Source of the DNA: Candidatus Nomurabacteria bacterium | GTDB lineage: Bacteria > Patescibacteriota > Minisyncoccia > Phycocordibacterales > UBA9973 | Length of the DNA: 36,282 nucleotides | NCBI GenBank assembly: GCA_943357245.1 | Contig: CALRGH010000005.1 | Coordinates: 1-36,282, forward strand | Reading direction: 5' to 3' | In this document: in pieces, positions 1 to 36,282 of the stretch | Numbering within the stretch: the first letter of the stretch is position 1 | Layout of the letters: each line of letters begins with the position of its first letter | Program-made: the position numbers and the translations under genes | The notes under the pieces: generated by a model | The model's input: the letters and a program-made list of their open reading frames with translations, nothing else | Database searches by the model: none | Told to the model about the DNA's origin: nothing

Positions 1-39
1 AATAAAATAAAATAATTGTTTGTAAAAATTTCTTTGCAT
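1..39 (-). CDS. Possible 5' end of an unknown gene running off the window (MQRNFYKQLFYFI...)
   Basis: Minus-strand ATG at 37-39 directly after a leader element identical in placement to those before rplI and atpB; open to the window edge, only 13 codons visible. Confidence 0.35.
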   Translation of the reverse strand, partial: MQRNFYKQLFYFI

Positions 40-167
40 CCGGTTAGTAGAAAATGGCATTATTGGTTCGTGCCATATGTAATATGTAGTTAATTGTACA
101 TGAATTTATAAAAATAAGATTTACTCACCCCAATGCCGTAGGCGATGTCATTTTTCACTACGGGATT
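40..167 (-). repeat. Start-codon-abutting leader element, copy 1
   Basis: Gene-sense ends ATCCCGTAGTGAAAAATGAC ... ATGGCACGAACCAATAATGCCATTTTCTACTAACCGG|ATG; matches copies at 1448-1575 and 14691-14816. Confidence 0.75.
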
Positions 168-191
168 GCATCTTGTTAATTAGTTAGGCAT

Positions 192-590
192 CTATTTGCA
201 AGTACTTGATAAACTATATCCAGCAGATTCTGCTTCGGCCGTGGTGTTAAAGAAGACCTTATTTTCATCTAAAATTCGGTTTGAACATCCGTCTGGGTAG
301 TATTTGGTGCCATTTTTGGAAGCCATAAATGCACCTGTTTTGGAAGGAGAAGTGGTGATTTGTGAAGTCTGCTTTGGCACTGTGTCTATCGCATGGTTGA
401 GCTTATAGGGCGCCAGACTATCTGCAAAGACGATAGGGGTATTCCCTGCCCTCTCTTGCCCCGACAAAGAACCCAGTAAAAATGAGCCTATAGCGACAAA
501 GACAATGATCAAAATGGTGACTAAATCCCGCCCTTTGGCACTGCGTAAAAAAGACTTGATTTTCTCTCGCAAATTGTGTATAGTCTTCAT
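192..590 (-). CDS. Small secreted/membrane-anchored protein with C-terminal Ada-like/'sunset'-type metal-binding motif
   Basis: ORF track 192-617; likely start MKTIHNLR at 590; one TM helix (LVTILIIVFVAIGSFLLGSL) then KNGTKYYPDGCSNRI...FFNTTAEAESAGYSLSSTCK, a pattern common in CPR proteins. Confidence 0.6.
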   Translation of the reverse strand: MKTIHNLREKIKSFLRSAKGRDLVTILIIVFVAIGSFLLGSLSGQERAGNTPIVFADSLAPYKLNHAIDTVPKQTSQITTSPSKTGAFMASKNGTKYYPDGCSNRILDENKVFFNTTAEAESAGYSLSSTCK

Positions 591-692
591 ACATAGAAAG
601 TATACGCCATATGGCATGCTTTTGTATGTGTATAGTTGCTTTTTTCGAATAGCTACTATACCCTAACCCCTATAACCTAACCCCTATTTTTT

Positions 693-965
693 ATGGCACA
701 TAAGGCAGCCCAAGGCTCAACCAAAAACGGTCGCGATTCCAATCCTCAATATTTGGGGACGAAACTTTATGCTGGCCAAAAAGCGCAAGCTGGTTCTATC
801 ATTATCCGTCAGCGTGGTTCAAAAATCATTGCAGGCAAGAATGTAGGCACCGGTAAAGATCACACACTTTTTGCACTCACTCCAGGAACGATTTCATTCA
901 GCAACAAACGCAAAACACATTTTGATGGTACGACAGTTATTAAAAAAGTCGTCCACGTAGCATAA
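693..965 (+). CDS. rpmA: 50S ribosomal protein L27 (bL27)
   Basis: [62 protein letters not shown] is diagnostic. Confidence 0.97.
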
Positions 966-967
966 AC

Positions 968-996
968 AAAAAATCCTCCGAATGGAGGATTTTTTA
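968..996. terminator. Bidirectional intrinsic terminator between convergent rpmA and rplI
   Basis: AAAAATCCTCC-GAAT-GGAGGATTTTTT. Confidence 0.85.
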
Positions 997-1000
997 GTAT

Positions 1001-1447
1001 CTATTTTTCACCAATCACTTCCAAAATCAACATTCCTTTTTTGGCACCAACTTGGAGTATTACTTCATGACGGCCGGTTGTTTTGAGAGGTTCTTCGAGG
1101 ATAATCGCATCAGCGTCGATATCTATGCGATGCTGGTTTGCCAATAATTCACTGATATCTTTTGGGTGAATTTTTGAGAAAAGATGGCCCATGTCATTTG
1201 CTTTGCGGTGGATTTCAAATACTTTTTCTTTGAGTTCGCCGAAATTCTTGTCGAGTAATGCATCTTGAATTCCCTTGGAAACATGGAGTGCAGAGAGAAT
1301 CTTTTTTAATTTCTCAAGATTTTTTGGAATTGCAGGTTCAGCCAAGCCTTTTTTAAAAAGGGCATTTTCTGCAAATCCCGAGGCAACTTCTTTGACCTCG
1401 TACTTCTTCCCTACTTTCGGGATGTCTCGTAACAGAATGATTTTCAT
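1001..1447 (-). CDS. rplI: 50S ribosomal protein L9 (bL9)
   Basis: MKIILLRDIPKVGKKYEVKEVASGFAENALFKKGLAEPAIPKNL; start at 1447 by homology, not the 1468 start of the ORF track. Confidence 0.93.
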   Translation of the reverse strand: MKIILLRDIPKVGKKYEVKEVASGFAENALFKKGLAEPAIPKNLEKLKKILSALHVSKGIQDALLDKNFGELKEKVFEIHRKANDMGHLFSKIHPKDISELLANQHRIDIDADAIILEEPLKTTGRHEVILQVGAKKGMLILEVIGEK

Positions 1448-1575
1448 CCGGCTAGTAGAAAATAGCATTATTGGTTTCTGCTATTTTTATTATCTGGTAA
1501 TACGGCATGGATATCATATTGAATAGATTTTATCTCGCCAATGCCTACGGCAATGCTATTTTTCACTACCGGATT
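1448..1575 (-). repeat. Start-codon-abutting leader element, copy 2 (rplI)
   Basis: Gene-sense AATCCGGTAGTGAAAAATAGCATTGCCGTAGGCATT ... AATAGCAGAAACCAATAATGCTATTTTCTACTAGCCGG|ATG. Confidence 0.8.
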
Positions 1576-1594
1576 CATGACTACATCCTAGCAA

Positions 1595-1633
1595 AAAAGA
1601 AGGGTTTCGCAAAGCGAAACCCTTCTTTTTTGT
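1595..1633. terminator. Strong intrinsic terminator
   Basis: AAAAAAGAAGGGTTTCGC-AAA-GCGAAACCCTTCTTTTTT perfect hairpin downstream of the ctpA-like gene (minus strand). Confidence 0.85.
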
Positions 1634-1663
1634 TCTTCCTATTTTCTATTTAGTACTTAGTAT

Positions 1664-2872
1664 TTACTTATTAACCACTTCCACCGCTTTTGCAAATTGC
1701 AGGTCAGTGCTATCCCCTGTTTCTTTTGGTCGTGTCTTATTTTCAACTTTGAAATCTGGGGTCAATCCTTGTTTTGAAATCCAATTACGATTTGGCGTGA
1801 GCCATTTTGCTATGGTGAGTTTGAGAGTGGTGGTATCGGTGACAGGGACCAATTCTTGCACGGAGCCCTTACCATACGTCTGTGTACCAACAAGAGTTGC
1901 CAGTTTGTAGTCTTGTAATGCACCAGCGAGAATTTCAGATGCAGATGCAGACCCTTGATCAATCAAAATAGCAACTTTTAAATTCTTTTTGCCAAGCGAA
2001 TATCCTTTTGAACGATGTATTGTTTCGGATTTATTTTCACCATAATTTTCAGTAACAATTGTTTTGCCTGCAGGAATAAAATAACTTGCCATATCGATTG
2101 ATGCGTCTAAGTAGCCACCTGGATTACCACGGAGATCGATGATAAGTTTATTGCCGTCATAGGATTTAAATTCTTCCATTGCCTTGCGAAATTCTATCAT
2201 TGCATGTGCGTTGAAATTATAGAGTGATACCACAAACACACCTCCGCCAGCTGGCGGATTCAATTTTTTTGTTTCGAGTGTTGGGATTTCTATTTTCGCG
2301 CGAATGAGTTTTATATCACGAGTTGTTTTTGAATCTTTACTTAAGAGCGTCAAGGTAACAGGGGTTCCTTCTGCCCCGCGAATTTTCTTAATTGCTTCAT
2401 CAATACTCAATCCTTCTGTCGTTATGTCGTCTATTTTAATAATATAATCTCCTGATTGAACACCTGCTTTGTCTGCGGGTGTCCCTTTAATTGGCGCGAT
2501 AACCACCAATATGCCATCTTTTTCATCAATTTCTATACCAACACCGCCGAATGAGCCTTGGATGGATTCTTGGAAACTTTTTGTTTCTTCTTTATCAAAA
2601 AAGACAGAATATTTGTCGCCTAATGAATCAACAAGTCCTTTGGTTGCGCCAATAATGCGGTCTTCAGCAGATATCGTACTTGCATCAGGAAATTTCTCAT
2701 CAATCATGGTCCAGACTTTCCAAAATTCAGTAAAATCAGCTTTAGTATTTACCACCGAAGCGCCAGCCGTGCTAGGTCTTGATGAGCCAAGAAAAAATCC
2801 ACCAAGAAAGAGGACAAGTGCAATGACTATCGAAAAAGCGATATATTTTTTGGAGTTTTTATGCATGCTCAT
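1664..2872 (-). CDS. ctpA: S41 family C-terminal processing peptidase (CtpA/Prc-like)
   Basis: N-terminal TM, PDZ (GGVGIEIDEKDGILVVIAPIKGTPADKAGVQSGDYIIKID), catalytic GSASASEILAGALQDYKLATLVGTQTYGKGSVQ. Confidence 0.93.
   Translation of the reverse strand: MSMHKNSKKYIAFSIVIALVLFLGGFFLGSSRPSTAGASVVNTKADFTEFWKVWTMIDEKFPDASTISAEDRIIGATKGLVDSLGDKYSVFFDKEETKSFQESIQGSFGGVGIEIDEKDGILVVIAPIKGTPADKAGVQSGDYIIKIDDITTEGLSIDEAIKKIRGAEGTPVTLTLLSKDSKTTRDIKLIRAKIEIPTLETKKLNPPAGGGVFVVSLYNFNAHAMIEFRKAMEEFKSYDGNKLIIDLRGNPGGYLDASIDMASYFIPAGKTIVTENYGENKSETIHRSKGYSLGKKNLKVAILIDQGSASASEILAGALQDYKLATLVGTQTYGKGSVQELVPVTDTTTLKLTIAKWLTPNRNWISKQGLTPDFKVENKTRPKETGDSTDLQFAKAVEVVNK
2243..2258. repeat. 16-bp palindrome TCCGCCAGCTGGCGGA inside ctpA
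   Basis: Perfect palindrome; encodes PPAGG. Confidence 0.9.
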
Positions 2873-2916
2873 GTAGGGCTATTATCGCAGACTAGGGAGA
2901 TAGGTGCAACTTATTA

Positions 2917-2954
2917 AAGAATAAATCCTCAGCTTTGTGAGGATTTATTCTTTC
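2917..2954. terminator. Intrinsic terminator overlapping the stop codon of the 2945-4123 gene
   Basis: AAAGAATAAATCCTCA-GCTTTG-TGAGGATTTATTCTTT. Confidence 0.75.
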
Positions 2955-4123
2955 TTTAATGCACCTTCCGTATACGTATTTGACGCGTCCCACAACATCC
3001 ATGAAGATAAACCAAGTCCGTTAGATGCATCAATCTGTGCACGGACCATATCTGCCGTATAGGTAGCTCCTAAATTAAAATCTTGAAGCCACGGACGGAG
3101 CACTTTGTTTGGATCTTTGCCTGCTGCGGTGACACGCTTTGCAGCACTAGCCATTGAAATAGTAATCACTTCTTTTGGATGATCGGCAGGGTTTTTAAAT
3201 CCATTCCATGTTGCTGGATAGTGACTTGGATAGACCATTGGTGCGACAAAATCAAAGTGCGCGACTGCGTGTTCCAATAATTGACCAATATTGAGGTCAT
3301 CAACACTTGTGGTGGTCATACCAAATAAATCTGCAGAGGTTGGAATCTGTTTTGCTTTAAAATAGTCACCGATAAATGTAAAGAATGAATTCATCACCTC
3401 AGCTTTTGGTTTGCCGTCACTGATAGGGAAATAAATGTCTTTCATATTGCCGTCTGAGGGAAATCGAATGTAATCAAAATTGAGTTCGTCAAATCCCATT
3501 GCGTATGAATTGTCACCGAGGAGTGCCATATAGTCCCATACTTCTTGCGAACCTGCATCGAGCCAGGTAATCCCCTTTTTATCGCTCCAAATGACATTTT
3601 TATCGCTACTTTTTTTGACGGCGAGTTCAGGATGCGCTTTTACAAAATACGGATCTTGAAATACGGCAATACGCCCGATAACATAAATATTTTTTGCATG
3701 GAGTTCGTCTATAAGACTTGCGATGTCTCTGATTCTGTTATCCATGACCCCCATTGCCTTTAATTTTTCATCAGGCATAACGAATGAAATTTTACCGGTG
3801 TAGTCTTTGATATCGATGATGATTGTGTTGAGTTCTGTTCGCTCAATAAGTGAGACTATATTTTTCCGAAGTGATGGCGTGCCTGCAACCCAACTTGTCA
3901 TGTAGACTCCTTTGACACTTTCTGGTGTGGGAATATGGGTGACGACACGGACCGGAGTTGTATCAATAGGAGTAGTCTCTACTACAGGTTCTGTTAGCGG
4001 TGTTTCTTTATGTTCTCCTCGAACATAGCTTGTTTTTGTGGCAAGAGGTAGAGAATATGCAAGTGCCCCTGCGCTTGCAAGGACGAGAATGGTTATTAAC
4101 GTGATCTTTAAAAATCGGCGCAT
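2945..4123 (-). CDS. Putative glycoside hydrolase (DUF4015-type)
   Basis: Signal/TM N-terminus; VKGVYMTSWVAGTPSLRKNIVSLIERTELNTIIIDIKDYTGKI...LNFDYIRFPSDG...DFVAPMVYPSHYPATWNG typical of this TIM-barrel family. Confidence 0.85.
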   Translation of the reverse strand: MRRFLKITLITILVLASAGALAYSLPLATKTSYVRGEHKETPLTEPVVETTPIDTTPVRVVTHIPTPESVKGVYMTSWVAGTPSLRKNIVSLIERTELNTIIIDIKDYTGKISFVMPDEKLKAMGVMDNRIRDIASLIDELHAKNIYVIGRIAVFQDPYFVKAHPELAVKKSSDKNVIWSDKKGITWLDAGSQEVWDYMALLGDNSYAMGFDELNFDYIRFPSDGNMKDIYFPISDGKPKAEVMNSFFTFIGDYFKAKQIPTSADLFGMTTTSVDDLNIGQLLEHAVAHFDFVAPMVYPSHYPATWNGFKNPADHPKEVITISMASAAKRVTAAGKDPNKVLRPWLQDFNLGATYTADMVRAQIDASNGLGLSSWMLWDASNTYTEGALKKE

Positions 4124-4345
4124 TTATGCAGATGTTGTTGCTGAATCGTTGTTGGTTTCGTCAGATGGAAATATAAAAGGAAATCCGCGGGATTGTTTTT
4201 TTGCTTTCACTAAAAAATAGGCCATCAAAGAGACACTTACTCCACCTGCGACGATGAGTATTTTTCGAATAAATTCAGGAAATCCCAAAAATGGAATGAT
4301 GATGAGGATGATTCCTGTAAAAAAGAGTATTTTTTCTTTACGCAT
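4124..4345 (-). CDS. Small membrane protein, unknown function
   Basis: 73 aa, two predicted TM segments, abuts the DUF4015 gene. Confidence 0.6.
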   Translation of the reverse strand: MRKEKILFFTGIILIIIPFLGFPEFIRKILIVAGGVSVSLMAYFLVKAKKQSRGFPFIFPSDETNNDSATTSA

Positions 4346-4359
4346 GAGAGAAGTATATA

Positions 4360-4457
4360 TCAGAAAATAGTAAATACAAAATACTAAATAGGAGCAAAGC
4401 GGGATGAAGGCTTTGCCTTCATCCCGTCCCCTATTTTCTACTTAGTATTTTCTATTT
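4360..4457. repeat. Composite large hairpin: GC-rich terminator nested in AT-rich inverted repeats
   Basis: Core CGGGATGAAGGC-TTT-GCCTTCATCCCG; outer arms AGAAAATAGTAAATACAAAATACTAAATAGGAG and (rc) AGAAAATAGAAAATACTAAGTAGAAAATAGGGG. Confidence 0.8.
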
Positions 4458-5138
4458 TCTTGCCTCAACCACAATCACAAATTCCCCACGTATCTTGTCG
4501 GGATGGTTTTTGAAGTATTCTAAAATTTCAAATAATGTGCCGTAAACGCCTTGTTCGTGCATTTTGGTAAGTTCGCGGGCAATAAGAAGATGACGGTTCT
4601 CGTCTAATACTTCCGCAAGTCCTGCAAGAGCTTTTTCAAATCGATGCGGTGATTCATAAAATGCGATGGTTGTGTCCGAGGCACCAATGCGCTCAAAAAA
4701 TGTCTTCCGTCCTTTTTTGTGTGGTGCAAATCCCAAGAAAAGATATTCACTTGAGGGTAATCCGGAAATAGAGAGGGCACTGATAACTGCGGATGGTCCT
4801 GGAATTGCGAAAATTTCTACCTCGGGCAATTGTTCGCGGATACTGTGAATGAGCATGACGCCCGGATCAGAAATGCACGGCGTGCCGGCGTCCGATACAA
4901 GTGCGAGTTTTTTACCATCGCGAAGCATGTCTAAAATATACGTATGTTTTTTGTCGGTTGCATTGCCGTGATAGCTCGTGAGCTTGGCACTAATATCAAA
5001 ATGTTTGAGGAGTTTGCCGGTGGTACGTGTGTCTTCACAGAGCACCACGTCTACTTCTTTAAGTATGCGAAGTGCCCGAAGCGTGATGTCTTCTAAGTTC
5101 CCTATTGGGGTGGCGACGATATAGAGTGAGCCGTGCAT
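4452..5138 (-). CDS. rsmI: 16S rRNA (cytidine(1402)-2'-O)-methyltransferase
   Basis: GSLYIVATPIGNLEDITLRALRILKEVDVVLCEDTRTTGKLLKHF...SDAGTPCISDPG. Confidence 0.96.
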   Translation of the reverse strand: MHGSLYIVATPIGNLEDITLRALRILKEVDVVLCEDTRTTGKLLKHFDISAKLTSYHGNATDKKHTYILDMLRDGKKLALVSDAGTPCISDPGVMLIHSIREQLPEVEIFAIPGPSAVISALSISGLPSSEYLFLGFAPHKKGRKTFFERIGASDTTIAFYESPHRFEKALAGLAEVLDENRHLLIARELTKMHEQGVYGTLFEILEYFKNHPDKIRGEFVIVVEARK

Positions 5139-5154
5139 AATGGTGATTCTAGCA

Positions 5155-5186
5155 TAAAAAAAGCCCCGATTATGTATCGGGGCTTT
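5155..5186. terminator. Intrinsic terminator
   Basis: AAAAAAAGCCCCGAT-TATGT-ATCGGGGCTTTT. Confidence 0.8.
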
Positions 5187-5206
5187 TGCAATGTTGTACT
5201 GGGGTT

Positions 5207-5926
5207 TTACACTACTTCTTTTGATTTTTTTTCAAAATGAGCAAAAGATTGTTGCAATTTGATTGGGAGCATTGAAACTTCTTCAATAGTGTCTATTATT
5301 TCAGCAAGGACACTTTTATCTTTTGAAAAAGCACAATAGTGCACAATAAATCTTGTGCATAATTTGTTACTGTGCGCAACGACGATATCTTCGTCTATAA
5401 TAAATGCGCAAGGAGTTGTCTTTACGATGTCCTCTTTTCCAAGGTCATAGCAACTCCATGGTTGTGGGTGGTTAGCCAGTTCAATTTCAGTGAGATCTTC
5501 TTTAAAGAAAAAAGTAGTCTTTAGTCTGTTGAACTTTAATTTTTTACCACCGTCTTGTTCGGGAAGTTTTTCTATTCCCAACGCTTGTTTGCCGGTGAGT
5601 CTGACGCGAATTACTTTTAATATACGAGCGTGATCAATATTAAATTTTTCTGAAAACGCGGTGGTATTGAGTATTTTTATCGTCTGTTCTGTTAATGTTT
5701 TAAACAGAAGACCGACAGTGTAATCCGATTTGTTTTTCCTTACCACAAGGAACAAATCAATTCCTTTGTTTTTAAGTACGCCACCGAGTATGGCATAATG
5801 TTTTGTTTCAGTCTCAAGTTCATCTGGAGTGCATTTTGAAGCAATTACCAAATGTGAGTTGAGTACCATTTCTCCGGTGTCAATTTTAATTGAAGTACCG
5901 ACTTCTTCTAGTGGGTCAAGGTGCAT
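5207..5926 (-). CDS. Hypothetical protein
   Basis: 239-aa intact ORF, no recognised motif. Confidence 0.7.
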   Translation of the reverse strand: MHLDPLEEVGTSIKIDTGEMVLNSHLVIASKCTPDELETETKHYAILGGVLKNKGIDLFLVVRKNKSDYTVGLLFKTLTEQTIKILNTTAFSEKFNIDHARILKVIRVRLTGKQALGIEKLPEQDGGKKLKFNRLKTTFFFKEDLTEIELANHPQPWSCYDLGKEDIVKTTPCAFIIDEDIVVAHSNKLCTRFIVHYCAFSKDKSVLAEIIDTIEEVSMLPIKLQQSFAHFEKKSKEVV

Positions 5927-5999
5927 GTGTTTTTATTTGTTTTTGATGAACAATTTTGTTGGCTTACATTATACATTATTAGTCTAAAAAAGCAACCAC

Positions 6000-6021
6000 T
6001 ACCAGGACGGTCCTGGTAGCT
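6000..6021 (-). terminator. Probable terminator of trhO
   Basis: Minus strand CTACCAGGACCGTCCTGGTAG followed by TGGTTGCTTTTTTAG. Confidence 0.65.
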
Positions 6022-6044
6022 AACAGACCCAGCCTCGCACACTA

Positions 6045-6926
6045 CTACTTCCCTATCTGAGCACACGTATCCGAACAAAATGCGTCTTCATTTTTTGGAC
6101 TACAAGTATTGCAACAAATAAAATGGAGGTGACAGCCTAAATTTGCGCAGTTTACATAGCGTTCAGAAGTGGTCCCACAAAGTTTGCAGGTGCCGATAAT
6201 GGTGTGGTTTTCTGGGTCCTCAAAGTGCATCGTAAGGCGTTTATCAAATACATAAAGCGATCCTTTGAAATCTTGTCCCGGATATTGTTCCATGTAGGAG
6301 ACAATCCCGCCGTCCAACTGATGTACATCAGCAAATCCTTCGCGGACCAACAGTCCTGATGCTTTTTCACAACGCACACCACCAGTGCACACAGTAAGTA
6401 CCGTCTTATCTTTCAGATGCGCGATTTCTCCCACTTTTTCTCGCAAGTCGCGGAAATTTGCCATGCCAGGAAAAATAGTATTCTCAAATTTTCCAGACTC
6501 TAATTCATAATCATTACGCATATCCACAATATAAAATTCTTTACCTTCCTCGTACCACGAGCGTAAATCCTTCGGCTTCAAATGCGCGCCAGTAATTTTA
6601 TTTGGATCAATATCTTTTTCATCACCCAAATGAAGGGATACAATTTCCTTGCGCACCTTAACAGAGAGTTTTGGAAATGCGGTACCGTCCTCGGTGCCGT
6701 TACTTACCTTCCAGTGAATATCTCGAAACCGTGGATCTGCTTTCATCCAATCCATATACTTTGTTACGGCGTCTAGAGTTCCTTCAAAGGTGCCGTTTAC
6801 CCCTTCTTCTGCGACAATCATGCGTCCGCGTATGTTAAGTACCTCACACGCAGATTTTTGGCGGAGCATTTCTTTTGTCGGATCTTTAATCCGAACGTAT
6901 TTATAAAACAGAATTACTTTAAACAT
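6045..6926 (-). CDS. trhO: Rhodanese-domain tRNA uridine(34) hydroxylase TrhO (YceA-like)
   Basis: AEEGVNGTFEGT...DMRNDYELESGKFENTIFP...CTGGVRCEKASG...C-terminal Cys-rich domain. Confidence 0.93.
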   Translation of the reverse strand: MFKVILFYKYVRIKDPTKEMLRQKSACEVLNIRGRMIVAEEGVNGTFEGTLDAVTKYMDWMKADPRFRDIHWKVSNGTEDGTAFPKLSVKVRKEIVSLHLGDEKDIDPNKITGAHLKPKDLRSWYEEGKEFYIVDMRNDYELESGKFENTIFPGMANFRDLREKVGEIAHLKDKTVLTVCTGGVRCEKASGLLVREGFADVHQLDGGIVSYMEQYPGQDFKGSLYVFDKRLTMHFEDPENHTIIGTCKLCGTTSERYVNCANLGCHLHFICCNTCSPKNEDAFCSDTCAQIGK

Positions 6927-6962
6927 AAGTAAAATATAGCGTTTTTTGAGTATTTCGAGTAC

Positions 6963-6991
6963 TTGACATATACTATATAATAGTATATAAT
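6963..6991 (+). promoter_or_regulatory. Consensus sigma70-type promoter
   Basis: TTGACA - 17 nt - TATAAT upstream of the 7023 gene. Confidence 0.85.
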
Positions 6992-7022
6992 GTATCCAGT
7001 TTAAACTAAAAATAAAATAACC

Positions 7023-7349
7023 ATGAACGACTTTAAAAAAGTACTCAATGATTTAGTTGAATCAATCAAGAAAAATGATTCAACACCAAACCCTGTGCTT
7101 CTGTTTGCTTTTTTCAAAGCAATTGGAGAACTCGGAGAAAAAGAATTATGTGCTATTTACGGTATGGCGGTGTCACTTGCAGACGATGAAAATCCTGTTA
7201 ACACTCGAACAAAGTTTGCAAATCAAATCAAAATGACTTCGTTTGCTCGGATGAAAGAATTACTTGTCGCCACAAAAGCGAAATCAACCGCTGATGCAAT
7301 GAGAGAAAAATTCTTCACCATTACCGGTAATAATGATTTTGAAGTATAA
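7023..7349 (+). CDS. Hypothetical small cytoplasmic protein
   Basis: 108 aa ORF with its own consensus promoter and terminator. Confidence 0.75.
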   Translation: MNDFKKVLNDLVESIKKNDSTPNPVLLFAFFKAIGELGEKELCAIYGMAVSLADDENPVNTRTKFANQIKMTSFARMKELLVATKAKSTADAMREKFFTITGNNDFEV

Positions 7350-7365
7350 GTCATGTGAGTTAATT

Positions 7366-7396
7366 CAGTCCCCTTCTCTTTATACGAGAGGGGGAT
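7366..7396 (+). terminator. Intrinsic terminator of the 7023 gene
   Basis: CCCCTTCTC-TTTATAC-GAGAGGGGG followed by ATTTTTATTTAT. Confidence 0.7.
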
Positions 7397-7398
7397 TT

Positions 7399-7836
7399 TT
7401 ATTTATATTTTTTCTTTCTCCACTTATCTGCAATCTTTACACGAGTCAGTGATCGCTCGAGTTCTGCTTCAAAGTGTTCGAAGTCGACATCCGTTGCATG
7501 TTCTTTCATGGTGCGAATTTCTGCAGCACGTTTCTCTGCTTCGGCGATCACTGTATCGCTAATATCGCCCACATGCTCGGCAAAGTCGGCAAGGACGATA
7601 ATACCGGCTTCTTTGCCGTTGTCCACTTCTACGAAGCCCCCAACGACCGCAAATGGGATTTCGTGGCCATCCTGACGTGCGACGATATCTCCTGACGTAA
7701 GGGCGCTAATAAGCGGTATATGGCCTGGCAGGACGGTGATTTCCCCATCCTCCGTCGGTAACGTCACCGAATCTACAGATTCGTCGAAAACCTTCTTTTC
7801 AGGGGTTATTATTTTGAGTTGGATGTGATTTGACAT
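7399..7836 (-). CDS. atpC: F-type ATP synthase epsilon subunit
   Basis: MSNHIQLKIITPEKKVFDESVDSVTLPTEDGEITVLPGHIPLISALTSGDI. Confidence 0.94.
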   Translation of the reverse strand: MSNHIQLKIITPEKKVFDESVDSVTLPTEDGEITVLPGHIPLISALTSGDIVARQDGHEIPFAVVGGFVEVDNGKEAGIIVLADFAEHVGDISDTVIAEAEKRAAEIRTMKEHATDVDFEHFEAELERSLTRVKIADKWRKKKYK

Positions 7837-7848
7837 ATACAAGTTTTT

Positions 7849-7911
7849 AAAGTTATAAAGTTTTTCAAGTTCATAAAGGAAATGTAATTACTTTATAAAC
7901 TTTATAACTTT
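7849..7911. repeat. AT-rich inverted repeat in the atpD/atpC spacer
   Basis: AAAGTTATAAAGTTT (7849-7863) and its reverse complement (7897-7911). Confidence 0.75.
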
Positions 7912-7923
7912 CTACTTGATAAC

Positions 7924-9300
<1,377 letters not shown>

Positions 9301-9331
9301 TTACTAATTTAATCTGTTAATCTTACAGCTT

Positions 9332-9388
9332 TTAGTTGTTAGCTTTTAGTGTCTAGTGAAAAACTAGAAGCTAAAAGCTAACAACTAA
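9332..9388. repeat. Long hairpin between atpG and atpD matching the four-helix-bundle cassette ends
   Basis: TTAGTTGTTAGCTTTTAGTGTCTAGT-GAAA-AACTAGAAGCTAAAAGCTAACAACTAA; right arm reverse complement matches 28664-28690 at 26/27 positions. Confidence 0.85.
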
Positions 9389-9397
9389 TTACTTTCC

Positions 9398-10330
9398 TTA
9401 ACTTACTGCTGCCATGCCGGCGCTAATTTCTGATATCTCTTGCGTAATTGATGCTTGTCGAGCTTTGTTGTACGCTAATCCCAATTCGTCGATCATTTCT
9501 TCTGCGGATTCTTTTGCATTCTTCATGGCGACCATTCGTGCCGAGTGTTCCGATGCCAGTGATTCGAGCAGTGCGTGGTAGAAGCGTTGTTTGGAAAGAT
9601 GTCGGAGGAGGTTTGGGAGAATTGTACTTTGACTGGGTTCGATGAGGTAGTCGGTTTGTGACTCTTGTGTCATCCTCGGGTTATCTGTCGCAGATAGAAC
9701 CGGGGATCCATTGCTCCCTACATTCGCGATGGATTCCGGATCATGCTTCGCGGACTCGCTGTCCGGAATGACAGCGGCGGTGTCCCCCACTATCACCTTA
9801 TGCGTTGGCGTCTGGGTTAGTGCTGAAACATAATGCGTATAAAAGAGCTCTACTTTCGCATATTCCCCGCTTGCATATTGCTTGTCGATATAATTTGCAA
9901 TTGGTGCGACATCTCGCGAGGTCGGCATTTCGGGTAATTCAGTGAATGATGCAATGAGTGAACTTCCAAGTCGGGCGAGGGCGATTTTTCCTTTGCTGCC
10001 GATCGAGACAATATCAGTGCGTTCTCTGCCATATTGTTTGATTCGTTCAGCAGCAAGTTTTAATACTTGGGTATTGTAGCCGCCACAGAGTCCTTTGTTT
10101 GAGGTGATGACGATCAATAACAATTTGTTTCCTTTTGGTTTTTCTTGTTCCGCTAATCCATCAATCTTTTTCAGCAATGCTTCTGCGGCCGTCGCGTATG
10201 CTCGCGCCTCGAATGTCCGCGCAACTGCTTTTCGCATTTTTGCAGCCGAAACCAACTCCATTGCCTTGGTTATCTTTCCTGTGTTTTTAATCGATTTGAT
10301 TCGACTTTTTATTTCTTTGCCGGAGGCCAT
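9398..10330 (-). CDS. atpG: F-type ATP synthase gamma subunit with ~36-aa in-frame insertion
   Basis: MASGKEIKSRIKSIKNTGKITKAMELVSAAKMRKA...LLESLASEHSARMVAMKNAKESAEEMI. Confidence 0.95.
   Translation of the reverse strand: MASGKEIKSRIKSIKNTGKITKAMELVSAAKMRKAVARTFEARAYATAAEALLKKIDGLAEQEKPKGNKLLLIVITSNKGLCGGYNTQVLKLAAERIKQYGRERTDIVSIGSKGKIALARLGSSLIASFTELPEMPTSRDVAPIANYIDKQYASGEYAKVELFYTHYVSALTQTPTHKVIVGDTAAVIPDSESAKHDPESIANVGSNGSPVLSATDNPRMTQESQTDYLIEPSQSTILPNLLRHLSKQRFYHALLESLASEHSARMVAMKNAKESAEEMIDELGLAYNKARQASITQEISEISAGMAAVS
9667..9774. repeat. ~108-bp palindromic repeat within the atpG coding sequence
   Basis: GTGTCATCC...GGATTCCGGATCATGCTTCGCGGACTCGCTGTCCGGAATGACAG; shares core with 13506-13603 and 33691-33798. 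Confidence 0.85.
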
Positions 10331-10340
10331 ATTGCAAATT

Positions 10341-10679
10341 TTACTTGCTTATTTTTTTACAATTATTAAAATCATCTCCGTTAAATTCAGGAGAATTATT
10401 TCCCATACCTCCACCTGAAAAACCACCGAAGGTAGCTAATAATTTTCCATTTTGGTCGTAGTAATATTCATATCCTTCACTGCGACCAGTATCGGATACT
10501 TTATAAAAGGTCATTCCTCGCGATGAGCATGCTTCAACCAGCTGATCCTTATTTTCAGTCAGAATTTTTTCTGAAACCGAAACAGGTGCAGTACGGTTTT
10601 CTTTTTTAAGAGTAGCTACAAAATAACCGAGTACAATTATTACTATTATAAGGATAATAATTATAAATTTTTTTTTCAT
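10341..10679 (-). CDS. Small single-TM protein inserted in the atp operon
   Basis: MKKKFIIIILIIVIIVLGYFVATL... 112 aa. Confidence 0.65.
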   Translation of the reverse strand: MKKKFIIIILIIVIIVLGYFVATLKKENRTAPVSVSEKILTENKDQLVEACSSRGMTFYKVSDTGRSEGYEYYYDQNGKLLATFGGFSGGGMGNNSPEFNGDDFNNCKKISK

Positions 10680-10703
10680 AAAATAATATTAACTATTAAA
10701 TAT
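10677..10703. repeat. 27-bp direct repeat, copy 1
   Basis: CATAAAATAATATTAACTATTAAATAT; 26/27 match to 11031-11057. Confidence 0.9.
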
Positions 10704-10712
10704 CTGCTTTTG

Positions 10713-11033
10713 TTAAAATTTTAGTATCTCTTTTAAAAATTGGAATGCACCTAATGCTGAAAAAATTAATAAAATAAAAGCAAATGATCCTACTGCAGTA
10801 GCTAATTTATCAGTTGTGGTTTTATCACTCATGACATGTTTAAGTGAAAAAATACTTAAACATAAGAGAAATACAAAATAAACAAAATAAGCAACAAGAT
10901 TTTCTGATCCATCTTTTAATCCTCGAACCAAAAGAATAAAAGCAGTCGTTGGAAAAATTACTATTAAGAAACTAAGTAACATCTTACTTTTTTTCTGGTT
11001 GTTTTCAATATTTTTTATTTCATTATTTTCCAT
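10713..11033 (-). CDS. Small multi-TM protein inserted in the atp operon
   Basis: 106 aa with several hydrophobic helices. Confidence 0.65.
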   Translation of the reverse strand: MENNEIKNIENNQKKSKMLLSFLIVIFPTTAFILLVRGLKDGSENLVAYFVYFVFLLCLSIFSLKHVMSDKTTTDKLATAVGSFAFILLIFSALGAFQFLKEILKF

Positions 11034-11057
11034 AAGATAATATTAACTATTAAATAT
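11031..11057. repeat. 27-bp direct repeat, copy 2 (covers the atpA C-terminus)
   Basis: CATAAGATAATATTAACTATTAAATAT. Confidence 0.9.
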
Positions 11058-12557
11058 TTTCTTAAAATCTCCAATTACTTGTTTGAGTTCAGCTTCGCCT
11101 TCATCGGACCACATATTTTTAGTGCGGATTTCGGAGAGGAATTCTGGCGCGTTTGATTCTACGTAGTCGATAAGACCACCTTCAAAACGCTTTATGTCGG
11201 TGATTGCGATCGAATCCATATGACCTCGCGTGAGCGCATAGAGCACAATTGTTTGGTGTTCCACGATCATCGGCGAATATTGTGGCTGTTTCAAGACTTC
11301 AACTGCGCGCTTACCGCGTTCGAGCTGATTCTTAGTAGCTTCATCCAAGTCTGATCCAAATTGTGAAAATGCTTCAAGTTCACGGAATTGTGCGAGGTCG
11401 AGTTTCAATGTGCCGGCAACTTTTTTCATTGCTTTGATTTGTGCGGATGAGCCAACGCGAGACACGGAGAAGCCGACGTTGACGGCTGGGCGGATACCTT
11501 TGTAGAACAAATCCGTTTCCAGGAAAATTTGACCGTCTGTAATAGAGATGACGTTGGTAGGAATGTATGCAGAAATATCGCCTGCTTGGGTTTCGATAAT
11601 TGGTAGTGCAGTAATAGATCCGCCACCCGATTCTTTATTACGTCGGCATGCGCGTTCCAATAATCGTGAGTGCAAATAAAAGACATCTCCCGGATATGCT
11701 TCACGACCTGGAGGACGGCGGAGCAACAGGGAAATTTCACGATACGCAACTGCATGCTTAGAAAGATCATCATAAACTACGAGCACATCTTTGCCTTGAT
11801 CCATAAAATATTCTGAAACCGCTGCACCTGCATACGGTGCGATGTATTGGAGCGCAGCTGGTGCTGATGCGCTTGCAGAAACGATAACGGTGTAGTCCAT
11901 AGCACCGCGCTCACGAAGCAATGTTTCGATTTTGCGGAGCTTGGAATCTTTTTGACCGATCGCAACATACACGCAGATCATGTTTTCTCCGGCTTGATTT
12001 AAAATAGTGTCGATTGCGATTGCGGTCTTCCCTGTCTGGCGATCGCCGATGATGAGTTCGCGCTGGCCACGGCCGATCGGAATAAGTGCATCGATCGCTT
12101 TGATACCTGTTTGGACTGGTTGGTCGACAGATTTGCGCGTAATAACGCCCGGTGCAATGCGTTCGATAGGATAGGATTTTTTTCCGCCAGTTGGCGGAGT
12201 AATATCACCTGCGCCATCGATAGATTGACCTAGTGCATCAATCGTACGACCGATGAGTTCATCGCCAACTGGGATTTCTAAAATTTTGCCAGTTGCCGTG
12301 ACTTTGTCTCCTTCACGAATCCCGCGCATAGAGCCAAGGACGATGATACCGACAGAGCCTTCGAGTAAGTTCATGGCAACACCAAGTTCTCCGTTTGCAA
12401 ATTGCACCATTTCTGATGCTTTAATGGATGAAAGACCGCTTGCGTTTACGATGCCGTCAAAAACTTCCATCACGACACCTTCTGTTTTCTGATTGCCTTT
12501 CGGTTGGAAATACGCAATGTCTTTTTTTAATTGTTCTACAATAGTATTTTTTGCCAT
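11043..12557 (-). CDS. atpA: F-type ATP synthase alpha subunit
   Basis: [79 protein letters not shown]. Confidence 0.99.
12183..12198. repeat. 16-bp near-palindrome TCCGCCAGTTGGCGGA inside atpA
   Basis: One substitution from the 2243/8974 copies; encodes PPTGG. Confidence 0.8.
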
Positions 12558-12560
12558 AAA

Positions 12561-12968
12561 TTATCGGGTTAATCGTGATGTAAGTTTTTCTAGTCGACCT
12601 TTTACCGTGTAATCATAAACTGTGTCGCCAATGGTGAGCTTCATACCTGCAATGTTTCGTTCGTCGAGAAAGTTGTCGATGATTACTTTTTTAAATCCCA
12701 ACTTTTTTTCAAATGCCTTTGCAAGGGTTTCTTTCTTTGTTGCGGTAAGAGCTGTTTGGGTATCAACTTTGATTCGTTCGATGCCAGCACTTTTTTCAAG
12801 AAGAAGTTCAATTTCCTGGAGAGTTCGATCAATAAATGTCTTCCCTTTTCCTTGTTTTGCAAGCGTGCGAGCAGTATTTTTAATCAATGCGAGCTTTGTC
12901 TTCTCATCTGCTTTACTGTAAAGCGAATAAAAAGACCGAGCATACTCGTGCGGTTTAGCGTTTTTCAT
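12561..12968 (-). CDS. atpH: F-type ATP synthase delta subunit
   Basis: Position between atpF and atpA; ERNIAGMKLTIGDTVYDYTVKGRLEKLTSRL is delta-like. Confidence 0.88.
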   Translation of the reverse strand: MKNAKPHEYARSFYSLYSKADEKTKLALIKNTARTLAKQGKGKTFIDRTLQEIELLLEKSAGIERIKVDTQTALTATKKETLAKAFEKKLGFKKVIIDNFLDERNIAGMKLTIGDTVYDYTVKGRLEKLTSRLTR

Positions 12969-13476
12969 GGGTAGCAGAGGTAGTTATCGCGAGTAATGCG
13001 CTGTCGATTATTTTTTGGTCCACTTTTTTATCAGAGACATCTTCGAGTACTTTTTCTGCAGCAAGGGCGATGAGTGCACCGATTTCTTGCTTTGCTTCTT
13101 TTAATACTTTTTCTTTTTCACGCTTCAACTCTTGCTTTGTCTTTGCAATGAGTGCTTCGCGAGCGGCTACGCCTTCGGCCATAATGAGTGATTGTTCTTT
13201 GAGTGCTTGCTCTTTTGCTTGCACAAGGATTGTCTGCGCGTCTTTGTGCGCGGTTTGTTTTATTTTTTCATATTCACCTTTTGCTTCTTGCAGTAAACTC
13301 GCATTTTGTGCAGCATCTTTCAATCCGCCTTCGATTTTTGCTTGGCGTTCTGCAATGACTTTACCAAGTGGTTTGATTGCGTATCGATACAACACAAAAA
13401 AGACAATGCCAAAGTTCACCGCTTGCGCGAGGATTATTTTCCAGTCTATGTGAAATGTATCGAGGATGGAATTCAT
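12955..13476 (-). CDS. atpF: F-type ATP synthase b subunit
   Basis: MNSILDTFHIDWKIILAQAVNFGIVFFVLYRYAIKPLGKVIAERQAKIEGGL; start reset to 13476 since the longer ORF enters a repeat. Confidence 0.92.
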   Translation of the reverse strand: MNSILDTFHIDWKIILAQAVNFGIVFFVLYRYAIKPLGKVIAERQAKIEGGLKDAAQNASLLQEAKGEYEKIKQTAHKDAQTILVQAKEQALKEQSLIMAEGVAAREALIAKTKQELKREKEKVLKEAKQEIGALIALAAEKVLEDVSDKKVDQKIIDSALLAITTSATHEKR

Positions 13477-13505
13477 AGGTCTTTTTATAATGTTCTCAGT
13501 TGTTT

Positions 13506-13603
13506 GTGTCGTCCCGGACACGAGTCCGCGAAGTTTGATCCGGGATCCAGGCTATTTGCCTTTTGTCCGTTGGCCTGGGCCCCGGCCTCCGCCGGGGTGA
13601 CAC
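13506..13603. repeat. ~98-bp palindromic repeat in the atpE/atpF spacer
   Basis: GTGTCGTCCCGGACACGAGTCCGCGAAGTTTGATCCGGGATCCAGG...GGCCTGGGCCCCGGCCTCCGCCGGGGTGACAC. Confidence 0.88.
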
Positions 13604-13614
13604 AAAAGTAAGAA

Positions 13615-13878
<264 letters not shown>

Positions 13879-13886
13879 CTAATAAA

Positions 13887-14690
13887 TTAATGCGCATGCT
13901 TCGTCTCATGCTCTTCGTGTTCCTCATGATCCTGTGCTGCAATCGTAAAGTATACGGTTGCAAGCATTGCGAAGATGAGCGCTTGAATCACCCCAACCAT
14001 TACTTCTAAGAAATAAAATGGAAGTGGCAAGACGTACGCAACGATTGCTGCCATTGAAGCCAATAAGACCTCACCAGCGAACACGTTGCCGAACAATCGG
14101 AACGACAGCGATGCGACTTTTGCAAATTCTCCAATGAGCTCTAAAATCCCCACAAAGAACATGACTGGCGCAACAATGAGTCCTGTCGGTTCCTTTTTTG
14201 CATGACGCGCGCCTTTGTGGAGAGCCTTTAGATTAACATATTTGTTGAACGTTTTCCATATGCCAAGTGAGAAAATACCGAAGATGTTTGCACCAATAAC
14301 CGCAATGAGTGCAAGGGCGATGGTGGTATTTACATCTGCAGTGCCGCCACGAAAAAATGGACTCCCATCGAAGAAAATACCACTAAGAGGCAATAGTCCA
14401 AACCAATTGTTTAAAAGAACGAATACGAAAATAGCGAGCCCAAGTGGCATAACTTTTTGTGAAATTTTTCTATCGTTGGTTACTTGGTCTGCAAGAGATA
14501 GTGCACCATCGATGAGTAGTTCAAAAATACTTTGCAATTTGCCCGGCAATGCTTTTTTACGCAAGAAAAGCACGAGCAGTAAAATAATAAGTGTTGATGC
14601 AGTGCTTGCAATAATGGAATTGGTAATAGGAAAACCGGCAATAGTGCCTAGCTGTTCTGCAAAAAGAGTTATGTGATGTGATTCTTCCAT
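13887..14690 (-). CDS. atpB: F-type ATP synthase a subunit
   Basis: LSLADQVTNDRKISQKVMPLGLAIFVFVLLNNWFGLLP...ELIGEFAKVASLSFRLFGNVFAGEVLL. Confidence 0.97.
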   Translation of the reverse strand: MEESHHITLFAEQLGTIAGFPITNSIIASTASTLIILLLVLFLRKKALPGKLQSIFELLIDGALSLADQVTNDRKISQKVMPLGLAIFVFVLLNNWFGLLPLSGIFFDGSPFFRGGTADVNTTIALALIAVIGANIFGIFSLGIWKTFNKYVNLKALHKGARHAKKEPTGLIVAPVMFFVGILELIGEFAKVASLSFRLFGNVFAGEVLLASMAAIVAYVLPLPFYFLEVMVGVIQALIFAMLATVYFTIAAQDHEEHEEHETKHAH

Positions 14691-14816
14691 CCGGTTAGTA
14701 GAAAATAGCGTTATTGATTCTCGCTATGATTTTTATTTGGTAATAGTTCATTTGTTTTAATTAAGAGATAGTATGCACTAGAATACCTACGGCTACGCTA
14801 TTTTTCACTACCGGAT
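14691..14816 (-). repeat. Start-codon-abutting leader element, copy 3 (atpB)
   Basis: Gene-sense ATCCGGTAGTGAAAAATAGCGTAGCCGTAGGTATT ... ATAGCGAGAATCAATAACGCTATTTTCTACTAACCGG|ATG. Confidence 0.8.
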
Positions 14817-14821
14817 CCATA

Positions 14822-15064
14822 CTATATTTTGTTCATAAATTGTTTCGCTTTTTTCACAATACCGATCATTGAAAAAAGGAATGCAATTGCGACACAGGCA
14901 AGAAAAAGCCATGGCGTGGTGCCGAATTTTTTGTCGAGCCAAAATCCTACAAATCGCGCAATCAAAAGCGGGATAACAATCCATGCAGTAAGCGTGCCCA
15001 AAAGAAAGAATATTTTTGCATAATCAGTCTTTTGGTCATTTTTTTGTACGGGTTGGTTTTCCAT
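14822..15064 (-). CDS. AtpZ/AtpI-like F0F1 ATPase accessory membrane protein
   Basis: 80 aa, two TM, first gene of the atp operon. Confidence 0.75.
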   Translation of the reverse strand: MENQPVQKNDQKTDYAKIFFLLGTLTAWIVIPLLIARFVGFWLDKKFGTTPWLFLACVAIAFLFSMIGIVKKAKQFMNKI

Positions 15065-15187
15065 CCTCTTGTAAATAAGAAAACGGCCTAATCGGTCGTT
15101 CTTGTTGGCTATTTATACCAAAAAAATGAGTATTTTGAAATACTTGACAGTATATTTTTTTATTGGATGAGTCGTGAATTAGACGAT

Positions 15188-15223
15188 ATAACTTTCTGGG
15201 ACGACCGTCCCAGAAAGTTATAT
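15188..15223. terminator. 16-bp perfect hairpin 3' of the histidine kinase
   Basis: TATAACTTTCTGGGAC-GACC-GTCCCAGAAAGTTATA. Confidence 0.7.
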
Positions 15224-16096
15224 TTTTAATTTTATGGTGAATGTTGAACCCTTCCCCTTCCCTGCTGATGTTGCTGTGATGATACCATTGTTGCGTTCGA
15301 TTATTTTTTTGGAAATATAGAGCCCTAGACCCATGCCTTCAGTATCTATACTTTTTGCGTCATCACTTCGATAAAACTGACGAAAGACATTGTTCAATTC
15401 TTGTCTTGTCATCCCTATACCACTATCGTGCACGGAGATACTGATCCATGGGGATTCTTTTGTAACAGCTACAGCGATAGAACCTGATTCTGGCGTGTAC
15501 TCAATAGCATTTTCAATTAATACTTCTGTTGCAAATTGCATTTTTATTTTATCTATAACAACAAGCGGAATATCGTTTGCTACGTCTATAGTAAATACAA
15601 TAGCTTTTGCTTTTGTTCGCTCGCTGTATTTTTCAAGAATACTTTCAATGATTTCATGGACATTGATTGCTTCAGGATGGTTGTCCTCTTCACTGTCAAT
15701 TTTACTAAATTGACTTAAGATTTCGACTATTTCGATGAGTCGTTCTCCGGCATTATCTATTTGTTTACTGATATCTATTTTTTGTTGTTCAGTGGTTGGT
15801 TCACGTAATAATTTTGCAGCCCATTTGATACCGGTGAGTGGTGTTCTAAATTTATGAGAAATAATGGTGAGAAATTCATGCTTGAAGGTGTTTATATTGT
15901 CTAATTGTTTCCATTCCATACGCACAAGGGCAAAAAGAAGGATAAGCGCCACAGTAAAAGCGCCCCACGGTGCAACCGTAGGTAAAAGCGCATCAACTGT
16001 TTGATGGTTCATGCCTAATATAAAGAGCGTAATCCCAATACAAGATACAATAAAAGCAAATCTTAATTTATAGAGTTGTTCATGATACTTATTCAT
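15218..16096 (-). CDS. Sensor histidine kinase (two TM, HisKA + HATPase_c), orphan
   Basis: HEFLTIISHKFRTPLTGIKWAAKLL; VLIENAIEYTPESGSI; VHDSGIGMTRQEL; EGMGLGLYISKKIIERNNG. Confidence 0.93.
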   Translation of the reverse strand: MNKYHEQLYKLRFAFIVSCIGITLFILGMNHQTVDALLPTVAPWGAFTVALILLFALVRMEWKQLDNINTFKHEFLTIISHKFRTPLTGIKWAAKLLREPTTEQQKIDISKQIDNAGERLIEIVEILSQFSKIDSEEDNHPEAINVHEIIESILEKYSERTKAKAIVFTIDVANDIPLVVIDKIKMQFATEVLIENAIEYTPESGSIAVAVTKESPWISISVHDSGIGMTRQELNNVFRQFYRSDDAKSIDTEGMGLGLYISKKIIERNNGIITATSAGKGKGSTFTIKLKI

Positions 16097-16145
16097 GTTG
16101 AGATAAGTATACTATAGTTTAAAAAATCTGAAATGAGAAAACAGA

Positions 16146-16541
16146 TTATGCTTTCTTTTCAAAATCAAGCGAGCAGGAATTGACGCAAAAATGTTTGCCG
16201 GATGGTGCGTGAGCATCATCGAACAAATGTCCCAAATGCGCGCCGCAATTTGCGCAGACAACTTCGGTGCGGTGCATGCCCATGGAATTGTCATCTTGAA
16301 ATTTGATACTTCCGGGAATAGCTTCATCAAATGCCGGCCAACCTTGAAGTCCGCTTGGGCCGGTCGATGTATCTAATTTTTTGTCAGAAGCAAACAGCAT
16401 GGCGCCACAGACTTTGCATGTGTACCCGCCTTCTTCTTTGGAATCCCAATACTTGTTCTGAAATGGTATTTCAGTACCCTTTTCTTGGGTCACATGATAT
16501 TCCTCGTTGGTGAGTTTCTTTTTTAATTCGTCTTTGTCCAT
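16146..16541 (-). CDS. msrB: Peptide-methionine (R)-S-oxide reductase
   Basis: CKVCGAMLFASDKKLDTSTGPSGLQGWPAFDEAIPGSI...CANCGAHLGHLFDD...HFCVNSCSLDF. Confidence 0.95.
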   Translation of the reverse strand: MDKDELKKKLTNEEYHVTQEKGTEIPFQNKYWDSKEEGGYTCKVCGAMLFASDKKLDTSTGPSGLQGWPAFDEAIPGSIKFQDDNSMGMHRTEVVCANCGAHLGHLFDDAHAPSGKHFCVNSCSLDFEKKA

Positions 16542-16605
16542 AAAATAAGTGTATCATTATTGTTGCGATTGTTAGCTAATTTTGCTACTATCAGAACACT
16601 TCTAT

Positions 16606-16677
16606 GGGTGTATAGTTCAGTGGTAGAACGCTGTCCTGATAAGACAGAGGCCGAAGGTCCGATTCCTTCTACACCCA
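16606..16677 (+). tRNA. tRNA-Ile (GAT anticodon), CCA not encoded
   Basis: GGGTGTA acceptor pairs with TACACCC; D-stem GTTC/GAAC; anticodon arm CTGTC-CTGATAA-GACAG; T arm GAAGG-TCCGATT-CCTTC. Confidence 0.95.
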
Positions 16678-16679
16678 CA

Positions 16680-16720
16680 TAAGAAAAATGACCAATGCAA
16701 AGTATTGGTCATTTTTCTTA
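16680..16720. terminator. Bidirectional terminator between tRNA-Ile and prfA
   Basis: TAAGAAAAATGACCAAT-GCAAAGT-ATTGGTCATTTTTCTTA. Confidence 0.85.
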
Positions 16721-17662
16721 TTCTTCGTCTCCTGCGTCCCCTACGGTTCCCGATTTGAGCGCTTCAAAAATCTTATCAAAACCGCCGTTCATAATACCCG
16801 GAATATTGGAGAACGATTGCTTGATACGGTGATCCGTAACGCGATCTTGCGGGAAGTTGTACGTGCGGATTTTCTCACTTCGATCAGCCGTACCAATCTG
16901 GTTTTTACGTTCGCCTGCATATTTTTTATTTTCTTCCTCTTCCTTCATTTGTTGCAATTTTGCGGTAAGAATTTGCAATGCTTTTTCACGATTGCCCAAT
17001 TGGCTGCGTTCAGAGGTACAGCGCACATCGATACCGGTCGGTCGGTGAATCAATCGTACTGCTGTCTCCACCTTGTTAACGTTTTGTCCCCCTGCGCCGC
17101 CGGAACGTGAATATTCCATATCCAAATCTGCAGGATTAATAACGAATGTCGTCTTTTTGCGAATTGGCAATACCGCCACCGTGATAGTCGAGGTGTGAAT
17201 ACGACCATTCTTTTCTGTTGCAGGAATGCGCTGGACACGATGAGTACCAGTTTCGTAGCGTAAAATCTTGTAGACATCTCTCCCACGAATTTCTGTGGTG
17301 AGTTCATCCATGACTTTCCAATTCCACTTTTCTTTTTCGGCGTAGCGAGTGTAGGCATTCATCAATTCATTTGCAAATAAATATGCTTCATCACCGCCTG
17401 CGCCCGCACGGATTTCTAGCACGATTTCATTTGGAAATTCTTCCTCCTCTTTTTCTGATTCCAAAATTGCCTCAAGTTGTGCGATTGTATTGTCTTTTTG
17501 CATACGCACCACACCAAGTTCTTCTTCGGCGAGCGCCGTAAGAGAAGGGTCAGTGGCAAGTAATTCTAAAATGTTTATTTCTTCACGTTCAAAATCCTCA
17601 AGTTGCGTCATGAGGAATGAGGTTTTGTGATTCTTTTTTAATTCTTCACGATTGAGTTCCAT
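16718..17662 (-). CDS. prfA: Peptide chain release factor 1 (short N-terminus)
   Basis: [18 protein letters not shown] (PAT), [25 protein letters not shown] (GGQ). Confidence 0.96.
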
Positions 17663-17781
17663 CCCGTTAGAAGCAGGTCGCGGTCAATAAACGTTGAGCC
17701 TGTAATAAAGTTAATTGAATAATTATATAATAGCAGTTTTAGTATCTTTTATCCCGCCGTGACCGCGGCTTCTAACGGGAC
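17663..17781 (-). repeat. Start-codon-abutting inverted-repeat leader of prfA (divergent form)
   Basis: Gene-sense TCCCGTTAGAAGCCGCGGTCA ... TGACCGCGACCTGCTTCTAACGGG|ATG. Confidence 0.78.
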
Positions 17782-17791
17782 CATGTGTCTA

Positions 17792-17836
17792 GAGAAATAC
17801 AAAAAACGCTATGAAATTAGCGTTTTTTGTATTTCG
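17792..17836. terminator. Terminator of rpmE
   Basis: GAAATACAAAAAACGCTA-TGAAAT-TAGCGTTTTTTGTATTTC perfect stem. Confidence 0.85.
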
Positions 17837-17837
17837 G

Positions 17838-18065
17838 TTATTTCTTTGCTTTAGTTGTTGCCTTTCCTGCTGCTGCGCGCTTTTTGAAGCGATCAACACG
17901 TCCTGCTGCGTCGATAATTTTTTCGTTACCTGTGTAGTATGGGTGACATGAACTGCAGATTTCAACAGAAATTGCATCTGTTGTTGAACCAACAGTATAG
18001 GTTGCACCACATGAACATGTTGCTTTTGTTGCGAGGTTGAATTTTGGGTGGATATCTTTTTTCAT
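17838..18065 (-). CDS. rpmE: 50S ribosomal protein L31 (bL31, Cys-containing)
   Basis: MKKDIHPKFNLATKATCSCGATYTVGSTTDAISVEICSSCHPYYTG; start reset from 18245. Confidence 0.96.
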   Translation of the reverse strand: MKKDIHPKFNLATKATCSCGATYTVGSTTDAISVEICSSCHPYYTGNEKIIDAAGRVDRFKKRAAAGKATTKAKK

Positions 18066-18071
18066 TTCGCT

Positions 18072-18100
18072 ACTATAGCATATTTCTATTGTAATTGCAA
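18072..18100 (-). promoter_or_regulatory. Predicted leaderless promoter of rpmE
   Basis: TTGCAA - 17 nt (ending TGC) - TATAGT - AGCGAA - ATG; -35 lies in the hairpin 18096-18141. Confidence 0.7.
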
Positions 18101-18141
18101 AGTCCTCATTATCAGCTTTGTGGTAATGAGGACTTTGCAAA
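18096..18141. terminator. 17-bp perfect hairpin upstream of rpmE
   Basis: TTGCAAAGTCCTCATTA-N12-TAATGAGGACTTTGCAA. Confidence 0.7.
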
Positions 18142-18222
18142 ACGGAGAGTATTTGCGGAGCAAATTCATCTTCAACAAAGAAAACCCCGGTACTGTGCCT
18201 GTATCTTAGGCACAGTTTTTCT

Positions 18223-19611
18223 TTAGAGCCCTTGCAACGGATCAATCATGGTCGTTTGGATCTTCTTTGCGAGTGCCATAACTGAGTTGCCATAGAAGGC
18301 ATTTTTGACGCCTGGGGTGGTACAAGACCTTCCAGAGTAGTATTTACAGGCAGCATTCCATTCTGCAGTGTATGTTTGGGCGGTAGCGCCTAGATTTGCC
18401 AAATATACTGACGACGCAGCAAATGCATCGCGTGGTGCCCATGGATCTGGTTCCCCACCCCCGATTGCTGCAGATATTTTTGGTTTTAATAACATCCACG
18501 TAGATGCAATAAATTGTGATGGTCCCATTGCACCGCCATAGCCGTATGAAAATGGACACGAGACACGAGTACGGAATGGGTCACGACCAAGAGATTTGGT
18601 GATAGCCAAAAATGGGGCAACATCACGGCTTGGCTTCATCACATTTGCAAAAGGAGTACCTGTATTAATACCAACACCTGCTCCTGTTGTTGCATCAGAT
18701 AAATAACATGAGCCCACATTTGCGCCGAGGTTTGTTTCTTGGGTCAAAATAGCAAGAATAAACGCAGGACGAACACCTGTTTGTTTCCCTGCAAATTCAG
18801 CGTATTTAAGCGCGTCTCCAAATGGAATTGCCGCACTTCCACCAGCAAGAGAGAAAAGTGCGCTTCGGATTCCCGCTGCTTTTTTTTGTCTATCAGCCAA
18901 TACTTGTGCATATGATTTTTCTTTGTCTTTACTAATGACAAGGAGAGATTGTTTTTCTGCTTCAGATTTTTGTACCTGTGCTTTTGCTGATTCAAGTGCA
19001 TCTTTTGCATCGCGCTCTGCATCTTGGCGCTTCTTTAGTTCTTCGCGTTCTGCAGTTGTTTCTGTTTTTACACCACGAATATCATCAAGCGTAGTGCTGA
19101 TTGCTTCCTTGAGTGAATCATAATCATCTAGGTCTCCATATACTTCTGAAAGCGATTTATTTGAAAGAATAACCGTGATAATAGTATTACTTTCGACTTC
19201 GCGAGCTTTTCTTAATAATTGTCCTAATGAATCATGATTTTTGGCAATCCGCTCATCAAGTGATGCAATGTGTTTATTTTTATCAGTAATTTCACCAGAT
19301 AATTTATTGATAGTGATATTTTTTGCCTTGATATCGAGCTTTGCTTTTTCTATCTTTGTGGTGAGCATTTTGATATCACCCGTAATTGATGCCGATTGTC
19401 CTTTTTGGTTGTTTAATTCTGCTTGTTTTTGAGCAATTTCAGCTTCAAGTGCCCGTAGTTCTGCTTCAAGTTTCGCTCGTTGTGCTTGCACATCTTCCAC
19501 TGTTTGGGCATGTGCTTTTTGAGGAAGTACTAATGTCGAACTCCCCCCAAGTATCATGAGGAATAACATAATTATAGATACGATTTTGTTGGTTTGGGCA
19601 AGATGAGACAT
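18223..19611 (-). CDS. Exported coiled-coil protein with C-terminal lytic transglycosylase-like domain
   Basis: Signal-like N-terminus, long coiled coil (PcsB/EnvC-like), then AFILAILTQETNLG...GYGGAMGPSQFIASTWMLLKP... Confidence 0.82.
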   Translation of the reverse strand: MSHLAQTNKIVSIIMLFLMILGGSSTLVLPQKAHAQTVEDVQAQRAKLEAELRALEAEIAQKQAELNNQKGQSASITGDIKMLTTKIEKAKLDIKAKNITINKLSGEITDKNKHIASLDERIAKNHDSLGQLLRKAREVESNTIITVILSNKSLSEVYGDLDDYDSLKEAISTTLDDIRGVKTETTAEREELKKRQDAERDAKDALESAKAQVQKSEAEKQSLLVISKDKEKSYAQVLADRQKKAAGIRSALFSLAGGSAAIPFGDALKYAEFAGKQTGVRPAFILAILTQETNLGANVGSCYLSDATTGAGVGINTGTPFANVMKPSRDVAPFLAITKSLGRDPFRTRVSCPFSYGYGGAMGPSQFIASTWMLLKPKISAAIGGGEPDPWAPRDAFAASSVYLANLGATAQTYTAEWNAACKYYSGRSCTTPGVKNAFYGNSVMALAKKIQTTMIDPLQGL

Positions 19612-19630
19612 TACTAGAAGTATATCACAT

Positions 19631-19669
19631 GAAAAAGAGGAGCCAGGCAAAGCCTGGCTCCTCTTTTTC
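19631..19669. terminator. Terminator downstream of rplY
   Basis: GAAAAAGAGGAGCCAGGC-AAA-GCCTGGCTCCTCTTTTTC. Confidence 0.8.
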
Positions 19670-19702
19670 ATTTCGTTCTCTCCTTATTCCTATACTAAAT
19701 TC

Positions 19703-20359
19703 TTATTCTTGCTTCGCTTCTTCTGCAGGAGCTCCCTCTTCGTCTTCTTTCTTACCCTTTTCTTCAACGACAACTGCATTTGGATCAAAAGGAACTTCTT
19801 CTTTTTCTTCTTTTTGTGCAGCTACGAGCGCAACAACATCATCTGCATTTGCTTTGAGCGTAACTCCCTTCGGCAATACGATATCTTTTGCGTGGATTTG
19901 ATCATCGAGTGTTGCGAGTGTTGAAATATCAACATGTAATTCATGTGGTAAGTCTGCAGGAAGTGCTTCAACTTGGATTTCGTGCATAACTTTAACGAGT
20001 GAACCAAGTCCTGCTTTAATAGCTGCTGATTCACCATCAAATGCAAGTGGTACAGACACTTCGATTGTCTTGTTCATATCAACTGCATAAAAATCTACAT
20101 GCATTGGTTTGTGCGCAACTGGTTCAAAAACCACTTCTTGGATAAGGGTAGGAATTTTTTTACCATCAACGAGTAAGGTAACGGTTGTTGATTCGCCTGC
20201 TTCTTTGAGCGCTTTTTTAAATGCTTGTGCGTCAACTGAAATAGTGGTAGCAGAAATACCTGTACCATAGACAACAGCGGGGATTTTACCGGACTTTTTA
20301 AGTAAACCGAGGGCTTTGCCTGCGATTCGTGCTTGTGCTTCAAGGGTTATCATAGTCAT
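19703..20359 (-). CDS. rplY: 50S ribosomal protein L25/CTC (bL25)
   Basis: GKIPAVVYGTGISATTISVDAQAFKKALKEAGESTTVTLLVDGKKIPTLIQEVVFEPVAHKPMHVDFYAV. Confidence 0.94.
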   Translation of the reverse strand: MTMITLEAQARIAGKALGLLKKSGKIPAVVYGTGISATTISVDAQAFKKALKEAGESTTVTLLVDGKKIPTLIQEVVFEPVAHKPMHVDFYAVDMNKTIEVSVPLAFDGESAAIKAGLGSLVKVMHEIQVEALPADLPHELHVDISTLATLDDQIHAKDIVLPKGVTLKANADDVVALVAAQKEEKEEVPFDPNAVVVEEKGKKEDEEGAPAEEAKQE

Positions 20360-20362
20360 GAG

Positions 20363-20391
20363 AATATACCCTATTTTTGTATATTTTGCAA
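20363..20391 (-). promoter_or_regulatory. Predicted promoter of rplY with a ~0-3 nt leader
   Basis: TTGCAA - 17 nt - TATATT - CTCATGACTATG. Confidence 0.65.
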
Positions 20392-20401
20392 CTAATTAGT
20401 T

Positions 20402-22144
20402 CTACGACCCATGCGTCATATGTGGCGCATCTGGTTTTTGGACATATTTTCGAATATCGTCTATAGTTCCTCCTACTTTCTTTTTAGGATTGAAGATATT
20501 TTTAGGATCAAAAATCATTTTAATTTGTTTGAACAATGCAATCATTTGGTCGCCGTACATTTTCACAAGGTATGGGGTTCGGACAAGTCCGTCATTGTGT
20601 TCTGCAGAAATAGAACCCTTATAGCCGACCACAAGATCATAGACGAGGTCAGATAACTCTAAAATTTCAGGAATTGTTTTTTCACTATTAAAATCCATGA
20701 GTGGAATAATATGGAAGTTGCCATTTCCTGCGTGACCGGCAATCGTGTAAATAATATCTGGGTATTCATTTAATATTGCTTGTAATTTGGGTAAAAATTC
20801 AGGCAATACGTGGGGTGAGACAATAATATCGTCAATAAACGGCGCTGTTCGGCGACCTTGTACGTGTTTGCGCAAGAGTGCAAAGCTATCACGACGCATA
20901 TCCCAGTATTTACTCGCCTCTTTTTCATTTTTTGTGATACGGGAATTCAATGCAAATGGTGCAATGGTGCCCATTAAATTTTGGCATTTTGACTGTACAT
21001 CTTCCGCGGTTTTACCGTCGTACTCCACAAGTAAAATAAGTTTTGGAATACCACCCGTGAGTATCATCCAAAATTCTGGGATAAATGAGAGACCAAATTT
21101 AATCGTATTCCAAAACCCTTTTGTCTTCAAAAAATCTTTGAAGAATTTCATCGCAATTTTGAATGTCTTGTCGTCATACGATTCAACAGTGAGTGGTTTG
21201 GTCGTGAGAATTGTATCAACAATATCGCCAAGCTTGTCGAGCTTGGTCAAAAAGATAACGACCAATTTTGACGTGGTTGGTTTATCAACAAGCGCGAGGG
21301 TTGCTTTAGTTGCAATGCCGAGCGTTCCTTGTGCGCCGACAATAATACGGTTGATATCAAAAATATCTTCGTCGTCTGTCTTCCCTTTTTGAAATACATT
21401 CCAAATGCCATACCCTGTTGCATTTTTACTGGTCATTGGTCGTGCGCTTTTGATCAAGAGTTCGTTCTCTTTGATCATATCGAATATTTTTTTGTACACT
21501 TGACCTTCAAGATCCACTTGGGTGATTTTTGTGTAGAGTTCACGTCGTGTGATTGGATGAAATACATATTCGTGACCATCGGAAAGGATAACATTGAGCG
21601 ATCGTACATAATCTGCGGTCTGTCCATAGCGAAGGGTGAGTTCTCCAGCAGAATTGTTGCCAATCATGCCTCCAAGCGCGTTGACACTTTTTGACGCAGT
21701 GTAACTCGGCAAGACAAGTCCTAATTTGAGCGTTTCTGGTTCAAAGTCTCGATAAAAAATACCTGGTTCAACAATTGCTTCACCGGTTACAATACATTGT
21801 GTTGCGTTTGGAAATGCTGGGGTGATGAGATATGGCGCGACGCGCTTCACTTCATGCAACTTGTTCATGTACCGCATGAAATCCATAACAATGGATTCAT
21901 TAATAGAACCGCCAGACATGCACGTACCTGCCGCACGCGCGGTGATTGAAAGTTCTGGATGAGCAGATTTGTTGTCATTTACCCACTGCACCAAATTTTG
22001 AATATCTTCGGAATCTTTTGGATAGACAACTACTTGTGGTCGCATTTCGAAAATACTCGCATCGTGGGAATACTTACTCAGTGTTTCGTCATTGGTATCA
22101 ATATCGCCCTTGAAAAATTTCTTAAGTTCGCTTTGGAAATCCAT
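20402..22144 (-). CDS. FAD-binding oxidoreductase (GlcD/lactate dehydrogenase-like)
   Basis: PKDSEDIQNLVQWVN...TARAAGTCMSGGSINESIVMDF...ALGGMIGNNSAGELTLRYGQTADYV. Confidence 0.9.
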   Translation of the reverse strand: MDFQSELKKFFKGDIDTNDETLSKYSHDASIFEMRPQVVVYPKDSEDIQNLVQWVNDNKSAHPELSITARAAGTCMSGGSINESIVMDFMRYMNKLHEVKRVAPYLITPAFPNATQCIVTGEAIVEPGIFYRDFEPETLKLGLVLPSYTASKSVNALGGMIGNNSAGELTLRYGQTADYVRSLNVILSDGHEYVFHPITRRELYTKITQVDLEGQVYKKIFDMIKENELLIKSARPMTSKNATGYGIWNVFQKGKTDDEDIFDINRIIVGAQGTLGIATKATLALVDKPTTSKLVVIFLTKLDKLGDIVDTILTTKPLTVESYDDKTFKIAMKFFKDFLKTKGFWNTIKFGLSFIPEFWMILTGGIPKLILLVEYDGKTAEDVQSKCQNLMGTIAPFALNSRITKNEKEASKYWDMRRDSFALLRKHVQGRRTAPFIDDIIVSPHVLPEFLPKLQAILNEYPDIIYTIAGHAGNGNFHIIPLMDFNSEKTIPEILELSDLVYDLVVGYKGSISAEHNDGLVRTPYLVKMYGDQMIALFKQIKMIFDPKNIFNPKKKVGGTIDDIRKYVQKPDAPHMTHGS

Positions 22145-22148
22145 ATTG

Positions 22149-23018
22149 TTATACGATATTATTAAACAATTTCAATCTACTCTCCACTACTTTTTCCATT
22201 GCGTCCACGGCTGGCTGCATGAGTTTTGCAGGAGTAATTTCTGTTGGATTTGCTTCAAGTGATGCTTCTGCGGCATCTCGAAATGCGAGACGGATTTCGC
22301 TGTTGATGTGGACAATTGCGATACCGGCTTTGATTGCATTGGTAAAATCTTCATCACGAAGTCCGGAGCCACCATGAAGCACGAGCGGAATACCAGTGAC
22401 TTGTTTAATTTCTGCAACAAGTGCCGTATCGATATGTGGCTTCCCTGTTTTTATAAGACCGTGAATACTGCCGACAGATGGCGCAAACAAATCTATACCC
22501 GTTGAGGTGACAAATTTCTGTGCATCTTCGGGCTTCGTCAACACACCAGCGCCTTCAGGTATCTCATCGCGCATGACAGAGCCAGAACCAATAAAACCGA
22601 GCTCTGCTTCCACAAGAATATCGCGACCTGTGGTTTTGGTGACCTCGCGTGCGTAGTCGACACATTGTTTGGTAACCGCGACATTGTCGTCAAATGATAA
22701 TTTCGTACCATCAATAATCACCATATCAAATCCTGCATCGATGCATTTCTTTACGGATTCGAAATTTGCGTGATGGTCAGCATTTAGGAATATTGGATAA
22801 TTATCTCGCTCGCGGATAGTCTTGACTAGTGCCGCCGCCTCTTCAAGACCAACAAATGCTTGCTCACTTTCTGATACGCCAATAATCACCGGTACGTTCA
22901 GTTTTTTTGCTGCTGTATAAATAGCGTGTAATGCTTCTAAGTTTGAAATATTAAAATGACCGATGGCGACATTATGTGCCATGGCATCGTTGATGCATTC
23001 TCGAAGGGATTTTGTCAT
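22149..23018 (-). CDS. Class II fructose/tagatose-bisphosphate aldolase
   Basis: NVAIGHFNISNLEALHAIYTAA...FLNADHHANFESVKKCIDAGFDMVIIDGTKLSFDDN...LVLHGGSGLRDEDF. Confidence 0.93.
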   Translation of the reverse strand: MTKSLRECINDAMAHNVAIGHFNISNLEALHAIYTAAKKLNVPVIIGVSESEQAFVGLEEAAALVKTIRERDNYPIFLNADHHANFESVKKCIDAGFDMVIIDGTKLSFDDNVAVTKQCVDYAREVTKTTGRDILVEAELGFIGSGSVMRDEIPEGAGVLTKPEDAQKFVTSTGIDLFAPSVGSIHGLIKTGKPHIDTALVAEIKQVTGIPLVLHGGSGLRDEDFTNAIKAGIAIVHINSEIRLAFRDAAEASLEANPTEITPAKLMQPAVDAMEKVVESRLKLFNNIV

Positions 23019-23112
23019 GAGCTTAGTATACTCGTGCCTCGCTTTTTAAAGAAATAAGGGTGTGGATAGAGGAAAAATAGAAAAGCAACTGTTCCATGAT
23101 AGAATTTCATAC

Positions 23113-24111
23113 ATGAACGAAAACCAAAACTACGACTTTCTTGCTATCGGCGATGTTGTTGTCGATGCTTTTATTAAATTGAAGACTGCGCATGTCCATA
23201 AAAATATCGATGAAATTCCCGAAGAGCTTTGTGTGCGATTTGGCGACAAAATAGAATACGAATCAGTCGATATATTGCACGCTGTTGGTAATAGCCCAAA
23301 CGCTGCAGTCTCTGCATCCAGACTTGGATTGCATGCTGCGCTTATCTCTACTATCGGGGATGATCAAAATGGTAAAGATTGCGTTGCGTCACTCGAACAT
23401 GATGGCGTTGCAACCAATTTTATAAAAACAGATAATCGCTTCCCTACCAACTATCATTATGTGCTTTGGTATGATGTCGAGCGCACTATTTTGGTTAAAC
23501 ATGCACCGTTTGCGTACACCTCTGTTGCTGACGTACCGAATGTAAAATGGATCTATCTTTCATCACTTGGTGAACATGCGCTCCATTTGCATGATGAAGT
23601 GGTTGCGTATATTGAAGCGCATCCAGATACGAAGCTCGCTTTTCAGCCAGGGACATTTCAAATGGAACTCGGTATTGAAAAATTAAAAAACGTGTATACG
23701 CATACAGAGCTTTTCTTTTGCAATGTCGAAGAGGCGCAACGTATTTTAAATACAACAGAAGCAGATCATAAACTCCTTCTTCAAGGACTTGTTGCACTTG
23801 GGCCAAAAAATATTGTGATGACTGATGGCTATAATGGCGCATATGCTCGTGATGTACATGGTAATTTTTGGTTTATGCCAATTTATCCTCATACACCATT
23901 TGAGCGTACGGGTGCTGGAGATGCGTTTGCTTCTACTGTTACCTCATGTTTGGTGATGGGTAAAACACTTAGAGATGCGCTTACTTGGGCACCGATCAAT
24001 TCTATGAGTGTCGTGCAAAAAATCGGCGCACAAGCAGGACTTTTGTCACAAGAAAAAATCATGGAGTTTTTAGCGAAAGCTCCTGAAGATTACAAGATTA
24101 AACAACTATAA
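23113..24111 (+). CDS. PfkB family carbohydrate kinase
   Basis: FLAIGDVVVDAFIKL...GNSPNAAVSASRLGLHAALISTIGDDQNGKDC...ERTGAGDAFASTVTSCLV. Confidence 0.93.
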   Translation: MNENQNYDFLAIGDVVVDAFIKLKTAHVHKNIDEIPEELCVRFGDKIEYESVDILHAVGNSPNAAVSASRLGLHAALISTIGDDQNGKDCVASLEHDGVATNFIKTDNRFPTNYHYVLWYDVERTILVKHAPFAYTSVADVPNVKWIYLSSLGEHALHLHDEVVAYIEAHPDTKLAFQPGTFQMELGIEKLKNVYTHTELFFCNVEEAQRILNTTEADHKLLLQGLVALGPKNIVMTDGYNGAYARDVHGNFWFMPIYPHTPFERTGAGDAFASTVTSCLVMGKTLRDALTWAPINSMSVVQKIGAQAGLLSQEKIMEFLAKAPEDYKIKQL

Positions 24112-24112
24112 T

Positions 24113-24502
24113 ATGAATATAGAAGAACCAGGAGTTGCTTTTGTTAAAAAAGATACTACCAAAGAGGAAATGGAAAAAACAGCAGAGTTAGTTGACAATG
24201 CATATGATGAACACACTATTGATACTATGCTCCGTAGCACCACAGCTGATCGTCTTGATATAATTATAGAACAAAGAACTAAAGATTTAGAATCTTGGGA
24301 AAAAAAAGTAAAAGAATTAACGGCAGAACTTGAAGAAATCCAAAATGATACAAATAAAGGAGAACAATCGGACGAATATATCGCAAAAAAAGCAGAACTA
24401 ATGAGTGCTCAACTAGTAGTAGCCCACACAAGCAAAGTGCTTCATGGAAATATAGACGAATACGGTAAGATGACACTCGAAGATAAAACTACTCTAAATT
24501 AA
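24113..24502 (+). CDS. Hypothetical acidic coiled-coil protein
   Basis: 129-aa ORF starting 1 nt after the pfkB-family gene. Confidence 0.7.
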   Translation: MNIEEPGVAFVKKDTTKEEMEKTAELVDNAYDEHTIDTMLRSTTADRLDIIIEQRTKDLESWEKKVKELTAELEEIQNDTNKGEQSDEYIAKKAELMSAQLVVAHTSKVLHGNIDEYGKMTLEDKTTLN

Positions 24503-24503
24503 T

Positions 24504-25049
24504 ATGAATATTACTGAAGGAGGATTTCCATTTAACGAAGAAGAATTTTCAGAGCATCTTGGAAAAGATGATAATTTTACCGGTGAGCTAAAAGAACATG
24601 AGTATATGTTTAGAAGTCTTGCTGATTTATATTTTGAAAATCAAGATATAACTGAAAAAATCCAGTACTTACTTGAAGACTATATTACCCAATATATTGC
24701 ACTCACGAAAGCATTTGAAGAAGCGATGGAGGAGTACGCCAAAGAAAAAGGATTTACAGAGTATACGTTTATCAAAAGTTCACTAGAAAGATTACGAGAG
24801 CAAATTCCTAATTTACGGAATAAAATTCAAAATAAGGCATACAAAGATAAAGAAGATTTTGAAAATACTCTTAAGCAACTTGGAAATGCTATCGAGAGAA
24901 TAAGACGTTTTAAAGAAAAATTACCACAAGCGCGTAGTGCTGTTGAAAATACCGATATTCCCTTTTTTGAAAAATGTATTAAGCAACTTGATGCTACATG
25001 GAAAGAGCTTGATAAAATTGCTGAACCTAAAAATCCATCTCAAAATTAA
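24504..25049 (+). CDS. Hypothetical acidic helical protein
   Basis: 181-aa ORF; stop codon overlaps the convergent transketolase stop. Confidence 0.7.
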   Translation: MNITEGGFPFNEEEFSEHLGKDDNFTGELKEHEYMFRSLADLYFENQDITEKIQYLLEDYITQYIALTKAFEEAMEEYAKEKGFTEYTFIKSSLERLREQIPNLRNKIQNKAYKDKEDFENTLKQLGNAIERIRRFKEKLPQARSAVENTDIPFFEKCIKQLDATWKELDKIAEPKNPSQN

Positions 25050-26035
25050 CTCAATATTTTTGTAATTGCCTTTTTAATATCATCAACGTCAAGATGATAA
25101 TACTTGATGAGTTGTTCTGGTGTGCCGGATTGCCCGAAGACATCATCAACGCCAATGCGGATAATTTTTGATGGAAAATGTTCAGATAATGTTTCTGCAA
25201 CGGCGCCACCTAAGCCACCAATTTTTTGATGTTCTTCAACGGTGATGATTTTCCCACCGGTTTCTTTTGCAAGCGCGACCACAGCTTCTACGTCGAGTGG
25301 TTTGATGGTGTGGATATTCAATACTTTGACGCGGATGCCTTTTTTCTCAAAACTATGTGCGGCAAGCATTGCGTGACGAACGAGTGCACCAGTGGCAATG
25401 ATACCGACATGTGCGATACCGTCCGGACTATAGACCAGATTTGCGCGACCTAGTTCAAATGGCGTTTCTTCGGTGGTGATAATACCTGTTTTCTCGCGTG
25501 CAAGACGCAAATAAGCTGGCTTCCCTGCCTTTGCAAGCGCCAAGGTTGCCTTTTTGGCTTCTATCGCGTCACATGGCGAGATAACCATCATGTTTGATAT
25601 AACACGCGTAATAGCGATATCTTCGATTGCTTGGTGTGTACCACCATCGGGGCCAACAGAAATACCTGCATGCGAGCCTGCGATAATCACCGCGCGATCA
25701 TTGTAGGCAATGGTAGTGCGGATTTGTTCCCAGTTACGTCCAGGAGAAAACATTGCGTAGCTTGAGATGAATGGGATTTTACCCATTGCTGCCATACCAG
25801 ATGCCACGGAGGCAAGATTTTGTTCTGCAACGCCTATTTCTACGAATCGCTCAGGGAATTTTTTACTGAAAAGATGCATCATGGTGCTTTCGGTCAGATC
25901 TGCACAAAGTGCGACGACATTTTTATCTAGTTCGCCCGCAGCCAAAAGTCCTTCGCCAAATCCTTTGCGGATTGGTACTTGTTCGACGTCGTCGTTCCAT
26001 ACTTTTGGATTTAGTTTTAGTTTAGGGTTGAGCAT
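25046..26035 (-). CDS. Transketolase, C-terminal (pyrimidine-binding + C) subunit
   Basis: CADLTESTMMHLFSKKFPERFVEIGVAEQNLASVASGMAAMGKIPFISSYAMFS...TVEEHQKIGGLGGAVAETL. Confidence 0.95.
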   Translation of the reverse strand: MLNPKLKLNPKVWNDDVEQVPIRKGFGEGLLAAGELDKNVVALCADLTESTMMHLFSKKFPERFVEIGVAEQNLASVASGMAAMGKIPFISSYAMFSPGRNWEQIRTTIAYNDRAVIIAGSHAGISVGPDGGTHQAIEDIAITRVISNMMVISPCDAIEAKKATLALAKAGKPAYLRLAREKTGIITTEETPFELGRANLVYSPDGIAHVGIIATGALVRHAMLAAHSFEKKGIRVKVLNIHTIKPLDVEAVVALAKETGGKIITVEEHQKIGGLGGAVAETLSEHFPSKIIRIGVDDVFGQSGTPEQLIKYYHLDVDDIKKAITKILS

Positions 26036-26037
26036 AA

Positions 26038-26550
26038 TTATTCTAAATATTCTTCAATACTTGCTATTTCGTCTAGTAAGTTATACCGATTATTCAAATC
26101 TATTTCTTTATATGCACTAATTACTTCTTTTATTTCTATTGTTCGGTCAAATAATATTGCTCGTGCTTCACGAGATGGATTGGTTGCAAGTGTTTTTATT
26201 TCCTCAATTAATTGATGTAAAAGTGTTTTCAAAAAAGTAATTCCTTCCGGAGGTAGTGGTTGTTCTTCTACAAAATCATGCACGGAATCTTTCAAAAAAT
26301 TCATCAACAATGGAAAACGATTGACCTCGGTTATAATTTTGTCACCACCCTCTCCTTTTTCGAGTTCAAGATCAATCCCGATTTGCCGCAGGTCTTCTGT
26401 GTATTCTTCCTTTACCTGTTCAAGTGACATACTCTGAAATGGATTCTCTGGATTATTATATCGAGCGATAGTCTTCCACGCATCAAAAACAGGCTGTGCT
26501 TTCACATATTCGTACACTTCTTTTCCTAATGGTTGTTCAGGGTGCCACAT
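26038..26550 (-). CDS. Hypothetical protein between the two transketolase halves
   Basis: 170-aa acidic helical ORF, no recognised motif. Confidence 0.7.
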   Translation of the reverse strand: MWHPEQPLGKEVYEYVKAQPVFDAWKTIARYNNPENPFQSMSLEQVKEEYTEDLRQIGIDLELEKGEGGDKIITEVNRFPLLMNFLKDSVHDFVEEQPLPPEGITFLKTLLHQLIEEIKTLATNPSREARAILFDRTIEIKEVISAYKEIDLNNRYNLLDEIASIEEYLE

Positions 26551-26610
26551 GATGTTATTTCTTGTTTGTATTTTCTACTAGCTACTATCTATTTACTACT
26601 TACTAATCTA

Positions 26611-27477
26611 TTATTTGTGTTCGCTCTTAATCTTTCCTCCTAATGTGCGAAGTTCATCAAGCGCCATCTTTGCTTGTTCTTTGTTGGGTGGCATGCCATG
26701 CCAGTGAAAATCACGTTCAAATTCTTTGACGCCTTTACCGGGAATGGTGCGCGCAATAATCACTGATGGTTTTTCAAATACAGATTTTGCTTTATTAATT
26801 GCGGTGTTTACTGCAACAAAATCATGACCGTCGACTTCCTGCACGTGCCAGTTGAATGCTTGCCATTTTTCATACAGATTATCGAGGGGCATGATGTCTT
26901 CGGTAAAACCATCAATTTGGATATTATTTCTATCGACAATAGCAATTAAATTGCGCAATTTTTCTTTGCCAGCGAGCATAATCGCTTCCCAGTTTTGTCC
27001 TTCGTCGAGTTCGCCATCGCCAAGCATGCAATAGATATATTTTTGAGCGTTTAATCCGTTGTCCATGCGATCTGCAATGGCCATGCCAACAGCCTGTGAA
27101 AGTCCTGCGCCAAGTGGACCTGAACTTGTTTCAAGCCACGGCATAAATTCACGATGCGGGTGTCCTTGGAGGCGCGAGCCAAATTTACGGAGGGTTAGAA
27201 GTTCTTCTTTGGGGAAATATCCAGCGTGTGCCATCGTTGCATAATAGACAGGACAAATGTGTCCATTTGAAAGGACGAGTCGGTCACGATCCTTCATGCT
27301 AGGATTTTTGGGATCGTGATTGAGGGAATGAAAAAAAAGAAGCGTAAAAATATCCGCCATACCAAGAGGTCCGGCAGTGTGACCGCTTCCTGCAGCGAGA
27401 AGCATTTTGATAATCGACTCGCGAATATCGTTTGCTTTTTCTTCAAGAAAAATTATTTTTTCATCATCGAGATGCAT
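26611..27477 (-). CDS. Transketolase, N-terminal (ThDP/PP) subunit
   Basis: GSGHTAGPLGMADIFTLLFF...GPLGAGLSQAVGMAIADR...YCMLGDGELDEGQNWEAIMLAGKEKLRNLIAIVDRNNIQ. Confidence 0.95.
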   Translation of the reverse strand: MHLDDEKIIFLEEKANDIRESIIKMLLAAGSGHTAGPLGMADIFTLLFFHSLNHDPKNPSMKDRDRLVLSNGHICPVYYATMAHAGYFPKEELLTLRKFGSRLQGHPHREFMPWLETSSGPLGAGLSQAVGMAIADRMDNGLNAQKYIYCMLGDGELDEGQNWEAIMLAGKEKLRNLIAIVDRNNIQIDGFTEDIMPLDNLYEKWQAFNWHVQEVDGHDFVAVNTAINKAKSVFEKPSVIIARTIPGKGVKEFERDFHWHGMPPNKEQAKMALDELRTLGGKIKSEHK

Positions 27478-27528
27478 GTACGTATAGTGTAGCAGTATTT
27501 TTGAAAATGAATGGTGGATTTCGAGAAG

Positions 27529-28221
27529 TTATTCAGCGACAGCTTTCGGAAACAAATGCAAAAAGTCTTGATAGGCACTTCGTGGATCATTGCTGTGGAA
27601 GATAGCAGAGCCGACAACAAGTCGTGTTGCGCCAGCATCAGCGAGTTTGTGTGCGTTTTCTAAATTGACACCTCCGTCTACCGTAATCGGCATACTCGGA
27701 TATACATCACGAATCTTGCTGATATTTTCGTACACACGTTCATCAAATGGAATACCTTGAAATCCAATTTTTGCAATGCCCATACACTGGACAAAATCTA
27801 CTTTTTCAAAAAGGGGCTTCATGGCGTCGATTGTATCTTCGATGTCGAACGCAATACCGACTTGTACGGTGCCGCGAGGTGTTTTCAAGAGATAATCTTC
27901 GAGCACAAGGACATCTTTTGTATGAAAAATAATACGTGATGGACCAAGCGACATAAATTTCTCCATATCCATATTCTCGGGTGAGACCATGAGGTCGAGT
28001 TCATAATCAACACTATCCCAATACGGCATTCCCTCTTCTTCGCTTTGGATTGGCGCGAGCTCATCTTGCGCATTTGGGGTGAGTGGCCATGATTTTGCGC
28101 CAGCAAGTACACCATCAGTAATATCGATTTGGATAAATTTTGCGAGACCTTGAACATGCTCAACACGATTTGAGATTTCTTCAAGACTTTGGGGTATGAG
28201 TGCGGGGATTATTTCTATCAT
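27529..28221 (-). CDS. Ribulose-phosphate 3-epimerase-like protein (divergent metal site)
   Basis: FIQIDITDG, ELDLMVSPENM, ITVDGGVNLENAHKLADAGATRLVVGSAIF. Confidence 0.8.
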   Translation of the reverse strand: MIEIIPALIPQSLEEISNRVEHVQGLAKFIQIDITDGVLAGAKSWPLTPNAQDELAPIQSEEEGMPYWDSVDYELDLMVSPENMDMEKFMSLGPSRIIFHTKDVLVLEDYLLKTPRGTVQVGIAFDIEDTIDAMKPLFEKVDFVQCMGIAKIGFQGIPFDERVYENISKIRDVYPSMPITVDGGVNLENAHKLADAGATRLVVGSAIFHSNDPRSAYQDFLHLFPKAVAE

Positions 28222-28223
28222 AA

Positions 28224-28658
28224 TTAAAATTTATTAATGCGACGGATATGACGCTCTTCATTGGTGAATTTACTCGCAAGCCATAGATCAACTGCGCCAA
28301 TTGCCTCCGGATCAGTCATAAAATGCTGGCTGAGAGAAAGGATATTTGCGTTGTTGTGTTCACGGGAGAGTACGAGTATCTTTGGCGCACCGCCATAATA
28401 TGCTGTTGCGCGAATACCTTTGATACGATTGGCGCACATCGCCTCGCCTTCTCCGGAAAAACCAGTGATAATACCCAAACTTTCGGTATCTTCCACAACC
28501 GCTTGCGCACATGGAGTAATAAAATCTGGGTAATCGTCACCCTCGTTGTATTCCATTGGACCATGATCAATAACCTCATGCCCCAATTTGGTTACATGTT
28601 CGATAAGTGCTTTTTTTAATTCAAATCCTGCGTGATCTGATGCGAAGTGTAGTCTCAT
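28224..28658 (-). CDS. rpiB: Ribose 5-phosphate isomerase B
   Basis: ASDHAGFELKKALIEHVTKLGHEVIDHGP...GFSGEGEAMCANRIKGIRATAYYG...NNANILSLSQH. Confidence 0.95.
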   Translation of the reverse strand: MRLHFASDHAGFELKKALIEHVTKLGHEVIDHGPMEYNEGDDYPDFITPCAQAVVEDTESLGIITGFSGEGEAMCANRIKGIRATAYYGGAPKILVLSREHNNANILSLSQHFMTDPEAIGAVDLWLASKFTNEERHIRRINKF

Positions 28659-28660
28659 AG

Positions 28661-28691
28661 TTTTTAGTGGTTAGCTTTTAGCTTCTAGTTT
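28661..28691. repeat. Left inverted repeat of the four-helix-bundle cassette
   Basis: TTTTTAGTGGTTAGCTTTTAGCTTCTAGTTT. Confidence 0.85.
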
Positions 28692-29036
28692 ATAAATCAT
28701 GGCTCGTAACATTTTACTAACTTCTTCTGTCAAATTGAAGCATTCCTCTGACTCAATTTTATAAATATCTTTTATCAGCAAAAGTTGAGTTTCCAATTCT
28801 GAAGTGGATCCATAAGCAATTCGTAAAAATTGTAAAAAATCTTTCACTGTCTTTCTGTTTTTACCTTCAGCGATATTTGAAGCTATTGATACAGATGCTC
28901 GTCTCACTTGTGATTGTATACCAAAAACTTCTTTTTGGGGAAGTTTATCAGTCAATATATACACTTGTTTAGCAAGCAAGTATGCTTTCTGCCAAACAAT
29001 AAGATCTTTGTATGATTTTACAACAGTGTTTTGCAT
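28671..29036 (-). CDS. Four-helix-bundle protein (23S rRNA intervening-sequence protein family, TIGR02436-like)
   Basis: KSYKDLIVWQKAYLLAKQVYILTDKLPQKEVFGIQSQVRRASVSIASNIAEGKNRKTVKDFLQFLRIAYGSTSELETQLLL is diagnostic. Confidence 0.95.
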   Translation of the reverse strand: MQNTVVKSYKDLIVWQKAYLLAKQVYILTDKLPQKEVFGIQSQVRRASVSIASNIAEGKNRKTVKDFLQFLRIAYGSTSELETQLLLIKDIYKIESEECFNLTEEVSKMLRAMIYKLEAKS

Positions 29037-29039
29037 GTA

Positions 29040-29072
29040 ACTACAAGCTAACCACTAAAAGCTAAAAACTAT
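29040..29072. repeat. Right inverted repeat of the four-helix-bundle cassette
   Basis: AACTACAAGCTAACCACTAAAAGCTAAAAACTA; reverse complement of the left-end motif with small rearrangements. Confidence 0.82.
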
Positions 29073-29073
29073 C

Positions 29074-29376
29074 CTACGACTCGTCGAGGATTATTCTCTT
29101 CTCAAACCCTCCTCGCTTTGCCTTTTTAAAATCCTTTGCCATCATAATGTCTTCTTTTGAAAATTCATGGTGGGCAATGATTGCGTCCAACACTTCTAAA
29201 ATATCTGCAATTTCATCTTCGTCTTCACTCTTTAAAAATTCATCAACTTCTTCGCGCAATTTTTCATGTAGTTTTTCTTCGTATTCCTCATTATCCGCGA
29301 CGTGCCAGGTGGACTGTTGGCCTTTTTGCGAAATAATTTCAGGGATTTTATCGCGAACGAGTTTGTTGTATTCCAT
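29074..29376 (-). CDS. MazG-like / phosphoribosyl-ATP pyrophosphohydrolase-like protein
   Basis: YNKLVRDKIPEIISQKG...KLREEVDEFLKSEDEDEIADILEVLDAII. Confidence 0.9.
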   Translation of the reverse strand: MEYNKLVRDKIPEIISQKGQQSTWHVADNEEYEEKLHEKLREEVDEFLKSEDEDEIADILEVLDAIIAHHEFSKEDIMMAKDFKKAKRGGFEKRIILDES

Positions 29377-29379
29377 ATA

Positions 29380-29628
29380 TTATGCGGCCATTTTAGATTC
29401 TGGCATCATAACATTAACAATATCTTTTTTCGGGACATCATATAGAAGTTTACCGTTTGGTGTACCTGATGCTTCTTCGAAATGAACCATGTCACCTTCA
29501 ATTTTTAGAATTGGTAAACCTCTGACAAGTCTGGCATTATTTCCTGTAATTGAGTCTCGTAAATAAAAATCCGCAATCCAACCTTCGTGCATTTCAGGAT
29601 ATTGTTTTTGTTCTCCGACGGATTCCAT
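29380..29628 (-). CDS. Hypothetical small protein
   Basis: 82-aa ORF in a tight gene series. Confidence 0.6.
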   Translation of the reverse strand: MESVGEQKQYPEMHEGWIADFYLRDSITGNNARLVRGLPILKIEGDMVHFEEASGTPNGKLLYDVPKKDIVNVMMPESKMAA

Positions 29629-29629
29629 A

Positions 29630-29824
29630 TTACATTCCTTGTTTAAGTCTGCTAAGTTCCATATCGATCATACGACTCTCATGTTCAAAACGATCCTTTT
29701 CAGAGCCGGTTGCATTCAAGATTTTCACCTGTAATGAGTCAAATTTTTCTTGCAATGCTTCAAGTGGTGATTTTACTATTGTCATATCATCACTTGAGCC
29801 TGCGTCTATGTCTACGAAATCCAT
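29630..29824 (-). CDS. Hypothetical small helical protein
   Basis: 64-aa ORF in the same series. Confidence 0.55.
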   Translation of the reverse strand: MDFVDIDAGSSDDMTIVKSPLEALQEKFDSLQVKILNATGSEKDRFEHESRMIDMELSRLKQGM

Positions 29825-29834
29825 ATAATTTTTA

Positions 29835-30011
29835 TTATGCTGCTATTTTTTCTTGGCCTATTTCTGCTTCTAATAATTCTTTGCGGTGCTTCAAATTAGC
29901 AAGCGTGCGTTCGTTGTCTTCATTCGTATCGTCAGGATTTTCTTGTAAATTTTTTATTTGCGCATCAATAGCTTCAATTTGTGTCTTTTTATCCATTTCT
30001 AATGTTTCCAT
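29835..30011 (-). CDS. Hypothetical small helical protein (below ORF-track cutoff)
   Basis: Read from sequence: METLEMDKKTQIEAIDAQIKNLQENPDDTNEDNERTLANLKHRKELLEAEIGQEKIAA*; fits the gap and the spacing of its neighbours. Confidence 0.6.
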   Translation of the reverse strand: METLEMDKKTQIEAIDAQIKNLQENPDDTNEDNERTLANLKHRKELLEAEIGQEKIAA

Positions 30012-30022
30012 ATAATTTTTTA

Positions 30023-30661
30023 TTACTTATTAATAATAGGGACAGTGACAGTAAGTTCGATTGTTTCGTTTGCAAATGTTTGATTTATGCCGAATTCTTT
30101 CATATTAAGGGTAAATGTACTCACATATGATTCAGTGTACGCCATTTTTACGTTTGGCGCAGGAATAACCTTTTTGTATTGTACAGGAAAAGTAATGTTT
30201 TTTGTAATGCCATGTATAGTCATAGCTCCTGTCATTTCGGCTCCTTGTGCGTCAGCTCCTGTAATATTTTTGGGGACAAATGTTGCTGTTGGGTATTTTA
30301 CAACATCAAAAAATGCCGAGCTCTTGAGGTGTTCTGTGAGTTTTTCATTATCAGAAGCAAGAGAATCCATACTGACAGTAATAGTTCCTGTGAGCGCTAT
30401 ATCTGTATACCCAAGTGCTGATTTTATTGTCGTAAATGAACCGTTGTGTACTTTTCCTGGACCAAATCCTTTAAATGAGATAGTTACTAACTCATTTAAT
30501 ACAGCAATTTTTTTATCAGTTATTTCTTTTGGTGGGGTATCAGTACTTGTATCAGGAGTTACCACTGCTTGGGGGGTTGATCCATCTGGTTTTGTTGCAA
30601 GTAATTGCCAAGCGCCGAATCCTAATCCCAAAATTATAATAAGTAATGCAAATTTTTTCAT
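30023..30661 (-). CDS. YceI family protein
   Basis: SFKGFGPGKVHNGSFTTIKSAL...HLKSSAFFDVVKYPTATFVPKNITG...MTGAMTIHGITKNITFPVQY. Confidence 0.9.
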   Translation of the reverse strand: MKKFALLIIILGLGFGAWQLLATKPDGSTPQAVVTPDTSTDTPPKEITDKKIAVLNELVTISFKGFGPGKVHNGSFTTIKSALGYTDIALTGTITVSMDSLASDNEKLTEHLKSSAFFDVVKYPTATFVPKNITGADAQGAEMTGAMTIHGITKNITFPVQYKKVIPAPNVKMAYTESYVSTFTLNMKEFGINQTFANETIELTVTVPIINK

Positions 30662-30664
30662 AAA

Positions 30665-31672
30665 TTATTGGATTGTATTCCCTGTCTTAATCACATGCTC
30701 AACTAAAGTGTGTGTGTACCCCATTTCATTATCATACCATGCCATCACTTTGACGAGATTTCCTCCCACGACACGAGTCATGGCAAGGTCTGCGATAGAA
30801 GCGTGTGCGTTGCCGAGGATGTCAGAAGAAACGAGTGGTTCATTGGTAACAGCAAAGAGTTTGCTCCAGTGTGCATCTTGTGAAGCTTTGGTGAGAGTTG
30901 CGTTTACTTCCTCTGCAGAGGTCTCTTTTTTGGAAATAAAAGTCACATCAACAATTGACCCCGCTGGTACTGGTACACGGATAGAAATACCATCGAATAA
31001 TCCTTCTAATTCTGGGAAGGCTTTCGTAACCGCAATTGCTGCACCAGTCGAACTTGGTACGATATTTTGTGCAGCTGCGCGTCCTTCACGGAGATCTTTC
31101 TTCGATGGACCATCAACAAGCGCTTGTGAGGCTGTATAACCGTGCACAGTATTTAAAATAGCTTTTTCGATACCAAGTGCACCGTGGAGGATTGCGATTA
31201 ATGGTGAGGCAGCATTGGTTGTACAAGAAGCGTTTGACGTAATCGCACAGGTGCCAAATTTGTCTTCATTTACACCGAGTAGAATGGTTTCTGTATTTTG
31301 CGCAGGTGCACTAATCACCACTTTTTTCGCGCCGCAGTCAATATGAAATTGTGATTTTTCTGCTGAGGTAAACAATCCTGTTGATTCTACAACCACATCA
31401 ATACCGAGATCCTTCCATGGAAGCTTTGTTGTATCTTTTTCGGAAATGAATTTTATTGGTTTTCCGTCGATAATAAGATTTTCTGTATCGTGAGAAACTT
31501 TATGATTCCATGTGCGATAAACCGTATCGTACTGCAATAAATATGCAAGACTTTCTACCGAACCTAAATCATTAATTGCTACTATTTCTAATTCTGGACG
31601 TTCTGTTGCAAGCTTCACGAACGCGCGTCCGATGCGTCCAAAGCCGTTGATTGCTACTTTGATAGGTGTCAT
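30665..31672 (-). CDS. gap: Type I glyceraldehyde-3-phosphate dehydrogenase
   Basis: VAINGFGRIGRAFVKL...SNASCTTNAASPLIAILHGALGIEKAILNTVHGYTASQ. Confidence 0.98.
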   Translation of the reverse strand: MTPIKVAINGFGRIGRAFVKLATERPELEIVAINDLGSVESLAYLLQYDTVYRTWNHKVSHDTENLIIDGKPIKFISEKDTTKLPWKDLGIDVVVESTGLFTSAEKSQFHIDCGAKKVVISAPAQNTETILLGVNEDKFGTCAITSNASCTTNAASPLIAILHGALGIEKAILNTVHGYTASQALVDGPSKKDLREGRAAAQNIVPSSTGAAIAVTKAFPELEGLFDGISIRVPVPAGSIVDVTFISKKETSAEEVNATLTKASQDAHWSKLFAVTNEPLVSSDILGNAHASIADLAMTRVVGGNLVKVMAWYDNEMGYTHTLVEHVIKTGNTIQ

Positions 31673-31727
31673 GGGGATATTGTAGCAGAAAAGAGCAATA
31701 AGCCCCCTGTGTAAAAAATGAAGGTTT

Positions 31728-31934
31728 TTAGGACTTATTCGAAAGGTCTAATGGGACTGCTTCTTTTTGAATTTGGGCGGTTTCAACATGTTCAATAGTA
31801 TTTTCTTTAGATAAAACAGGTTCTTTTGTTGCTGGTGCGTCTGCGGTAGAAGATAACATCACTTGTCCTTGAATTGCTTTTACCACGACAATTTTCTTAA
31901 TATTTTTCTTTATCCCTTCAAAATTAAATTGCAT
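31728..31934 (-). CDS. Hypothetical small protein
   Basis: 68-aa ORF between gap and gatB. Confidence 0.5.
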   Translation of the reverse strand: MQFNFEGIKKNIKKIVVVKAIQGQVMLSSTADAPATKEPVLSKENTIEHVETAQIQKEAVPLDLSNKS

Positions 31935-31935
31935 A

Positions 31936-32250
31936 TTATTTTTTAAATTTATAAAAAAAGTCTATAGATTGTTCAATAACCCCCTCCATTTGATCATAGG
32001 TATAATATCCATCCGAGAGAACACCTTTAAATTTTTTTAGAGCAATATCGTTAGCTCTAAAATCGACAGCGAACAAAACTTCTCCATCTTTTATAAAATT
32101 TACTGTTTCGGAGTCGCTTAAAAATTCTTGGCGTATACTTATTCCTGAGGTATTTTCAGCTCCTTTACCCATCCGATCTTCCATGGATTGAAGAAATTTT
32201 TCAATTTCTTCGTGTTTCGGCTGTTTTTCTATTCCTGCTAGTTCATTCAT
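31936..32250 (-). CDS. Hypothetical protein, overlaps the gatB stop
   Basis: 104-aa ORF overlapping gatB by 4 nt. Confidence 0.65.
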   Translation of the reverse strand: MNELAGIEKQPKHEEIEKFLQSMEDRMGKGAENTSGISIRQEFLSDSETVNFIKDGEVLFAVDFRANDIALKKFKGVLSDGYYTYDQMEGVIEQSIDFFYKFKK

Positions 32251-33671
32251 AGTGATTCTTTTAATATTTTTTGCACTAATGCTGGATTTGCGGAGCCTTT
32301 TGTTTCTTTCATAATTTGCCCAACAAGCGACATAAGCGCGTTTTCTTTGCCACCTTTATATGTCGCAACGATTTCTGGATTTGCATCGATTATTTTTTGG
32401 ACGATTTCTTTCAGCGCGCCTTCGTCATTTTTCTGGAGAAGGTCTTTTTCAGTGGCGATTGCAAGCGGTGACGCATCTTCCACTACAATCATAGCTAAAA
32501 TATCTTTTGCTGCACGAGATGAAATTTTGCTATCCGCAACAAGCGAGATAAGTTCAGCAAAATGAGGAGCTGTTGGCATCTTAGCGTCAGGATTCGCTTT
32601 TGTAAGACCAAGAAAGTCTGAGGTGACGTAGTTAGAAGCGGTTGATACTTTTTCTTTATCATTTAAACTCTTTGCAATCTCTTCGAACCAAGCTCCAAGT
32701 TTTGGATCATTGATATACGTCTCAATATCTTCCGCTTTAATACCAAAATCGCTCGCATAGCGAACACGCTTTTGCTCAGGTGTTTCTGGAAGCTCGGCTT
32801 TCAATTTTGCAATATCAAAAAGCTCATGGATTTTGAGTTTTGGTAGATCTGGATCTGGGAAGTAACGATAGTCATGAGACGATTCTTTAGAGCGCTGTGA
32901 ATACGTAGATTGTTTTCCTTCATTCCAACCCCGAGTTTCCTGCACGATTTCTGCACCACGACCAGCTTCCAAGAGCTCTATCATACGGTCGGTTTCGTAT
33001 TTGATTGCACGCTCAACGCTGCGGAATGAGTTCAAGTTTTTGACTTCGACTTTGGTGCCGAATACATTTTTATCGGTCGTTACCGACATGTTCGCTTCGA
33101 CACGCATCTCGCCTTTTTCCATATTTGCTTCTGATGCGCCAAGATACCAAAGTAAGAGCTGATATTCCTTTGCAAATCGCGCGGTTGCTTTCGCTGCTTC
33201 ATCAGCAGAGTCAAATGTATGCGCTTCAGTGACAAGCTCCATGAGGGGCACACCGGCACGATTGTAGTCCACAAGCGTATAGTCGCCGCGGTCATGTTTG
33301 CTATTGCCGGTATCTTCTTCTAGATGAATGCGTGTGAGATCAAAATCCGCTAAATGCCCGCCGGAGACAATCGGATATTGATATTGCGAGATCTGGTAGC
33401 CTTTTGGGATGTCAGGATAGAAATAGTTTTTGCGGTCGAACTCTGAAAAGTCTGCAATCGTACCGTTTACTGCCAAGCCGACACGAACGACATGTTCGAT
33501 CGCTTTTTTATTCATGACAGGAAGTGCGCCGGGATGCGCCATGCAGACAGGACAGATATTTACGTTTGGTTTTTCTTCATCAGGATCGTTCTTACAATCA
33601 CAAAACATTTTTGTTTGTGTTTTGAGTTCAGCATGTATCTCGATTCCAATTGTAGTGAAGTATTTTTGCAT
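32247..33671 (-). CDS. gatB: Asp-tRNA(Asn)/Glu-tRNA(Gln) amidotransferase subunit B
   Basis: IGIEIHAELKTQTKMFCDCKNDPDEEKPNVNICPVCMAHPGALPVMNKKA...FDRKNYFYPDIPKGYQISQYQYP. Confidence 0.98.
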   Translation of the reverse strand: MQKYFTTIGIEIHAELKTQTKMFCDCKNDPDEEKPNVNICPVCMAHPGALPVMNKKAIEHVVRVGLAVNGTIADFSEFDRKNYFYPDIPKGYQISQYQYPIVSGGHLADFDLTRIHLEEDTGNSKHDRGDYTLVDYNRAGVPLMELVTEAHTFDSADEAAKATARFAKEYQLLLWYLGASEANMEKGEMRVEANMSVTTDKNVFGTKVEVKNLNSFRSVERAIKYETDRMIELLEAGRGAEIVQETRGWNEGKQSTYSQRSKESSHDYRYFPDPDLPKLKIHELFDIAKLKAELPETPEQKRVRYASDFGIKAEDIETYINDPKLGAWFEEIAKSLNDKEKVSTASNYVTSDFLGLTKANPDAKMPTAPHFAELISLVADSKISSRAAKDILAMIVVEDASPLAIATEKDLLQKNDEGALKEIVQKIIDANPEIVATYKGGKENALMSLVGQIMKETKGSANPALVQKILKESL

Positions 33672-33690
33672 GATGAGTTTTTCTTATTTT

Positions 33691-33798
33691 GTGTCATACC
33701 GGCGAAGGCCGGTACCCAGGCCAGCGAACATTAGGACAATCACACATGCCGCCTGGATCCCGGATCATACTTTGCGGACTCGTGTCCGGGATGACACA
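33691..33798. repeat. ~108-bp palindromic repeat upstream of gatB
   Basis: GTGTCATACCGGCGAAGGCCGGTACCCAGGCC...GCCTGGATCCCGGATCATACTTTGCGGACTCGTGTCCGGGATGACAC. Confidence 0.88.
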
Positions 33799-33861
33799 GA
33801 GGGGGCCGGACTTCGCAATTAACCTCCAAATCATACCTTATTTTTCAGTGTTTTATGAGAC

Positions 33862-33890
33862 TTGACTTTGTATTATAAATAGAGTATAAT
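33862..33890 (+). promoter_or_regulatory. Sigma70-type promoter
   Basis: TTGACT - 17 nt - TATAAT. Confidence 0.8.
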
Positions 33891-33912
33891 GTGCATAATA
33901 AAATTTAAAATT

Positions 33913-34140
33913 ATGAAAAAGATAGGTTACATCGTCATCGTGAAGATTCAAAACGATAAAACTAAAAGAATTCTATCCTTCGACTCTCAAGGAGGTTACA
34001 GAATAAAACCAAACAGAGAGGAATCTCCTGTTGTTTTTAAAAACAAAAGAGATGTTACTGATGGGATAAACAATATTCGTAATACTGATGAATATCCCAA
34101 GGCAAGCACAAAAATTGTTCCTGTTTTTATTAAATTATGA
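33913..34140 (+). CDS. Hypothetical small protein
   Basis: MKKIGYIVIVKIQNDKTKRILSFDSQGGYRIKPN...; own promoter and terminator. Confidence 0.7.
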   Translation: MKKIGYIVIVKIQNDKTKRILSFDSQGGYRIKPNREESPVVFKNKRDVTDGINNIRNTDEYPKASTKIVPVFIKL

Positions 34141-34160
34141 AAACAAAAAAATGAAATTTA

Positions 34161-34197
34161 AACGCTAAAATCTTGAAAAAGGTTTTAGCGTTTTTTA
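34161..34197 (+). terminator. Intrinsic terminator
   Basis: AACGCTAAAA-N12-TTTTAGCGTTTTTT. Confidence 0.85.
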
Positions 34198-34869
34198 TTT
34201 CCCCTTTTCTCTCGTCATTTTGCCGTCTTCCAAAAAGATGACTCGGTCGCAGTATTTTGCATATTCTTCTTCGTGGGTCACCATCACGATTGTCTGTCCT
34301 TGCTCGTGGAGCTCCTTGAATAATTCGATGATATTCGTACCTGAAATGGTATCGAGGTTTGCAGTAGGCTCATCAGCAAAGAGGATTTTGGGATTGTGCG
34401 CCATGGCGCGTGCGATAGACACGCGCTGCTGCTCGCCACCAGAAAGCTGGCTGGGCAGATTGTTTTCTTTATTCGGCAATCCTACTTTATGCAATGTATC
34501 GATGCTAATCTTACTACTTTCCTCTTTTGACTTCCCTTGCATGAGCAGTGGAATCATAATATTTTCTTTTGCGGTGAGTTCCGGAATAAGCGCATAGTCT
34601 TGGAACACGTAGCCAAGTGTTGAGAGACGCATATCGGTGCGCTCATCATTTGAAAGTGTTTCCGTATCCACACCATCAATACGGATATTGCCACTGGACG
34701 GATGATCCAAGAGCCCAATCTGGTACATAAGGGTGGATTTGCCCGCGCCGGATTTACCCATGATGCCAAGGAATTCTCCATCGGCGATTTCTAAATCAAT
34801 ACCGCGAAGCACCGTCATTTCGGTGTGTTTTGTTTTGTATGTTTTTGTGAGGTTTTTTATGGTAATCAT
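34195..34869 (-). CDS. ABC transporter ATP-binding protein (LolD/MacB-type)
   Basis: GKSGAGKSTLMYQIGLLD; LSGGEQQRVSIARAMAHNPKILFADEPTANLD. Confidence 0.96.
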   Translation of the reverse strand: MITIKNLTKTYKTKHTEMTVLRGIDLEIADGEFLGIMGKSGAGKSTLMYQIGLLDHPSSGNIRIDGVDTETLSNDERTDMRLSTLGYVFQDYALIPELTAKENIMIPLLMQGKSKEESSKISIDTLHKVGLPNKENNLPSQLSGGEQQRVSIARAMAHNPKILFADEPTANLDTISGTNIIELFKELHEQGQTIVMVTHEEEYAKYCDRVIFLEDGKMTREKGK

Positions 34870-34968
34870 ATTTATCCGCCTAAATTTTTTAATAATTTTA
34901 CTTTAATTTAAAAAGTACTTATTTCTTTGCCATGGCAGAGTTACTAGTACTTTTTGAAAATTGAAATC

Positions 34969-36234
34969 TCATCTTCCTAAAATACTATCCAACGTATTTT
35001 TCTTCACAATCATCCGCGCAGGAATGTAACCAGCAATCAGCGTGACGAGCATGAGCAATCCGAATTTGAACATTGTACCGCCAAATGGTGCGACCAAAAT
35101 ACCATCAGAGAATGGGAAGTCTATTGGGTGCGCAGCAAATGTCGGGATAAGTAATCCGTAAATGATTGCCATGCCGACAATACCACCAATGCATGCATAA
35201 AAAATGGATTGCAAGACATATGAATATTCAATCGCTTTTGCAGAGATACCGATACCTTTCATAATGCCGATATATTTTCGGCGTGTGACAGCGTTGATGA
35301 AAATAACGATGAAGATCGTGATAGATGCAACGATAATACCGATGAAGCCGATCACATTACCAAGAAGCCCGAATGCGAGTTTGATTTGATTGAGAAATTC
35401 AGGAATTGCTTCTGTTGCTGTTTGAATATTACCGTCATTGCCAAATCCAGAGACGACTAAACGTGTCTTGAGCTGGTCTGCGGTGAGTGTAGTACCAGGC
35501 TTCAATGTCACTGCAATTTCGTTTGCATTAAGTCCTGGGCGGTCAACCAGTCGCAAGAAATCTTCTTTCGTCACAAATGCGCGAAGCGAGACTTCATTTA
35601 CTTTTGTTTTGACAATACCTTGCACGATAAATTGTTTTGTACTGCCACCTACCGTGACTTTGACTTCATCGCCAGGATAGACACCTTCCATCGATGCAAA
35701 TGCATCGCCAAATGCCGCAGAAAAACGATGGAGTAAATTTGAACCGATCAAAATTTTCCCACTTTCATTTGCATTTAAAAAATTTCCTTCAACAACATAG
35801 TTTGAAATATGCGAAAGCGCTTCTTCATCCGTAATATCAATACCAGTAATTTGAGTACCTGCGGTATCTGCAATCGCAGAAAAGTCACGACGTGTTTTGT
35901 AGTTTGCTTCGATTTGTCCGTTTTCAAAATACCGTGCACTGATATCTTTTACTTCCGGCATTGCGGCAAGTGTTGCACTGATATCATAGCTATGTTCTAT
36001 CGCTTGTTTGCCAGCAATTGTTTTTACGATTAAGTCGCCGGTGTACTGATTTCTATTTGCGACGTTGCCACCAACGATAAGTCCAATGAGAATACCGGAG
36101 ACAACAACTAAGTTTAAAAACGTCAGTGTCATAATGAAGACAATGAGCGCTGTCGTATAACGATTGCTCCGCATGATTTGTCGCTTTGCCAAAAACCATG
36201 CAACGGTGAAATTTTTTCCGTTGAATATCTGCAT
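34969..36234 (-). CDS. ABC transporter permease (FtsX/MacB_PCD-type)
   Basis: N-terminal TM, large extracytoplasmic domain, three C-terminal TM; start at MQIFNGKNF. Confidence 0.9.
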   Translation of the reverse strand: MQIFNGKNFTVAWFLAKRQIMRSNRYTTALIVFIMTLTFLNLVVVSGILIGLIVGGNVANRNQYTGDLIVKTIAGKQAIEHSYDISATLAAMPEVKDISARYFENGQIEANYKTRRDFSAIADTAGTQITGIDITDEEALSHISNYVVEGNFLNANESGKILIGSNLLHRFSAAFGDAFASMEGVYPGDEVKVTVGGSTKQFIVQGIVKTKVNEVSLRAFVTKEDFLRLVDRPGLNANEIAVTLKPGTTLTADQLKTRLVVSGFGNDGNIQTATEAIPEFLNQIKLAFGLLGNVIGFIGIIVASITIFIVIFINAVTRRKYIGIMKGIGISAKAIEYSYVLQSIFYACIGGIVGMAIIYGLLIPTFAAHPIDFPFSDGILVAPFGGTMFKFGLLMLVTLIAGYIPARMIVKKNTLDSILGR

Positions 36235-36235
36235 G

Positions 36236-36282
36236 TTATTTTGCGGTAAATGATGCAACTGTTTCGCCAGCAGCAAGTCCGC
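36236..36282 (-). CDS. C-terminal tail of an upstream gene, possibly the membrane fusion protein of the ABC system
   Basis: Reads GLAAGETVASFTAK* on the minus strand, ending 1 nt before the permease ATG. Confidence 0.4.
   Translation of the reverse strand, partial: GLAAGETVASFTAK

Follow-up and report, generated by a model that had tools for sequence, protein, structure and literature searches.

Probable mobile hairpin-forming palindromes at start codons and promoter boxes of Patescibacteria

A repeated leader in one Patescibacterial sequence

The window analysed here is a stretch of 36,282 nucleotides from a Candidatus Nomurabacteria bacterium (contig CALRGH010000005.1 of assembly GCA_943357245.1). 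On its minus strand lie rplI, atpB and a gene that runs off the window, and each of these has a copy of the same imperfect palindrome directly in front of its start codon (Table 1). An earlier note on this DNA had described a short local hairpin beside the ATG in all three leaders, and we find it there, on the minus strand, as described.

Table 1. Palindrome copies in the window, their parts and the adjoining genes (positions in the window).
Feature	Position	Strand	Remarks
rplI ORF	1001-1447	-	Pfam Ribosomal_L9
rplI copy, gene-proximal duplicated target ATGAA	1443-1447	-	rplI start codon
rplI copy	1448-1573	-	Termini CCGG...CCGG; core TAGT..ACTA 1453-1568
rplI copy with both duplicated sites	1443-1578	-	
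rplI copy, gene-proximal outer-stem arm, AG type	1453-1468	-	TAGTAGAAAATAGCAT read on the plus strand
rplI copy, local hairpin adjoining the ATG	1462-1484	-	ATAGCA (1484-1479), 11 nt, TGCTAT (1467-1462)
rplI copy, distal outer-stem arm, GA type	1553-1568	-	TAGTGAAAAATAGCAT read on the minus strand; fixed 2-nt mismatch against the other arm
rplI copy, distal-arm segment	1559-1554	-	Alternative partner of the hairpin's 3' strand
rplI copy, distal duplicated target ATGAA	1574-1578	-	Presumed original start, probably leaderless; promoter-like GCTAGGAT just upstream
Copy 1	40-165	-	34-171 with duplicated sites
Copy 1, duplicated site ATGCAA	34-39 and 166-171	-	34-39: start codon of the gene running off the window
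atpB copy	14691-14815	-	About 14685-14820 with duplicated sites
atpB copy, duplicated site ATGGA	14686-14690 and 14816-14820	-	14686-14690: atpB start codon
atpB ORF	13887-14690	-	Pfam ATP-synt_A

We call the element the GTAGT palindrome, a name that is descriptive only. It is a dispersed imperfect palindrome of about 125 nt with the termini CCNG-TAGT-(AG or GA), and it comes in a long class, with 100-131 nt between TAGT and ACTA, and a short class of copies 58-92 nt in length. Copies were gathered by means of terminus patterns, so divergent members will have been missed, and each was oriented by the longer downstream ORF. All genomes are metagenome-assembled as far as their records say, and gene names other than rplI, atpB and pilin were read off the translated starts without a profile search.

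All 140 long copies examined come from Patescibacteria. An arm-based pattern has eight matches in the window's own genome and one to seven in each of 6 of 80 relatives, while the reversed control pattern has none. A scan of 264 Gb from 85,462 species returned 77 matching stretches; those named to a taxon are all Parcubacteria/Patescibacteria metagenome-assembled genomes, and a few are labelled "bacterium" only. Of 297 genomes of the order, 38 have the more generic termini CCNGTAGTRR..YYACTACNGG in the short form and 27 in the long form, and phylum-wide the short form is present in 14 of 290 genomes; in each of these searches the reversed control was confined to one to few genomes. We found no description of such elements in Patescibacteria in the open-licence literature, where absence is weak evidence.

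The window holds other repeats as well. A dispersed G+C-rich family (..CCGGGATCCAGGC / GTGTCCGGGATGACACA..), which also occurs in inverted orientation, lies at 13505-13607, 33687-33798 and 9730-9758, and identical or near-identical 19-nt palindromes, CTCCGCCAGCTGGCGGATT, lie at 2242, 8973 and 12182. Yet another family seems to be represented at 9318-9393, 28643-28690 and 29039-29086, where an A/T-rich intergenic sequence (TAGTTGTTAGCTTTTAGTGTCTAGT..) recurs, in part inverted.

Insertion at start codons and promoter boxes

In the window's own and related genomes nearly all copies with a readable flank end in ...CNGG/ATG at the start of a gene. In 116 of the 140 long copies an ORF of at least 40 aa begins right at the edge of the element, and in 12 others the neighbour is an ATG-like codon whose ORF is short or cut. 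The ATG and the next two or three bases usually recur at the far end of the element, as ATGAA at rplI, ATGGA at atpB, ATGCAA at copy 1 and ATGGAA at recG. A duplication of at least 5 nt is present in 80 of 111 long copies, against 35 expected by permutation (5000 rounds, none above 49); among right flanks that differ from ATGAA the count is 28 of 48, against 11 expected. About a quarter of the start-codon copies have no duplication of at least 5 nt, and these may reflect decay or another mechanism.

Four sites within the genus are empty in one genome, with promoter, ATG and gene intact; a second genome (G001) is empty where the window's own (G000) is filled, and vice versa. The pairs read ..GGTATACTCATACATATG-ATGAA-GCA (L023 and L234), ..GGTATACTCAAAG[CT]-ATGAA-AACA (L024 and L227), ..TTATACTAAACC..-ATGGAA-CT at recG (L025 and L226) and ..GATATATTGAAATC-ATGAA-AATTCTG (L059:3363, filled in G001, and L229, empty in G000). 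G001 has no insertion at rplI itself; the one at atpB is present in both genomes. The duplications and empty sites together show that the element moves by insertion that duplicates 5-6 nt of its target. Because the signal into which it lands is duplicated, the gene survives. Tn916-like coupling sequences, in which the flanks differ between the two sides, are ruled out, since the flanks match in most copies.

Short copies use other signals. In 26 of 41 a -35 box starts at the junction with a -10 box correctly spaced (null 7.1, maximum 14), and, again in 26 of 41, a duplication of at least 5 nt such as GTTGAC/GTTGAC is present (null 4.8, maximum 12). Short relatives lie in -35 boxes with (G)TTGAC or TTGC duplicated in L131, L258, L260, L261, L328, L237, L250 and others, and several short copies in G316 lie at extended -10 boxes (TGATATAAT). 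Two further copies (L076:1392-1514 and 5259-5381, on contig C3 of G024) interrupt pseudopilin genes without breaking the frame, exactly at the G^FT motif where the prepilin is cleaved. There the layout is GFT[PSVENG...MPFFTT]GFTLIELL, with GFT duplicated and the insert upstream of the cleavage site; the roughly 43 extra residues would be cut off together with the leader peptide. In the promoter-box and pilin cases it is the gene-side copy of the duplicated target that restores the signal.

Several individual arrangements may be recorded here. In Wolfebacteria NORP133 (G082; L126, L145 and L147) start-codon insertions are nested or in tandem, one element lying at a start codon made by another. 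The insertion at an apparent methionine aminopeptidase gene (L125) is one base off: the last G of the element joins TG to make a GTG start in place of the original ATG. Three consecutive atp-operon genes (atpB, apparent atpF and apparent atpH; L149:4363-6668) have a start-codon copy each. A mini hairpin of about 30 nt with the same ends (CCAGTAGTAGAACC..GGTTCACTACGGG) adjoins a tRNA-like sequence (GGGCATATAGCTCAGCTGGTTA..) at G561:C6:23450-23517.

The genes behind start-codon copies are unrelated housekeeping genes (named from translations): rplI, atpB, secY, recG, topA, smc, murG, typA, proS and others. Since they do not form a functionally coherent set, as the targets of a riboswitch would, there is no regulon or ligand logic in the distribution. 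Upstream of the distal ATG the -10 hexamers (TANNNT) cluster sharply, 48 of them ending 6-8 nt short of it, and many of the original genes therefore look leaderless; a Shine-Dalgarno-like motif precedes the proximal ATG in none of 117 cases and the distal ATG in four. The reading frame from the distal to the proximal ATG is open in none of 97 start-codon copies, which rules out a leader peptide or a fusion protein begun at the distal ATG and means that the second AUG must be used separately. An internal promoter of the element driving the gene is ruled out too, the forward strand being no better than the reverse.

The folded ends and the pairings beside the AUG

Across the 140 long copies and 42 short ones the outer stem has 16 paired positions, at which both sides often change, and its arms are about 83-100% complementary per column except at a fixed mismatch of 2 nt. 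This mismatch occupies positions 5-6 from the start of TAGT, with AG in one arm and GA in the other; in an unbiased count 94 of 95 arm pairs were AG/GA, and none was AG/AG or GA/GA. Few copies have a fully paired outer stem. Past TAGT-(AG or GA) the sequence of the arms varies freely over about 10 base pairs and complementarity is retained. The covariation and the invariant AG/GA asymmetry show that the ends are conserved as a folded imperfect hairpin and not as sequence. The orientation of AG/GA is not linked to that of the interior, which would not be expected of a simple inverted-repeat transposon. Short copies at -35 boxes, which lie outside the downstream mRNA, have the same covarying stem and the same fixed mismatch, and the covariation of the outer stem is thus a property of the element and not a leader function.

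The earlier note had proposed that one strand beside the ATG chooses between the local hairpin and a long stem with the distal arm, and that this is the logic of a riboswitch or translational switch. Much of the structural description stands. The 3' strand of the rplI hairpin can indeed pair with the distal arm instead, and local pairing exceeds chance: a 6-mer complementary throughout to the gene-proximal arm lies close to it in 60 of 140 long copies (shuffled sequences give 10.6, at most 17). For the distal arm such a 6-mer is present in 8 of 140 (11.6 in shuffles), so the local hairpin is restricted to the gene-proximal side. As claimed, covariation links the distal arm, inner copy and proximal arm: 24 copies of the same subtype show the matched variants ATAGCA, ATGGCA, ATGACA/GTGACA, ATAGCG and ATGGCG. 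Nearly every member of this set has two arms that pair fully, and most can also pair the inner copy with the proximal arm if G-U is counted. The long stem also exists, but its description needs two corrections. At atpB and rplI the stem runs on through CCGG, and the A and U of the AUG pair with the AU of the distal AUCCGG (ATCCGG in the DNA); and although the arms do pair, the 2-nt mismatch between them (AG opposite TC, or GA opposite CT) had gone unremarked.

Partition-function analysis of the leaders, which the note had suggested as a check, finds the long stem far the stronger in most of them. Proximal and distal arms pair with a probability above 0.9 in 101 of 116 leaders. Forbidding the long stem costs a median of 10.8 kcal/mol, and 4 kcal/mol or less in nine leaders only; mean accessibility of the AUG is 0.31 when folding is free and 0.35 when the long stem is forbidden. 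Because the long stem is so much more stable and access to the AUG hardly differs, a two-state switch is weakly supported by these models. For rplI the gap is only about 1.3 kcal/mol in minimum energy and about 2.5 in the ensemble, so a secondary effect on translation, local to this gene, is possible. A cis-regulatory RNA leader, in which the 3' arm alternates between local hairpin and long stem and so opens or closes the start codon, would account for the two covarying pairings, for the confinement of the local hairpin to the gene-proximal side, for the pairing of the AUG's A and U in the long stem and for folds within about 1-3 kcal/mol of each other at rplI and copy 1. It would also resemble known riboswitch-type leaders (Rfam cis-regulatory families) in being structured, covarying and beside a start codon with two alternative pairings. 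We nevertheless regard it as very improbable. Copies of the element are mobile and dispersed over unrelated genes with no common theme, the start codon is duplicated and empty sites exist, the same stem is kept in short copies outside transcripts, the folds are in general not comparable in energy and the alternative one gives no clear gain in access to the AUG, and Rfam has no family that matches. The step from competing pairings to a switch therefore fails. What we prefer, at a probability of about 0.85, is that the supposed RNA switch of the rplI leader is one copy of a mobile, non-autonomous, hairpin-forming DNA palindrome of Patescibacteria.

A variant would have an ancient transposable palindrome now domesticated, and kept since its fold sets the translation of leaderless genes, for example by bringing the 5' AUG beside the second AUG at the base of the stem. 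The leaderless look of the genes to the left fits this, as do the stem base, which sets the two copies of the AUG side by side, the separate use of the second AUG that the closed frame requires, and the atpB copy common to both genomes of the genus. Most of the copies compared differ between close relatives, however, which suggests turnover rather than retention, and the pilin genes that carry a copy in frame suggest that being translated is no obstacle to the element in those genes. We think domestication unlikely.

Relation to known elements and possible mode of movement

The nearest known kinds are REPINs, Rickettsia palindromic elements (RPEs) and MITEs; the GTAGT palindrome shares features with each, and for each it fails one defining feature or leaves it open. 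An integron attC site is a poor candidate, since its R-box consensus does not fit the termini.

REPINs are short non-autonomous palindromes with GTAG at each end and inverted arms with compensatory changes, which can form a long hairpin or a "clover" of local hairpins (PMC3116915, PMC3733652). The GTAGT palindrome is likewise short, non-autonomous and without a gene of its own, its inverted arms show compensatory changes, it has long- and local-hairpin folds, and GTAG stands at most of its ends (TTAG or CTAG at some). Y1/RAYT-like genes are moreover common in these bacteria, and the element might be a REPIN moved by their RAYT (REP-associated Y1 transposase). Two co-occurrence tests gave the RAYT/Y1 transposase no support as the mobiliser: RAYT is found in 23 of 28 carriers and 20 of 30 non-carriers (p = 0.24), and a REPIN should have a cognate RAYT in its genome, whereas five of the 28 carriers (G013, G170, G190, G264 and G323) have none detectable. 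The window's own genome does have a RAYT-like Y1 transposase gene (L293, G000:C6), whose product of 218 aa is identical in G000 and G001, but the hairpin on both sides of it (431-461 and 1138-1160; ACCCAGGAGGC..GCCTCCTGGGT) is a different one. In the GTAGT palindrome the arm itself forms the long hairpin, with no independent REP hairpin conserved on both sides, and the 5-6 nt duplication, the exact insertion at start codons and -35 boxes, the fixed AG/GA mismatch and the freely varying arms set it further apart; target duplication and signal-precise insertion do not figure in the consulted passages of the REP and REPIN papers. A REPIN moved by a resident RAYT is accordingly a doubtful identification.

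RPEs are known for inserting in frame into coding genes that are unrelated to one another (PMC10969869). Like the GTAGT palindrome, they are selfish palindromes of roughly 100-150 nt that genes can tolerate, at times in frame. Here the in-frame feature is limited to the two pilin copies, none of the 97 start-codon copies being open, and the element sits instead at start codons and promoter boxes with the signal duplicated; the two are compared here by their descriptions. With MITEs (Correia, BOX/RUP, MITEAba12 and others) it shares miniature size, terminal inverted repeats in its 16-bp arms, target-site duplications in long and short copies alike together with empty sites, a place near genes and the lack of its own gene. 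Unlike them it keeps, along most of the arm, complementarity rather than a terminal sequence, its position is exact relative to gene signals, and no partner IS with the same ends was found in the carriers searched, which are draft genomes. Nor did a search of G000, G082, G102 and other carriers, again drafts, reveal a widely spaced pair of ends that could enclose a mobilising gene or mark an autonomous element.

RAYT and IS200-type enzymes recognise a folded single strand. The enzyme that moves the GTAGT palindrome probably does the same, with the AG/GA mismatch giving it polarity, and the long- and local-hairpin folds would play the part proposed for the hairpin and clover folds of REPINs (PMC3116915). 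The rplI local hairpin is a third, internal copy of the arm motif and is part of the element's alternative fold with two local hairpins. Long copies are probably kept at the start codons of many genes that look leaderless since, thanks to the duplication, the gene retains both its ATG and its coding sequence beside the insert, and short copies at -35 and -10 boxes for the same reason, the gene-side signal staying intact. The exact positions could mean that the enzyme targets these signals or that selection removes all other insertions. A bolder proposal is a new class of mobile hairpin, whose enzyme reads the folded strand with its fixed AG/GA mismatch and is guided to start codons and -35 or -10 boxes, and whose RNA, at leaderless genes, links the 5' AUG with its duplicate at the far end, the insert being skipped in translation; we hold this as speculation, and unlikely.

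The GTAGT palindrome of our preferred reading would be a mobile family across Patescibacteria, of which the literature searched held no description, that inserts with single-nucleotide precision at start codons and promoter boxes, duplicating the signal. It also carries a caution: covariation and adjacency to a start codon do not by themselves make a riboswitch. The family opens to test what kind of enzyme mobilises hairpin DNA in such reduced genomes, whether gene-expression signals guide the choice of target, and how leaderless genes stay translated behind a folded insert of 130 nt without a Shine-Dalgarno motif.
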